52,373 nucleotides of DNA from an uncultured Eubacteriales bacterium (GTDB taxonomy: Bacteria; Bacillota; Clostridia; Christensenellales; CAG-138), in assembly GCA_902802575.1 (NCBI GenBank), contig CADCMN010000003.1, positions 1-52,373 of the forward strand. Direction: 5' to 3'. A program made the translations under genes and the position numbers. The stretch's first letter is position 1. Every line of letters starts with the position of its first letter. Positions 1 through 52,373 of this stretch are shown here, in pieces. The notes beneath the pieces are model-generated. The model was not told the origin of the DNA and made no database searches. It saw only the letters and a program-made list of their open reading frames with translations.

Positions 1-735
1 ATGGAGCCCTCCCACTTCATGTACGCTCTGCCCTATGAGCTCTACAAGCAGTACGGCGTCCGCCGCTACGGCTTCCACGGCACCTCCCACAAGTATGTGA
101 CGGGCCGCGCTCTGAAGCTCCTCGATAATCCCAACGCCAAGGTCATCACCTGCCATCTGGGCAACGGATCCTCCATCTCCTGCTCCGTTGCCGGCAAGTG
201 CGTGGACACCTCCATGGGCCTCACGCCCCTGGAAGGCCTGCCCATGGGCACCCGCTGCGGCAGCATCGACCCCGCCATCCTGCCCTACCTCATGAAGCGG
301 ATGAACATCACCGCCGCCGAGATGGACACCATTATGAACAAGAAGAGCGGCATGCTGGGCATCTCCGGCGTGTCCTCCGACTTCCGTGATCTGGGCGCCG
401 CCGCTGCCGAAGGCAACGAGCGGGCGCAGCTGGCCCTCGATATGTTCGTGTATGCCGTGAAGAAGTACATCGGCGCCTATGCCGCCGCCATGGGCGGGGT
501 GGATGCCATCGTGTTCACCGCCGGCGTGGGCGAGAACGACAGGGGCGTCCGGGAGAAGGTCCTGGCGAACATGGAATTCCTGGGCGTCATCCCCGACGTG
601 GAGTACAACCGCAACGGCCCCCGCGGCGAGGAGATCTGCATCAGCAAGCCTGAGAGCAAGGTCAAGGTATTCGTCATCCCCACGGATGAGGAGATGGCCA
701 TCGCCCGCGACACCGCCGAGATCGCCTGCAAATAA
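1..735 (+). CDS. ackA: Acetate kinase, C-terminal part (5' end outside window)
   Basis: Acetate kinase interconverts acetyl phosphate + ADP and acetate + ATP in the cytosol, the ATP-yielding last step of acetate fermentation. The 244 visible residues match the second half of the roughly 400-residue family: [10 protein letters not shown] near residue 25, [10 protein letters not shown] near 52, the [16 protein letters not shown] segment, and FTAGVGEND near the C-terminus. The frame is open from base 1 and the first ATG is internal to the known fold, so the gene is truncated by the window edge, not broken. A perfect hairpin and a larger folded element follow the stop codon. Identity is clear from family motifs; no regulation is visible because the promoter lies outside. 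Confidence 0.95.
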
Positions 736-744
736 CGAATGTCC

Positions 745-775
745 TCAGCTTGTCAAAAGGTTTTTGACAAGCTGA
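745..775. repeat. Palindromic repeat, copy 1
   Basis: A perfect inverted repeat: a 14-bp arm (745-758, tcagcttgtcaaaa) and its complement (762-775) around a 3-nt loop, just after the ackA stop. A near-identical copy lies at 31869-31900, also downstream of a gene. It could act as a terminator hairpin or be a small dispersed palindromic element. Confidence 0.7.
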
Positions 776-776
776 T

Positions 777-1004
777 CAGACTGCCAAGAAGGTGTGTCAG
801 AAGCCGCGTTATTCGCCCCGAAGCTGTACAAAGGTACCGCGAGAGGGCGAAAACGCGGCTAATTTGCGGCGACAGGTTTGAAGAGAAAGGGCGCTGAGCC
901 CTTTCCACCTATGCTTTGGTTCAGGATTCCATCCCGCCGCAAATGGTCTGGCACCTTTATTGGCAGTCTGTGGGCTTCTTCCTCTTGCGGAAGGAGCCCT
1001 TTTT
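777..1004 (+). ncRNA. Putative structured RNA or small palindromic mobile element
   Basis: No convincing gene lies here, but the sequence folds tightly. An outer helix pairs 777-794 with 952-970 (10 perfect pairs, then 7 more with one mismatch and one bulge). Inside, 802-818 pairs with 845-860 (16 pairs, one bulged A), 862-871 pairs perfectly with 935-944, and 885-892 pairs with 898-905. A hairpin (972-982 with 989-999) followed by TTTTT ends it. Together this is a three-way junction closed by a long stem plus a rho-independent terminator. It lacks the hallmark motifs of SRP RNA, tmRNA, RNase P RNA and 6S RNA. The outer helix could instead be terminal inverted repeats of a non-autonomous element. 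The pairing is seen; the function is unknown. Confidence 0.5.
972..1004 (+). terminator. Rho-independent terminator
   Basis: An 11-bp stem with one G-U pair (972-982 with 989-999), a 6-nt loop and five T's at 1000-1004. It closes the folded element downstream of ackA. Confidence 0.75.
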
Positions 1005-1037
1005 CGATACAATGTGAGAGGAAGGGGATTGGGATGT

Positions 1038-1490
1038 ATGGTAGTTTATCGACTTATGCATTGCATAGGGTGGTCACCGTATGGCTGGAATGAAAACTCG
1101 ATCATGATCGGTTATTTTGATTCGGAGACCAAATGCTGGGAAACGGTTCGCAGCTTGCTGCCTATGCCGGGGTATTGTGATCATCCCGATTCTTTTCGCG
1201 TATTTATAGACAGGCTTCCCGATATAAAAGGGAACTCATTGCCGGACACTGTTTTTGAAGTCACCTCTGAAAGGATCACAGATGAAGCGAATTATGTGGC
1301 GTACGAATCTTTTTTAGGGGTTTATGCGCATGAGAGATCAGCGATGAATCGCATCGCAAAATGTGAAAAGAGGATGAAAAACAGAAAGCAGAAAACGGTG
1401 TTTTATTGTACTCCGTATGCTGTCAACGAAGTGCATTGGCGGGAAGGTTTTGATATGTATACCTGGACGTGGAAAGAGCATCAAGAATAA
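1038..1490 (+). CDS. Orphan hypothetical protein, AT-richer than neighbours
   Basis: I do not recognise this 150-residue protein. The start at 1038 is chosen because a purine-rich GGAAGGGG stretch sits about 10 bases upstream; 1104 is an alternative. The sequence is rich in Tyr, Trp, Cys and acidic residues and ends in a basic then aromatic tail (NRKQKTVFYC, TWTWKEHQE). There is no signal peptide or membrane segment. Codon use is visibly more A/T-rich than that of ackA and recJ, with many third-position A or T, which suggests recent acquisition. It lies alone between the folded element and recJ. A small immunity-type or accessory protein is possible, but nothing in the sequence proves it. Confidence 0.6.
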   Translation: MVVYRLMHCIGWSPYGWNENSIMIGYFDSETKCWETVRSLLPMPGYCDHPDSFRVFIDRLPDIKGNSLPDTVFEVTSERITDEANYVAYESFLGVYAHERSAMNRIAKCEKRMKNRKQKTVFYCTPYAVNEVHWREGFDMYTWTWKEHQE

Positions 1491-1550
1491 AGGGTCGTTT
1501 ACCAGATTTGATGCCATAAAATATACAAATAAACGAAACGGATAATACCC

Positions 1551-3557
1551 ATGAACTTTGTTTGCAGCGATACAACCGCATACGATCCCTTTTTGGTTGA
1601 GCGTCTTTCCGCCCGTTTCTCCCTGTCGCCCGTGGCCGTTCGGGCTTTGCTGCGCAGGAACTTGAACACGCCGGAAGCGATCGAGGCCTTTCTCCATCCC
1701 GAAGCGCAGCCCCTGCCCGACTGGCGGGAGATGAAAGGCGTGGCCGAGGCCGCCCGGCTCATTCGGCAGGCCGTACAGGATGGGAAGCGCATCTGCGTCT
1801 ACGGGGATTACGACGCCGACGGCGTCAGCGCCTCCGCCATCCTGTACCGATGCCTGAGGAAGCTGGGGGCGGACGTGAGCTGCTATATCCCTTCCCGTCA
1901 TTTGGAGGGGTATGGACTTAACGAGACCGCCGTCCGAAAGCTGGCCGAGGCGGGCACGGATATGCTTGTCACCGTGGACAACGGCATCTCCGCCATTGGG
2001 GAGACAGCCCTGGCCAGATCCCTGGGCATGACGGTCGTCGTGACGGACCATCACCGCAGCGGCGAGGAACAGCCGGAAGCGGACGCCCTCGTCTCCGTTT
2101 CCGAGGGGGACTTCCGCGACCGGGTGGGGGATCTTTGCGGGGCGGGCGTGGCCTGGCTCCTGGCCTGCGCTCTGGAGGAAGGTGAGGGAGAGGCGTATCT
2201 CCCCTTTGTGGCCGTGGCCACGGTGGCCGATATTGTGTCTTTGACGGGCGCCAATCGGACGCTGGTGACCCGGGGCATGCCCCTGGTGCGCCGGCAGCCG
2301 GGGCTTTCCGCCCTGCTGGAGGCTGCCGGGGCGGGGGACGGCCCCGTGACCGAGGCCACCCTGGGCTTTTTGATCGCGCCCCGGCTCAACGCCGCCGGCC
2401 GCATGGGCAAGGCGGACGACGCCTTTCGGCTGCTCGTCGAGGACGATCCCCAAATGGCCGCATACCTTGCCAGGGCCCTGGACGAAAACAACCAGGCCCG
2501 TCGGAACGAGGAGCAGCGTATATTTACGGAGTGCCTGGCCTTGGCGCCTACGGGCGGCGAAGACAGCTTTCTGATGCTCTCGGGACGGGGCTGGAACGTG
2601 GGCGTCATCGGCATCGTGGCCGCCCGGCTGACGGAGCTGTTCTATAAGCCGGTGATCCTTCTGACAGAGGTGGAGCCGGGCGTCTATACGGGTTCCGCCC
2701 GCAGCATCCCGGAGATCGACCTCTTTGCCCTTCTTTCCGAAGGGAAGGATCACTATATCCGCTTCGGCGGCCATGCGGGGGCGGCGGGGCTGACCCTGCG
2801 CGGGGAGGAGATAGAGACGGTACGGGCGCTGCTGAAAACGGCCTACGCCCATCAGCTGCCGGAGGGGCCGCCGGAAAAGAGCGTAAGGTTTGAGGAAGCC
2901 CTGCCCCTTGGAGCCTGCACGGTGGAGCTTATCGAAGAGCTGGGCCGCTTCGCGCCCTTCGGCCAGGGGAATCCGGAGCCTCAGTTCCTGGTTCAGGGAG
3001 AACTGAGCGGCGTTGCCTATCTGGGCCAGGGAAAGAAGCATGTGGCGGGATTTCTCAGCGACGGGACCAGTCGCCTGCGGATCGTCGGCTTTTCCCAGGG
3101 CGCCGAGTACGCCCGCTGGCAGCATGCGGGGCGGGCGGAAGCCGTTTGCACCCTGCAGCGAAACGATTTTCGGGCCAGGTCCGCCTGCGAGCTCATTTGT
3201 TTGGGCCTTTCTCCCCGGAAAAGCTTGCAATCTTCCCGGGAGTATACTATAATAAAAACCGCTTTTTTGCGGGCCGTGGCGGCGGAGGATTCAACAGCGC
3301 TGCCGGGGTTAGTCCAGAAGCTGCTGCGGTTTTTCCCCTTCCGACTGTCCGAGGATGAGCTTAGACCCATCTACCTGTCTCTCGTCAGGTCCGCCAGGGA
3401 GGGACGAATGCCGGAACGGGATGAAGAGCTGGCGGCCGCCCTCATCTTTAAGGAGCTGGGCTTCTTCGAGCCGGCGGCGGGGCTGACCCTTGCCGCTCAC
3501 GTCAAACGCCGCAGCTGTGCGGAAAGTCAGTTATTTATGGCGCTGTCCATGCGATAG
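1551..3557 (+). CDS. recJ: Single-stranded-DNA-specific exonuclease RecJ
   Basis: RecJ is a 5'-3' single-strand exonuclease of the DHH/DHHA1 superfamily, used in recombination and base-excision or mismatch repair. The 668-residue product shows DYDADG at about 86-91, VDNG at about 142, TDHHR at about 165, RLNAAGRMG in the middle, and RFGGHAGAAGL of the DHHA1 domain, followed by the OB-fold region and the extended C-terminus usual in Firmicutes. Metal-binding Asp and His residues are all present. The start lacks a clear ribosome binding site: an AT-rich tract with GATAAT sits directly before the ATG. apt follows 22 bp downstream, so the two are probably cotranscribed. Confidence 0.95.
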   Translation: MNFVCSDTTAYDPFLVERLSARFSLSPVAVRALLRRNLNTPEAIEAFLHPEAQPLPDWREMKGVAEAARLIRQAVQDGKRICVYGDYDADGVSASAILYRCLRKLGADVSCYIPSRHLEGYGLNETAVRKLAEAGTDMLVTVDNGISAIGETALARSLGMTVVVTDHHRSGEEQPEADALVSVSEGDFRDRVGDLCGAGVAWLLACALEEGEGEAYLPFVAVATVADIVSLTGANRTLVTRGMPLVRRQPGLSALLEAAGAGDGPVTEATLGFLIAPRLNAAGRMGKADDAFRLLVEDDPQMAAYLARALDENNQARRNEEQRIFTECLALAPTGGEDSFLMLSGRGWNVGVIGIVAARLTELFYKPVILLTEVEPGVYTGSARSIPEIDLFALLSEGKDHYIRFGGHAGAAGLTLRGEEIETVRALLKTAYAHQLPEGPPEKSVRFEEALPLGACTVELIEELGRFAPFGQGNPEPQFLVQGELSGVAYLGQGKKHVAGFLSDGTSRLRIVGFSQGAEYARWQHAGRAEAVCTLQRNDFRARSACELICLGLSPRKSLQSSREYTIIKTAFLRAVAAEDSTALPGLVQKLLRFFPFRLSEDELRPIYLSLVRSAREGRMPERDEELAAALIFKELGFFEPAAGLTLAAHVKRRSCAESQLFMALSMR

Positions 3558-3579
3558 CCGCCGTTAAGGAGGATAATTT

Positions 3580-4092
3580 ATGGAACTCAAGGACTACGTA
3601 CGGTCGATCCCCGATTTCCCCAAAGAGGGCATTCTGTTTCGGGATATCACGCCCTTGCTGGGAAACAAGGACGCCTTTCAGGAGATGGTGAACCGGATGG
3701 CGGATTTCCTGCGGGACAAGAACATCGATCTTATCATCGCCCCGGAAGCCCGCGGCTTCATCTTCAGCGCCTCCGTAGCCTATGCTCTGAACGTGGGCAT
3801 GGTCCTGGCCCGCAAGCCCGGCAAGCTCCCCTACACCACCGTCAGCTATCAGTACGGCCTTGAGTACGGCACAGATGAGCTGCATATGCATATCGACTCC
3901 GTGAAGCCCGGTCAGAGGGTGGCCGTGGTGGACGACCTTCTGGCCACCGGCGGCACTGCCCTTGCCTGCGCCAAGCTCTGCGAGAAGGCCGGCGGCGTCG
4001 TGGCGGCCTGCTGCTTCGCCATCGAGCTCACCGACCTGCCCGGTCGGGAAGCCCTGAAGGACTACGAGGTAGACACCGTACTCAAATACTAA
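3580..4092 (+). CDS. apt: Adenine phosphoribosyltransferase
   Basis: Converts adenine and PRPP to AMP in purine salvage (cytosol, usually a homodimer). The 170-residue length is typical. The type-I PRT signature VVDDLLATGGT, which binds the ribose phosphate of PRPP, is at about 116-126, and the N-terminal IPDFPKEGILFRDITPLL is characteristic of Apt rather than other PRTases. A good ribosome binding site (AAGGAGGATAATTT) precedes the ATG. Firmicutes often have the order recJ-apt-relA, as here. A hairpin with a short T-run follows (4113-4141). Confidence 0.96.
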   Translation: MELKDYVRSIPDFPKEGILFRDITPLLGNKDAFQEMVNRMADFLRDKNIDLIIAPEARGFIFSASVAYALNVGMVLARKPGKLPYTTVSYQYGLEYGTDELHMHIDSVKPGQRVAVVDDLLATGGTALACAKLCEKAGGVVAACCFAIELTDLPGREALKDYEVDTVLKY

Positions 4093-4112
4093 TCGAATAG
4101 GAGCGCACAACA

Positions 4113-4141
4113 GGGATCAGCGTCAGCGTTGATCCCCTTTT
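4113..4141 (+). terminator. Probable terminator or attenuator between apt and rel
   Basis: A 10-bp stem with one G-U pair (4113-4122 with 4127-4136), TCAG loop, followed by CTTTT. It leaves only about 10 bases before the assigned rel start, so rel is either reached by read-through or starts further in. Confidence 0.6.
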
Positions 4142-4150
4142 CTGCACAAA

Positions 4151-6355
4151 ATGGCAAAGGAAGAGCTGCTTCAAAAATTCAACGCCAAGTTTGGCCCGGA
4201 GAAGGGAAAGACCATGGAGGAAGCCGTGGCCTTCGCTACCGCTGTCCATGCGACGCAGAAGCGGGAGTCCGGCGAGCCCTATATCATCCATCCCCTGGCA
4301 GTGGCGGAATACCTGCTGGACATGGGCATGGACGCCGCCACGGTCATTGCGGGCGTCCTCCATGACACGGTGGAGGACGGCAAGGGCGTCACCGTGGACG
4401 AGATCGCCAAGCGGTTCTCCCCGGAGGTGGCCCACCTGGTGGACGGCGTCACCAAGCTGACCCGGTCCGGACAGAAGGAATACGTCACCAAGAAGCAGGA
4501 GCAGAACGAGAACCTGACCAAGCTCTTCCTGGCGATCGCCGACGACGTGCGGGTGGTCATCATCAAACTGGCCGACCGGCTCCATAACATGCATACCCTG
4601 GAGTACTGCACCCGGGAGAAGCAGATCCGCAAGGCCAAGGAGACGCTGGAGGTATACACCCCCCTGGCCCATCGGTTTGGCATCGGCGTGCTGCGCAGCG
4701 AGCTCGAGGATCTGTCCTTCAAATACCTGCTGCCTGAGGAATATGAGCGCATCAAGAGTTTGGTTTCCCGGCAGCAGGAGGAGCGCCTCAAGCTCTTGGG
4801 CACCGCCATGGAGCGCATGCGGGAGCTGATGAAGGAGGCGGGCATCGAAGCGGAGCTGTCCGGCCGCCCCAAGCATCTCTACTCCACCTATCGCAAGATG
4901 CAGCGCAATAACGCCAGCATCAGCGAGATATATGATTTGATCGCCATCCGAGTCATCGTGAACACGGTGAACGACTGCTACGCGGCCCTGGGCATCATCC
5001 ACGCCGAATGGAAGCCCCTGCCGGGACGGTTCAAGGACTACATCGCCATGCCCAAGCCCAACCTGTACCGTTCGTTGCATACCACGCTGATGAACAAGAA
5101 CGGCATCCCCTTCGAGGTGCAGATCCGCACCCACGAGATGCACGAGACGGCAGAATACGGCGTGGCGGCCCACTGGATGTACAAGGAGGGGCGGACCGCC
5201 CAGACGGAGCTGGACAAGCGGACCAAGTGGCTTAGGCAGGTGGTGGATGAAGCCAGGGACAACAGCGAGGACAACTCGGAGTTTGCCGAGAATGTGGTGA
5301 AGGACTACTTGGGCGAATATGTCTACGTGCTGACGCCCAAAGGGGAGATTTTGGACCTGCCTATCGGCAGCACGCCGTTGGACTTTGCCTATCGCATCCA
5401 TACCAATGTGGGCCACCATACCCAGCACGCTCGCGTCAACGGGAATATGGTGCGCCTGGATTATACGCTGAAAACCAACGACGTGGTGGAGATCATCACC
5501 TCCAACACCCAGGTCGGCCCCAGCCGTGACTGGCTGAACATCGTCAAGACCCAGTCCGCCAAAAACCGGATCAAGCAGTGGTTCAAGAAGGCCAATCGGG
5601 AGGAGAACATCCAGCGCGGCCGGGAGATGTTGGAGGACGCCGCCAAGCGTCAGGCCGTGGACATCGCGGGGCTCATGAAACCGGAGTTCTACGGCGACAT
5701 TCTCAAGAAGCTCACGCTGCCCTCCTTGGACGAGCTCTATTCCGCCATCGGGTACGGCGGCATCTCCTCCGGCCAGGTGCTCCACAAGCTCATGGAGATG
5801 AAGCGCAAGGCCGACAAGCTGGAGGAGATGCAGGCGCGGCTCCAGACGGCTGCTTCAGCGCCTCACGCGTCCCATAAGCCCGCCGCCCAGAGCCGGCCCA
5901 AACCCACCAACGGCATCATCGTAGCCGGAGATCCGGGCATGTCGGTCCATTTCAGCAACTGCTGCAACCCCCTGCCGGGGGACAGGATCGTGGGGTACAT
6001 CACCCGAGGCCGGGGCGTATCCATCCATCGGGCGGACTGCCGAAACATGCCCCGCCTTTCCCTGGAACCGGAGCGGTTCGTGCCCGTAGAGTGGGCGGCC
6101 TCCTCCACGGAGGAATTCTCCGCCACGGTGTTCATCCATGTGGTGGACAAGACGGGCTCCCTTTTGGAGATCAGCCGCTTGCTCACCACCATGAACGTCT
6201 ATATTTCGGACATGAAAGCCCAGACCACCGCCGACGGCGTGGCCACCATGCTGGTGACCTTTGTGGTCTCCGACACCGATCAGCTCAATCACATCATGTC
6301 CAACCTGAGAAAGCTCAAATCCGTCATCGAAGTGAAACGGGTCAACGGGAGGTAA
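4151..6355 (+). CDS. relA: Bifunctional (p)ppGpp synthetase/hydrolase, Rel family
   Basis: Makes and degrades the stringent-response alarmones (p)ppGpp on and off the ribosome. Domains in order over 734 residues: HD hydrolase (H47, HDTVED at 71-76, intact), synthetase (GRPKHLYSTYRKM at about 238; RFKD at 293-296, the RxKD form typical of bifunctional enzymes), TGS (about 388-450), a Cys/His zinc-finger region (SNCCNPLPGD, about 600) and a C-terminal ACT domain. Both active sites look functional. The ATG at 4151 has no ribosome binding site; an ATG at 4214 is preceded by AGAAGGGAAAG and would give a product 21 residues shorter at the N-terminus. dtd follows at once. Confidence 0.95.
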   Translation: MAKEELLQKFNAKFGPEKGKTMEEAVAFATAVHATQKRESGEPYIIHPLAVAEYLLDMGMDAATVIAGVLHDTVEDGKGVTVDEIAKRFSPEVAHLVDGVTKLTRSGQKEYVTKKQEQNENLTKLFLAIADDVRVVIIKLADRLHNMHTLEYCTREKQIRKAKETLEVYTPLAHRFGIGVLRSELEDLSFKYLLPEEYERIKSLVSRQQEERLKLLGTAMERMRELMKEAGIEAELSGRPKHLYSTYRKMQRNNASISEIYDLIAIRVIVNTVNDCYAALGIIHAEWKPLPGRFKDYIAMPKPNLYRSLHTTLMNKNGIPFEVQIRTHEMHETAEYGVAAHWMYKEGRTAQTELDKRTKWLRQVVDEARDNSEDNSEFAENVVKDYLGEYVYVLTPKGEILDLPIGSTPLDFAYRIHTNVGHHTQHARVNGNMVRLDYTLKTNDVVEIITSNTQVGPSRDWLNIVKTQSAKNRIKQWFKKANREENIQRGREMLEDAAKRQAVDIAGLMKPEFYGDILKKLTLPSLDELYSAIGYGGISSGQVLHKLMEMKRKADKLEEMQARLQTAASAPHASHKPAAQSRPKPTNGIIVAGDPGMSVHFSNCCNPLPGDRIVGYITRGRGVSIHRADCRNMPRLSLEPERFVPVEWAASSTEEFSATVFIHVVDKTGSLLEISRLLTTMNVYISDMKAQTTADGVATMLVTFVVSDTDQLNHIMSNLRKLKSVIEVKRVNGR

Positions 6356-6359
6356 AGCT

Positions 6360-6809
6360 ATGCGAGCGGTTGTGCAGCGGGTGCTCACATCCTCCGTCTC
6401 CATCGGAGGCGAAATCACCGCGTCCATCGAAAAGGGGCTGATGGTCCTGGTGGGCGTAGAGGTGGGCGACACGGAGAAGGACGCCCGGTATATCGCCGAC
6501 AAATGCGTGGGCCTTCGGATCTTCGATGATGACATCGGCGTGCCCAATCTTGCGGTGGGCGACGTGGGCGGCAGCATCCTGGCCGTCAGCCAGTTCACAC
6601 TGGCGGGAGACGCCCGGCACGGCCGCCGGCCCAGCTACATCGCCGCCGAACGGCCCGAGAGGGCAAAGCCCCTTTTTGAGACTGTCAAGACCTACATGCG
6701 GGAGGGCGGGGTGCCGGTGGAAAGCGGGACCTTCATGGCCGACATGCAGGTGTCCCTTATCAACGACGGCCCCTTCACCATCCTGCTCAACAGTCGAAAG
6801 GAGTTTTAG
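6360..6809 (+). CDS. dtd: D-aminoacyl-tRNA deacylase
   Basis: Removes D-amino acids (and glycine from tRNA-Ala) from mischarged tRNAs, a homodimeric proofreading enzyme. The 149 residues carry the N-terminal MRAVVQRV, the SQFTLAGDARHGRRPSY segment (about 78-94) with the essential SQFT motif, and NDGPFTILLNS near the C-terminus, the cross-subunit motif usually NxGPxT. GGGAGG lies ahead of the ATG. The rel-dtd order with only 4 bp between them is conserved in many Firmicutes. A phosphate-rich MBL hydrolase gene follows 2 bp downstream. Confidence 0.95.
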   Translation: MRAVVQRVLTSSVSIGGEITASIEKGLMVLVGVEVGDTEKDARYIADKCVGLRIFDDDIGVPNLAVGDVGGSILAVSQFTLAGDARHGRRPSYIAAERPERAKPLFETVKTYMREGGVPVESGTFMADMQVSLINDGPFTILLNSRKEF

Positions 6810-6811
6810 CC

Positions 6812-7450
6812 ATGGAGATAATCGTCATTCCCTGCGGCCCGGTCATGGCCAATTCTTATATCGTGCGCCGGGAAGACAGCCCCACCTGCGCCGTCATCGA
6901 CCCGGCGGACGCTCCGCTCCTCTATGGCGAGCTTCAAAAGAAGGGCCTCACCTGCACCCATATCCTGCTGACCCACGGCCATTTCGACCATGTGTGGGGC
7001 GTGGCGGATTTGAAGGAAAAGACAGGCGCCCGGGTGTATCTCCATGAGGCGGACGCCTCCATGGCCGCGGGCAAAGCCGCCTATTTCTCCGCCATGAGCT
7101 ACGGTCTCAAGCCCTGCACGGCGGACGAGTTCGTCCGGGAGGGAGACAGGATCGAAGCCGCGGGCCTGACCTTTCGGGTCATCGAGACCCCCGGCCACAC
7201 CCAGGGCGGGGTGTGCTACGCTGTGGACGAAGAAAAGACCGTGTTCACCGGCGACACCCTCTTCTGTGAGAGCGTGGGCCGGACGGACCTCGGCGGCGAT
7301 ATCCATCAGCTGATGGATTCCCTTTTCCAAAAGCTGTACGCCCTCGGCGGCTACACGGTCTATCCCGGCCACGAGGAGAGCACCACCATAGAGCACGAAA
7401 AACAATTCAACCCCCTGAACGTCTATCGGGATCATCCATGGTTCAGCTGA
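6812..7450 (+). CDS. Metallo-beta-lactamase-fold hydrolase (glyoxalase II-like, YcbL type)
   Basis: A 212-residue single-domain MBL-fold protein. Visible metal ligands: THGHFDH near residue 51 (HxHxDH), GHTQGG near 128, FTGDTLF with the bridging Asp near 149, and GHE near 190. The length and the RTDLGG segment fit the short hydroxyacylglutathione hydrolase-like group rather than full glyoxalase II. The substrate cannot be read from sequence; in an anaerobe without obvious glutathione it is probably another thioester or thiol adduct. Its last 13 bases overlap hemZ, implying translational coupling. Confidence 0.85.
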   Translation: MEIIVIPCGPVMANSYIVRREDSPTCAVIDPADAPLLYGELQKKGLTCTHILLTHGHFDHVWGVADLKEKTGARVYLHEADASMAAGKAAYFSAMSYGLKPCTADEFVREGDRIEAAGLTFRVIETPGHTQGGVCYAVDEEKTVFTGDTLFCESVGRTDLGGDIHQLMDSLFQKLYALGGYTVYPGHEESTTIEHEKQFNPLNVYRDHPWFS

Positions 7451-8871
7451 TCACCAACGCCAAAGGCTTTTTCAACGATATGACCGAGGAGGTCCGTCTG
7501 TTCCTGGGACAGACGGACATCTTGCCCTATGCTCCCGAAGCGGAGCTGCGCCTCCATGTCCTTCTTTGCGGCGGCGAAGCCAAATGCCTGGCCATGCCTC
7601 AGCACGTGGAACGGATCGTGGTGGTCCAGCCGGGGGCGGACAAGCTGGACGTGAAGCGGCAGCAGAAGCGGGCGCTGAAGCTGTGCGTCTATCAGGTCAT
7701 GCAAACCCTCTATCCCGTTGCCACCCCCTGGGGGTCCCTCACGGGCATCCGGCCCACCAAGCTCTTTCGGGAGATCATGGGCCGGCAGGGGGAGGCGGAG
7801 GCGAAACGCTCCTTCCGGGAGCTGTTCACCGTGTCCCCCGAAAAGCAGGCCCTGGTGGAGGAGATAACCGCCGTCCAGCGGCCTCATATCGAGTCCGTGG
7901 CCCTCAAAAGCGCCTCCGTGTACCTGCACATCCCCTTCTGCCGGAGCCGGTGCCTCTACTGCTCCTTCGGGGCGGAGGTGGCGAAGAAGGAGGGGGTCCT
8001 CAGCGAGTATGCGGATCACCTGATCCTGGATATCCGTCAGGGCGCGGATCTTCTGCGGGAGACGGGCTTCTCCCTGCGCACCTTTTATTTCGGCGGCGGC
8101 ACGCCCACGGTCCTGTCCGCATCGGAATTGGATCGGGTCCTGTCCGCCCTGGACGAAGCATACGGCGTCAGCGGCCGCGAGTTCACCGTGGAAGCGGGGC
8201 GGCCCGACACCATCACCCGGGATAAGCTCCGGGTGCTGAAGGATCACGGCGTCACCCGCATCAGCATCAATCCCCAGACCATGAACGACAGGACCCTCCG
8301 GGCCATCGGCCGCTTCCACACGGCTGCGGACATCGCCGCCTCCTTCGAGCTGGCGCGGCAGGAGGGCTTCGACTGCATCAACATGGACCTGATCGCCGGA
8401 CTCCCCGGGGAGGGCGTGGAGGACTTCGCCAGGACATTGGAAGCCGTGAGGGCCTTCGATCCCGAGAATCTGACGGTGCATACCCTGGCCATCAAGCATT
8501 CCTCCCGTCTGAAAGCCAGGCTGGAGGAATATCCCCTGCCCGACGGCGCGGCGGTGGAGGAGATGGTGGGCCTGGGGGCCCAGGCGGCCCGACAGATGGG
8601 CATGAAACCCTACTACATGTATCGTCAAAAATACATGCAGGGGAACCTGGAGAACGTGGGGTACGCAAAGCCCGGCGCCGAATGCGTCTACAACATCGAC
8701 ATGATGGAGGAGACGGTCAGCATCCTGTCCCACGGCGCCGGCGCCATGACCAAGCGGGTCTACGGCGTGGGGGCGCGGGTGGAGCGGCTGCCCAGCCCCA
8801 AGGACGTGCCCACCTGGTATCAGAAGCAGGAGAAGCTGTTTGTCGAGAAAAAACGACTGTTTTCTGATTGA
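7438..8871 (+). CDS. hemZ: Radical SAM protein, HemZ/HemN-like coproporphyrinogen dehydrogenase family
   Basis: A 477-residue radical SAM enzyme. The [4Fe-4S]/SAM motif CxxxCxxC is at C168, C172 and C175 within HIPFCRSRCLYCSF, followed by FYFGGGTPTVL and the EAGRPDTI strand. The N-terminal extension of about 155 residues before the radical SAM core is typical of HemZ rather than HemN. The family is annotated as oxygen-independent coproporphyrinogen III dehydrogenase, but few HemZ proteins have proven activity and no other haem gene is in the window, so the substrate is uncertain. The start overlaps the MBL gene; the stop overlaps the -35 box of the T-box promoter. Confidence 0.88.
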   Translation: MVQLITNAKGFFNDMTEEVRLFLGQTDILPYAPEAELRLHVLLCGGEAKCLAMPQHVERIVVVQPGADKLDVKRQQKRALKLCVYQVMQTLYPVATPWGSLTGIRPTKLFREIMGRQGEAEAKRSFRELFTVSPEKQALVEEITAVQRPHIESVALKSASVYLHIPFCRSRCLYCSFGAEVAKKEGVLSEYADHLILDIRQGADLLRETGFSLRTFYFGGGTPTVLSASELDRVLSALDEAYGVSGREFTVEAGRPDTITRDKLRVLKDHGVTRISINPQTMNDRTLRAIGRFHTAADIAASFELARQEGFDCINMDLIAGLPGEGVEDFARTLEAVRAFDPENLTVHTLAIKHSSRLKARLEEYPLPDGAAVEEMVGLGAQAARQMGMKPYYMYRQKYMQGNLENVGYAKPGAECVYNIDMMEETVSILSHGAGAMTKRVYGVGARVERLPSPKDVPTWYQKQEKLFVEKKRLFSD

Positions 8872-8896
8872 CAATCTGGGAAAAGGCGGGTATACT
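8868..8896 (+). promoter_or_regulatory. Sigma-A type promoter of the hisS-aspS leader
   Basis: TTGACA (8868-8873), 17-bp spacer, TATACT (8891-8896). The -35 overlaps the hemZ stop codon. Expected transcription start is near 8903. Confidence 0.85.
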
Positions 8897-8902
8897 ACAG
8901 CA

Positions 8903-9121
8903 AAGGCTAAGAACGGAAGAGTAAAAGCGCAGCAAGACCCTAAAGCGAGTTCGGGACGGTGTAAGCCGGGCGGTGAGGGCGTTTCGAAGGACATCCGGGA
9001 GCCGCGGGCAGGAAATGGCCCGCCGTGTCGTTCGCGTTAGGAACCAGAGTGAAGCGAATTTCGCTTAATCAGGGTGGCACCGCGGTCTTCCGTCCCTCGC
9101 AGGGAGACGGGGCCGTTTTTT
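8903..9121 (+). promoter_or_regulatory. T-box riboswitch (tRNA-sensing leader)
   Basis: The leader binds uncharged tRNA and then favours an antiterminator over a terminator. Visible parts: the AGAGTA loop-E motif near 8918, the distal stem I signature (AGCGAGTTCGGGACGG, then AAGCCGGG), a specifier-loop region GAAGGACATCC at about 8986-8996, the T-box AGGGTGGCACCGCGG at 9071-9085, and a terminator (9090-9097 with 9101-9110, lower stem to 9115) ending in six T's. In the specifier region GAC (Asp, 8990-8992) and CAT (His, 8992-8994) overlap, matching the two downstream genes hisS and aspS. The T-box identity is certain; dual specificity is inference. Confidence 0.93.
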
Positions 9122-9140
9122 CGTACAGGAGGAAATGAGT

Positions 9141-10407
9141 ATGGCATATCAGGCACCTAAAGGCACCCGGGACGTTACCCCGGCGGAAAGCTATCGTTGG
9201 CAGTATGTGGAGGAGCTGATCCGCCGCACCACCGCCCGGTATGGCTTTAAGGAGATCCGCACCCCGGTCATCGAGCACACGGAGCTCTTTTTACGGTCCG
9301 TGGGCGACACCACGGACGTGGTCCAGAAGGAAATGTACACCTTCAACGACAAGGGCGGCCGCAGCATCACGCTGAAGCCCGAGGGCACGGCGGGCACCGT
9401 GCGCATGTTCGTGGAGCACGGGCTCTTTGCGGAGGCCATGCCCCTGAAGGTCTACTATCTCAACTGCCCCGTGTTCCGCTATGAGCGGCCACAGGCGGGA
9501 CGGCTGCGGGAGCATCACCAGTTCGGCGTGGAGTGTTTCGGCGCGCCGGCGCCCAGCGCGGATGCCGAGGTCATCGCCATGGCCTGGGACATCTTCACCG
9601 CCATGGGCGCTCGGGATCTGACCGTGAAGCTCAATTCCATCGGCTGCCCCAAGTGCCGGGATCGGTATCAGGCGGCCCTGAAGGCCTATTTGGCTGAGCA
9701 CAGGGACGAGCTCTGCGAAGACTGCCAGGTCCGGCTGGAAAAGAACCCGCTGCGGGTTTTGGACTGCAAGGTGGACAGCTGCAAAAAGATCAACGCCAAT
9801 GCGCCCCATACCATGGATTACGTGTGCGACGAGTGCCGTGCCCATATGGACCAGCTCCGGGGGTATCTGGACGCCATCGGCATCCCCTATGAGATGGACC
9901 CCATGCTGGTCCGGGGCCTCGACTACTACACCCGCACCGTGTTCGAGATCGTGTCCGGCGCGGCGGGCGCCCAGGGGACCCTTTGCGGCGGCGGCCGGTA
10001 CGACGGCCTGGTCAAGCAGATCGGCGGCCCGGAGGTAGCGGCGGTGGGCTTCGGCTTGGGCATCGAGCGGCTGCTGCTGTACCTCGATCAGCTGGGGGTG
10101 GAGATCCCCAAGCCTGACCCCATGGACGTGCTGATCTTCGGCATGGGCGACAGGGAGCGGCAAAAGGCCTTTGAACTGGTGAACGGCCTTCGGAAGCTGG
10201 GATACGACGCCGACACGGACCATGTGGGCCGCAGCGTCAAGGCCAACTTCAAGTACGCGGGCAAGACGGAAGCGAAGCATGTGCTGGTCATCGGCGAAAG
10301 CGAGCTGACGGCCGGCAAAGGGAACATCAAGACCATGGCCACCGGAGAGCAGCGGGAAGTCTCGCTCACGGTGAAAGATATAGCAGAAACGATAGGAGGC
10401 AATCAAA

Positions 10408-10415
<8 letters not shown>
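9141..10415 (+). CDS. hisS: Histidyl-tRNA synthetase
   Basis: Charges tRNA-His; class II synthetase, homodimer. The 424-residue product begins MAYQAPKGTRDVTP, the usual N-terminus. Motif 2 (YYLNCPVFRYERPQAGRLRE) and the HisA signature (LVRGLDYYTRTVFEI, near 256) and motif 3 (VGFGLGIERLLLYL) are present; the C-terminal anticodon-binding domain is complete. The ATG at 9141 is preferred over 9135 because AGGAGG (9127-9132) is 8 bases away instead of 2. A four-cysteine stretch (CPKCRDRY, then CEDC, then CDECR) in the middle looks zinc-binding. Expression is under the T-box; aspS overlaps by 8 bp. Confidence 0.97.
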
Positions 10416-12201
<1,786 letters not shown>

Positions 12202-12220
12202 ATCAAAAAGGAGAAGAATC

Positions 12221-12550
12221 ATGGCAAACGAGAATGTGATACATATCGGTTCCGAAGCGGCTTTTGACAAGCTGATCGCCGGGGACGCCCCCGTGCTGGT
12301 GGATTTCTGGGCCACCTGGTGCGGCCCCTGCCGCATGATCGCCCCCATCGTGGAGGAGATCGCCGACGAATACGTCGGCAAGGTCGTCGTGGCCAAGGTG
12401 GATGTGGACGAACAGGGCGAGCTCGCCCAGCGGTACCGCATCATGAATATCCCCACGCTGATGCTCTTCCGGCAGGGCCAGCTGGTGGACAAGGCCATCG
12501 GAGCCCGTCCCAAGGCCGCCCTGGAGCAGATGCTCAACAAGGCGCTGTAA
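12221..12550 (+). CDS. trxA: Thioredoxin
   Basis: Small cytosolic dithiol reductant of 109 residues. The active site WCGPC is at 33-37, preceded by VLVDFWATW and followed by the cis-proline segment MNIPTLMLF. Ribosome binding site AAAGGAGAAG. It lies 19 bp after aspS and 9 bp before a cysteine desulfurase, consistent with a joint role in sulfur and redox chemistry. No thioredoxin reductase is in the window. Confidence 0.95.
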   Translation: MANENVIHIGSEAAFDKLIAGDAPVLVDFWATWCGPCRMIAPIVEEIADEYVGKVVVAKVDVDEQGELAQRYRIMNIPTLMLFRQGQLVDKAIGARPKAALEQMLNKAL

Positions 12551-12559
12551 TCGCCGCAG

Positions 12560-13702
12560 ATGGAGCGTATCTATTTGGACAACGCCGCCACCACCCGGCT
12601 TTCCCGACGGGCGCTGGCGGCTATGTTGCCCTATATGGAGGGGGAGCAGGGAAATCCGTCCTCCCTCCATAGCTATGCCCGGGAAGCGCGCAAAGCATTG
12701 GAGTGGGCGCGCAGCCAGGTGGCCCGATGCCTCGGCGCCCAGGAGGGGGAGATCGTCTTCACCTCCGGCGGCAGCGAAGGCAACAACTGCCTGCTGCGGG
12801 GCGCTATCCAGGCGAACCGGGGGCGGGGCAGCCATGTGATCGCCTCCGCCGTAGAGCATCCCTCGGTGCTGAACACGCTGTTTGATCTGGAAAAGCGGGG
12901 CGATATCCAGTTGACCGTCCTGCCTGTGGACGGCTATGGCCGGGTGTCCGTGGTGGACGTCCTCGGGGCCCTGTGCCCGGACACGGTCCTGCTGTCCGTC
13001 ATGCTGGCCAACAACGAGGTGGGCACCTTGCAGCCCATCTCCAGTCTGGGGAATCTGTGCCGGGAGCGAGGCATCCTTTTCCATACGGACGCCGTCCAGG
13101 GCGCGGGCCATGTGCCGGTGGACGTGCAGGCGTTGAATGCGGATCTGCTGACCGTCTCCGCCCATAAGTTCCACGGTCCCCGGGGCGTCGGCGCAGTCTA
13201 TATCCGCAAAGGCGCCGCCGTTTCGCCCTTCCTCACCGGCGGCGAGCAGGAGAAGCACCGTCGCGCCGGCACCGAGAATGTGGCCGGCGTGGTCGGTATG
13301 GCGGAAGCCCTCCTGGAACAATGCCAGGATATGGACGAGGAGGAAACGCGGCTCAAAGCTCTGTCGGATCGGTTGATCGACGGTGTTCTGTCCGGCGTTC
13401 CCGATTGTCGGCTTACCGGCCATGAAACGGAGCGACTGCCCGGGATCGTCAGTTTTCTTTTTGAAGGCGTGTCCCCTGACGAGCTGCTGGCGCTGTTGGA
13501 CATGCAGGGGATCGCCGCCTCCGCCGGATCGGCCTGTACCGCCGGGTCCAATGAACCCAGCCATGTGCTGCGGGCAATGGGCCTGTTGGACGGGAGACGC
13601 TGCGCGCCGCTGCGGCTGTCCCTGGGCCGATATACGACGGCAGCAGAGATCGAGCGGGTTTTGGCCGTTCTGCCGGAAACGATAGGGCGGCTCCGCGGAT
13701 AA
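12560..13702 (+). CDS. Cysteine desulfurase, NifS/IscS family
   Basis: PLP enzyme that removes sulfur from cysteine for Fe-S cluster assembly or tRNA thiolation. Over 380 residues: YLDNAATTRLS at the N-terminus, SGGSEGNN at 69-76, VEHPSV near 99, the PLP lysine K203 in SAHKFHGPRG, the RRAGTEN segment, and catalytic Cys326 in SAGSACTAGS. This flexible-loop form is the group I (IscS/NifS) type. There is no iscU or mnmA next to it, so the acceptor is unknown. It starts 9 bp after trxA without a strong ribosome binding site, suggesting coupling. Confidence 0.93.
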   Translation: MERIYLDNAATTRLSRRALAAMLPYMEGEQGNPSSLHSYAREARKALEWARSQVARCLGAQEGEIVFTSGGSEGNNCLLRGAIQANRGRGSHVIASAVEHPSVLNTLFDLEKRGDIQLTVLPVDGYGRVSVVDVLGALCPDTVLLSVMLANNEVGTLQPISSLGNLCRERGILFHTDAVQGAGHVPVDVQALNADLLTVSAHKFHGPRGVGAVYIRKGAAVSPFLTGGEQEKHRRAGTENVAGVVGMAEALLEQCQDMDEEETRLKALSDRLIDGVLSGVPDCRLTGHETERLPGIVSFLFEGVSPDELLALLDMQGIAASAGSACTAGSNEPSHVLRAMGLLDGRRCAPLRLSLGRYTTAAEIERVLAVLPETIGRLRG

Positions 13703-13807
13703 AGGCAAAAATACAAAAAATGGCTGCATGGTTTCAGCTGCTTTCCTGAATACTACCAGGAGAGGGACGGCATGTCGCTCCCTCCATAGAGAAGGAAAGG
13801 CGGTACA

Positions 13808-13966
13808 ATGGATATGAAACCAGCAGGTGTCGGTTTAGGCATGGTCGGCGGGATGGCGCTGGCGGTCACAGCGATGAACGTCATCTATCCTGACGTATGG
13901 CGGCGGATGAAGCGGGACGGCAAGAGGGCCGCTCGCGCGATCTCACGCAGCTCGCTCCTCAAATGA
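13808..13966 (+). CDS. Small single-span membrane protein, 52 aa
   Basis: A short ORF with a ribosome binding site (GAAGGAAAGGCGG) ahead of its ATG and a strong terminator directly after its stop. Residues about 6-26 are Gly/Ala/Val/Met-rich and hydrophobic (PAGVGLGMVGGMALAV), followed by a Trp and a strongly basic tail (RRMKRDGKRAARAISR). This looks like a small inner-membrane protein with a cytoplasmic basic tail. Related short hydrophobic proteins occur in many Clostridia, but I do not know a function. Evidence for being real: signals at both ends and an otherwise empty 370-bp gap. Confidence 0.6.
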   Translation: MDMKPAGVGLGMVGGMALAVTAMNVIYPDVWRRMKRDGKRAARAISRSSLLK

Positions 13967-13971
13967 AGAAG

Positions 13972-14010
13972 AGCTCCTTCGCACCCATAGGAGGCGAAGG
14001 AGCTTTTTTC
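13972..14010 (+). terminator. Rho-independent terminator
   Basis: A perfect 11-bp stem (13972-13982 with 13994-14004) and an 11-nt loop, followed by TTTTTT. It closes the unit ending in the 52-aa ORF. Confidence 0.9.
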
Positions 14011-14014
14011 TATC

Positions 14015-14043
14015 TTGACGCGGGGGACAATCTGTCGTAAAAT
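14015..14043 (+). promoter_or_regulatory. Promoter of yajC
   Basis: TTGACG (14015-14020), 17-bp spacer, TAAAAT (14038-14043), immediately after the preceding terminator. Confidence 0.75.
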
Positions 14044-14075
14044 CATAGTTGAAATTTGGAAAGGAAATGAAGCAA

Positions 14076-14390
14076 ATGTCAGCACAAACAGGACAATCCA
14101 TTATGCAGTTTCTTCCCATGATTCTCATCATGGTAGTTCTTATGGTCATCATGATTGTTCCTCAGCGCAAGCGGGAAAAGAAAGTCAAAGAGATGTTGGC
14201 CTCCATCCGGCCCGGCGATCGGGTCCGCACCATCGGCGGTATTTATGGCACCATCACCTCCGTGAAGGACGACTATGTGGTCATGCAGGTCGGCCCCGAC
14301 AAGATCCATCTGGTATTTGCCCGGGGCGCCATCTCCCAGATCGAGGAGAAGGGCGCGGAGAACACCATGAGCGAGTCCGTGGTGGAATGA
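14076..14390 (+). CDS. yajC: Preprotein translocase accessory subunit YajC
   Basis: Single-span membrane protein that associates with SecDF-YidC and the Sec channel. The 104-residue product has a hydrophobic segment at about 10-30 (FLPMILIMVVLMVIMI) followed by VPQRKREKK and the SIRPGDRVRTIGGIYGTI motif, both diagnostic. The ATG at 14076 is preferred (AAAGGA about 10 bases upstream); an in-frame ATG at 14067 is too close to it. Own promoter and own terminator. tgt/queA and secDF, common neighbours, are absent here. Confidence 0.93.
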   Translation: MSAQTGQSIMQFLPMILIMVVLMVIMIVPQRKREKKVKEMLASIRPGDRVRTIGGIYGTITSVKDDYVVMQVGPDKIHLVFARGAISQIEEKGAENTMSESVVE

Positions 14391-14407
14391 TCCTCTCATG
14401 ATCCCTT

Positions 14408-14429
14408 GCCGGCCGTTGGCCGGCTTTTT
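14408..14429 (+). terminator. Rho-independent terminator
   Basis: A perfect 7-bp GC stem (14408-14414 with 14418-14424), GTT loop, TTTTT. Confidence 0.85.
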
Positions 14430-14484
14430 CATTTCTCAAAGACCTTGTGCATACGATTGTTTATCAAGTACAGGGAGGCAAGAA

Positions 14485-14889
14485 ATGAAAAAGAGGACAA
14501 GGCGTGCGAAAAGCTACTTTTCCTGGCGGCAGTTGACCGGGGCCCTTCTCGGCTGCGGGATAGCCGTAGTGGGGATGTTGCTTCTGTCGCTGCTGCTGTA
14601 TTGGGAGAAGGCGGGGGAGGGGGCCATCGCTCCTGTGAACGGCGTGCTGAAGGTGATCTGCCCATGCATAGCCGGATTCTTTGCTCTGCGGCGGACAACG
14701 GAACGGCCAGCCGTAACGGGCGCCATCGCCGGCGCCCTGTTCGAGGTGATGATGGTGTCAGCGCTGTGCCTATGCGTGGGCGGCGTATCCCCGTCCTGGG
14801 CGCTGGCGGGCGATTTTGTCATCAGCGTCGCCACCGGCATGGCCGGCGCTATGGTGAAGGGGCTTCTTTTGGATCGGCAAAAGAAATAG
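14485..14889 (+). CDS. TIGR04086-like (YrzE-type) membrane protein
   Basis: A 134-residue polytopic membrane protein: a basic start (MKKRTRRAK) and about four hydrophobic segments (about 18-42, 52-68, 75-97, 102-124). Small integral membrane proteins of this type sit next to yajC in many Firmicutes, which together with the pattern supports the assignment; the function is unknown. A GGGAGG ribosome binding site lies 7 bases before the ATG. The terminator after yajC lies upstream, so expression is by read-through or a weak separate promoter. Confidence 0.7.
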   Translation: MKKRTRRAKSYFSWRQLTGALLGCGIAVVGMLLLSLLLYWEKAGEGAIAPVNGVLKVICPCIAGFFALRRTTERPAVTGAIAGALFEVMMVSALCLCVGGVSPSWALAGDFVISVATGMAGAMVKGLLLDRQKK

Positions 14890-14927
14890 GCAAGTCTGAC
14901 GCCGCTGCATCCTCGGGCATTTTGCGG

Positions 14928-14956
14928 TTGAAATCATAGCCGATTCCATGTATACT
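14928..14956 (+). promoter_or_regulatory. Promoter of plsX
   Basis: TTGAAA (14928-14933), 17-bp spacer, TATACT (14951-14956). No FapR-like operator is evident. Confidence 0.75.
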
Positions 14957-14984
14957 ACATAAAAAGCGTATAAAGGAGCAGACT

Positions 14985-16016
14985 ATGATCTTAGCGTTGG
15001 ATGCTATGGGCGGGGATCATGCCCCCCAGGCGGTGGTGGACGGCGCGTTGCTGGCCCTCAAAGAACTGGAAAACGATTTCGTCATCTGGCTGTTCGGCGA
15101 TGAAAGCCAGATTCGGGCCTGTTTGGAGGGGAAGGCCTATCCCGCGGAACGCCTTGTGATCAAACCCGCTTTGGAGGTCATCACCTGCGAGGAAGCGCCG
15201 GCCGTGGCGGTGCGGCGCAAGAAGAACGCCTCCATGGTCCTGGCGGCCAAGGCGGTGGCGGACAGGGAGGCGGATTGTTTCATCAGCGCCGGCAGCACCG
15301 GCGCGGTCCTTTCCTGCGGGACCCTCATCATTCGCCGCATCAAGGATGTACAGCGGCCGGCTCTGGCGCCCCTTATCCCCAATCTGCAGGGAGGGCATAC
15401 CATGATTATCGACGCCGGCGCTAACGTGGACAGCAAACCCTTGTATCTGGTTCAGTTCGCCCAGATGGGAAGCGCCTACATGGAGCTGGTGGAGGGCGTA
15501 CAGGCACCTGCCGTGGGCCTTTTGAACAACGGCGAGGAGGCGGAAAAGGGCAATGAGCTCACCCGGGAGACCTATCTGCTCTTGAAGGAGCTGGAGGGCA
15601 TACGCTTTGCCGGCAATTGCGAGGCCCGGGAGCTTATGAGCGGCGATTTCGACGTGGTGGTCACGGACGGCTTCGCGGGAAACGTGCTCCTCAAGAGCAC
15701 CGAGGGCACCGCCAAAGCCATCACCGCCATGCTCAAAACGGAGCTGATGGGCTCCCTGCGCGGCGCTATCGGCGGCGCCATCGCCAAGCCAGCTTTCGCT
15801 GCATTGAAGAAAAAGATGGATTATACCGAAGTGGGCGGCGCTCCCATGCTGGGCGTCAACGGCGGCGTCATCAAAGCCCATGGCAGCTCCAACGCCAAAG
15901 CGTTTTTCAATGCCATCCGGCAGGCACAGAAGCTGGTGCGCGGCGGCGTGACAGAAAAGATCGCCGCGGCGGTGCAAGGCGCAAATACCCGTTCGACAGA
16001 AGAAAAAATTGGTTGA
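14985..16016 (+). CDS. plsX: Phosphate acyltransferase PlsX
   Basis: Transfers acyl groups from acyl-ACP to phosphate, giving acyl phosphate for PlsY, at the membrane surface. The 343 residues begin MILALDAMGGDHAPQAVVDG, the PlsX hallmark, and continue with SAGSTGAVLS near 101 and VTDGFAGNVLLKSTEG near 223. Ribosome binding site AAAGGAGCAG. It has its own promoter and is followed by a separate acpP promoter whose -35 box overlaps the plsX stop. The plsX-acpP-rnc-smc-ftsY order is widely conserved in Firmicutes. Confidence 0.96.
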   Translation: MILALDAMGGDHAPQAVVDGALLALKELENDFVIWLFGDESQIRACLEGKAYPAERLVIKPALEVITCEEAPAVAVRRKKNASMVLAAKAVADREADCFISAGSTGAVLSCGTLIIRRIKDVQRPALAPLIPNLQGGHTMIIDAGANVDSKPLYLVQFAQMGSAYMELVEGVQAPAVGLLNNGEEAEKGNELTRETYLLLKELEGIRFAGNCEARELMSGDFDVVVTDGFAGNVLLKSTEGTAKAITAMLKTELMGSLRGAIGGAIAKPAFAALKKKMDYTEVGGAPMLGVNGGVIKAHGSSNAKAFFNAIRQAQKLVRGGVTEKIAAAVQGANTRSTEEKIG

Positions 16017-16041
16017 CAGATTGCGTCCCGTGCTTTACAAT
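16013..16041 (+). promoter_or_regulatory. Promoter of acpP
   Basis: TTGACA (16013-16018), 17-bp spacer, TACAAT (16036-16041); the -35 overlaps the plsX stop codon. A near-consensus promoter fits the high demand for ACP. Confidence 0.88.
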
Positions 16042-16091
16042 TAACAAGAAAATTTTCTGGATAGAATGCGTTTTTATAGGAGGAATTTCAA

Positions 16092-16313
16092 ATGGATTTT
16101 GAAAAGGTACGCGCGATCATCGCCAAGCAGTTGGACATCGATCCCGAAACTATCACCCCTTCCAGCAGCCTGATCGACGATCTGCATGCGGACTCTCTGG
16201 ATATCGTGGAGCTGGTCATGGATATGGAGCAGGAATTCGATGTGGAGATCCCCGATGAGGTGTTGCCCAACATCAAGACCGTAGGCGATGTGGTGGGCTA
16301 TCTTGCCAAATAA
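16092..16313 (+). CDS. acpP: Acyl carrier protein
   Basis: Carries fatty acyl chains on phosphopantetheine. The 73-residue acidic protein contains the modification site DSLD ([13 protein letters not shown], Ser near 35). Strong ribosome binding site AGGAGG 8 bases before the ATG. A likely activating enzyme is the Sfp-type transferase at 41423-42001, but AcpS may lie elsewhere. A terminator follows. Confidence 0.97.
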
Positions 16314-16343
16314 ACTGTGCATACCCCTTCTTTGAATGGGTCA

Positions 16344-16371
16344 GCCCGCACCTTTGGATGCGGGCATTTTT
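16344..16371 (+). terminator. Rho-independent terminator after acpP
   Basis: A perfect 7-bp stem (16344-16350 with 16359-16365), 8-nt loop, then ATTTTTA. It probably uncouples the abundant acpP message from rnc. Confidence 0.8.
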
Positions 16372-16386
16372 ATAGGAGCGCGAATC

Positions 16387-17082
16387 ATGAGTGACTTGGT
16401 TGGGTGCATGGATGCTCTTTCCTATCGTTTTCACGACGAAGGTCTGTTGCGCCGGGCGCTGACTCACTCCTCCTTGGCGGTGGAGCAGCATCGCATGGGC
16501 GAGGACAACGAACGATTGGAGTATCTGGGGGACGCAGTGCTGGAGCATCTGGTCTCCCGGCATCTTTTTGATACCCATCCGGAGATGCGGGAAGGCGCGT
16601 TGACGCGGCTGCGCTCGTCGTTGGTCTGTGAAAGTGCGTTAGCCTTCGCAGCCAGACGGCTTGAACTGGGGAAATACATCCGTTTGAGCCGCGGCGAGGA
16701 GCAATGCGGCGGGCGGGACAAGGATTCCATCCTGTCCGACGCCTTTGAAGCGGTGTTGGCTGCCGTGTACCTGGACGGCGGATTGGAAGAGGCCGACAGA
16801 TTGGTGCGGGAGTACGTTATGTCCGCCGAAAATCAGCCCCAGAGGACATCCACCAAGGACAGCAAAACCGCCTTCCAGGAACTGATCCACGCCGATCACA
16901 AGGGGCGTGCGATCCGCTATGAGCTGGTGAGTGAAACGGGACCGGACCATAAGAAACTATTCACCATGCGGGTGCTGGTGGACGAGGAAGAATGGGGGAC
17001 CGGCTCAGGCCCGTCCAAACAGGCGGCCGGACAGGTGGCAGCTCAGATGGCCATAGAACGGTATAACAGCAAATGCGACTGA
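16387..17082 (+). CDS. rnc: Ribonuclease III
   Basis: Cleaves double-stranded RNA in rRNA maturation and mRNA decay. The 231-residue product has the signature NERLEYLGDAVLEHL near 40-54 and the second acidic cluster DAFEAVLAAVYLDGG near 117-131, then a double-stranded RNA-binding domain (about 155-229, GSGPSKQAAGQVAAQMA). The start at 16387 follows TAGGAGCG; an upstream in-frame ATG at 16336 would lie in the terminator and is rejected. The last 10 bases overlap smc. Confidence 0.95.
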   Translation: MSDLVGCMDALSYRFHDEGLLRRALTHSSLAVEQHRMGEDNERLEYLGDAVLEHLVSRHLFDTHPEMREGALTRLRSSLVCESALAFAARRLELGKYIRLSRGEEQCGGRDKDSILSDAFEAVLAAVYLDGGLEEADRLVREYVMSAENQPQRTSTKDSKTAFQELIHADHKGRAIRYELVSETGPDHKKLFTMRVLVDEEEWGTGSGPSKQAAGQVAAQMAIERYNSKCD

Positions 17083-20000
17083 CAAAGCTGGAAATGCAGG
17101 GGTTCAAATCCTTTGCCAAGAAAACCGAGCTGCAATTCGGCAGCGGGATCACAGCCGTCATCGGTCCCAACGGCAGCGGAAAAAGCAACATTTCCGACGC
17201 CGTACGTTGGGTGTTGGGCGAACAGAGCGCCCGAGCCCTGCGCGGCGCCAAGATGGAGGATGTGATCTTCAATGGCACCCAGAAACGCCGGCCTTTGGGC
17301 ATGGCGGAGGTGACGCTGTCCTTCGACAACACCGATCATTCCCTGCCGGTGGACTATGCCGAGGTGGCGGTCACCCGTCGGGTGTACCGCAACGGGGAGA
17401 GCGAATACGCCATCAATGGCAAGACATGCCGGTTGAAGGACGTGTTGGAGCTGTTCCGCGACACGGGCATCGGCCGGGATGGCTATTCCATCATCTCCCA
17501 GGGCAAAGTGGATGAGATATTGTCCAATAAATCCGCGGACCGCCGCTCCGCTTTGGAGGAGGCGGCCGGCGTCATGCGTTATCGCGTGCGCCGGACCGAG
17601 GCGGAAAAGAAGCTGGAAAACACCCAGAAGAACATGGAGCGCATCGGCGACATCCTTCACGAGCTGGAGAGCCGGGTGGGCCCTCTGGGAGAGCAGCGGG
17701 AGAAGGCGCTCCGGTATCAGGAGGCGCGCGGCGAGCTGCAGCGGCTGGAGGTCAACCTGTTCCTCCATGAGACCGAGAAGAACCGGGCCAAGATCGCCGA
17801 GCAGCAGGCCGTTTTGCAGGAGCTGCAGGAGAAGCTTTCGGGCATTGAGTCCGAAGATAGCGTGTTGCAGGAGGCCAGCCACGAGCTGGAGGATCGGATC
17901 CGGGCGCTGGACGAAAAGCTGGACGAGGGACAGAAGCGGCTTATGGAACTGCTGTCCGCTGTGGAAAGTCTGCAGGGCGAGGCGAAGCTGAAGGAAGCCC
18001 GTCAGGAGACCCTTGATCAGGAGCGGGAACGGCTTTTAGCAGAGGCGGAGGCTCAGGCCAAGGAGGCCGCTGACCGCCAGCAGATCCTGGACAGCATGGG
18101 GAACCTGTCCGATGAGGAACGGGAAGAACTGCAGCAGCAGATCGATGAAATGAACGCCGCCCTGTCTGCCCTGCAGACGGAATGCGAGCAGGCCGAAGCG
18201 GCGCTGGAAGAGAAAAAGAATCGGATCATGGAGGAGCTGAACCGCCTGTCCGACAAAAAGAGCAGCTTGTCCCGGCTGTCCGCTTTGGAACAATCTTTGG
18301 GGGAACGGGCCGAAGTCATCCGAAACGAGCTTGCATCAAACGCACAGCGAAACGGTCAGCTGCAGGAGGAGAAGGCCCAGGCAGAAACGGAGCAGCAACA
18401 GCTTTTCGCACTGCGTGAAGCCTGCCGGGAGGCACTTCATCAAGCCCGCGAGAATCAAGCCCAACTTCTATCCGAGCAGGAGGTGGAGACGGAAACTCTG
18501 CGCCAAAGGGAACAGGAGAGCGGCGCCCTATCCTCTCGCCTGCATGTGCTGGAGGAGATGGCCAGAAAGCGGGAAGGCTATCAGAACAGCGTGCGCCTCA
18601 TCATGGACTATGCCGAGCGAGACGTGGAGCTGCGGCAAAGGATCGTGGGCGTGGTGGCGGAGCTCATCCATGTGCCCGAGAGGTATGAAGTGGCCGTGGG
18701 TACGGCCCTGGGCGGCGCCCAGCAAAACCTGGTGAGCCGGACCGGCCGGGACGCCAAATACATCATTGAGACCCTGCGGCGTAAGGAGTTCGGCCGCTGC
18801 ACCATTTTGCCGCTGGATCTGCTGTCAGAGAATGGCGTGCGGGAAAAGGACCGACACTTTTTGCAGGAAAAGGGCGTCATCGGCCTGGCCTGCGACCTTA
18901 TCCGCTGGGAGAACGGCATGGACAAGGCCGTGGAATACCTGCTGGGCCGGACCGTGGTGGTGGAAGATCTCTCCGTGGGCGTGAGTCTGAAGGAGCGCTC
19001 CGGCGGCGTCTTCCAGATCGTCACCCTAAAGGGCGACCTCATCACCCCGGGCGGCGCCATGACCGGCGGCAGCAATCAGCGCAAGAGCTTCGGCATCCTG
19101 GGCCGGGAGCGGGAGATCGCTGAGCTGAAAAAGAAATACGCGGAGCTCGAAACAGCCCGCAGGGAAGCCATCGACCGGCTGACGAAGAAAAAGCAGCAGG
19201 TCGCCCTGGCGGCCGTACAGGTGGACGGCTTGGTGCGGGATCTGCACGACAGGGATATCGACCTTGAAAAGCAGAACGATAAGCTGGCGATCATCGAGCG
19301 GGATATGGCGTCGGCCCAGGCCGACCGGGAGAAGCTGGAAGAGGAGCAGACCGCCAACGGGGAGAATGTCCGTTCCATTCGGGAAAGAATAGAGCTGTTG
19401 AACAGCGAACAGACTGATTTGGAGGAGCACGGCACCGTTTCCCGGCAGGAGGTCATGGCGCAGAGCAAGGCCCTGTTTGCCTTGCGCAAGCAGCGGGACG
19501 AGCAGGCGGAAGCCTTGACGGAACTTCGGCTCCGCTATACCGCCGTCATGAAGGAAGCTTCCGCCCGGGAAGCGGAGCGGGAACGGCTAACGCGGGAGAT
19601 GCAGCGCTGCGCCGAAAAGCAGACGGCGCTGTTGGAGAATGCCCAGAGGGTCCGGCAGGAAGCCGAAGCGACGGCGCAAACCATTTGCATACTGCAATCG
19701 CAGGTGGAGGAGGCGAAGGGAGACCTTGCCGCCGCCCAGCAGGAGCAGCAGAAGGTGGAGGACCAGTGCACCCTGCAAAAGGAAGAGCTGCGGGTCCGTC
19801 GCACCCGGCGGGATGAACTGCTGAGCAGCACCCGAGCCCTTCTGGACAGCCGAACGCGGGCGGAGATGACCCTCGGAAAACTCCAGACGGCGTTGGAGCA
19901 GCAGCAGGATCGGATCTGGCAAACCTACGGTCTGACCTATGAGAACGCCCTGCAGCTGAAAGAGGATATCCCCATCACTTCCAGCGCCCAGCGGGCGGCC

Positions 20001-20627
20001 AAGCTCCGGGAGCAGATCCGCGCCCTGGGCACGGTCAACCTGGACGCTATCGAGGAATACGCCCAGGTCTCTGAGAGATACGAGAATCTGAGCCGGCAGT
20101 ATGACGATCTCACCAGCGCGGCCCAGGATCTGTACACCCTTATCGAAAAGCTGACCAAGACCATGGAAAAGGTCTTTGCCGGAGAGTTTGATCGGGTGCA
20201 GGGAGAGTTCAAGAAAGTGTTCGTGGCCCTGTTCGGCGGCGGCCAAGCGGAGCTGCGGCTCAGCGATCCCAAGGACGTGCTGAACTGCGACATCGACATC
20301 ATCGCCCAGCCGCCCGGAAAGAAACTGCAGCTGCTGAGCCTCATGTCCGGCGGAGAAAGGGCGTTGACGGCCATTGCCCTGCTGTTCGCCATGCTCAGGG
20401 TCAAGAGCCCGGCGTTCTGCTTTCTGGACGAGATCGAGACCAGCCTGGACGAGGCCAACGTGGGCCGCTTTGCGGAGTTCGTCCGGGAGTATGGGAAGAC
20501 GACCCAGTTCATCCTCATCACCCACCGCAAGGGCAGCATGGAGGTGTGCAACACCCTCTACGGCGTGGCCATGGAGGAAAAGGGCGTGAGCACCATCGTA
20601 TCCGCAAAATTTGAGGAGGCAGTCTGA
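17073..20627 (+). CDS. smc: Chromosome partition protein SMC
   Basis: ATPase of the condensin-like SMC-ScpAB complex. The 1184-residue length is typical. The Walker A motif GPNGSGKSN is at 31-39, followed by long coiled coil (about 165-500), the hinge (about 510-660, VGTALGGAQQNLV), a second coiled coil, and the C-terminal head with LMSGGERALTAIALLFA and Walker B FLDEIETSLDEANVGRF. The Walker B tail reads ETSLDEAN rather than the usual DAALDEAN, a mild difference. It starts inside rnc and its stop overlaps ftsY by one base. scpA and scpB are not in the window. Confidence 0.97.
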   Translation: MRLTKLEMQGFKSFAKKTELQFGSGITAVIGPNGSGKSNISDAVRWVLGEQSARALRGAKMEDVIFNGTQKRRPLGMAEVTLSFDNTDHSLPVDYAEVAVTRRVYRNGESEYAINGKTCRLKDVLELFRDTGIGRDGYSIISQGKVDEILSNKSADRRSALEEAAGVMRYRVRRTEAEKKLENTQKNMERIGDILHELESRVGPLGEQREKALRYQEARGELQRLEVNLFLHETEKNRAKIAEQQAVLQELQEKLSGIESEDSVLQEASHELEDRIRALDEKLDEGQKRLMELLSAVESLQGEAKLKEARQETLDQERERLLAEAEAQAKEAADRQQILDSMGNLSDEEREELQQQIDEMNAALSALQTECEQAEAALEEKKNRIMEELNRLSDKKSSLSRLSALEQSLGERAEVIRNELASNAQRNGQLQEEKAQAETEQQQLFALREACREALHQARENQAQLLSEQEVETETLRQREQESGALSSRLHVLEEMARKREGYQNSVRLIMDYAERDVELRQRIVGVVAELIHVPERYEVAVGTALGGAQQNLVSRTGRDAKYIIETLRRKEFGRCTILPLDLLSENGVREKDRHFLQEKGVIGLACDLIRWENGMDKAVEYLLGRTVVVEDLSVGVSLKERSGGVFQIVTLKGDLITPGGAMTGGSNQRKSFGILGREREIAELKKKYAELETARREAIDRLTKKKQQVALAAVQVDGLVRDLHDRDIDLEKQNDKLAIIERDMASAQADREKLEEEQTANGENVRSIRERIELLNSEQTDLEEHGTVSRQEVMAQSKALFALRKQRDEQAEALTELRLRYTAVMKEASAREAERERLTREMQRCAEKQTALLENAQRVRQEAEATAQTICILQSQVEEAKGDLAAAQQEQQKVEDQCTLQKEELRVRRTRRDELLSSTRALLDSRTRAEMTLGKLQTALEQQQDRIWQTYGLTYENALQLKEDIPITSSAQRAAKLREQIRALGTVNLDAIEEYAQVSERYENLSRQYDDLTSAAQDLYTLIEKLTKTMEKVFAGEFDRVQGEFKKVFVALFGGGQAELRLSDPKDVLNCDIDIIAQPPGKKLQLLSLMSGGERALTAIALLFAMLRVKSPAFCFLDEIETSLDEANVGRFAEFVREYGKTTQFILITHRKGSMEVCNTLYGVAMEEKGVSTIVSAKFEEAV

Positions 20628-21520
20628 TGGCTAATTTTTTCACAAAATTGAAGGACGGTTTGAAGAAGACCCGGAACAGCTGGTTCGACGCCATCTTCGG
20701 CGAGGACAGGATCAGCGACGAGTTCTTTGACGAGCTGGAGGAGAGCATGATCCTGGCGGATATGGGCGTGGAGACCTCCACCGGTCTGGTGGAAGCCCTT
20801 CGCAAGAGGATCAAGGAGGACAAGCTCAAGAATCGCGGTGAAGCCCGAGAGGCGCTGATCCGGCTGATCGCGGAGCGTGTGGCCCCCGAAGGCCCCTTTC
20901 CTTTGGATGAGCAGGCCGGCGTCATCCTGATCGTGGGCGTCAACGGGGTGGGGAAGACCACCTCCATCGGCAAGATCGCCCACGAATACAAGTCCCGGGG
21001 TCGCAAGCCCATGCTGGCGGCGGCGGACACCTTCCGAGCCGCGGCGGCGGAGCAGCTGGGCATCTGGGCGGAGCGGGCCGGCGTGCCCATGGTCCGCCAT
21101 CAGGAGGGCTCTGATCCGGCGGCGGTGGTCTTCGACGCCATCGCCTCCTACAAGGCCAAGGGCTGCGACCTGCTGATCGTGGACACGGCGGGACGGCTCC
21201 ACAATAAGAAGAATCTGATGAACGAGCTCTCCAAGATCCGCAAGGTCATCGACCGGGAGCTGCCCGGGGTGCCGTGTCAGGTGCTGCTGGTGCTGGACGC
21301 CACCACGGGCCAGAACGCCCTCGCTCAGGCCCTGGCCTTCCAGGAGGCCAGCGACCTCGACGGCGTGATCCTCACCAAGCTGGACGGCACGGCCAAGGGC
21401 GGCGTGGTGGTGAACATCTGCAACACCCTGCGCGTCCCCGTGCGCTTCATCGGCGTGGGGGAGGGGATCGACGATCTCAAGCCCTTTGACGGCGAGGATT
21501 TCGCCCGAGCCTTGCTCTGA
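20627..21520 (+). CDS. ftsY: Signal recognition particle receptor FtsY
   Basis: SRP-type GTPase that docks SRP-ribosome complexes at the membrane. The 297 residues comprise a short acidic N-domain and the G-domain: GVNGVGKTTS at 104-113, AADTFRAAAAEQL near 126, DTAGRLHNKKNLM near 186, TKLDGTAKGG near 250. There is no long acidic A-domain, normal for Firmicutes. GAGGAGG precedes the ATG at the smc stop. ffh is not present nearby. Confidence 0.96.
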   Translation: MANFFTKLKDGLKKTRNSWFDAIFGEDRISDEFFDELEESMILADMGVETSTGLVEALRKRIKEDKLKNRGEAREALIRLIAERVAPEGPFPLDEQAGVILIVGVNGVGKTTSIGKIAHEYKSRGRKPMLAAADTFRAAAAEQLGIWAERAGVPMVRHQEGSDPAAVVFDAIASYKAKGCDLLIVDTAGRLHNKKNLMNELSKIRKVIDRELPGVPCQVLLVLDATTGQNALAQALAFQEASDLDGVILTKLDGTAKGGVVVNICNTLRVPVRFIGVGEGIDDLKPFDGEDFARALL

Positions 21521-21521
21521 T

Positions 21522-21980
21522 ATGACCGGGTACATGGCCGAAATGCGGCGGCTGGTGGGCCATCGGACCGTCATCCAGTGCGCCGCCAGCGTCATCATCG
21601 TGGACCCGCAGGGGCGGCTGCTCCTGGGCAAGCGGTCCGACGATCACCTGTGGGGGTACTCCGGCGGGTCCGTGGAGATAGACGAACCTGCGGAGGATTG
21701 CGCCCGACGGGAGCTGTTGGAGGAGATGGGCCTCGATGCCCTGGAACTCACCTTCTTCTGTGTCAACTCCGGCCCTGAAGCCCATCACGTCTACCCCAAC
21801 GGCGACGAGGTCTCCAATTTCGAGATCGTCTATCTGTGCCGCAACTATACAGGCGAGCCGAAAAACGCCGACGGCGAGATGACGGAGCTGCGCTTCTTCA
21901 CCCCCTCCGAGATCGATCTCGACATGATCTCCCCGCCCATTCGCCCGGTCCTGCGCCGATATTTGGAGCAACACAAGTAA
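21522..21980 (+). CDS. NUDIX hydrolase
   Basis: Hydrolyses nucleoside diphosphates linked to another moiety. The complete NUDIX box runs from GGSVEIDEP through ARRELLEEMGL (about 49-72), matching Gx5Ex7REUxEExGU. The 152-residue single-domain protein resembles the ADP-ribose/mutT-like group; the substrate cannot be called. The ATG lies 1 base after the ftsY stop with no separate ribosome binding site, so translation is probably coupled. A bidirectional terminator follows. Confidence 0.88.
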   Translation: MTGYMAEMRRLVGHRTVIQCAASVIIVDPQGRLLLGKRSDDHLWGYSGGSVEIDEPAEDCARRELLEEMGLDALELTFFCVNSGPEAHHVYPNGDEVSNFEIVYLCRNYTGEPKNADGEMTELRFFTPSEIDLDMISPPIRPVLRRYLEQHK

Positions 21981-21983
21981 AAC

Positions 21984-22010
21984 AAAGAGGAGCGGTAACC
22001 GCTCCTCTTT
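21984..22010. terminator. Bidirectional terminator between NUDIX gene and clpE
   Basis: A nearly perfect palindrome: 13-base arms (21984-21996 with 21998-22010), A-rich on the left and T-rich on the right, so it works for the converging transcripts on both strands. Confidence 0.9.
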
Positions 22011-22021
22011 TCATATGCTCC

Positions 22022-24328
<2,307 letters not shown>

Positions 24329-24359
24329 TTGGCACCTCCAGATCGGTCGTTGATGATCG

Positions 24360-24698
24360 TTATTTGGCTTTGGTCGTCAGCTGATTGACGATGAGGGAGA
24401 CAAGGACGCCGTTGAGCATGGTGAGCCGCATGAGGACTTCGGGCATAGCTTCCGGCTTCACCTCCACCCGGCAGATGGTCATGTCGTTTCCGGGGCGCAG
24501 ATACCCCAGGGCGTAGGTGTCCGCGGTCAGGCCCTTCACCTGCATCAGCGCCTGCATCATGGCTTCGGAACGAGAAAGAAGGGCGTGCGTTTTTTCGCTG
24601 TGCTCATGGGTCAGCAGCAGCAGACGGACCATGTTCATGTTCTGCGCCACGCTCTGCCAACTGGCTTTCAATGCGCTGTCCATCTGTTCGAATTCCAT
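24360..24698 (-). CDS. Met-rich hypothetical protein upstream of clpE
   Basis: I do not recognise this 112-residue protein. It is rich in methionine and leucine (for example MRLTMLNGVLVSLIV at the end), begins with an acidic amphipathic stretch, and appears mostly helical and soluble; there is no clear signal peptide. It has an excellent ribosome binding site (AAAGGAGG) and its own promoter, and is transcribed into clpE after a 31-bp gap. The position suggests an adaptor or regulator of the ClpE machine, comparable to McsA/McsB or MecA in role but not in sequence. That role is inference from gene order only. Confidence 0.6.
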   Translation of the reverse strand: MEFEQMDSALKASWQSVAQNMNMVRLLLLTHEHSEKTHALLSRSEAMMQALMQVKGLTADTYALGYLRPGNDMTICRVEVKPEAMPEVLMRLTMLNGVLVSLIVNQLTTKAK

Positions 24699-24741
24699 CG
24701 CAACCCCTCCTTTCGTCCGGGAAATATAAATCTACTTGCAT

Positions 24742-24771
24742 AGCATACGCTTTTGGAGGCGGTGATGTCAA
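24742..24771 (-). promoter_or_regulatory. Promoter of the Met-rich gene-clpE operon
   Basis: On the minus strand: TTGACA (24766-24771), 18-bp spacer, TATGCT (24742-24747). No CIRCE or CtsR operator is seen around it. Confidence 0.65.
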
Positions 24772-24833
24772 TTACCACAGACGCCTTTTTGACATGGGTT
24801 TTCATGTTTTTCACATTGCAAATCGGTTTTTGA

Positions 24834-24865
24834 CAAAAAATCCCCTCTTCGCGAGGAAGAGGGGG
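24834..24865 (-). terminator. Terminator of vanW
   Basis: Minus-strand hairpin, 9-bp stem (24856-24864 with 24842-24850), followed on that strand by ATTTTTT. It lies directly after the vanW stop. Confidence 0.85.
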
Positions 24866-24879
24866 AAAGGACGGATGGA

Positions 24880-26586
24880 TCATTCGCCGCCGTCATCGCT
24901 GGGGGGACTGGGCGGAGGCGTGACCTCGATGGTACCCACCTCGACCTTCTTGGGGAACATGGTGTAAACCGAAAGGCCCAGGTCCTCTGATCTGACAAGC
25001 TGATTCCCTTTATAGTAGTCCTTAAAGGTGCGCACCTTAGATCCCTTGCTTCCCTTGGAAATGACCTTGGAATAGGTCGTGGGCTTGGTATCAATATAGG
25101 TGTATATCGTCTTGATGGGCGTGGAACCGGCATTCTTGGTCCTGATCTCTATCCGATCATACTCATCCGTTTCAAAGGGAATGCCGTAGATCTCCATGGT
25201 CAGGGTGTTCCCCGACGTATAAGCAACGATGATGATATCGCCCGAGGTATTGTTTTCAAATTTGAAGTCGATGATATTGCCGACGGAATTGATGGTGGCG
25301 TCCCTGCCGCGGGATACATAGCTCACAGGCATGCTGTGGTTGCGCCGTTCCACGATCTTCAGATCGGCAAGCAGGACCGCGTTGTAGAGAGTGGAGGAGA
25401 GCTGACACACGCCGCCTCCGGCCTGCTGGACAACCTCGCCGGCTTCATAGGCGCCGGCGTTTTTCCAGCCATTGGCACGGGTTCGCTTGCCCAGGGTTTC
25501 GTTGGTAGAGAAGACTTCGCCGGGCTTGAGGATGGTCCCGTTGATCTTCTCGGCGCCAAAGCGGATGTTGTATTTCCTGTTTTTGGTGCTCCCGGAAAAA
25601 CTGGTGGTATATCCCCGTCCGCGCCTTACATACTTGCTTTGCAGCAGCTCTTTGGTGACGGTGGGCTCCAGCACCTGCATGGGAATGTCGATCGTTTCAC
25701 CGGAAAGCGGGTCGGTGCTGAGGATCGTGGCTGTCAGCGCTGCCCTGTCGATACCCTTGCCCACAGCTTCATCCGTGTACACCAGCTGATTGCCGTCCAT
25801 AGTGATGGTCGCGTTTACGGCGGGCGTATCCAGCAGATCAGCCAAATACCCCACATAGCGATCCACGGATTCCGTGTCGTAGTTCGGCGCAGGCGCGACG
25901 TCCTTTCCGGCGGCGATCTCGGTCACCTGAAGCATGAAGTCCTCATAGGGCACGGACGTGTCCCGCATGAGGGAGAAGGCCGTATTGACGGCGTTGTTAA
26001 TGTCGAACTGCAGCTGAATGCCCACCGGTCCCTTGTCCGCCGGATCCCCGGGATCGTCATTGGGGTCGGGATCGCCTTCCGCCTCAGCTTTTACCATGTC
26101 GGGGTCTACGGCGTCGTCGTCATCATCCTCCTGAGGCTCGGCGGCTTTGGCGGAGAGAGCCTGGATGCCTTCCGCGGAGGTGGGGTAAATGTTGGTCCCG
26201 TCGAACAGAAGCAGATTGATTGTGAGAGGCTCATCCGTCAGCTTTTGCGTCACGGCGGACAGCGCCTCCTCCCGGGACATACCGCTCACATCCACCCCAT
26301 ATATGCGTGTGCCGGGCAGCATGGTGTCGCGGATGACGATGGCTTCTATCTCCCGCTTGTGCTGTTCAACGACAGGGTCCACCTCGGGGGTCCCCACGAC
26401 GATGTTGGCCTGGCTCAATGTGGCAACGGCCTGAGACGGCGGCGCGACCGCGTTGCCTTGGAGGGTACGTGAGAGCGTCGATTCCTTTCCGCTCAGCAGA
26501 ATGGCGCACAGCCCGCCGGCCAAAACCAAGACGCCGGCACAGGCGCCAAGGATCCAATATTTCTGTTTTCCGTTCAAAATGCTCAT
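24880..26586 (-). CDS. VanW family membrane-anchored cell-wall protein
   Basis: A 568-residue protein with one N-terminal membrane anchor (about 10-31, WILGACAGVLVLAGGLCAIL). The extracellular part starts with a VSGMSREEAL segment resembling PG-binding-4 repeats and contains the VanW core (about 375-450: GGGVCQLSSTLYNAVLLADL, then ERRNHSMPVSYV), ending in a G5-like tail and a Pro-rich C-terminus. A strongly acidic insertion (EDDDDDAVDP onward, about 150-190) is unusual. The molecular function of VanW proteins is unknown; it is not evidence of vancomycin resistance here since vanHAX are absent. Ribosome binding site AAGGAGGC. It diverges from recX. Confidence 0.85.
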   Translation of the reverse strand: MSILNGKQKYWILGACAGVLVLAGGLCAILLSGKESTLSRTLQGNAVAPPSQAVATLSQANIVVGTPEVDPVVEQHKREIEAIVIRDTMLPGTRIYGVDVSGMSREEALSAVTQKLTDEPLTINLLLFDGTNIYPTSAEGIQALSAKAAEPQEDDDDDAVDPDMVKAEAEGDPDPNDDPGDPADKGPVGIQLQFDINNAVNTAFSLMRDTSVPYEDFMLQVTEIAAGKDVAPAPNYDTESVDRYVGYLADLLDTPAVNATITMDGNQLVYTDEAVGKGIDRAALTATILSTDPLSGETIDIPMQVLEPTVTKELLQSKYVRRGRGYTTSFSGSTKNRKYNIRFGAEKINGTILKPGEVFSTNETLGKRTRANGWKNAGAYEAGEVVQQAGGGVCQLSSTLYNAVLLADLKIVERRNHSMPVSYVSRGRDATINSVGNIIDFKFENNTSGDIIIVAYTSGNTLTMEIYGIPFETDEYDRIEIRTKNAGSTPIKTIYTYIDTKPTTYSKVISKGSKGSKVRTFKDYYKGNQLVRSEDLGLSVYTMFPKKVEVGTIEVTPPPSPPSDDGGE

Positions 26587-26666
26587 AGAGCCTCCTTATA
26601 ACATCGTAATCATTTTATCGGTTTTTAAGGGGAATGCTATACCTTTTTGCCATGCTTTACAACAAA

Positions 26667-26682
26667 GTTACAAATTTGTGAC
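26667..26682. promoter_or_regulatory. Imperfect palindrome in the vanW-recX divergent region
   Basis: GTTACAAATTTGTGAC: a perfect 10-bp centre (ACAAATTTGT) with flanking GT/AC pairs and one mismatch per arm. It may be an operator for either divergent gene; no known regulator motif matches confidently. Confidence 0.3.
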
Positions 26683-26724
26683 GTTTGACTATCCAAATCG
26701 TCGGTTTTATGGTATGCTGTTCCC

Positions 26725-27216
26725 ATGATACGGAAAAATCACCATTCCAAACCAGCCGACATGAGTCCCATGGACGCGGCACTATCCTATCTTTCGGCAC
26801 GGATGCGTACCGTGCGCGAGGTAGAGGACAAGCTGGACGACCTTCAATATGGGGAAGGGGATATCCTCGTCACCGTGGAGCGGCTCAAGGAGCTGAACCT
26901 CCTCAACGATGAAGAGTATGCCCGGGAATTCGTGCGTTCCCGGTTGGCCTCCAAACCGGTCAGTCGGCAGAAACTGTACTTGGACCTGAAGAATCACAAG
27001 GTGCCGGAAGAGTTGATTCAAACGGTCCTGAACGAATTGCCCGAGGAAACGGAAGCGGACAACGCTCGGGAGGTGGCCATCAAGTATTGGCGGCAAATGA
27101 GCGCCATAGAGGAGCCGATCCGCCGGGAAAGGGTGCTGCGCCGCCTTATGAGCCGCGGGTTCTCCACGGAGGCCAGTCTGGCCGCTATCCGGCAGGCGGC
27201 GGAGGAAGCGGATTGA
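26725..27216 (+). CDS. recX: RecX family regulatory protein
   Basis: RecX proteins modulate RecA filaments. The 163 residues fit the family's three-helix repeat layout: AALSYLSARMRTVREVEDKL, then a YAREFVRSRL segment and a C-terminal RRLMSRGFSTEASLAAI repeat. The ATG at 26725 has no ribosome binding site and lies six bases after an extended -10 (TGGTATGCT, ending 26718), so a leaderless message is likely; an ATG at 26761 is the alternative. recA is not in the window. The next gene starts within the stop codon. Confidence 0.85.
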   Translation: MIRKNHHSKPADMSPMDAALSYLSARMRTVREVEDKLDDLQYGEGDILVTVERLKELNLLNDEEYAREFVRSRLASKPVSRQKLYLDLKNHKVPEELIQTVLNELPEETEADNAREVAIKYWRQMSAIEEPIRRERVLRRLMSRGFSTEASLAAIRQAAEEAD

Positions 27217-28589
27217 GGCGAATACTGGCTGCAAAGGAATATGCGCGGCTCCTGGAGAGCCTTTCTGAGGAGCAGACACAAAAAGCGGCTGCCGCCGTGG
27301 CCCATTCGGCGCGGGAGCTGATGGCGCGGTACGGGCTAAACCGGTTGGTGGTCCTCTTCGACGAGTCGTTGCGCCCCGTCGCCCTTCGCTCCCTTGAGCT
27401 GGTCTTAGGGATCGGGGTCGAAGCCACCGCCGCCGCGTTGAACACGGACGATCTTCCCGATCTTGCCGGCTCGCTGATCTGCGACCTGCTGCTTGACCCT
27501 GTGGGCCGCGGGACGGTCCGTGAAAAGCGGGCCGCCTGGATCGAAGCCGTGATCCGTTCCGGCCGGCCGATTCTCAGCGCGGCTATTCCGGCAGGGGTGG
27601 ACCCCGACACGGGAGCGGTCGAACATGAGGCCGTATGCGCGCGGATCACCATAGCCCTGGAAGGGTATCTGCCGGGCCTGTTTCTCCGGGAGGGTCTCGA
27701 TCATTGCGGAGAGATCCGGCCGGTGGGGGAAGAGGCTGAGGGCGCGGCAGGCACGTTTCGATTTGAAGCGTCCGACGCTCAGCGATCGCTGCCGCCGCGC
27801 AAGCGGACCGCCCACAAGGGAGATTCCGGCAAGGCGCTGCTGTGCGTGGGCTCGCCCAGATACGTGGGGGCAGCCCTGTTGAGCGCCCGGGCATGTCTTG
27901 CAGCAGGCTGCGGCATCCTGTTCGTCGCCTGTCCCGATGAAGTCCGAGCGGCTCTGCGGCGGCTGCCGGAGGCTATCGGCATACCCGTTGGATCGGATTG
28001 GAATCGGGAGAACTGCCGCCCGGCCATCCGTGCCATGGCGGAGAAGCAAGCCCTGGGCATTGGCTGCGGCGTCGGCGACGGCGACGTTTCGCCCCTCTTG
28101 GAAGCGGCGTTGAAAACAGGGCTGCCGCTGGTTTTGGACGCTGACGGACTGAACTGCCTTTCCCGACGCCGGGAGCTGTTTTCTCTGCTCCATGAAAAGG
28201 TGGTGCTGACCCCTCACCCGGGTGAGATGGGGCGCCTCACGGGGCTTCCTGCCCGCAGGGTGCTGGAGGATCCCCTTTCCCTGGCTGACGAGTTTGCTCA
28301 TCTATGGGGCTGCACGGTGCTGCTCAAAGGGGCCGCCACTGTGGTTTCCGATGGCAAGCGGACGAGGCTGGTAGCGGAGGGGAACGCGGGCCTGGGCAAG
28401 GGCGGCAGCGGAGACGTGCTGACGGGGATCATCACGGGCCTGCTCAGTCAGGGAACGGAACCCTTCACGGCCGCGTGTCTGGGCAGCTATCTGCTGGGTG
28501 CTTCGGCGGTCAGAGCCTTTGCTTTGCTGAAAGAACGGATGCTTCGAGCCACAAATGTGATCGAGGCTTTGGAAGATTGGAACGAGTAA
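27213..28589 (+). CDS. nnrD: ADP-dependent NAD(P)H-hydrate dehydratase with a degenerate epimerase domain
   Basis: NnrD repairs hydrated NAD(P)H. The C-terminal half (about 205-458) is intact: AHKGDSGKALLCVGSPRYVG, DADGLN, TPHPGEMGRL, LLKGAATVV and the GKGGSGDVLTG phosphate loop. The N-terminal half aligns with the NnrE (YjeF_N) epimerase by position and by AAIPAGVDPDTG, but the expected GNNGGDG binding loop is absent and the domain is shortened, so it is probably inactive. I set the start at TTG 27213: it overlaps the recX stop (TTGA) and has GGAGG 7 bases upstream; an upstream ATG would lie deep inside recX. Product 458 aa. Confidence 0.82.
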   Translation: MRRILAAKEYARLLESLSEEQTQKAAAAVAHSARELMARYGLNRLVVLFDESLRPVALRSLELVLGIGVEATAAALNTDDLPDLAGSLICDLLLDPVGRGTVREKRAAWIEAVIRSGRPILSAAIPAGVDPDTGAVEHEAVCARITIALEGYLPGLFLREGLDHCGEIRPVGEEAEGAAGTFRFEASDAQRSLPPRKRTAHKGDSGKALLCVGSPRYVGAALLSARACLAAGCGILFVACPDEVRAALRRLPEAIGIPVGSDWNRENCRPAIRAMAEKQALGIGCGVGDGDVSPLLEAALKTGLPLVLDADGLNCLSRRRELFSLLHEKVVLTPHPGEMGRLTGLPARRVLEDPLSLADEFAHLWGCTVLLKGAATVVSDGKRTRLVAEGNAGLGKGGSGDVLTGIITGLLSQGTEPFTAACLGSYLLGASAVRAFALLKERMLRATNVIEALEDWNE

Positions 28590-28604
28590 AAGGAGGTAGG
28601 AACG

Positions 28605-29555
28605 ATGCTTCGCTTGGGGATCGACGTGGGAGGAACTTTTATCAAAGCCGGCGTGGTGGACGAATCATATGCCATCGTCCATAAGGTGAGCGTACCCACG
28701 GAGGGGGACGCGGGATACCGTCCGGTGGTACAGAACATTGCCCGTGTAGCCGAGCTGGCGGCCCGGGAGGCGGGTCGCAGCGTAAAGGATTTCGCATTGG
28801 TGGGCATAGGCATCCCGGGGCTGCTGAATCCCCGCACGGGCGTGGTGGTATCCGCCCCGAATCTGAACGGTTGGCGGGACGTTCCCTTCCTGGACGAGAT
28901 CCGCAATCTCTTGCCCGCACCGGTTCGGGTGGGCAACGACGCCAACTGCGCCGTGGTTGGCGAGACCTTGGCCGGCGCCGCCAAGGGCAATGAAAACGTG
29001 GTCATGCTGACGCTGGGCACCGGCGTGGGCGGCGGTATCATCACCGACGGGCGGTTGTTCACGGGGGGTCATGGCTTGGGCGCCGAGCTGGGGCACATGG
29101 TTCTCCATATGGACGGCGAAACGTGCGGGTGCGGGATGGACGGCTGCATAGAGGCGTATTGCTCGGTCACCTCGTTGGTCAAGCAGACTCGCCGCGCCAT
29201 GGAGGCGGACCCCACCTCCGCCATGCACGGGTACGCCCGGGAAGCGGGACTGGTGGACGGACGCACGGCTTTTGAATGCTCCAAAATGGGGGACAAAGCC
29301 GCCGCAAAAGTGGTGGAGGCGTATTGCCGGTATCTGGCCCGGTCCATCGGCTCCCTCGTCACCGCCTTCCGACCGGACGTGGTCCTGATCGGCGGGGGAT
29401 TGTCCAACCAACGGGCATACCTGATGGACAAGTTGAACGCCCTGCTGCCCAAATATGTGTTCGCCTCAGATGTGATCGGCGTGCCGCCCGTTATTCGGGC
29501 CACCCTGGGAAATGATGCGGGCACCATAGGCGCAGCCTATCTGGACAGGATGTAA
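28605..29555 (+). CDS. glcK: ROK family glucokinase
   Basis: Phosphorylates glucose or a related hexose with ATP. The 316 residues carry the ATP-binding DVGGT at 7-11, GNDANCAVVGE with catalytic Asp112, GTGVGGGII near 138-146, and the ROK zinc motif H164 plus CxCGxxGC at 174-181, followed by EAYCS. There is no N-terminal DNA-binding domain, so it is a kinase rather than a repressor. Ribosome binding site AAAGGAGG. The sugar specificity is inferred from family habit, not proven. Confidence 0.9.
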   Translation: MLRLGIDVGGTFIKAGVVDESYAIVHKVSVPTEGDAGYRPVVQNIARVAELAAREAGRSVKDFALVGIGIPGLLNPRTGVVVSAPNLNGWRDVPFLDEIRNLLPAPVRVGNDANCAVVGETLAGAAKGNENVVMLTLGTGVGGGIITDGRLFTGGHGLGAELGHMVLHMDGETCGCGMDGCIEAYCSVTSLVKQTRRAMEADPTSAMHGYAREAGLVDGRTAFECSKMGDKAAAKVVEAYCRYLARSIGSLVTAFRPDVVLIGGGLSNQRAYLMDKLNALLPKYVFASDVIGVPPVIRATLGNDAGTIGAAYLDRM

Positions 29556-29566
29556 AAGAGGCAGCC

Positions 29567-30139
29567 GTGGACGTTCAGACTTTTTTACAGGTAATGCACA
29601 CGGCGGAACGGTTGAAAGACACCGTACGTCACAGCTATACCTCCGGCGGTCGGCGGGAGAGCGTGGCGGAGCACAGCTGGCGGCTCGCACTGATGGCCTA
29701 CTTTCTGCAGGATGAGTTTCCCGATGCGGATATGAACAAGGTCATGGAGATGTGTCTCGTCCATGACCTGGGGGAATGCTTCACGGGGGATATCCCCGCT
29801 TTTCTGAAAACGAACGGAGATGAGGGGCGTGAGGAACAGCTGCTCATGGCATGGGTCAGGTCCCTGCCCGAGCCATACGCCGCCAGGCTCCGTGAGCTCT
29901 ATGGCGAGATGGCGGCCCTCGCGACACAGGAGGCAAAGATCTATAAAGCCCTTGACAAGATGGAAGCGGTGCTCCAGCACAACGAAGCGCCCCTTTCCAC
30001 CTGGATACCCCGGGAGTATGAGCTGAACAAAAGCTACGGTTTCGATCAGGCGGCATTCTCCCCCTATCTTGCCGCCCTCAGGGAGCAGATGCGCCTGGAC
30101 ACCGAACATAAGATCGAAGAAAGCAAAAAAAGCCCGTGA
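29567..30139 (+). CDS. HD-domain phosphohydrolase (YfbR/HDDC2-like)
   Basis: A 190-residue HD protein; metal ligands H36 (VAEHSWRLAL), H66-D67 (CLVHDLGE) and a distal Asp (KALDKMEAVLQ). This arrangement matches YfbR-type 5'-deoxynucleotidases, which dephosphorylate dNMPs; the substrate here is inferred. The start is GTG at 29567 with AGAGG 5 bases upstream, 11 bp after the glucokinase. The stop codon lies inside the downstream terminator hairpin. Confidence 0.8.
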   Translation: MDVQTFLQVMHTAERLKDTVRHSYTSGGRRESVAEHSWRLALMAYFLQDEFPDADMNKVMEMCLVHDLGECFTGDIPAFLKTNGDEGREEQLLMAWVRSLPEPYAARLRELYGEMAALATQEAKIYKALDKMEAVLQHNEAPLSTWIPREYELNKSYGFDQAAFSPYLAALREQMRLDTEHKIEESKKSP

Positions 30140-30149
30140 GGGCTTTTTT
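30124..30149. terminator. Bidirectional terminator
   Basis: A GC core (GCCC/GGGC at 30131-30142) with GTGA loop, flanked by a run of seven A's and a run of seven T's. It serves the HD gene (plus) and the zinc-ribbon gene (minus). Confidence 0.85.
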
Positions 30150-30161
30150 TGTATGGATCGT

Positions 30162-30749
30162 TCAGAAAGAGTAGGGCATGTACTCGGACCAGTTGGTGAA
30201 CAGCTCGTGTCCCGCATAGCCGATGCCCCGCACCGCCAGCGCCAGCATGAAGATGATGAAGATGATCCTGAGGGCGATGCGGATGGCGCTGATGATAGTA
30301 CCGGCAAGCGCCAGACCGTGGCCCTTGTTTTCCGGCAGCTTCTTGGCGGCGCTCAACCCCATAAGGCTCAGGATAAAGCCGGCTACGGAGGACAAAAGAC
30401 CGATGGGGAAGATGGGCAGCAGGATCAGAGAGCACACGAAACCGGCGATGGCCAGGCCGTTGCTGGCAGGAGGCGCGGCAACGGCAGCGGCGGCCTTTGG
30501 CTGGGAGGAATAGTTGGGATCGGAGCAGGAGGGAGGCAGCTGGGCGTTGGCGGATGTATACCCCTGGGAAGCATAGACAGGAGCCGCGGGGGATTCCACC
30601 GCAGCGTCAGCCGGTTCCGATGCGGGTTCGGGGTCCGCCGTCACGTTCTCCTGGATCGGCGATTCCGAAACGGTCTGCACGCGATGACCGCAGGAGGTGC
30701 AAAATTTGGCGGAATCGGGAAGAAGCTCGCCGCAATTGGTGCAATGCAT
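30162..30749 (-). CDS. Zinc-ribbon membrane protein (DUF4190-like)
   Basis: A 195-residue protein: an N-terminal zinc ribbon (CTNCGELL then CTSCG, C3/C6/C17/C20), a long Pro/Ala/Ser linker (about 25-95), and two hydrophobic segments (about 98-135 and 150-177) of a DUF4190-like module. Such proteins are common in Clostridia and have no known function. It probably sits in the membrane with the ribbon in the cytosol. Ribosome binding site GAAAGGATAA. Its promoter carries an 18-bp palindrome downstream of the -10. Confidence 0.75.
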   Translation of the reverse strand: MHCTNCGELLPDSAKFCTSCGHRVQTVSESPIQENVTADPEPASEPADAAVESPAAPVYASQGYTSANAQLPPSCSDPNYSSQPKAAAAVAAPPASNGLAIAGFVCSLILLPIFPIGLLSSVAGFILSLMGLSAAKKLPENKGHGLALAGTIISAIRIALRIIFIIFMLALAVRGIGYAGHELFTNWSEYMPYSF

Positions 30750-30776
30750 GGTGTTTATCCTTTCAAGATCGTATTG

Positions 30777-30794
30777 GGAAAGATCGATCTTTCC
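30777..30794. promoter_or_regulatory. Perfect 18-bp palindrome in the zinc-ribbon leader
   Basis: GGAAAGATCGATCTTTCC is exactly self-complementary and is flanked by further pairing bases (TATTG / AATA). It lies just downstream of the minus-strand -10 (30803-30808), where a repressor would block transcription. It may also fold in the mRNA leader. Confidence 0.5.
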
Positions 30795-30802
30795 AATATC
30801 AT

Positions 30803-30830
30803 ACTATACCCAATCTCTTTTGCGTGTCAA
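30803..30830 (-). promoter_or_regulatory. Promoter of the zinc-ribbon gene
   Basis: Minus strand: TTGACA (30825-30830), 16-bp spacer, TATAGT (30803-30808). Confidence 0.75.
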
Positions 30831-30898
30831 GGAGAGAAAAAGTCGTGGCTCTTTCGGCGTGGGTATGATAGAATATCAAAAAAGTCGGAGAGGAAACG

Positions 30899-31828
30899 AT
30901 GGTAAGAAGAGAGATCGCCCCGGGAGAACGGCATTCATGTGAGGCCGGCAGTCCGCGGATCATACGCTATCAGGCCAGGGAGCAGGACGCGGGAAAACGG
31001 GTGGAGTCCGTGCTCCTCGGCCCGCTGCAGATTTCCCGCGGGCTGTTGTCTCGACTCAAAAGACGGGAGGACGGCATCTGCGTCAATGGGCAGAGGGCCT
31101 ATGCCACCCGCATACTGCAGGCGGGCGATCTGGTCACGGCCCTGGTGGGAGATGAGGCGCCTCCACGCCGTTTGGAACCTGTGCAGATGGAACTGACCGT
31201 TCTTTATGAGGATGAGGATTTTTTGCTGCTGGATAAACCGGCCAATATACCGGTGCATCCCACCAGGGACCCGCAAGAAAGGAATCTGGAACAGGGGCTG
31301 CTGGCGTACCTCCCCGAGGGCGTGTATCCGCATTTTGTGAGCCGGCTGGACAAAGGGACCACGGGATTGATGCTGACGGCCAAAAACGGGTATGCCCATG
31401 AGCTGATGAAACGGCGTCTTCACACAGACGCCTTCTATCGAGAATATCTGGCGGTGGCGGAGGGGATCGTCGCTCCGCCCGCCGGCACGGTGGACGCCCC
31501 CATCGGTCTGGAGGACGGGTCCGCCTATCGGCACTGCGTCCGGACGGACGGCGCAAGCAGCCTCACGGTGTATGAGACGCTGGCCACGGGTAACGGACGG
31601 ACCCTGCTCCGGCTGGCGCCTCACACGGGACGCACCCATCAGCTGCGGGTCCATATGGCATACCTGGGATTTCCTCTGACCGGAGATTGGCTGTATGGGC
31701 AACGATGCGGCGTGATCGACCGGCCCGCTCTGCATTCCCACCGCCTGATATTCATCCATCCGCTGTCGGGCGAGAGGATCGAACGGGAATCACCCCTGCC
31801 GCCGGATATGAGGGGCCTGCTTATCTGA
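30899..31828 (+). CDS. RluA family pseudouridine synthase
   Basis: Isomerises uridine in rRNA or tRNA. Over 309 residues: an S4-like RNA-binding region (about 40-85), the core with LDKPANIPVHPT (about 111-122), and the catalytic Asp151 in RLDKGTTGLM. The C-terminal GRTHQLRVHMAYLGFPLTGD is the RluA-family signature. It could be RluD-like or RluC-like; the target site is unknown. AGAGGAAAC precedes the ATG. A long hairpin copy and a terminator follow. Confidence 0.92.
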   Translation: MVRREIAPGERHSCEAGSPRIIRYQAREQDAGKRVESVLLGPLQISRGLLSRLKRREDGICVNGQRAYATRILQAGDLVTALVGDEAPPRRLEPVQMELTVLYEDEDFLLLDKPANIPVHPTRDPQERNLEQGLLAYLPEGVYPHFVSRLDKGTTGLMLTAKNGYAHELMKRRLHTDAFYREYLAVAEGIVAPPAGTVDAPIGLEDGSAYRHCVRTDGASSLTVYETLATGNGRTLLRLAPHTGRTHQLRVHMAYLGFPLTGDWLYGQRCGVIDRPALHSHRLIFIHPLSGERIERESPLPPDMRGLLI

Positions 31829-31868
31829 ACCGCCCTTTCAGCAGTTGCAGCCTTTGCTGACAGACTGC

Positions 31869-31900
31869 TCGGCTTGTCAAAAGGTTTTTTGACAAGCTGA
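31869..31900. repeat. Palindromic repeat, copy 2
   Basis: TCGGCTTGTCAAAA paired with TTTTGACAAGCTGA across a four-base loop (11 perfect pairs, plus a G-T and outer pairs). It matches copy 1 at 745-775 except for one base and one extra T in the loop. Like copy 1 it follows a stop codon. Confidence 0.7.
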
Positions 31901-31928
31901 AACCGCCTTTTTGGCGGTTTTTCCTTTT
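31900..31928 (+). terminator. Rho-independent terminator after the RluA gene
   Basis: An 8-bp stem (31900-31907 with 31913-31920), TTTTT loop, T-rich tail. It directly abuts repeat copy 2. Confidence 0.9.
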
Positions 31929-32020
31929 GTTAAAACTCATTCCGCGTTTTGGACGAGTTTATGACGCATTTTGTCCGAATATGGATGCTATGCTGGTCGT
32001 GACAAAAGGAGAGGATCAAA

Positions 32021-32713
32021 ATGAAACGTATCATAAAAATCTGCTTGCGAATCTGTATGGCGGCAAGTTTACTCTGTATTTTGGCCAATGCGAGGGTCGT
32101 GAATGCGGCGGCGTCCAGGATCGTATGGCCCAACGCGCTGGAGGATGGGGCGGCGGACTGCATCATCGTTCCCGGCGCGCGGGTGTATGAGGACGGAACG
32201 CTTTGCACCGTCTTGAAAGATCGTATGGATACAGCCATCGGTCTCTATCATGCCAGAGTTTCAAATCGGCTGCTGCTGTCCGGGGATCATGGAACGGCGG
32301 GGTATGACGAGGTCTCGGCTATGAAGGCGTACGCCGTGAAGCAGGGCGTGAGGGAAAGGGACATCTTTCTGGATCACGCCGGGTTCTCCACCTATGAAAC
32401 GATGTATAGAGCGTCGACTATCTTTGGAGTGAAAAGCTGCGTCGTGGTCACACAGACGTATCACCTGTATCGAGCGGTATATTTGGCTGAGAAGATGGAT
32501 ATGCAGGCATACGGCGTGAAAGCTGACAGAGGCGTGTATGATAGGATGAGATACTATCAGGCCCGCGAGGCTCTGGCCCGGGTAAAGGACGTGGCCTTTG
32601 CCGCCTTCCGGCCAGCCCCCACGTATTTGGGCGATCCGATCTCCCTCGCCGGAGACGGACGGATCACGGCCAACGCGCCGTTCATCCTGCCGGTCCTGAC
32701 GGAGGGCAGATGA
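32021..32713 (+). CDS. SanA/YdcF-like DUF218 protein
   Basis: A 230-residue protein with an N-terminal hydrophobic anchor or signal (about 8-28). The DUF218 core shows CIIVPGARVYEDG near 47-60, RLLLSGDHG near 84, and the VVTQTYHLYRAVYLAEKMD helix, typical of the SanA/ElyC/YdcF superfamily linked to envelope integrity. No catalytic function is proven for the family. Ribosome binding site AGGAGAGG. It lies alone between a terminator and the ddh promoter. Confidence 0.82.
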   Translation: MKRIIKICLRICMAASLLCILANARVVNAAASRIVWPNALEDGAADCIIVPGARVYEDGTLCTVLKDRMDTAIGLYHARVSNRLLLSGDHGTAGYDEVSAMKAYAVKQGVRERDIFLDHAGFSTYETMYRASTIFGVKSCVVVTQTYHLYRAVYLAEKMDMQAYGVKADRGVYDRMRYYQAREALARVKDVAFAAFRPAPTYLGDPISLAGDGRITANAPFILPVLTEGR

Positions 32714-32741
32714 AGGAAAGGAAAATGCTTCGGGCAGATGA

Positions 32742-32770
32742 TTGACTTTGCCGCTGCAAAATAATATACT
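32742..32770 (+). promoter_or_regulatory. Promoter of the ddh operon
   Basis: TTGACT (32742-32747), 17-bp spacer, TATACT (32765-32770). Confidence 0.82.
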
Positions 32771-32803
32771 GTTCCTGATCACAAGCGTAAGAAGGGAACA
32801 GGT

Positions 32804-33781
32804 ATGATCCGTGTAGGTATCGTTGGCTATGGCAATGTGGGACGGGGCGCGGAAGCCGCCGTGCTGCAAAGTAAAGATATGGTTCTGACGGGCGTTTTCA
32901 CCAGGCGGTCTCCGGAATCGGTACGGCCCCAGGGTGACACGCCCGTTTTGCCTGTTTCGCGTCTCATGGAGCGGGGAGCGGATGTGGATGTTTTGCTGCT
33001 GTGCGGCGGCAGCGCCACGGATCTGCCCGCGCAGACGCCGGAGCTGGCGCAGCGGTACTGCGTGGTGGACACCTTCGACACCCACGCCCGGATCCCCGAG
33101 CATTTTGCCCGTGTGGATGCGGCGGCGAAGGCGGGAGGGACCGCTGCCATCATCAGCACCGGTTGGGACCCCGGCCTCTTTTCCCTCATGCGGCTGCTGG
33201 GGACCGCCATCCTGCCCGATGGCACGGGAGACACCTTCTGGGGCCCCGGCGTGAGCCAGGGCCATTCCGACGCGGTTCGGCGCATCGAAGGGGTGGCGGA
33301 CGCCCGACAGTACACCATTCCTGTGCAGAAGACGGTGAATGCGGTCCGCCGGGGAGAAAGCGGGTTCACCGCTAGGCAGAAGCACACCCGGGAGGTCTAC
33401 GTGGTGCTGCAGGAGGGCGCCGATCCCCAGCGGGTGGCCCGAGACATCATCACTATGCCCAACTATTTTGACGAATACGACACCACGGTCCATTTCATCT
33501 CCGCAGAGGAGATGGCGGTGGAGCATTCGGCCATGCCCCACGGCGGATTTGTGATCCGCAGCGGGAAGCTGGGGCCGGCCCATCAGTATGATTCGCTGAT
33601 GGAATTCAAACTGGAACTCAGCTCCAACCCCATGTTCACCGGCGCCGTCATGGCCGCCTTCGGACGGGCTTGCTATGGGCTCCATGCCCGGGGAAAGACC
33701 GGCTGCTTCACCGTTTTCGACGTGCCGTTGGGGCTTCTTTCGCCCGTGCCGGCCGATGAGATCAGATCCAAGCTTCTGTGA
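32804..33781 (+). CDS. ddh: meso-Diaminopimelate D-dehydrogenase
   Basis: NADPH enzyme that converts tetrahydrodipicolinate directly to meso-diaminopimelate, a one-step route to the cell-wall cross-linking amino acid and lysine. The 325 residues start with the dinucleotide fold GIVGYGNVGRG and contain CGGSATDLP, ISTGWDPGLFSLMRLL and FWGPGVSQGHSDAVRR, all diagnostic for Ddh. Ribosome binding site AAGAAGGG. It has its own promoter and heads a four-gene run. Confidence 0.95.
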   Translation: MIRVGIVGYGNVGRGAEAAVLQSKDMVLTGVFTRRSPESVRPQGDTPVLPVSRLMERGADVDVLLLCGGSATDLPAQTPELAQRYCVVDTFDTHARIPEHFARVDAAAKAGGTAAIISTGWDPGLFSLMRLLGTAILPDGTGDTFWGPGVSQGHSDAVRRIEGVADARQYTIPVQKTVNAVRRGESGFTARQKHTREVYVVLQEGADPQRVARDIITMPNYFDEYDTTVHFISAEEMAVEHSAMPHGGFVIRSGKLGPAHQYDSLMEFKLELSSNPMFTGAVMAAFGRACYGLHARGKTGCFTVFDVPLGLLSPVPADEIRSKLL

Positions 33782-33809
33782 GTTATCCGAAAAAGAAAGG
33801 GAAAGAGAC

Positions 33810-34451
33810 ATGATTACCATTGAAAACATTTGCGTTTCCGGCTTTGCCGCCGCGCTCAGAGGCATGCGCAACCCGCTGAACAGCTGGAAGAAAAGCGACA
33901 GCACCATCACCTACGAGAACGGAGAGGAGATCGCCAAGATCGGTCCCAACGACCTGGATCTGATGAAGCGTCTCAGGAAGGCGGGCAGCGATCACAGGAA
34001 GTATCTGAGAATGATCAACGTCAGCATGGACATCACGGCCATGCAGCCCTGGTGGTTTGAATTCGACACCTACAAGGTGGGCACCGTTCGCAACTCCTGT
34101 TCCAAGATGCACAAGATCCATGCCAAGACCTTCACCGCGGCGGATTTCGCTCATGACGGCATCGACGAGGTCCCCTATGCCCAGGAAGCTCTGAGCGCCG
34201 TCATAGAAGCCTGCGAGCGGCTTCGGCTGGACTTCAACGCCACCAAGGAGAAAAAGTATTGGCGGGCCCTCATCGAGCTGCTGCCAGAGGGCTACTGCAT
34301 GCGGGCCACGGTACAGCTGAACTATGAGGTGCTGCTCCATATGTACTGGTCCCGCAAGGATCACAAGCTCACCGAGTGGCACGACTTCTGCCATATGATC
34401 GAGGAGCTGCCCTACTTTAAGGAGGTTTGCCTCCTGGAGGAGGATGCTTGA
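33810..34451 (+). CDS. Divergent ThyX-fold protein, unknown activity
   Basis: A 213-residue protein whose layout resembles flavin-dependent thymidylate synthase. LLPEGYCMRATVQLNYEVL with the following RKDHKLTEW (about 157-190) mirrors the ThyX C-terminal half, which has LP, Tyr, Arg, Asn, then R..H...E in the same order. The central region WWFEFDTYKVGTVRNSCSKM (81-100) sits where ThyX has RQWFRHR...S, but the RHR motif is missing, so classical dUMP methylation is doubtful. I recall such proteins as common, unnamed genes in Firmicutes and their phages. The start at 33810 follows AAAGGGAAAGAG. Its stop overlaps the start of a FolD-like gene, which links it to folate chemistry. Confidence 0.6.
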   Translation: MITIENICVSGFAAALRGMRNPLNSWKKSDSTITYENGEEIAKIGPNDLDLMKRLRKAGSDHRKYLRMINVSMDITAMQPWWFEFDTYKVGTVRNSCSKMHKIHAKTFTAADFAHDGIDEVPYAQEALSAVIEACERLRLDFNATKEKKYWRALIELLPEGYCMRATVQLNYEVLLHMYWSRKDHKLTEWHDFCHMIEELPYFKEVCLLEEDA

Positions 34452-35200
34452 TGCTGCTCATCGGTAAACAACCGGCGGAACAACTCTATGAGGGGATGGA
34501 CCGGCGCATACAGCTTGCCCCTTCCGTTCCGGGTCTGTTCGCCCTCTATGATCCCGATGACAAGCCTGCGGGCTGGTATCTGAGAAGCATCCAGCGAGCG
34601 GGGGCCAGCCATGGCATCCCGGTCTATGCTCGGTCCTTCTCTGAAGGCGTTCAGCGGCCTCGGGAACCTCTGGGCGGCATGATCGTGCTGAGCAAGACGC
34701 CGGAACCTATCCCCATTCCGGACGAGCTGGATGTGGATGGAACGGGCGCAAACAGCTTCTCCGTCCTGTATAAAGGCGGCCTCAAAGACTACCCCCGCAC
34801 CACGCCCTGCACGGCGGAGGCATGCGTACGGCTGTTAGACTATTACGGCGTGCCCGTGTCGGGCAGGCATGCAGTGATCCTGGGTCGGTCCCTGACGGTA
34901 GGGCGGCCCCTGGCCATGTTGTTGCTGGATCGGAACGCCACGGTGACCCTATGCCACAGCAAGACGATAAACCTGCCGGAGATCTGCCGTCAGGCGGACA
35001 TCCTTGTCTGCGCCACCGGCCGGGAGGGGTTGGTGGGCAGGGACTGCGTGCGTCCGGGGCAGACCCTCATCAACGTGGGCGGTGATGCTGTGGAGGAGGA
35101 AGTAGAGCCTGTGGTGGAGAACCTGTGTCCCTTTAAGGGCGGAGTAGGCGCTTTGACCTCGGCGATCCTGCTCAAGCATGTGACGGATATCCTGCCATGA
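34451..35200 (+). CDS. FolD-like protein lacking the catalytic lysine
   Basis: FolD makes and hydrolyses methenyl-tetrahydrofolate. This 249-residue protein keeps the NADP-binding half (TTPCTAEACVRLL at 117-129, AVILGRSLTVGRPLAMLLL at 141-159, the ADILVCATG strand and GGVGALTSAILL at 230-241). In the N-terminal half the active-site YxxxK has become Y43-LRS-I47, and the usual DGxLVQLPLP loop reads GGMIVLSKTPEP with a deletion after it. Loss of the Lys and the Gln argues against normal activity; a changed substrate or a binding role is possible. It starts in the previous stop (TGATG) and overlaps the SDR gene by 4 bp. Confidence 0.78.
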   Translation: MLLIGKQPAEQLYEGMDRRIQLAPSVPGLFALYDPDDKPAGWYLRSIQRAGASHGIPVYARSFSEGVQRPREPLGGMIVLSKTPEPIPIPDELDVDGTGANSFSVLYKGGLKDYPRTTPCTAEACVRLLDYYGVPVSGRHAVILGRSLTVGRPLAMLLLDRNATVTLCHSKTINLPEICRQADILVCATGREGLVGRDCVRPGQTLINVGGDAVEEEVEPVVENLCPFKGGVGALTSAILLKHVTDILP

Positions 35201-35985
35201 AACGCATTGCCGTATTGACCGGGCCCACCGGCGGATTGGGCCGGGCATTTATGAACGAACTGATGCACGAGGATCTGGAGGAGATATGGGCGGTGGGAAG
35301 GAATCCGGCCAAGCTGGCGGACCTTTGCGCCGCCTACGGTCCAAAAGCGGTCCCGGTGCGCTGCGATTTAGGCGTTGAAGGAGAGGTGAGGGGACTTGCC
35401 CTTCTTTTGGCGGAACAGAAGCCGGATATCCGGTTTTTGATCAACAATGCGGGCGTGGCCAGAATGGGAAAGATCGAAGGCTTTTCCGACGACGAGCTGT
35501 CGAAGACCATCGAGATCAACTGCAAGACCCCCACGCTGATCTGCCAGTACGCCCTCCCGTATATGACCCGTGGCGCCAGGATACTGAACATCGCTTCCGC
35601 CTCGTCCTTTCAGCCCAACCCCTATATCGCCCTGTATTCAGCTACGAAGGCGTATCTCAGGTCCTATTCGAGAAGCATGAATTATGAGCTGAAGGACAGG
35701 GGCATCTCCTGTACCGCCGTATGCCCGGGATGGGTGGATACGCCCATGCTGCGCAGGACGCAGAACGGGAACAAGGTCAGGTTCCCGGGCATGGTTTCCC
35801 CGGAGAAAGTGGTCAAAAAAGCCATGAGGGACGCCAAAAAAGGAAGGGATATGTCCGTTTGCTCCCTGTTTGTGAAACAGGAACATCTCTGGAGCAAGCT
35901 CATGCCGCAAAAATGGTCCATGGCCATTTGGGGCCGTGCCGTCAAACGATATGTGGAGGATCAGAACAGCCTTCCGGCAAAATAG
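35197..35985 (+). CDS. Short-chain dehydrogenase/reductase
   Basis: A classical SDR of 262 residues: TGPTGGLG cofactor loop at 8-15, NNAG at 83-86, catalytic Ser134/136 region (NIASASSF) and Y147-x3-K151 (YSATKA), PGWVDTP near 176. NAD(P) use is certain; the substrate is not. The C-terminal extension has a basic segment (KKAMRDAKKG). Coupling to the FolD-like gene (ATGA overlap) suggests a shared pathway. Its last 25 bases overlap, tail to tail, the minus-strand DUF445 gene, with no terminator between them. Confidence 0.9.
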   Translation: MKRIAVLTGPTGGLGRAFMNELMHEDLEEIWAVGRNPAKLADLCAAYGPKAVPVRCDLGVEGEVRGLALLLAEQKPDIRFLINNAGVARMGKIEGFSDDELSKTIEINCKTPTLICQYALPYMTRGARILNIASASSFQPNPYIALYSATKAYLRSYSRSMNYELKDRGISCTAVCPGWVDTPMLRRTQNGNKVRFPGMVSPEKVVKKAMRDAKKGRDMSVCSLFVKQEHLWSKLMPQKWSMAIWGRAVKRYVEDQNSLPAK

Positions 35986-36851
35986 GTGACTGCCCCCAAT
36001 ATGCCGCCCAGGAGCGCGCCCAGCCATTCGATGGCGGCGAGCTCCTTTTTCATGAGCCCTTTGAGCAGCTTGTTGAGCTCCCGGGGCTGCAGGGAGCGGA
36101 TCCGATTGACCACCAGACGTTTGATCTCGCCGGAGCTCAACAGCTGAGGCAAGGCGCCCAGGATGGCGGCGTGGATCAGCCCCCAAAGGTTGTCCTTTAT
36201 TTTCGGCAGGGAGGATTCGTGCTTCTGCATGGTGACGGACAGGGGCGTGCCCAAAAAGGCGCCGGCTTCGGCATACACATACTGCCGCACGATATCCGGC
36301 AGGCTTTTCTCCAGTTCTCTGTCGATGAGCTTGCCCAATGTGCTGGCGTACATCTCCTCCAGACTGCCGCTGCGCAGGAAGGGGACCTTTTCGTCGGTCC
36401 TGTGGGAGAGCTGCCGGGCAAAGGAGTCGCCGAGCTTTGCCTGGGCGGCTTTTTTCACCAGATAGGAGCAGAGAAGGGCGGAAAGGTCCTCTCTTTTTTG
36501 GATATACTCCTCTTCTCCCAATGCTTCTATCAGCAGTTCCCGAGGCGTTTTCTCCGAGGCGGCGGCCGAAGCTATGAGTTGATCGAGCCAGGCGCAGACA
36601 GATGCCTTTGCTTCAGGCGTATCCAGGGCGGCGGATACCACCTCGCAGGAGAACAGCTCCTTTTCGATGAGCTCGCCCAGACTCTCCGCGATACGTTCCT
36701 GCTCCTTGGGAATGAGGCCGGGCGTGAAGGGCAGCTTCCATCTGCCCAGGTATTTGGGAGTATAGGGGCGAAACAGCATCTCCACCGCCAGGGTGTTGGT
36801 CCCATAGCCGATGATTGCGCCCATCAGAATTGAAAACAGAAGAGAAATCAT
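35961..36851 (-). CDS. DUF445 (YheB-like) membrane protein
   Basis: A 296-residue protein with hydrophobic ends (MISLLFSILMGAIIGYGTN at 1-19, and LGALLGGILGAVTYFAG near the C-terminus) and a long charged helical middle. The segments NTLAVEMLFRPY, LPFTPGLIPKEQERIAES and IVNRI-type tails are DUF445 markers. Function unknown; YheB-type proteins localise to the membrane or spore membrane in Bacillus. It follows the 82-aa gene by 4 bp, so they form one transcript with the phosphodiester-glycosidase gene upstream. Confidence 0.85.
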   Translation of the reverse strand: MISLLFSILMGAIIGYGTNTLAVEMLFRPYTPKYLGRWKLPFTPGLIPKEQERIAESLGELIEKELFSCEVVSAALDTPEAKASVCAWLDQLIASAAASEKTPRELLIEALGEEEYIQKREDLSALLCSYLVKKAAQAKLGDSFARQLSHRTDEKVPFLRSGSLEEMYASTLGKLIDRELEKSLPDIVRQYVYAEAGAFLGTPLSVTMQKHESSLPKIKDNLWGLIHAAILGALPQLLSSGEIKRLVVNRIRSLQPRELNKLLKGLMKKELAAIEWLGALLGGILGAVTYFAGRLF

Positions 36852-36855
36852 AGGA

Positions 36856-37104
36856 TCATTCTTCGCCGCGGCTGCGGTGGCTATGCTTTTTCTTCCCCGT
36901 GTGGAAGCGGCCGTTGATCACGGAGGCCATGACGAGGAGTCCGTTGGCCAGGGACAGGAGGGAGAAGATCCATAGCAGCCCCTTGGTGATGCTGTTCTTC
37001 AGAAAGTCCATGTTGGGGTTGAACGGGTCCAGCACCAGGAAAATCATCATCATGAGGGACAGGACGATGAGAATGGCTTGCAGGGTTTTGACGAACAGAC
37101 GCAT
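36856..37104 (-). CDS. Small two-span membrane protein, 82 aa
   Basis: An unrecognised 82-residue protein with two hydrophobic segments (about 8-26, LQAILIVLSLMMMIFLVL, and 40-62) and a basic/His C-terminus (GRFHTGKKKHSHRSRGEE), suggesting a positively charged cytoplasmic tail. Its ATG immediately follows the stop of the upstream gene (TAAATG), so translation is coupled. The position between a wall-glycosidase-like gene and DUF445 suggests an envelope role. Confidence 0.65.
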   Translation of the reverse strand: MRLFVKTLQAILIVLSLMMMIFLVLDPFNPNMDFLKNSITKGLLWIFSLLSLANGLLVMASVINGRFHTGKKKHSHRSRGEE

Positions 37105-38175
37105 TTACGGTTCCTTTCCGAGGGTTTCTCGAATGATGAGGCAGTCGCTCACGGAGCGGCCGCCCTTGTAGGGGTCGTTGAGGATAGTGCCGCCATAGTA
37201 GATTTCCGCGGATCGACCGCCGTCCATGTTGTAGGCAGCCTTGCAGCCCAGCTCGGCAAACAGTTTCGAAAACTCCTCCAGCGTCATGCCGGAGGCGTCG
37301 TCGGTCCGACCATCCACCACCACAAAACAATAATGGCCCGGTTCATAGTATCCGATCCCCGAGCGCGGATTGGCGCGACGGATGTTCTTGCTGGTGTTCA
37401 GCTTTTCATCCGGGATGGGACGTCCCTGCTCGTCCAGCAGCATGGGGCCGAAGCACCAGGTCTGGTAGGCGCCGTCGGAGATGGCCTGCTCCAGGGAGAA
37501 AGCATCCGGGGAGAAGGTGCGCATGGTCCCGTCATAGTACAGGACGCACACATCACAGGCGCTTTTCTCCTGCCGGTGGACGATGCCGTTGCGAATAACG
37601 ACGCCGGTTTTCTGGTTGCCGTAGTAGTCCCCCGTGATGGCCAGAAGGGCGTCGTGACGCTGGGCCATGCTCTTCACGCTTTCCCTCAGACTGCCATATT
37701 TATCCTTAGCCAAAACGGTTTCGAATTGACGTATGTCCGTCAGGTAGATGTCGGCCAGATAGTACATGGCGGTCTTCGCCTTGCCGTACTGGACCTTGCT
37801 GATGCGTATGCACAGGTCGGGGCTGGAATACCCCTGCTCTTGGGAGACGATATCGGCGGTAAACTGATCGGCAAACTTTTCCACCCAGGGGACGAACACC
37901 GCTGTGGGGGCGGGCGTGGACAGGGGCATGCCGGCAGGAGCGGTATCCGCGGGGGCAGGGGTAAAGGCGGTTTCCAGATCCATGATCGAGGCCATGGCCA
38001 ACGGCGTGGGCGTTACGGTGGCGATGCCGTCGCTTTTGCGCTCCAAGGATCGGCCGTGGTGGAACCATGCAAAGGACAACAGACTAACGCCCAGCAGCAG
38101 AAGCGTGGCCGCTGCGGTCCGGATGCTTTCATATAGTATGCGCTGACGGCGCCTTTTTTCTTTTTTACGATCCAT
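37105..38175 (-). CDS. Phosphodiester glycosidase family protein, paralogue 1
   Basis: A 356-residue protein: a basic N-terminus (DRKKEKRRRQR), one anchor (about 20-42), a Pro/Thr-rich stalk (PTPLAMASIM, APADTAPAG, TPAPTAV), and a NAGPA/DUF2233 domain (about 115-356) with AITGDYYGNQKTGVVIRNG, RANPRSGIGYYEPGHY, DGRTDDASGMTLEEFSKLFA and NMDGGRSAEIYYGG, the NxDGG active-site signature. The enzymes cleave GlcNAc-1-phosphodiesters or similar wall polymers outside the cell. The ATG at 38175 lies 8 bases after TGCTATACT with no ribosome binding site, so it may be leaderless. A second copy lies at 44894-45958. Confidence 0.85.
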   Translation of the reverse strand: MDRKKEKRRRQRILYESIRTAAATLLLLGVSLLSFAWFHHGRSLERKSDGIATVTPTPLAMASIMDLETAFTPAPADTAPAGMPLSTPAPTAVFVPWVEKFADQFTADIVSQEQGYSSPDLCIRISKVQYGKAKTAMYYLADIYLTDIRQFETVLAKDKYGSLRESVKSMAQRHDALLAITGDYYGNQKTGVVIRNGIVHRQEKSACDVCVLYYDGTMRTFSPDAFSLEQAISDGAYQTWCFGPMLLDEQGRPIPDEKLNTSKNIRRANPRSGIGYYEPGHYCFVVVDGRTDDASGMTLEEFSKLFAELGCKAAYNMDGGRSAEIYYGGTILNDPYKGGRSVSDCLIIRETLGKEP

Positions 38176-38278
38176 CGGCAAAGAGTATAGCACAACTGTC
38201 GCGATTCATGCAACAGCATGATTGAAACACCGGCTTTCGGGTCATCCTGTGCAGGGGGGATAAGCCGAAAGAGAGGAA

Positions 38279-39052
38279 ATGCGATTGAACAAGGTAGTGA
38301 TTTGCGGCGTGGACACCTCCACGCTGCCCACGTTGGGGCAGGGGGAGATGCGAGAGCTGTTGGAACAGGCGGGGCGGGGAGATAAAGCGGCTCGGGAACG
38401 GCTGGTGACGGGCAACCTTCGGCTGGTCCTTTCCGTGATCCAGCGGTTTTCCAACCGCTCCGAGCAGGCAGACGACCTCTTTCAAGTGGGATGCATCGGT
38501 CTCATGAAGGCCATCGACAACTTCGACGTCTCCCAAAACGTGCGATTCTCCACCTATGCCGTCCCCATGATCGTGGGGGAGATACGGCGTTTTCTGCGGG
38601 ATTATACGGCGCTTCGGGTGTCGCGCTCCCTGCGGGATATGGCGGGGAAGGCCATGCAGGTGAAGAAGAGGCTCACCGACGTGCTGAATCGGGAACCCAC
38701 GGTGGGTGAGATCGCCAAGGAACTGGGCATGGACGAAGGCGAGGTGGTATATGCGCTGGATGCGGTGGTGGACCCCGTCTCCCTGTTCGAGCCGGTGTTC
38801 CACGAGGATGGGGACGCCCTGTACGTCATCGACCAGATCCGGGACGAGGCCTCCGGCGAAGGGAAATGGTTGGACAGCATAGCCTTGGAAGAGGGGATCA
38901 GCCATCTCAACGAGCGGGAGCAACGGATCGTGAAGCTAAGATATTTTCAGATGAAGACCCAGATGGAGGTGAGCCGGGAGATCGGCATCTCTCAGGCCCA
39001 GGTATCGCGGCTGGAAAAGGGGGCGCTGGAGCGGCTGAAGAAATATATTTAG
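38279..39052 (+). CDS. sigG: Sporulation sigma factor SigG
   Basis: Late forespore sigma factor. The 257 residues begin RLNKVVICGVDTSTLPTL, the SigG/SigF-type N-terminus (the SigG form), followed by sigma region 2 (LVLSVIQRFSNRSEQADDLF, QVGCIGLMKAIDNFD, RFSTYAVPMIVGEIRRFLRD), region 3, and region 4 (LNEREQRIVKLRYF, then QMEVSREIGISQAQVSRLEK). A gene for SigG outside the spoIIG cluster is unusual for Bacillus, where sigG follows sigE. An ATG at 38279 sits close to AGAGAGG; TTG 38285 is an alternative start. It proves the genome belongs to a spore former. Confidence 0.93.
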   Translation: MRLNKVVICGVDTSTLPTLGQGEMRELLEQAGRGDKAARERLVTGNLRLVLSVIQRFSNRSEQADDLFQVGCIGLMKAIDNFDVSQNVRFSTYAVPMIVGEIRRFLRDYTALRVSRSLRDMAGKAMQVKKRLTDVLNREPTVGEIAKELGMDEGEVVYALDAVVDPVSLFEPVFHEDGDALYVIDQIRDEASGEGKWLDSIALEEGISHLNEREQRIVKLRYFQMKTQMEVSREIGISQAQVSRLEKGALERLKKYI

Positions 39053-39111
39053 CTTGAATGGGTGTGGATTCGGGAGTATAATACACACAAAGTTTTCTGG
39101 GGGGAAAGCAC

Positions 39112-40299
39112 ATGAAAGCCAGGGATCGGATCGTGTCGTGGATGACGCTGCTTTGCTTTGTTGCCGGAGCGGCGCTGGGCCTGATCCGGCCGGACTGGGC
39201 GCGAGCCATTGGCTGCATCGGCAGCGCATATGTCACGGTCTTGAAGTATATGGCGCTTCCGGCGCTCATCCTGTCCGTGTTCCGCGCCGCCCTGGGGAGC
39301 GGGCGCAACGCGGCCGGGACCCTTCTTGGCGCGTTGGCCCTGTTTGTGGCCCTGTTCTCCGCCTCGTTCCTGCTTTGCGCCGTACCGTTTTCCCTCTTCT
39401 CACCCGGCAGGGGTTTCTCCCAAATGGGGACGACCCTTTGGCAGGGGGAGGGAGCTTCGCTCACCGTGGGCGGCATACTGCAAAACACCTTTTCTCCCAG
39501 GCGGCTTACCGGCGTCAATTCATTGTATTTCCCGGCCATCCTCCTGTCCTTCGCATTGGGTCTTCTGTGCGCAGGGTTAGGCTGGAGAGCTTTGGAAAAA
39601 GGAGCGGCGGCAGGGGAGCGCTTCTTTCAAACTCTTCTTTCCTGGGTGATGATGGCAACGCCTCTGGGCGTGTTCTCTCTGATGGCCTCATGCACGGCCG
39701 GCTTTGGGCTGAAAGCCCTCGCTTCCTCCGGGATCTATATCGCCTGGGCGTATGCAGGGTGCCTGCTGGTGCTGTTTGTGGTGATGATCCTGCCCCTGTG
39801 GGTTTGGTGCGGGGTACGCCCACGGCAATATTTCCAACGAACCGGGAGGCTGTTTTTGACGTCCCTGTCCACCTGTTCCTCGGCGGCCACTTTGCCGGAG
39901 ACCATGCGGACCTGCCGGGAGGAGTTTCAGGTATCGGAGAAGATCGTCGGCATCGTGGCGCCCCTGGGGTGCACGGTGCACATGTGCGGCGGAGCGGTGT
40001 CCTTCTGCCTGCTGGGCCTGTTCGTCATGCAGATGGCGGGGCAGCAGGTCTCCTTGGTGACTATCCTCGCCATGCTCCTCTTTTCCCTGCTGCTGAACAT
40101 GGCGGCGCCGGGCATCCCCGGCGGGGGGATCGTGCTGGGGGCCACCTATCTCGGCATGCTGGGCGTGGAGCATGCGGAGCTGTTTTTGGGCATGTACGCG
40201 GGGATATACCGTCTCCTGGATATGGCGTACACCTCTTTGAACGTGGCCGGGGACGTGACCGCCAACGTGCTGATCGACAGATGGGAGAAAAAGCGATGA
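39112..40299 (+). CDS. Dicarboxylate/amino acid:cation symporter (DAACS)
   Basis: A 395-residue transporter with about eight hydrophobic segments and two re-entrant signatures: TSLSTCSSAATLPETM (about 244-260, the Ser-rich hairpin), APLGCTVHMCGGA (about 283-295), and AAPGIPGGGIVLGATYL, with NVAGDVTANVLI near the end. The family moves glutamate, aspartate or neutral amino acids with Na+ or H+. MCGG replaces the more usual MDGT, so substrate preference may differ. It overlaps an aminotransferase gene (ATGA), which suggests uptake and use of an amino acid. SD: GGGGGGAAAG. Confidence 0.88.
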   Translation: MKARDRIVSWMTLLCFVAGAALGLIRPDWARAIGCIGSAYVTVLKYMALPALILSVFRAALGSGRNAAGTLLGALALFVALFSASFLLCAVPFSLFSPGRGFSQMGTTLWQGEGASLTVGGILQNTFSPRRLTGVNSLYFPAILLSFALGLLCAGLGWRALEKGAAAGERFFQTLLSWVMMATPLGVFSLMASCTAGFGLKALASSGIYIAWAYAGCLLVLFVVMILPLWVWCGVRPRQYFQRTGRLFLTSLSTCSSAATLPETMRTCREEFQVSEKIVGIVAPLGCTVHMCGGAVSFCLLGLFVMQMAGQQVSLVTILAMLLFSLLLNMAAPGIPGGGIVLGATYLGMLGVEHAELFLGMYAGIYRLLDMAYTSLNVAGDVTANVLIDRWEKKR

Positions 40300-41453
40300 A
40301 ACCTTTGTACAGACAGGTGCAGCCCTCCGTGACCATGGGCCTTGATCAGCAGGCGCGAGAGCTTGCTGCAGCCGGGCGGGATGTGATCAACCTGACGGCC
40401 GGGCAGGTGGATCTGCCTATGCCGGAGGCAGGGAAGCGAGCCATTGAAAAAGCGTTGATCGAAGATCGTACCGGCTATGTCCCGGCAACCGGTTCGCCTA
40501 AGGTCAAGGCGGCGGTACGAAAACGGATGGGTTGGGACGAGGGGGAGGTGCTGATCTCCGCCGGAGCAAAGCCTCTGCTGAACGCGGCTGTGGCCTGCCT
40601 TTGCGGACCAGGGGATGAGGTGATCCTGCCCGCCCCCTGTTACACCAGCTATCCCGAGACGGTCCGCCTGGCGGGCGGCAAACCGATCCTGGTCCTCGGG
40701 GAAGCAAGTCGGGATTTCGTCGTGTCCGGCCAGGCCCTGGAACGGTGTATCACGGGACGCGCCAAGGCGGTCCTGCTGAACAACCCGGTCAATCCCACCG
40801 GAGCGGTGTACGGCCCCAAGGCTTTGCAGCAGATCATTGACGTATGCCTTAAGCATGATCTGTATTTGATCGTGGACGAGGTCTACAGCGCCTTCGTGTA
40901 TGAGGGAGCCTTCGTCAGCGCATATGCCTTTCCGGCGGTGCGGGATCGGTTGATCCTGGTCAACAGCGCCTCCAAGGCCTATGCCATGGCGGGGCTTCGC
41001 CTGGGATATGCCGCAGCTCCCGCATCGGTAGCGAAGGCCATGGGCGCATATCTGAGCCATGCTCTGGGCTGCCCCTGCTCCACATCGGAACAGGCGGCCA
41101 TGGCGGCCTTCACCATGGATGACAGCTATGGCGAACAATTGAAATCCATCTTCCGCGACCGGCGAGACAGGCTTTGCCGGGCTCTTTCCGCCATCGACGG
41201 CTTGATAATAAAAAAGAACGCCGGCGCGTTCTATCTGTGGCTGGACGTGTCCTCGTGGGATGACGACGTTTCATTTTGCCGGAAGCTCCTGGATCGTGAG
41301 GGCGTGGCGCTCACCCCCGGCAGCGCCTTCTGCTGCCCTGGATATATACGGCTGGCATACACCAAGGACATCTACGCCCTGCTGGAAGCGGCGGCGCGGA
41401 TGAAGCGCTTCGTGGAACGGAACTACAGCAATGCCTCCGGCGTCAGCCGTTGA
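40296..41453 (+). CDS. PLP-dependent aminotransferase, class I/II
   Basis: A 385-residue fold-type I aminotransferase related to aspartate aminotransferases: TGYVPATGSPKVKAAVRK, APCYTSYPE, NNPVNPTGAVY (NPxNPTG), DEVYSAF and the PLP lysine in NSASKAYAMAGLRLGY. The substrate is not determined by the sequence. It starts in the last codons of the transporter gene; its final 31 bases overlap the minus-strand Sfp-type gene tail to tail. The same reading frame stays open for 1.2 kb upstream through the transporter gene, which I read as a GC-driven accident. Confidence 0.9.
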   Translation: MKPLYRQVQPSVTMGLDQQARELAAAGRDVINLTAGQVDLPMPEAGKRAIEKALIEDRTGYVPATGSPKVKAAVRKRMGWDEGEVLISAGAKPLLNAAVACLCGPGDEVILPAPCYTSYPETVRLAGGKPILVLGEASRDFVVSGQALERCITGRAKAVLLNNPVNPTGAVYGPKALQQIIDVCLKHDLYLIVDEVYSAFVYEGAFVSAYAFPAVRDRLILVNSASKAYAMAGLRLGYAAAPASVAKAMGAYLSHALGCPCSTSEQAAMAAFTMDDSYGEQLKSIFRDRRDRLCRALSAIDGLIIKKNAGAFYLWLDVSSWDDDVSFCRKLLDREGVALTPGSAFCCPGYIRLAYTKDIYALLEAAARMKRFVERNYSNASGVSR

Positions 41454-42001
41454 ATCTCCGGCAACGCTTCTTCAGCGGTCAAAACGGAGATCGTATACCC
41501 ATCCTGCTTCGTCGTGAAGAAATGATAGGCCCTATCCCGCCAAAGGTAATCGACCGTGGTGTCGATCTGCGTAAGCGACAGGGTGAAGCCCAACCCGGTC
41601 AGCTTCATGGCGCACTCCTTTCGGGTGAACACGACCAGCGGATCGAGCCCTTTTTCAGCGGGCAAACAAATCCTTTCCCGGACCGCCAAGGGCACGTGGC
41701 GGCCGCTTTGCTCCATATCCACGCCGATGGGCTCGTCGCTGATCCCAAGAAGCACATGTTCCCCGCTGTGGGAAAGGCTGAATTCCGGCTTTCCCGCCGC
41801 TAAAAAGGGCTTGCCGTAGGGGCCGAGCCGCAGATCGTCGTCTCGATGAACGCCCAAAAGGCCGGCCAGCAGCAGGCCCGCGCCCAGCGTCAGCCCGGAA
41901 TGGGAACGATCGAAGGCAAGCCGTCGCCGCTCCGGGAGCCGGGGCAGGATGCGCGCCTCATGCATCTGTATGTTTTGGCAGGAGAGCAGATATAGTTTCA
42001 T
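41423..42001 (-). CDS. 4'-phosphopantetheinyl transferase, Sfp superfamily
   Basis: Transfers phosphopantetheine from CoA to carrier proteins. The 192-residue product has PEFSLSHSGEHVLLGI, GVDMEQSGR (the metal-binding Asp region) and FTRKECAMKLTGLG (the WxxKEA-type motif), although it is shorter than Sfp itself (about 225). It can serve AcpP (16092-16313) or a secondary-metabolite carrier; no NRPS or PKS is visible. It has a TTGCTT-17-TATTAT promoter and its ATG lies six bases after the -10, without a ribosome binding site. Confidence 0.85.
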   Translation of the reverse strand: MKLYLLSCQNIQMHEARILPRLPERRRLAFDRSHSGLTLGAGLLLAGLLGVHRDDDLRLGPYGKPFLAAGKPEFSLSHSGEHVLLGISDEPIGVDMEQSGRHVPLAVRERICLPAEKGLDPLVVFTRKECAMKLTGLGFTLSLTQIDTTVDYLWRDRAYHFFTTKQDGYTISVLTAEEALPEIQRLTPEALL

Positions 42002-42007
42002 ACTAAA

Positions 42008-42036
42008 ATAATACCAAAGAACGCGCCGGAAAGCAA
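42008..42036 (-). promoter_or_regulatory. Promoter giving a leaderless Sfp-type message
   Basis: Minus strand: TTGCTT (42031-42036), 17-bp spacer, TGG-extended TATTAT (42008-42013), ATG at 42001. The predicted start site coincides with the ATG. Confidence 0.65.
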
Positions 42037-42057
42037 GGAGGGGGAACCGGCGCGTTC
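42019..42057. repeat. Long GC-rich hairpin between the Sfp-type and MPE genes
   Basis: An 11-bp perfect stem (42019-42029 with 42047-42057), 17-nt loop. It overlaps the Sfp-type promoter; on the minus strand it is followed by TTTGG and could end a short minus-strand transcript from further upstream. Confidence 0.55.
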
Positions 42058-42061
42058 GCTA

Positions 42062-42236
42062 TGATGGCCGCCTGCTGCTCCTCATGGGCTGGGAGTCTGG
42101 CGGAGAACTGGTAGGCTGCCTGTTTTCCGGCAGTACGTACTCACACCGGGGGCAAGGCAGGAGCCCAAACAATACATGCATGGCTGCGTTTATGCGGTGA
42201 GCATTCCTCCTTTCCTCTCGGGATGGCTACAGTATA
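42062..42236 (-). other. Gene-poor region with a possible minus-strand small transcript
   Basis: This 350-bp gap (42002-42347) contains no clear gene. On the minus strand there is TATACT (42231-42236), a strong ribosome binding site (AAAGGAGGA, about 42207-42215), a 4-codon mini-ORF from ATG 42204, and, in other frames, short ORFs from ATG 42181 (40 codons, ending at 42062, with a CPRC motif and Pro/Ser/Arg-rich tail) or 42177. The hairpin at 42019-42057 would close it. A leader peptide or sRNA is possible but unproven. Confidence 0.3.
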
Positions 42237-42253
42237 GGGGACAAATGCGGCGT

Positions 42254-42269
42254 CAGTTTGTGCAAACTG
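42254..42269. promoter_or_regulatory. Possible operator palindrome
   Basis: CAGTTTG-TG-CAAACTG, two 7-base arms with a 2-bp centre, about 45 bp upstream of the MPE promoter's -35 and next to the minus-strand TATACT. It could bind a dimeric repressor. Confidence 0.35.
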
Positions 42270-42312
42270 CAACACAAACGCATTTTCTCTGTTAACATCC
42301 CGTGAACAGGGA

Positions 42313-42341
42313 TTGGAAACAGAGAGGCGATGTGGTATCAT
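42313..42341 (+). promoter_or_regulatory. Promoter giving a leaderless metallophosphoesterase message
   Basis: TTGGAA (42313-42318), exactly 17 bp, TGG-extended TATCAT (42336-42341), then ATG at 42348. The predicted start site coincides with the ATG and there is no ribosome binding site. Confidence 0.7.
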
Positions 42342-42347
42342 TGGGGC

Positions 42348-43532
42348 ATGAAAAGGTCAGTAATCATCTGTATATCGCTGCTGTTGCTCCTGTCCGGCTG
42401 CCGCAATAGGGAGCAGGAGACCATGACCGCGCCGGCCGAAAGCGTCCATGTTGAGATCGCCGCGCTCACTCCGGCCCCTTCCGCCATGCCGTCGGAAACG
42501 CCCTGGCCCTACCCATCGAACGAGAATCTGTTCGTCCCCGTGGCGACGGAGCCGCCCACGACGGAGCCGCCCACGCCGGAGCCCACGGCCGTCCCTGCAG
42601 AGACGCCTGCTGCAGAAAAGTATGTGGCGGGTGAGGGAGTTGAGACCGTGGCCTGGCTCAGCGATACCCAACACTACGCCAACTATCATATCAACATGAA
42701 GGTGCCCCCCGAGATGTACCGGACCGTGACCGGCTTTCTGCGGGACAAGGCGGACGAGATGCACCTGGTCTATGTGGTGCATACGGGGGACCTGGTCCAC
42801 GTGAACGGAGACGAGCAGAATTGGAAAAACGCCCGGGAGGCCATGGATCTGATCCGGGATATCCCCACCGGTGTTCTGGCAGGCAATCATGATATGACCA
42901 AGAAGGGCGGGGGGTATAAAAACTACGGTAAATATTTCGGAGAAAAGCAGTACAGCCAACAGGCCTGCTATGGCGAAAGCTTTGAGAACAACCGGGGCCA
43001 CTACGATTTGCTCACCATCTGCGGCCGTGAGTACATCTTTGTCTACATGAGCCATGCGCCGGACAAGAAGGCCATCCAGTTCATCCTGAAGAGCTTCCAG
43101 AAGTATCCGGATCGAGTGGGCATCCTGTGCGTCCACGATTTCATCACCACGGAAGGGACCCTTTCGGAGGCGGGCAAACAGCTTAGGGAACAGGTGGTAG
43201 CCAAGTGCCCCAACGTGTACATGGTCCTCTGCGGCCACCGGTACGGGCTCTACACCCTGGAGGACGCCTTTGATGACGATGGGGACGGGGTGAAGGAGCG
43301 CACGGTCTACGAGATCATGATGAACTACCAGGCCGCGGGCGACATAGGCGGCGGCGGGTATCTGCGGCTCATGCAGTTCGATGAGTCGGCCCACGAGATC
43401 CGCTGCGTGAACTACTCTCCCTATTTCAACGATTACGACTGGCTGGACGAACCTCATCCGCCGGAGAAGGATCACCGGTACGAGATGGACGAAAAGAGTG
43501 AATCCTTCACGCTGAAGATGCCTTGGGCATAA
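42348..43532 (+). CDS. Metallophosphoesterase lipoprotein (calcineurin-like)
   Basis: A 394-residue secreted lipoprotein: signal MKRSVIICISLLLLLSGC with lipobox LSGC (Cys18), a Pro/Thr/Glu stalk (repeats such as TEPPTTEPPTPEPT) and a calcineurin-like domain with the complete metal set: LSDTQHY (DxH), HTGDLVH (GD), AGNHD (GNHD), CVHD and CGHR. It acts outside the cell on a phosphoester or polyphosphate substrate that cannot be read. The ATG lies 6 bases after the -10 of its promoter, so it may be leaderless. A bidirectional terminator follows. Confidence 0.88.
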   Translation: MKRSVIICISLLLLLSGCRNREQETMTAPAESVHVEIAALTPAPSAMPSETPWPYPSNENLFVPVATEPPTTEPPTPEPTAVPAETPAAEKYVAGEGVETVAWLSDTQHYANYHINMKVPPEMYRTVTGFLRDKADEMHLVYVVHTGDLVHVNGDEQNWKNAREAMDLIRDIPTGVLAGNHDMTKKGGGYKNYGKYFGEKQYSQQACYGESFENNRGHYDLLTICGREYIFVYMSHAPDKKAIQFILKSFQKYPDRVGILCVHDFITTEGTLSEAGKQLREQVVAKCPNVYMVLCGHRYGLYTLEDAFDDDGDGVKERTVYEIMMNYQAAGDIGGGGYLRLMQFDESAHEIRCVNYSPYFNDYDWLDEPHPPEKDHRYEMDEKSESFTLKMPWA

Positions 43533-43552
43533 CCGGCAGCAACAGATGAAAA

Positions 43553-43577
43553 GAGGACGGGCTCACTGCCCGTCCTC
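43553..43577. terminator. Bidirectional terminator between MPE and rmuC genes
   Basis: A 10-bp perfect stem (43553-43562 with 43568-43577), 5-nt loop. On the minus strand it is followed by TTTTC; it overlaps the rmuC stop codon. Confidence 0.8.
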
Positions 43578-44813
43578 CAGCTTTTCCACGTTCTTGAGCT
43601 TGCTCTGTATCTGCCGGGTCCTGACGCCCACCAGCTGGTCCAAATCGCCGGACACCTGCTGCAGGTGCCGCTGAGAGGCTTCCAGCACGTCCCCGAACTT
43701 GTCGAATTCCGTACGGACGGAGCGCAATATCTCCCATACCTCGCTGGACCGCTTCTCGATGGCCAGGGTGCGGAACCCCATCTGCAGACTGTTGAGCAGG
43801 GCCGCCATGGTGGAGGGACCGGCCAGATTCACCTTGTAGCGCTTCTGCAGCTCTTCCACCATGCCCCGGTTCACGGCCTCCGCATAGAGCCCCTCGAAGG
43901 GCAGGAAGATGATGGCGAAGTCCGTGGTGGCGGGCGGCGCGATGTACTTGGCGGACACGTCCTTGGCTTCCTGCTTGAGCCGGGTGGTGAGGGCCGCCGC
44001 CGCGGCGGCGATGGCAGCGGAGTCGCCTGCGTCGTAGGCGTCCATCAGGGCGGCGTAGGTGTCGCCGGGGAATTTGGCGTCGATGGGCAGATACACAGGC
44101 GTTTCGCCGGAGCCGGGAAGCTTGACGGCGTATTCCACCCGATCGGCGCTGCCGGGACGGGTGGCCACGTTGGTATCGTACTGTTCGGGGGAGAGGATCT
44201 CCTCCAGGATGGCCCCCAGCTGGATCTCGCCCAAAATGCCCCTGGTCTTCACATTGGACAGCACCTTCTTTAGATCGGTGACGCCGGCAGCCACCTGCTG
44301 CATCTCCCCAAGGCCCTTATAGACGGCTTCCAGCTGCTTGCTGACCATCTCAAAACTCTTGCTGATCCGATTCTCCAAGGTGGATTGGAGCTTTTCATTC
44401 ACCACCTGCTGCATTTGATCGAGCCGCTTATTGTTGTCCTCCTGCAGAGAGGAGAGCCGCTTTTCCATGGTGGTGCGAATGCCGTCCAGCCGTTCCGCAT
44501 TGGTCCTTTCAAAGGAGCCCAACCGCTCCAGATTGGCCTTTTCAAAGGCGTCCAGCCGCAGCTCTACGCTCTGTTGGAAGCCCCGCTGATTATCGTTCTG
44601 CTGCCGGGCAAAGCTGCGCTGCCCGTTGTCCATGAGCTGCCCAAAGCCGCCCAAAGCGGAATGGACCGCGTCGTTCAGCTCGCGCCGCTGATCGGACAGC
44701 TTGTCCAGGATGTCTTCATAGCGGTCGGCGGATCGCTGCTGCCACACCAGAAAGATCAGCACAACGAGGGCGACAAGACATAGAGCGGAAAGGATCAAAA
44801 CGGCTAAAACCAT
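43563..44813 (-). CDS. rmuC: DNA recombination protein RmuC
   Basis: RmuC proteins limit sequence inversions and carry a nuclease-like domain. The 416 residues contain an N-terminal membrane segment (about 2-24), a long coiled coil (about 40-160, many Gln/Asn/Arg), and the RmuC domain: RGILGEIQLGAILEEILSPEQY, LPIDAKFPGDTYA, TDFAIIFLPFEGLYAEAV. The PIDAKFP segment is the conserved core. Extended -10 TGGTATACT and ribosome binding site GGAGGC lie upstream. It is transcribed alone, convergent with the MPE gene. Confidence 0.9.
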   Translation of the reverse strand: MVLAVLILSALCLVALVVLIFLVWQQRSADRYEDILDKLSDQRRELNDAVHSALGGFGQLMDNGQRSFARQQNDNQRGFQQSVELRLDAFEKANLERLGSFERTNAERLDGIRTTMEKRLSSLQEDNNKRLDQMQQVVNEKLQSTLENRISKSFEMVSKQLEAVYKGLGEMQQVAAGVTDLKKVLSNVKTRGILGEIQLGAILEEILSPEQYDTNVATRPGSADRVEYAVKLPGSGETPVYLPIDAKFPGDTYAALMDAYDAGDSAAIAAAAAALTTRLKQEAKDVSAKYIAPPATTDFAIIFLPFEGLYAEAVNRGMVEELQKRYKVNLAGPSTMAALLNSLQMGFRTLAIEKRSSEVWEILRSVRTEFDKFGDVLEASQRHLQQVSGDLDQLVGVRTRQIQSKLKNVEKLEDGQ

Positions 44814-44893
44814 GAAAAGCCTCCAGAGCAGATTTGAACACAGTATACCATGAGCCAGATGATTCTACAAACGGTTTCGGCTGCCGGATCGTC

Positions 44894-45958
44894 TTAGGAA
44901 CCTGATGGGAAACAGACGCAGATCACGTCGTTGAGCTTGCGGCCTTTGCTGGGAGAATTGATGACTTTGTCGATCCAGGACATGTGGGCGGTGGCGCCGC
45001 CGTCCAGATTATACGCCCGCACGCAGCCCAACGTATACATAAGCTGGCTCAGCTCTATCATGTTGAGACCGGCGGAATACTTGCCCTGCCGTCCGTCTAC
45101 CAGCACCAGGCAATAATGCCCGGGCTCATAGTATCCGATGACGGAACGGGGATTGCGTCTTCCCACGGTGGTATTGAACTTGGTTTTCGGCTTGCCGTTG
45201 TGATCCAGCAGCTCCGGCCCAAAGTGCCAGCTTTGCCACGGGTCCTTCTCCAGGATCTCCGCCACAGAGATCGTTCCCGGTTCGTAGGTCTCCAGCACGC
45301 CGTTCTTGTACAGCACGCCCAGGTCCCAGGAAAACCTTTGCTGACGGAACACCTCTCCGTTGCGAACGATGAGCCCATGGTTATGCCAGCGGGCAAAATC
45401 ACCGGATATGGCGACGATGCAGTTGTTCTTCTTGGCGATGGCTTCCATGGTGTTTCTTCCCCCCGCCGAATAGGATCCTTTGGCAAAGGCGGTGGTCAGG
45501 GAAGTGACGTCCTGCAGCAGCACGTCGGCCACATAGAAGGTCACCGGTCTGCTGTAGCTGAGCTCATCCCGGTACGCATTCCAGGTGATGGAGATGGAAG
45601 GATTGGAGTAGGTATGGTCGGTCAGGACCTCCTCCTTTGTAAAACGCCAGGCATACTTTCCGCCCAGCAGGCCGGCCGCTGTCGAAGCCGGGGTGGGCCG
45701 GGCGTCCGGAGCCACGGTGGGGGCGGGGGAGCTGAGGTAAGGCGAAGGCAGGGTGGGGATCGGCGTCTCGGCATATCGAGAGTGATAGACCTGCCGTCGG
45801 GCAGCCTCTGTGGGGCTGGGGAGGGGGGAGGCGCCAAAAGTGGAGATCACATGGCGACGGCGCAGCAGAATTGCCCCCAAAATGGACAGGATCACAAGGA
45901 GGATGCAGAGAAACAGGATCGGCATATGCCGCCTCAGCGCAGTCCTGTCTTGATCCAT
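44894..45958 (-). CDS. Phosphodiester glycosidase family protein, paralogue 2
   Basis: A 354-residue protein with the same plan as the paralogue at 37105-38175: short N-terminus, anchor (about 14-31), Pro/Ser/Thr stalk (TPIPTLPSPYLSSPAPTVAP), then the NAGPA domain with AISGDFARWHNHGLIVRNGE, GRRNPRSVIGYYEPGHYC, VDGRQGKYSAGLNMIELSQLM and NLDGGATAHM. The start at 45958 has AAAGGAGGGG 8 bases upstream; an upstream in-frame ATG at 45991 lies right behind a TGCTATACT -10 and is less likely. Likely acts on cell-surface glycans, anchored outside. No terminator is evident at its 3' end. Confidence 0.85.
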   Translation of the reverse strand: MDQDRTALRRHMPILFLCILLVILSILGAILLRRRHVISTFGASPLPSPTEAARRQVYHSRYAETPIPTLPSPYLSSPAPTVAPDARPTPASTAAGLLGGKYAWRFTKEEVLTDHTYSNPSISITWNAYRDELSYSRPVTFYVADVLLQDVTSLTTAFAKGSYSAGGRNTMEAIAKKNNCIVAISGDFARWHNHGLIVRNGEVFRQQRFSWDLGVLYKNGVLETYEPGTISVAEILEKDPWQSWHFGPELLDHNGKPKTKFNTTVGRRNPRSVIGYYEPGHYCLVLVDGRQGKYSAGLNMIELSQLMYTLGCVRAYNLDGGATAHMSWIDKVINSPSKGRKLNDVICVCFPSGS

Positions 45959-46065
45959 ACCCTTGGCCCCTCCTTTGTCGTTCGATCCCATAGTATAGCA
46001 TGTTTCGGCGAAAAATGCATGAGTTATAGAAAAGTTGACAAATTTATAACATACTGCGGTTTTTC

Positions 46066-46094
46066 TTTACAGGTGCGCGGGGAAAGTGTATACT
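46066..46094 (+). promoter_or_regulatory. Promoter of the TtcA-like gene
   Basis: TTTACA (46066-46071), 17-bp spacer, TATACT (46089-46094). Confidence 0.75.
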
Positions 46095-46122
46095 GAATAA
46101 ATCGAACCGGAAGGAAATCGTC

Positions 46123-46956
46123 ATGAAACGGGTTTTGGGCAGCATCCGTCGGGCGGATGAGCGATATCATCTCTTTGAGAATGGGGATAAGGTGTGCATC
46201 GGCGTATCCGGCGGAAAGGATTCCCTGCTGCTGATGGAGGCGCTGAAGCTGTATCAGCGGTTCTCCCGGACGGAGTTTCAGGTGTGCGCCGTCACGCTGG
46301 ATCTGGGCATCGTGGAGCAGGACTGGTCTTCGGTGATCGCGTTTGCGGAGCGGGTCGGCATGGACTTCTCCCTGATCAAAACGGATATTGGGGACGTAGT
46401 CTTCAACATCCGCCGGGAGAAAAGCCCTTGCGCGCTTTGCGCCAAGCTTCGCCGGGGCGCCCTGAACAATGCCGCCCGGGATAGAGGCTGCAACAAGGTG
46501 GCGCTGGGACACAACCGGGAGGATGTGATCGAGACGTTCTTCATGAGCTTGCTGTACGAAGGGCGGGTGAACACCTTCGCGCCGGTGACGTATCTGTCCC
46601 GTTCCGACGTGACCGTGATCCGACCGCTGGTGTTCCTCCCGGAGAAGCATGCCCTGTCCGTGGCCCGACAGCGGGAATACCCTGTGCAGAAGGCCAACTG
46701 TCCTGCGGCGGGCCACACGAAGCGGGAGGAAGCGAAGGAGCTTATCCGGCATCTGTCCACCCTGGTGCCGGACGTGGAGGAGAAGATGATCCATGCCATT
46801 GCCAATACGGATAAATACGGCTTATGGGACAGGATGCGCCTGAGATACGATCACCCTCTGTTTTCAGGCCCCGTGACGGAAAAGAACATTCCGGCTCACA
46901 TGGATGATACAGAAACGGAAAAGATCATTCCGGCGGACATGGATGATACAGAGTAA
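46123..46956 (+). CDS. TtcA/TilS-type PP-loop ATPase (probable tRNA thiolase)
   Basis: A 277-residue PP-loop protein: GVSGGKDSLLLMEAL near 28-42 is the ATP-binding loop, CALC (about 105-108) resembles the CxxC of TtcA, and GHNREDVIETFFMSLLYEGR follows the family. TtcA thiolates C32 of tRNA with sulfur from a desulfurase; here the cysteine pattern supports a TtcA-like Fe-S protein, though close paralogues act on other substrates. The tail has a 39-base unit repeated twice (46876-46914, 46915-46953) giving EKNIPAHMDDTET and EKIIPADMDDTE. Ribosome binding site GGAAGG. Confidence 0.8.
   Translation: MKRVLGSIRRADERYHLFENGDKVCIGVSGGKDSLLLMEALKLYQRFSRTEFQVCAVTLDLGIVEQDWSSVIAFAERVGMDFSLIKTDIGDVVFNIRREKSPCALCAKLRRGALNNAARDRGCNKVALGHNREDVIETFFMSLLYEGRVNTFAPVTYLSRSDVTVIRPLVFLPEKHALSVARQREYPVQKANCPAAGHTKREEAKELIRHLSTLVPDVEEKMIHAIANTDKYGLWDRMRLRYDHPLFSGPVTEKNIPAHMDDTETEKIIPADMDDTE
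46876..46953 (+). repeat. Two-copy 39-bp tandem repeat in the TtcA-like tail
   Basis: Two adjacent 39-base units (46876-46914 and 46915-46953) encode 13-residue copies differing in a few positions. In frame, it only lengthens the C-terminus, outside the catalytic core. Confidence 0.9.
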
Positions 46957-46957
46957 A

Positions 46958-46988
46958 AATCGACCCCCTTGTTGCAAGGGGGTCGATT
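46958..46988. terminator. Bidirectional terminator
   Basis: A perfect 13-bp stem (46958-46970 with 46976-46988), 5-nt loop; minus-strand tail TTTTTA fits the SH3 gene, the plus-strand tail is weaker. Confidence 0.85.
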
Positions 46989-47006
46989 GTCATTTGAAAG
47001 CGCGAT

Positions 47007-47807
47007 TCAGGCGTCCTTCTGGGGGACGGTCCCCTCGGGCTTGACAAACTGAGCGAACAGGTAGCCCTTCAAGTCAGTGCCGGCAATCTGAACATAGTAA
47101 TACTCGCCCTCCTGATGGAAAACATATACCATCTGTCCCACCTCATATTGCCCGAGTTTCGTTGCGGTCAGGACAGGCCCATCCCGCAGGATGGCGGTGT
47201 TGGTAACGGACCCGCGAACGGTGCCTTCCGGCTGATCGTTGCCCGCGGGGGCTTCTCCCAGCGGGGTGAGGAGCTTGATGAACTGCTTGGAGATGTAGCC
47301 GTATTTTTTCGTATCATTCACCAGCACGAAATAGAAATCTTCGTCTTCGGCATACACGGTCAACTTCGTGCCGCTCTTCAAACCGGTGGCAATGATGGTG
47401 GTATTCGTGCTGGGCCCTTGACGCATGCGGACGCCGCTCTTGATAAGCTTACCCTCTGCAGCCCCGGCGATCATATCGGCCGTGGGCGCCGTGAGGGCGT
47501 TGGGGTCGTCGGACAGAGGAACGGTGGGCGCGGGAGAATCGGAGGCGCCGCCGCTGGGTGTTTCGGGGGCAGGCGTTTCAATGCCCGTAAGTTCCTCTTC
47601 CTGCGTGGGTTTGGGCGTGTTGGTCGGCGCGGGATGATACTCAGAGGCTCCTGGGGTAGCATCGGCCTGAGCTCCCTCGCCCTTGCTGCAGGCGCCGAAC
47701 CCTTTGGTCGCGACGGCAATAATGATGAGGGCCAGCAGCAAAACTCCTATAGCAGCTAATACCAGATAGCCTTCCCGAGTGATAATCAGCTTTTTGCGCT
47801 TAGCCAT
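47007..47807 (-). CDS. SH3-domain membrane-anchored protein
   Basis: A 266-residue protein with an N-terminal anchor (about 13-33, GYLVLAAIGVLLLALIIIAV), an extracellular Pro/Thr/Ala-rich stalk (about 45-115) and two bacterial SH3-like domains (GVRMRQGPSTNTTIIATGL about 125-180, and TAILRDGPVLTATKLG about 200-260). Bacterial SH3 domains bind peptidoglycan or peptides; no enzymatic domain accompanies them, so a wall-binding or sensor role is most likely. The ATG at 47807 has GGAAAGAGGAA upstream; the upstream ATG-like extension is rejected. Convergent with the TtcA-like gene. Confidence 0.8.
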   Translation of the reverse strand: MAKRKKLIITREGYLVLAAIGVLLLALIIIAVATKGFGACSKGEGAQADATPGASEYHPAPTNTPKPTQEEELTGIETPAPETPSGGASDSPAPTVPLSDDPNALTAPTADMIAGAAEGKLIKSGVRMRQGPSTNTTIIATGLKSGTKLTVYAEDEDFYFVLVNDTKKYGYISKQFIKLLTPLGEAPAGNDQPEGTVRGSVTNTAILRDGPVLTATKLGQYEVGQMVYVFHQEGEYYYVQIAGTDLKGYLFAQFVKPEGTVPQKDA

Positions 47808-47941
47808 ATGCGTTCCTCTTTCCTTGTTTATATTTTTTCTGACATAGTATACTCCACTATTTGACATTTTGAAAGACCCAATTGTGTCAAACTTGCATTT
47901 TTATTTGGACAGGCGAAGAAATTTCCAATCAAATGGATCGG

Positions 47942-47955
47942 TTAGCAGATGCTAA
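47942..47955. promoter_or_regulatory. Palindrome next to the hydrogenase-sensor promoter
   Basis: TTAGCA-GA-TGCTAA, two 6-base arms and a 2-bp centre, ending 4 bp before the -35 box. A position suited to an activator or repressor. Confidence 0.45.
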
Positions 47956-47959
47956 TCTA

Positions 47960-47988
47960 TTGGCAAGAGAGATTGTTTGTGATAAAAT
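47960..47988 (+). promoter_or_regulatory. Promoter of the redox-signalling operon
   Basis: TTGGCA (47960-47965), 17-bp spacer, TAAAAT (47983-47988). The leader of about 80 bases contains a GCCTTT/AAAGGC hairpin (48005-48021) and several ATTGTTT/AACAAT half-sites. Confidence 0.72.
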
Positions 47989-48074
47989 ACGTTCGTAACA
48001 ATGTGCCTTTATGCGAAAGGCGATTGTTTTGCACCATTGGTTAGTCCGAAACAATAAGAACAAGGAGGATGTGT

Positions 48075-48575
48075 ATGACTAGTACGAAGACCACGATCCC
48101 ATTCACCGGCACAGCCGAGCAGAAAGCGGAGCTTGAAAAGGTCATTGCGGATCACAAGGGAAAGCCCGGCGCTCTGATGCCTGTGATGCAGAAAGCGCAG
48201 GATATCTATGGGTATCTGCCCATAGAGGTGCAGACGATGATCGCAGAGGGATTGGGCTGCTCCCTCGAACAGGTCTATGGGGTTTCCACCTTCTATGCCT
48301 GGTTCAGCCTGGAGCCGAAGGGCAAGCATCTTATCCGGGTCTGCCTCGGAACGGCTTGCTATGTCAAGGGTTCTCAGAACATTCTGGACGAATTGGTGAA
48401 GCTTTTGGGCGTGACCTCCGGCCACACAACGCCGGACGGTATGTTCACGCTGGAAGCCGCACGGTGCCTGGGCTGCTGCGGTCTCGCGCCTGTCATGATG
48501 ATCGACGATCAGGTGTATGGCCGTCTGGTCCCCGGCGATGTGAAGGGTATCATCGATAAAGTTCGCGCCGAGTAA
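48075..48575 (+). CDS. nuoE: NuoE-like [2Fe-2S] ferredoxin (thioredoxin-like)
   Basis: A 166-residue thioredoxin-like [2Fe-2S] protein. Helical N-terminus (ALMPVMQKAQDIYGYLP), then the four cysteines VCLGTACYVKGS and RCLGCCGLAPVM (Cx4C ... Cx3C). This is the NuoE/HydC form found in NADH-dependent hydrogenases and formate dehydrogenases, feeding electrons between NADH and Fe-S partners. The ATG at 48075 is preferred over 48069, which is too close to AAGGAGG. It heads a tightly packed operon that continues to the window end; a second partial ferredoxin gene follows at the end. Confidence 0.88.
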   Translation: MTSTKTTIPFTGTAEQKAELEKVIADHKGKPGALMPVMQKAQDIYGYLPIEVQTMIAEGLGCSLEQVYGVSTFYAWFSLEPKGKHLIRVCLGTACYVKGSQNILDELVKLLGVTSGHTTPDGMFTLEAARCLGCCGLAPVMMIDDQVYGRLVPGDVKGIIDKVRAE

Positions 48576-48582
48576 CACTCCT

Positions 48583-48921
48583 ATGAAGTTAGAAGAAGTC
48601 GCCCGCTTGGTCGGTGCAAAGGTATATACGGGAGAGGAGATGCTGGAGGAGGATATCGATTCCGCGTTCAGCAGCGATATGATGAGCGATGTTCTTGCCT
48701 ATGCGCAGGATCAGGCGCTGCTTCTCACGGGGCTGAATAATCCTCAGGCCGTTCGTACCGCGCTGATGCTGGATATGAGCTGCATCCTCTTCGTCCGGGG
48801 CAAGGAACCTGCGGAGGAAGTGGTAGCGCTTGCAAAACTTAGCCATATCGCCGTATTGGCCACCGCCCTCACCATGTATGAGGCCAGCGGAAAGCTATAC
48901 GAAGCGGGACTGCACAGGTGA
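48583..48921 (+). CDS. DRTGG-type domain protein, 112 aa
   Basis: A 112-residue protein matching the small DRTGG-like regulatory domain: AYAQDQALLLTGLNNPQAV then RTALMLDMSCILFVRGKEP. Such domains occur in CBS/phosphotransacetylase proteins and in hydrogenase-maturation or regulation clusters of Clostridia, probably as ligand binders. No catalytic residues are visible. It lies 7 bp after the NuoE gene; the next start is 4 bp after its stop. A second copy of the fold lies at 50661-50987. Confidence 0.78.
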   Translation: MKLEEVARLVGAKVYTGEEMLEEDIDSAFSSDMMSDVLAYAQDQALLLTGLNNPQAVRTALMLDMSCILFVRGKEPAEEVVALAKLSHIAVLATALTMYEASGKLYEAGLHR

Positions 48922-48925
48922 TCCC

Positions 48926-49354
48926 ATGAGCGCAGAACCATTGCATGTTCATTATGATGTGGATGGTGGGAATTTTACTTCCGCCGGCGAAGCGTCCGTC
49001 AAAGTGAAGCGCCTGCTGCGGCAGCTGGGCTGTTCCCCCGAAACGATCCGTCGGGTCTCCATCGCCATGTACGAGGGAGAGATCAACATGGTCATCCATG
49101 CCAATGGCGGCGACGCCGATATCTTTGTGGATGACGCCACCATTCGGATCGTGCTGAAGGATACCGGCCCGGGCATCAAGGATGTGGAACAGGCCATGCA
49201 GGAAGGATATTCCACCGCGCCTGATAACATTCGCGCCTTGGGATTCGGCGCCGGCATGGGTTTGCCCAACATGAAGCGGTACTCCGACACCTTCAACATC
49301 GACAGCGTTGTGGGGCAGGGAACGACCATCGAGCTCGGATTTGAGAACAGGTAA
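48926..49354 (+). CDS. Anti-sigma-like HATPase (RsbW/RsbT type)
   Basis: A 142-residue stand-alone GHKL ATPase: N-box ETIRRVSIAMYEGEINMVIHA (E and N for Mg-ATP), G1 box DTGPGI, then GFGAGMGLPNMKRYSD (G2-like) and VVGQGTTIELGF. The size and lack of a DHp domain match RsbW/RsbT serine kinases or anti-sigma factors. In this operon it may phosphorylate or bind a partner in response to the sensor. The start at 48926 sits 4 bases after the previous stop. Confidence 0.85.
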   Translation: MSAEPLHVHYDVDGGNFTSAGEASVKVKRLLRQLGCSPETIRRVSIAMYEGEINMVIHANGGDADIFVDDATIRIVLKDTGPGIKDVEQAMQEGYSTAPDNIRALGFGAGMGLPNMKRYSDTFNIDSVVGQGTTIELGFENR

Positions 49355-49374
49355 TCTGCAAGGAAGAGGAAAGC

Positions 49375-50664
49375 ATGGAATACAGGCACTCCGTTTCACT
49401 GGATTTGGAAAAATGCAAGGGCTGCACCCATTGTTTGCGGCGCTGCCCTACGGAAGCTATCCGTATCCGTGACGGACATGCCGTGATCAACGCCATTCAG
49501 TGCATCGACTGCGGCGAGTGCATCCGTGTCTGCCCCTACAAAGCCAAGCGGGCTATCTGCGACAGTCTGGAGGACCTGGACCGTTCCAAGTATCTGATCG
49601 CTCTTCCGGCGCCTTCGCTCTTCGGCCAGTTTATCAACGTGACCGATGTGGACTACGTGCTGCAGGGCCTTCTGGACATGGGCTTCAACGACGTGTTTGA
49701 GGTGTCCCGCTGCGCGGAGATCATCACGGAGTACACCCGCCGCTACATGAAGCGTCCCGACATTCCCCGCCCGGCCATCAGTTCCGCCTGCCCGGTGGTG
49801 GTGCGGCTCATCACCATCCGCTTCCCGTCCCTCATCGACCATATCATCCCTCTGATGCCTCCCATCGAGCTGGCTGGACGGATGGCGAAGGAAGAGGCCA
49901 TGAGGAAGCATCCCGAGCTGAAACCGGAGGACATCAAGACGGTGTTCATCAGCCCTTGCCCGGCCAAATTCAGCTGGGTCAAGAACGGGGACAAGGAGGA
50001 CGATGTGCCCTGCGTCGATTATGTGGTGGCCATCAGCGAGGTGTATTTCAAGCTGCTCAACGCTATTAAGCCCAAGAACACGCCGAAGATCACCAGTGAA
50101 ACCGGTATGATCGGCCTGGGCTGGGCTTCCTCCGGCGGAGAGGGCTCCGCATTGATGAACGATCGGTACCTGGCAGCGGATGGCATCGAAAACGTGATCC
50201 GCGTGCTGGACAGCATCGAGATGGGCAGCTTCCCCAGCGTGGATTTTGCCGAACTGGACGCCTGCAGCGGCGGCTGTGTGGGCGGGGTCCTCACCGTGGA
50301 AAACCCCTACATCGCTCAGGTCCGCCTGCAGACGCTGCGCCGGTACATGCCCGTCAGCCTCAATCACATACCCAAACAGATGGGGAATGTGGATGTGCCG
50401 GAGGATATCCTCACGGTGAAGCCGGCCACATTCGCCAATGTTTCCGCCCTGAACGTGAGCCGGTTTGAGTCCATACGCATGATGGCTGACATAGAGAACA
50501 TCCATGAAAGCCTGCCGGCGCTGGACTGCGGCTCCTGCGGCGCGCCCAACTGCCGCGCCTTTGCGGAGGATGTGGTGAAGGGCGAGGCGAACATCGACGA
50601 ATGCATCGTCCATATGCGGGAACAGCTGAAGAATCTGATGAGCGAAATGGAGAAGAAATCATGA
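49375..50664 (+). CDS. HydS-like [FeFe]-hydrogenase-domain sensor
   Basis: A 429-residue protein: two [4Fe-4S] ferredoxin motifs (C14/C17/C20/C24 and C43/C46/C49/C53), a hydrogenase large-domain, and a C-terminal Fe-S domain (DCGSCGAPNCRAFAED). The cubane-ligand cysteines of the H-cluster appear kept: C139 in SSACP, C195 in SPCPAK and C297/C301 in ACSGGCVGG. The first Cys of the TSCCP motif, the proton relay, is Ala138, and the L2/L3 loops are reduced, so H2 turnover is probably slow or absent. A sensory [FeFe]-hydrogenase is the best reading. The next gene overlaps its stop by 4 bp. Confidence 0.85.
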   Translation: MEYRHSVSLDLEKCKGCTHCLRRCPTEAIRIRDGHAVINAIQCIDCGECIRVCPYKAKRAICDSLEDLDRSKYLIALPAPSLFGQFINVTDVDYVLQGLLDMGFNDVFEVSRCAEIITEYTRRYMKRPDIPRPAISSACPVVVRLITIRFPSLIDHIIPLMPPIELAGRMAKEEAMRKHPELKPEDIKTVFISPCPAKFSWVKNGDKEDDVPCVDYVVAISEVYFKLLNAIKPKNTPKITSETGMIGLGWASSGGEGSALMNDRYLAADGIENVIRVLDSIEMGSFPSVDFAELDACSGGCVGGVLTVENPYIAQVRLQTLRRYMPVSLNHIPKQMGNVDVPEDILTVKPATFANVSALNVSRFESIRMMADIENIHESLPALDCGSCGAPNCRAFAEDVVKGEANIDECIVHMREQLKNLMSEMEKKS

Positions 50665-50987
50665 CCGTGTTTGAGATCAGGGATGCTTTGGGGCTGACGC
50701 CTCTGCACGAGGCGGAGGATCGGCCGGTCACCGGCGGTTACGCGGGCGACCTGCTGAGCTGGGTCATGGGACGGGCCGAAAGCGGCGACTGTTGGATCAC
50801 CATCATGTCCAACAGGAACGTGCCGGCCGTCTGCACGCTGACGGATGTGGCCATGGTCATCTTCGCGGAGGATGTGACGCCAGACGATGCGGCCTTGGAA
50901 GCAGCCGTGAAAAACGATCTCAACTTTTATGGGTCTCCTCTGTCGGTCTTCGATCTGTGCGCCAAGGTAGCCGCCCTGCTCTCATGA
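50661..50987 (+). CDS. Second DRTGG-type domain protein, 108 aa
   Basis: A 108-residue protein with the DRTGG-like pattern PVTGGYAGDLLSWVMGRA and WITIMSNRNVPAVCTLTDVAMVIFAE. It starts in the stop of the HydS-like gene and ends 4 bp into the PHP gene, a fully coupled arrangement. Being the second copy in the operon, it may bind the same ligand as the protein at 48583-48921 and act with the sensor. Function is inferred from location. Confidence 0.78.
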   Translation: MTVFEIRDALGLTPLHEAEDRPVTGGYAGDLLSWVMGRAESGDCWITIMSNRNVPAVCTLTDVAMVIFAEDVTPDDAALEAAVKNDLNFYGSPLSVFDLCAKVAALLS

Positions 50988-51703
50988 ACGCCTTTGCTGT
51001 TGATCTGCACATTCATTCCTGCCTTTCCCCCTGCGGAGAGGAAGATATGACGCCCTGCAACATTGCGGGGATGGGATATCTGAATGGACTGAAGATCATG
51101 GCGCTGACGGACCACAACACTTCGAAGAACTGTCCGGCCTTCTTTGCCGCCTGCCGTGCCTATGGCATCGTACCCGTAGCGGGGATGGAGTTGACCACCG
51201 CCGAAGACGTGCACATGGTCTGCCTGTTCCCGGAACTGGAAACAGCCATGGCGTTCGACAAAGTCGTGGAGGAGAAGCGGATGAAGATCCGAAACAAACC
51301 GGCGATCTTCGGAGAGCAGGTCATCATGGGGGAGGAGGATACGCCCATCGGGAACGATCCCTGGTTTTTGCCGGCCGCCACGTCCCTTTCCATTGAGGAA
51401 GGGGCCAGGCTGGTGCGGGACATGGGCGGGATCTGCTATCCGGCTCATATCGACCGGGAAGCCAACGGTCTCCTGGCCATCCTGGGCGCCTTTCCCGAAA
51501 CGCCGGTGTTCACGCTGGCAGAGGTCCATGATGAGGACAAGCGTGATCTGGCGGAAGGACGAAAGATCCTGGTTTCCTCGGATGCCCATCGCCTGTGGGA
51601 GATCAGCGACGGCAGCTTCTGCGTGCATCTGGACATCGATCCGGAGGCGGGAGAGGAAGCCGTTCGAAAAGCACTGTTTGTCATGCTGGAGAAGAAATCA
51701 TGA
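50984..51703 (+). CDS. PHP-domain phosphoesterase
   Basis: A 239-residue PHP-domain protein with the metal ligands in order: DLHIHSCLSPCG (HxH, about 7-9), LTDHNTSKNC (about 42), GMELTTAEDVHM (about 68), YPAHIDREANG and SSDAHRL (about 190-200). PHP proteins hydrolyse phosphoesters, such as 3',5' nucleotide or oligonucleotide bonds. In a signalling operon it may degrade a messenger. Coupled to the preceding DRTGG gene (ATGA) and the following ATPase gene (ATGA). Confidence 0.88.
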   Translation: MNAFAVDLHIHSCLSPCGEEDMTPCNIAGMGYLNGLKIMALTDHNTSKNCPAFFAACRAYGIVPVAGMELTTAEDVHMVCLFPELETAMAFDKVVEEKRMKIRNKPAIFGEQVIMGEEDTPIGNDPWFLPAATSLSIEEGARLVRDMGGICYPAHIDREANGLLAILGAFPETPVFTLAEVHDEDKRDLAEGRKILVSSDAHRLWEISDGSFCVHLDIDPEAGEEAVRKALFVMLEKKS

Positions 51704-52251
51704 AGGAACTGTCGCTGAACATCCTGGATATCGTGCAGAACTCCATCTCTGCGGAGGCTACCCTAATCAAGATCCTGTTGGCCGAAACGGACGAAACATT
51801 GCGCATCACCATCGAGGATAACGGCAGAGGCATGTCCCCGGAATTCCTTTCTACGGTGATCGACCCCTTTTCCACCACGCGCAAGACCCGCAAAGTGGGC
51901 ATGGGCATACCCCTGTTCAAGCTGGCGGCGGAGCAGACCGGCGGCGAGCTCACCATCACTTCCCAAACGAGGGATATGAGCCCTGACGATCACGGCACCG
52001 TCATTTCAGCCTTCTTCTACAAGAATCATATGGATTTCACACCCTTGGGGGATGTGGTATCCACATTGATCAGTCTCATCCAAGGCTGTCCGGAGGTGGA
52101 TTTTCTCTTTGAACATACGTTGCCCAACGGGACGACGGTCCAGCTGGACACGCGGGAGATGAGGGAAGCTTTGGGAGACGAGATCCCCCTCAACAGCTTT
52201 GAGGTCCTGGAATGGGCCAGAGAGAGTTTGAACGAACAATACGGTTTTTAG
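51700..52251 (+). CDS. Second HATPase (histidine-kinase-like ATPase)
   Basis: A 183-residue stand-alone GHKL ATPase: N-box NILDIVQNSISAEA, G1 DNGRGMSPEFL, PFSTTRKTRKVGMGIPLFKLAA (G2-like with GMGIPL), and GGELTITSQ. It lacks a phosphoacceptor His domain, resembling the anti-sigma ATPase at 48926-49354, but is longer and probably has a C-terminal dimer or partner-binding part. Its start overlaps the PHP stop by 4 bp. The two ATPases flank the HydS-like protein, suggesting a symmetrical sensor or partner-switch device. Confidence 0.82.
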   Translation: MKELSLNILDIVQNSISAEATLIKILLAETDETLRITIEDNGRGMSPEFLSTVIDPFSTTRKTRKVGMGIPLFKLAAEQTGGELTITSQTRDMSPDDHGTVISAFFYKNHMDFTPLGDVVSTLISLIQGCPEVDFLFEHTLPNGTTVQLDTREMREALGDEIPLNSFEVLEWARESLNEQYGF

Positions 52252-52296
52252 GCGAAAGCTTACGACATAACCAAAAACTACGAAAGGAAAAAAACT

Positions 52297-52373
52297 ATGA
52301 AAAGTCTTGAGGAACTTGCAGCGATTCGGAACAAAATGAAGGATAGGGTCGCTATCCGCGAGAACAACGGCGA
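52297..52373 (+). CDS. Start of a second [2Fe-2S] ferredoxin-domain protein (cut by window end)
   Basis: Only 25 residues (MKSLEELAAIRNKMKDRVAI...) are visible. The opening matches the N-terminus I associate with the small (2Fe-2S) ferredoxin-domain proteins in NADH-hydrogenase operons. SD GAAAGGA lies 9 bases upstream. NuoF- and HydA-type subunits would be expected further downstream, outside the window. Confidence 0.6.
   Translation, partial: MKSLEELAAIRNKMKDRVAIRENNG

Follow-up and report, generated by a model that had tools for sequence, protein, structure and literature searches.

A ThyX-fold protein without the RHR motif as a proposed thymidylate synthase of Clostridia and their phages

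In the portions available to us, PMC9931769 and PMC6514825 name two routes to dTMP, through ThyA and through ThyX. According to the first of these sources the two enzymes have no structural homology to each other; in the second, the RHR motif of ThyX contacts and binds FAD and dUMP. What makes thymidylate in a bacterium in which neither enzyme is recognized? A stretch of 52,373 nucleotides from an uncultured Eubacteriales bacterium (contig CADCMN010000003.1; this whole stretch is called the window below) raises the question. The genome to which it belongs (76.8% complete) yielded no ThyX gene (PF02511) and no ThyA gene (PF00303), and the only PF02882 gene found in it is gene B of the locus described here.

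Three genes, A, B and C, follow the gene for meso-diaminopimelate dehydrogenase, ddh (Table 1). A begins after a gap of 28 bp read from the sequence. The start codon of B lies inside the stop codon of A (TGATG, at 34451) and that of C inside the stop codon of B (ATGA, at 35197). A sequence-only reading of this DNA had described the arrangement, which the coordinates confirm. It had taken A for a ThyX fold without RHR, B for a FolD without its catalytic Lys and C for a short-chain dehydrogenase/reductase (SDR), and all three identifications agree with what we report below. The same reading proposed that the genes serve a repurposed C1 or pterin chemistry. Here we found no support. With no ThyX or ThyA detected in the window's genome, and no PF02882 gene besides B, A and B are most simply read as enzymes with ordinary jobs in an unusual form. 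What survives of the earlier interpretation is thus the fold, the lost residues and the coupling of the genes, not the chemistry.

Here we argue that A is very probably a phage-derived thymidylate synthase of ThyX fold that lacks RHR, with B as a methylene-THF dehydrogenase that would supply it and C as an accessory, optional gene.

Table 1. Genes of the locus, with positions in the window
Gene	Positions	Strand	Basis of assignment
ddh (meso-diaminopimelate dehydrogenase)	32804..33781	+	NCBIfam TIGR01921, E 5e-120
A (ThyX fold lacking RHR; putative thymidylate synthase of 213 aa)	33810..34451	+	AlphaFold model and Foldseek; phrog_6721; replaces ThyA/ThyX across genomes
B (FolD-like, 249 aa; proposed monofunctional methylene-THF dehydrogenase)	34451..35200	+	PF02882; Tyr and DVDG retained, no catalytic Lys
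C (short-chain dehydrogenase/reductase, 262 aa; optional)	35197..35985	+	PF00106; TGPTGGLG, YSATK

The predicted fold of A and its altered motif

Gene A has no Pfam or NCBIfam match at E <= 1, and the Pfam search returned neither PF02511 nor PF00303 for its protein. It does match the PHROG family phrog_6721, over residues 1-207 of 213 with E 6e-66; that family is annotated as 'unknown function', and a thymidylate synthase function for it is proposed here. An AlphaFold2 model of A, built from an 80-sequence alignment (A2) of the window protein with relatives from the genus and from viruses, has a pLDDT of 92.9 and a pTM of 0.86. When this model was compared with the PDB by Foldseek, 156 matches were obtained at E <= 0.001, and the best 50 of the 156 are all ThyX. 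The top match is 3ah5, with E 2.1e-8, a TM score of 0.65 and 15% identity. By its predicted fold, then, A is a ThyX.

How much of this relationship can be seen in sequence? Comparison of the A family with ThyX by hhalign is weak (E 0.004 with a probability of 8%, and E 0.04 with a probability of 1% in a second comparison), and no ThyX came up at E <= 10 when the profile of the A family was run against PDB sequences with hmmsearch. PF02511 is matched at E <= 0.1 by four of 30 family members, the best at 2.7e-5, and every other Pfam family matched in that set is matched by one member only. In whole-genome searches, five A loci match PF02511 at E 6e-5 to 8e-4, all under the cut-off. Because profile comparison without structure is weak, the homology of A and ThyX is argued from the fold, from these few below-threshold matches and from shared motif columns.

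Those columns are few. In a ten-row alignment of ThyX and A sequences, only two are invariant, His62 and Arg182 of A. The two families have in common a conserved His, that of the GHxSPxEH stretch, and, towards the C terminus, the pattern LP..T..N..R, whose last residue is the invariant Arg. They differ in the RHR motif and in a DTYK block peculiar to A, and they are about 15% identical. The RHR triplet is found in none of the 107 family members that we gathered, the window protein included. DTYK occurs near the lost RHR region in 103 of the 107, and the longer block W[WFY]xExDTYK in 99; our reading and the MAFFT alignment differ by a few residues on the register in this region. Since membership of ThyX as judged by RHR and PF02511 fails, we call A a ThyX-fold family of its own.

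Gene order and the enzymes beside A

Ten loci of the genus were compared. They come from metagenome genomes whose titles give uncultured Clostridiales or Clostridia, and one is from sheep jejunum. In all ten, ddh lies before A. B follows A in eight (L009 and L010 lack it) and C follows B in four; the sequence of L006 stops within C. It follows that ddh-A is a conserved core, B a common member and C an optional one, and the constancy of the ddh-A order argues that the arrangement is not due to chance. As the constant upstream neighbour of A, ddh is probably on the same transcript. The co-occurrence of the trio, expected from the first reading, thus holds in part: A and B are together in nine of the 11 genus genomes that bear A, whereas the full trio is limited to the four loci and was seen nowhere outside the genus. 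We rejected a conserved three-gene repurposed pathway on the ground that C stands behind B in just four of ten loci.

In 20 wider A loci outside the genus, tblastn found neither ddh nor B near A. The sole C-like SDR among them, in L165, is a different SDR, 28% identical to C. C itself matches PF00106 with E 3.6e-37, and both SDR motifs, TGxxxGxG and YxxxK, can be read in its sequence.

Gene B matches PF02882 with E 1.4e-40. With FolD it shares the NAD(P)-binding half and the Tyr and DVDG residues; it differs in a diverged N-terminal half, barely recognized by PF00763 (E 0.24), and in the catalytic Lys, so that the YxxxK of FolD reads YxxxI in all seven genus copies examined. The stretch that MAFFT sets, in a poor alignment, against the QLPxP of FolD with its catalytic Gln reads VLSKT or ILSKT; L007 is masked there, and in L011 the letters QLP stand a few residues further on. 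The AlphaFold2 model of B is too poor to be used in the N-terminal half, with ten-residue means of 30-61 over residues 1-120.

Is B still an enzyme? Roles have been assigned in FolD to Tyr52, Lys56, Gln100 and Asp125, and the Lys has a role in the dehydrogenase step as well (PMC3368264, in the part available to us), so the activity of B is not certain. B could be a dead or regulatory remnant of FolD, a reading to which its missing Lys, its N-terminal half and the poor model of that half all lend something, and which we consider doubtful. A strong PF02882 gene is present in all 12 genus genomes, and in nine of the 11 that bear A this gene is B alone, adjoining A. The two without B (G217 and G224) have another FolD elsewhere, and there too the Lys is absent. 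Next to this FolD lie an FTCD_C gene and one for 5-formyl-THF cyclo-ligase, as assigned by Pfam in G224 only. The FTCD_C family includes stand-alone methenyl-THF cyclohydrolases. The loss of Lys from B is therefore less exotic than it looks, and B and the other FolD look interchangeable. The natural reading of these sequences is that B would act as the dehydrogenase and leave the cyclohydrolase step to another protein.

Distribution of A, ThyA, ThyX and DHFR

Of the 12 genomes of the genus, 11 have A, and in one of these (G223) a frame break divides the gene. None of the 12 has ThyX, and the single genome with ThyA (G216, 75% complete) is also the sole genome without A. In that genome B comes straight after ddh, without an intervening A, and ThyA adjoins DHFR on a different contig. 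The ddh-B contig has a GC content of 0.53 and the ThyA contig 0.60; of 20 sampled stretches four were masked throughout, and 12 of the 16 that were readable lie at 0.57-0.61. Given this difference in GC the bin may be mixed, and a swap of A for ThyA in this genome is suggestive only.

In nine of the ten genus loci A is also more closely conserved than any of ddh, B and C. Its identity in those nine is 89-97%, compared with 80-86% for ddh in all ten; in L011, with its frame break in A, the two pieces are 82 and 87% identical. Codons that differ by a single change between the window's A and that of L004 comprise 48 synonymous and six non-synonymous cases.

Does the same exclusion hold beyond the genus? 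We searched one set of 216 Clostridia genomes (90% completeness requested; the window's genome included) for A, PF00303 and PF02511. A matched in 23 of them, about 10%; there were 95 ThyA matches and 105 ThyX matches, of which 100 lie over the cut-off. ThyX was counted only over the cut-off, the five remaining matches being the A genes themselves. One A match, in G167, was left out: it has E 9e-4 within a 914-aa frame, and that genome has ThyA.

With the window's genome left out, a canonical thymidylate synthase is found in three of 21 A carriers as against 186 of 194 genomes without A (Fisher p 2.5e-17, a value inflated by relatedness, since genomes of one family are not independent). Put the other way, 18 of the 21 carriers lack both ThyA and ThyX, compared with eight of the 194. 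If G167 is counted as a carrier the figure becomes four of 22, with p 1.3e-16. An exact test within the four families that hold both kinds, its counts set by hand, gives 5e-5. ThyA is present in none of the 21 counted carriers (G167 left out), and the three canonical enzymes are all ThyX. In one of these three genomes the ThyX is itself unusual, with RHQ (G029); in another A is a fragment with a stop (G095); in the third (G203) the gene beside A matches Helicase_C weakly and under the cut-off, and A groups with a viral copy at a support of only 0.12.

When the window's genome is included, 19 of the 22 counted carriers have neither ThyA nor ThyX, and annotation would suggest that they are thymidine auxotrophs. 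Finding A in genomes that lack both known enzymes, we take it that A appears to be their thymidylate synthase. The eight A-less genomes that also lack ThyA and ThyX (G004, G011, G038, G087, G089, G149, G155 and G165) gave no A in a profile search; such genomes indicate that thymidine auxotrophy or further unknown enzymes do occur.

Those eight genomes, together with the loss of RHR, speak for another possibility: that A is a redox or folate-binding relic of ThyX with a regulatory or structural role, in a genus that has lost thymidylate synthesis. We regard this as very improbable. Against it stand the closer conservation of A than of its neighbours in nine of ten loci, the excess of synonymous changes over non-synonymous ones just described, and the occurrence of A in several separate lineages without another thymidylate synthase.

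The neighbours of A and the distribution of DHFR bear on its function as a synthase. A directly adjoins DHFR on the same strand in three genomes (G209, G041 and G066) and lies about 2 kb from it in a fourth (G169). Pairs of thyA and folA genes are familiar, and a place directly beside DHFR is something that A shares with ThyA, from which it differs in having no sequence match to PF00303. In all eight f16 genomes A stands directly behind gyrB, identified by Pfam in L153 only and by reading in the others, and recF- or dnaN-like genes were seen nearby in the f16 loci that were read. A distant A in G180 adjoins riboflavin genes (lumazine synthase by Pfam), a hint of a flavin link.

DHFR was searched for in 68 genomes, with hand-picked sets for ThyA-only and ThyX-only. 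It is present in all 16 ThyA-only genomes as against two of the 15 ThyX-only ones. Six of 18 A-only genomes of the class have it and none of the seven A-bearing genus genomes tested, so that 19 of 25 A-only genomes have none and six of 25 have one. The remaining counts are zero of three genomes with both A and ThyX, two of eight with no thymidylate synthase, and the ThyA-bearing genus genome, in which DHFR is present. In DHFR content, A-only genomes are mostly like ThyX genomes: both kinds manage without ThyA and mostly without DHFR. This absence, as in ThyX genomes, suggests that the folate product of A may be tetrahydrofolate (THF).

Might A instead act on another pyrimidine? A nucleotide-modifying offshoot of ThyX (acting, for example, on UMP or dCMP, or of a hydroxymethyl type) would leave its carriers to salvage thymidine. 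Phages modify the bases of their own DNA, and the RHR region of A has been replaced. There is also a precedent in PolB of polyoxin biosynthesis, a ThyX relative whose substrate choice is altered: in the accessible part of PMC5003785, PolB methylates UMP as well as dUMP. The same source describes PolB as 38% identical to ThyX and as making dTMP too; PolB belongs to an antibiotic cluster. A is far more remote from ThyX than PolB is and is found in core and viral nucleotide settings. A modifying enzyme would explain neither the mutual exclusion of A and ThyA or ThyX nor the position of A beside DHFR, and we judge this alternative unlikely. That A would act as a thymidylate synthase is, by contrast, well supported by the genomic evidence.

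Viral copies and the proposed pathway

Where did A come from? A tblastn search found it in 21 of 50,697 phage records, with hosts that include Clostridioides, Enterocloster, Fusobacterium and Desulfovibrio. At least 588 IMG/VR contigs encode it, according to a scan with an alignment (A1), and 80 of these were kept; unlike that scan, one with a single A sequence as query gave no match. We collected 150 open reading frames (ORFs) flanking A in the 80 viral loci, each neighbour being the longest plus-strand ORF within 400 bases, spurious frames included. In raw counts they include the ribonucleotide reductase NRDD (eight), MazG (six), dUTPase (five), and dCTP deaminase-like, guanylate kinase, dGTP diphosphohydrolase-like and Fer4_12 genes (three each). 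In five of the 80 a FolD stands downstream of A, at a distance of 0.8 to 1.1 kb; in the three that were read (L077, L106 and L118) the catalytic Lys is kept, as YIRNK. ThyX, ThyA and DHFR were found in none of the 80 loci, which total 717 kb and extend at most about 5 kb from A in either direction. The A family is common in phages of anaerobes, partly inside deoxynucleotide modules.

In a FastTree phylogeny of 107 members of the family, 22 of them cellular and 85 viral, the cellular copies fall in separate places among the viral ones. The window's genus (support 1.0) stands beside the viral copies L051 and L053 (0.994), and the f11 genomes (0.999) beside L091 and L093 (0.946). The f16, f26, f38 and f32 copies group with the viral-labelled L018 (0.998). 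The L018 record is an unverified, unannotated one of 7 kb and could be host DNA. Other cellular copies, namely second or prophage-like copies and that of an f2 genome, fall elsewhere in the tree with lower support. We read the tree as at least three captures of A by cells, with the direction, from viruses to cells, inferred.

The reaction that we propose is as follows. A would methylate dUMP to dTMP with methylene-tetrahydrofolate. It would most likely release tetrahydrofolate, not dihydrofolate, which, we propose, is why many carriers can dispense with DHFR. The source of electrons would be a flavin, or else a different reductant, held in a remodelled pocket. B would use NAD(P)H to reduce methenyl-THF, and the methylene-THF formed would feed A; C may be an accessory reductase. 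Clostridia would have acquired A from phages on several occasions, with loss of ThyA or ThyX. A broader claim, to which we give equal chances of being right and wrong, is that A represents a third class of thymidylate synthase. In this view a ThyX fold that arose in phages would make dTMP with a rebuilt cofactor site (another flavin, another reductant or no flavin at all). It would be widespread among the phages of anaerobes and would repeatedly have taken over from ThyA and ThyX as the sole thymidylate source of Clostridia. A literature search of titles and abstracts, with preprints and most subscription papers outside its scope, found no description of an RHR-less ThyX family or of a third thymidylate synthase.

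Should A prove to be the missing enzyme, it would account for what looks like a gap in an essential pathway of gut and rumen anaerobes. A large unannotated phage family would gain a function, and viral genes would have displaced core enzymes of DNA precursor synthesis more than once. It would also pose a mechanistic question: how does a ThyX fold work once its FAD- and dUMP-binding motif has been lost?

Thy1 proteins apart from A

Intact RHR is also absent from the Pfam-recognised Thy1 proteins of three Clostridia, G160, G029 and G091 (see table; G, genome; L, extracted locus). The WKY form was the sole thymidylate synthase found when its genome was searched for PF00303 and PF02511.

ThyX-like frames of about 380-480 amino acids occur at L145 (G048) and L149 (G213), with further matches in G058, G082, G196 and G090. 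Because two PF02511 stretches lie within a single frame in G048, G213 and G090, their sequences suggest a tandem double-domain form of ThyX.

Loci carrying A

How is A, the proposed thymidylate synthase, placed in other genomes? The riboflavin-gene neighbourhood of its distant homologue may hint at a flavin cofactor. In the window, a gene for a YfbR-like HD-domain protein lies about 3.7 kb upstream of A. The apparent frame break in A of G223 may reflect either an assembly error or decay; PF02511 and PF00303 searches of that genome found no other thymidylate synthase.

The module order nrdG-nrdD-A-primase-like-D5 helicase is conserved in seven viral contigs (L077, L087, L088, L090, L105, L118 and L120), three of which have FolD inserted into it.

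Features and their coordinates
Feature	Location	Genome	Pfam match
Thy1, RHR replaced by WKY	L143 198-908	G160, Clostridia	Pfam-recognised
Thy1, RHR replaced by RHQ	L142 83-823	G029, Clostridia	Pfam-recognised
Thy1, no RHR counterpart	L148 187-909	G091, Clostridia	Pfam-recognised
Distant A homologue adjoining riboflavin synthesis genes	L166 8832-11954	G180	
HD-domain protein resembling 5'-deoxynucleotidase YfbR	window 29567-30139		PF13023 (E 8e-37), PF12917 (E 2e-13)
Gene A, apparently broken in two by a frame break	L011 6001-6625 / G223:C17	G223, genus member	

Clostridia with no ThyA, ThyX or A found

None of the three was found in eight largely complete Clostridia genomes (G004, G011, G038, G087, G089, G149, G155 and G165), four of them small order-mates (0.8-0.9 Mb). 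These organisms may be either thymidine auxotrophs or users of yet another enzyme.
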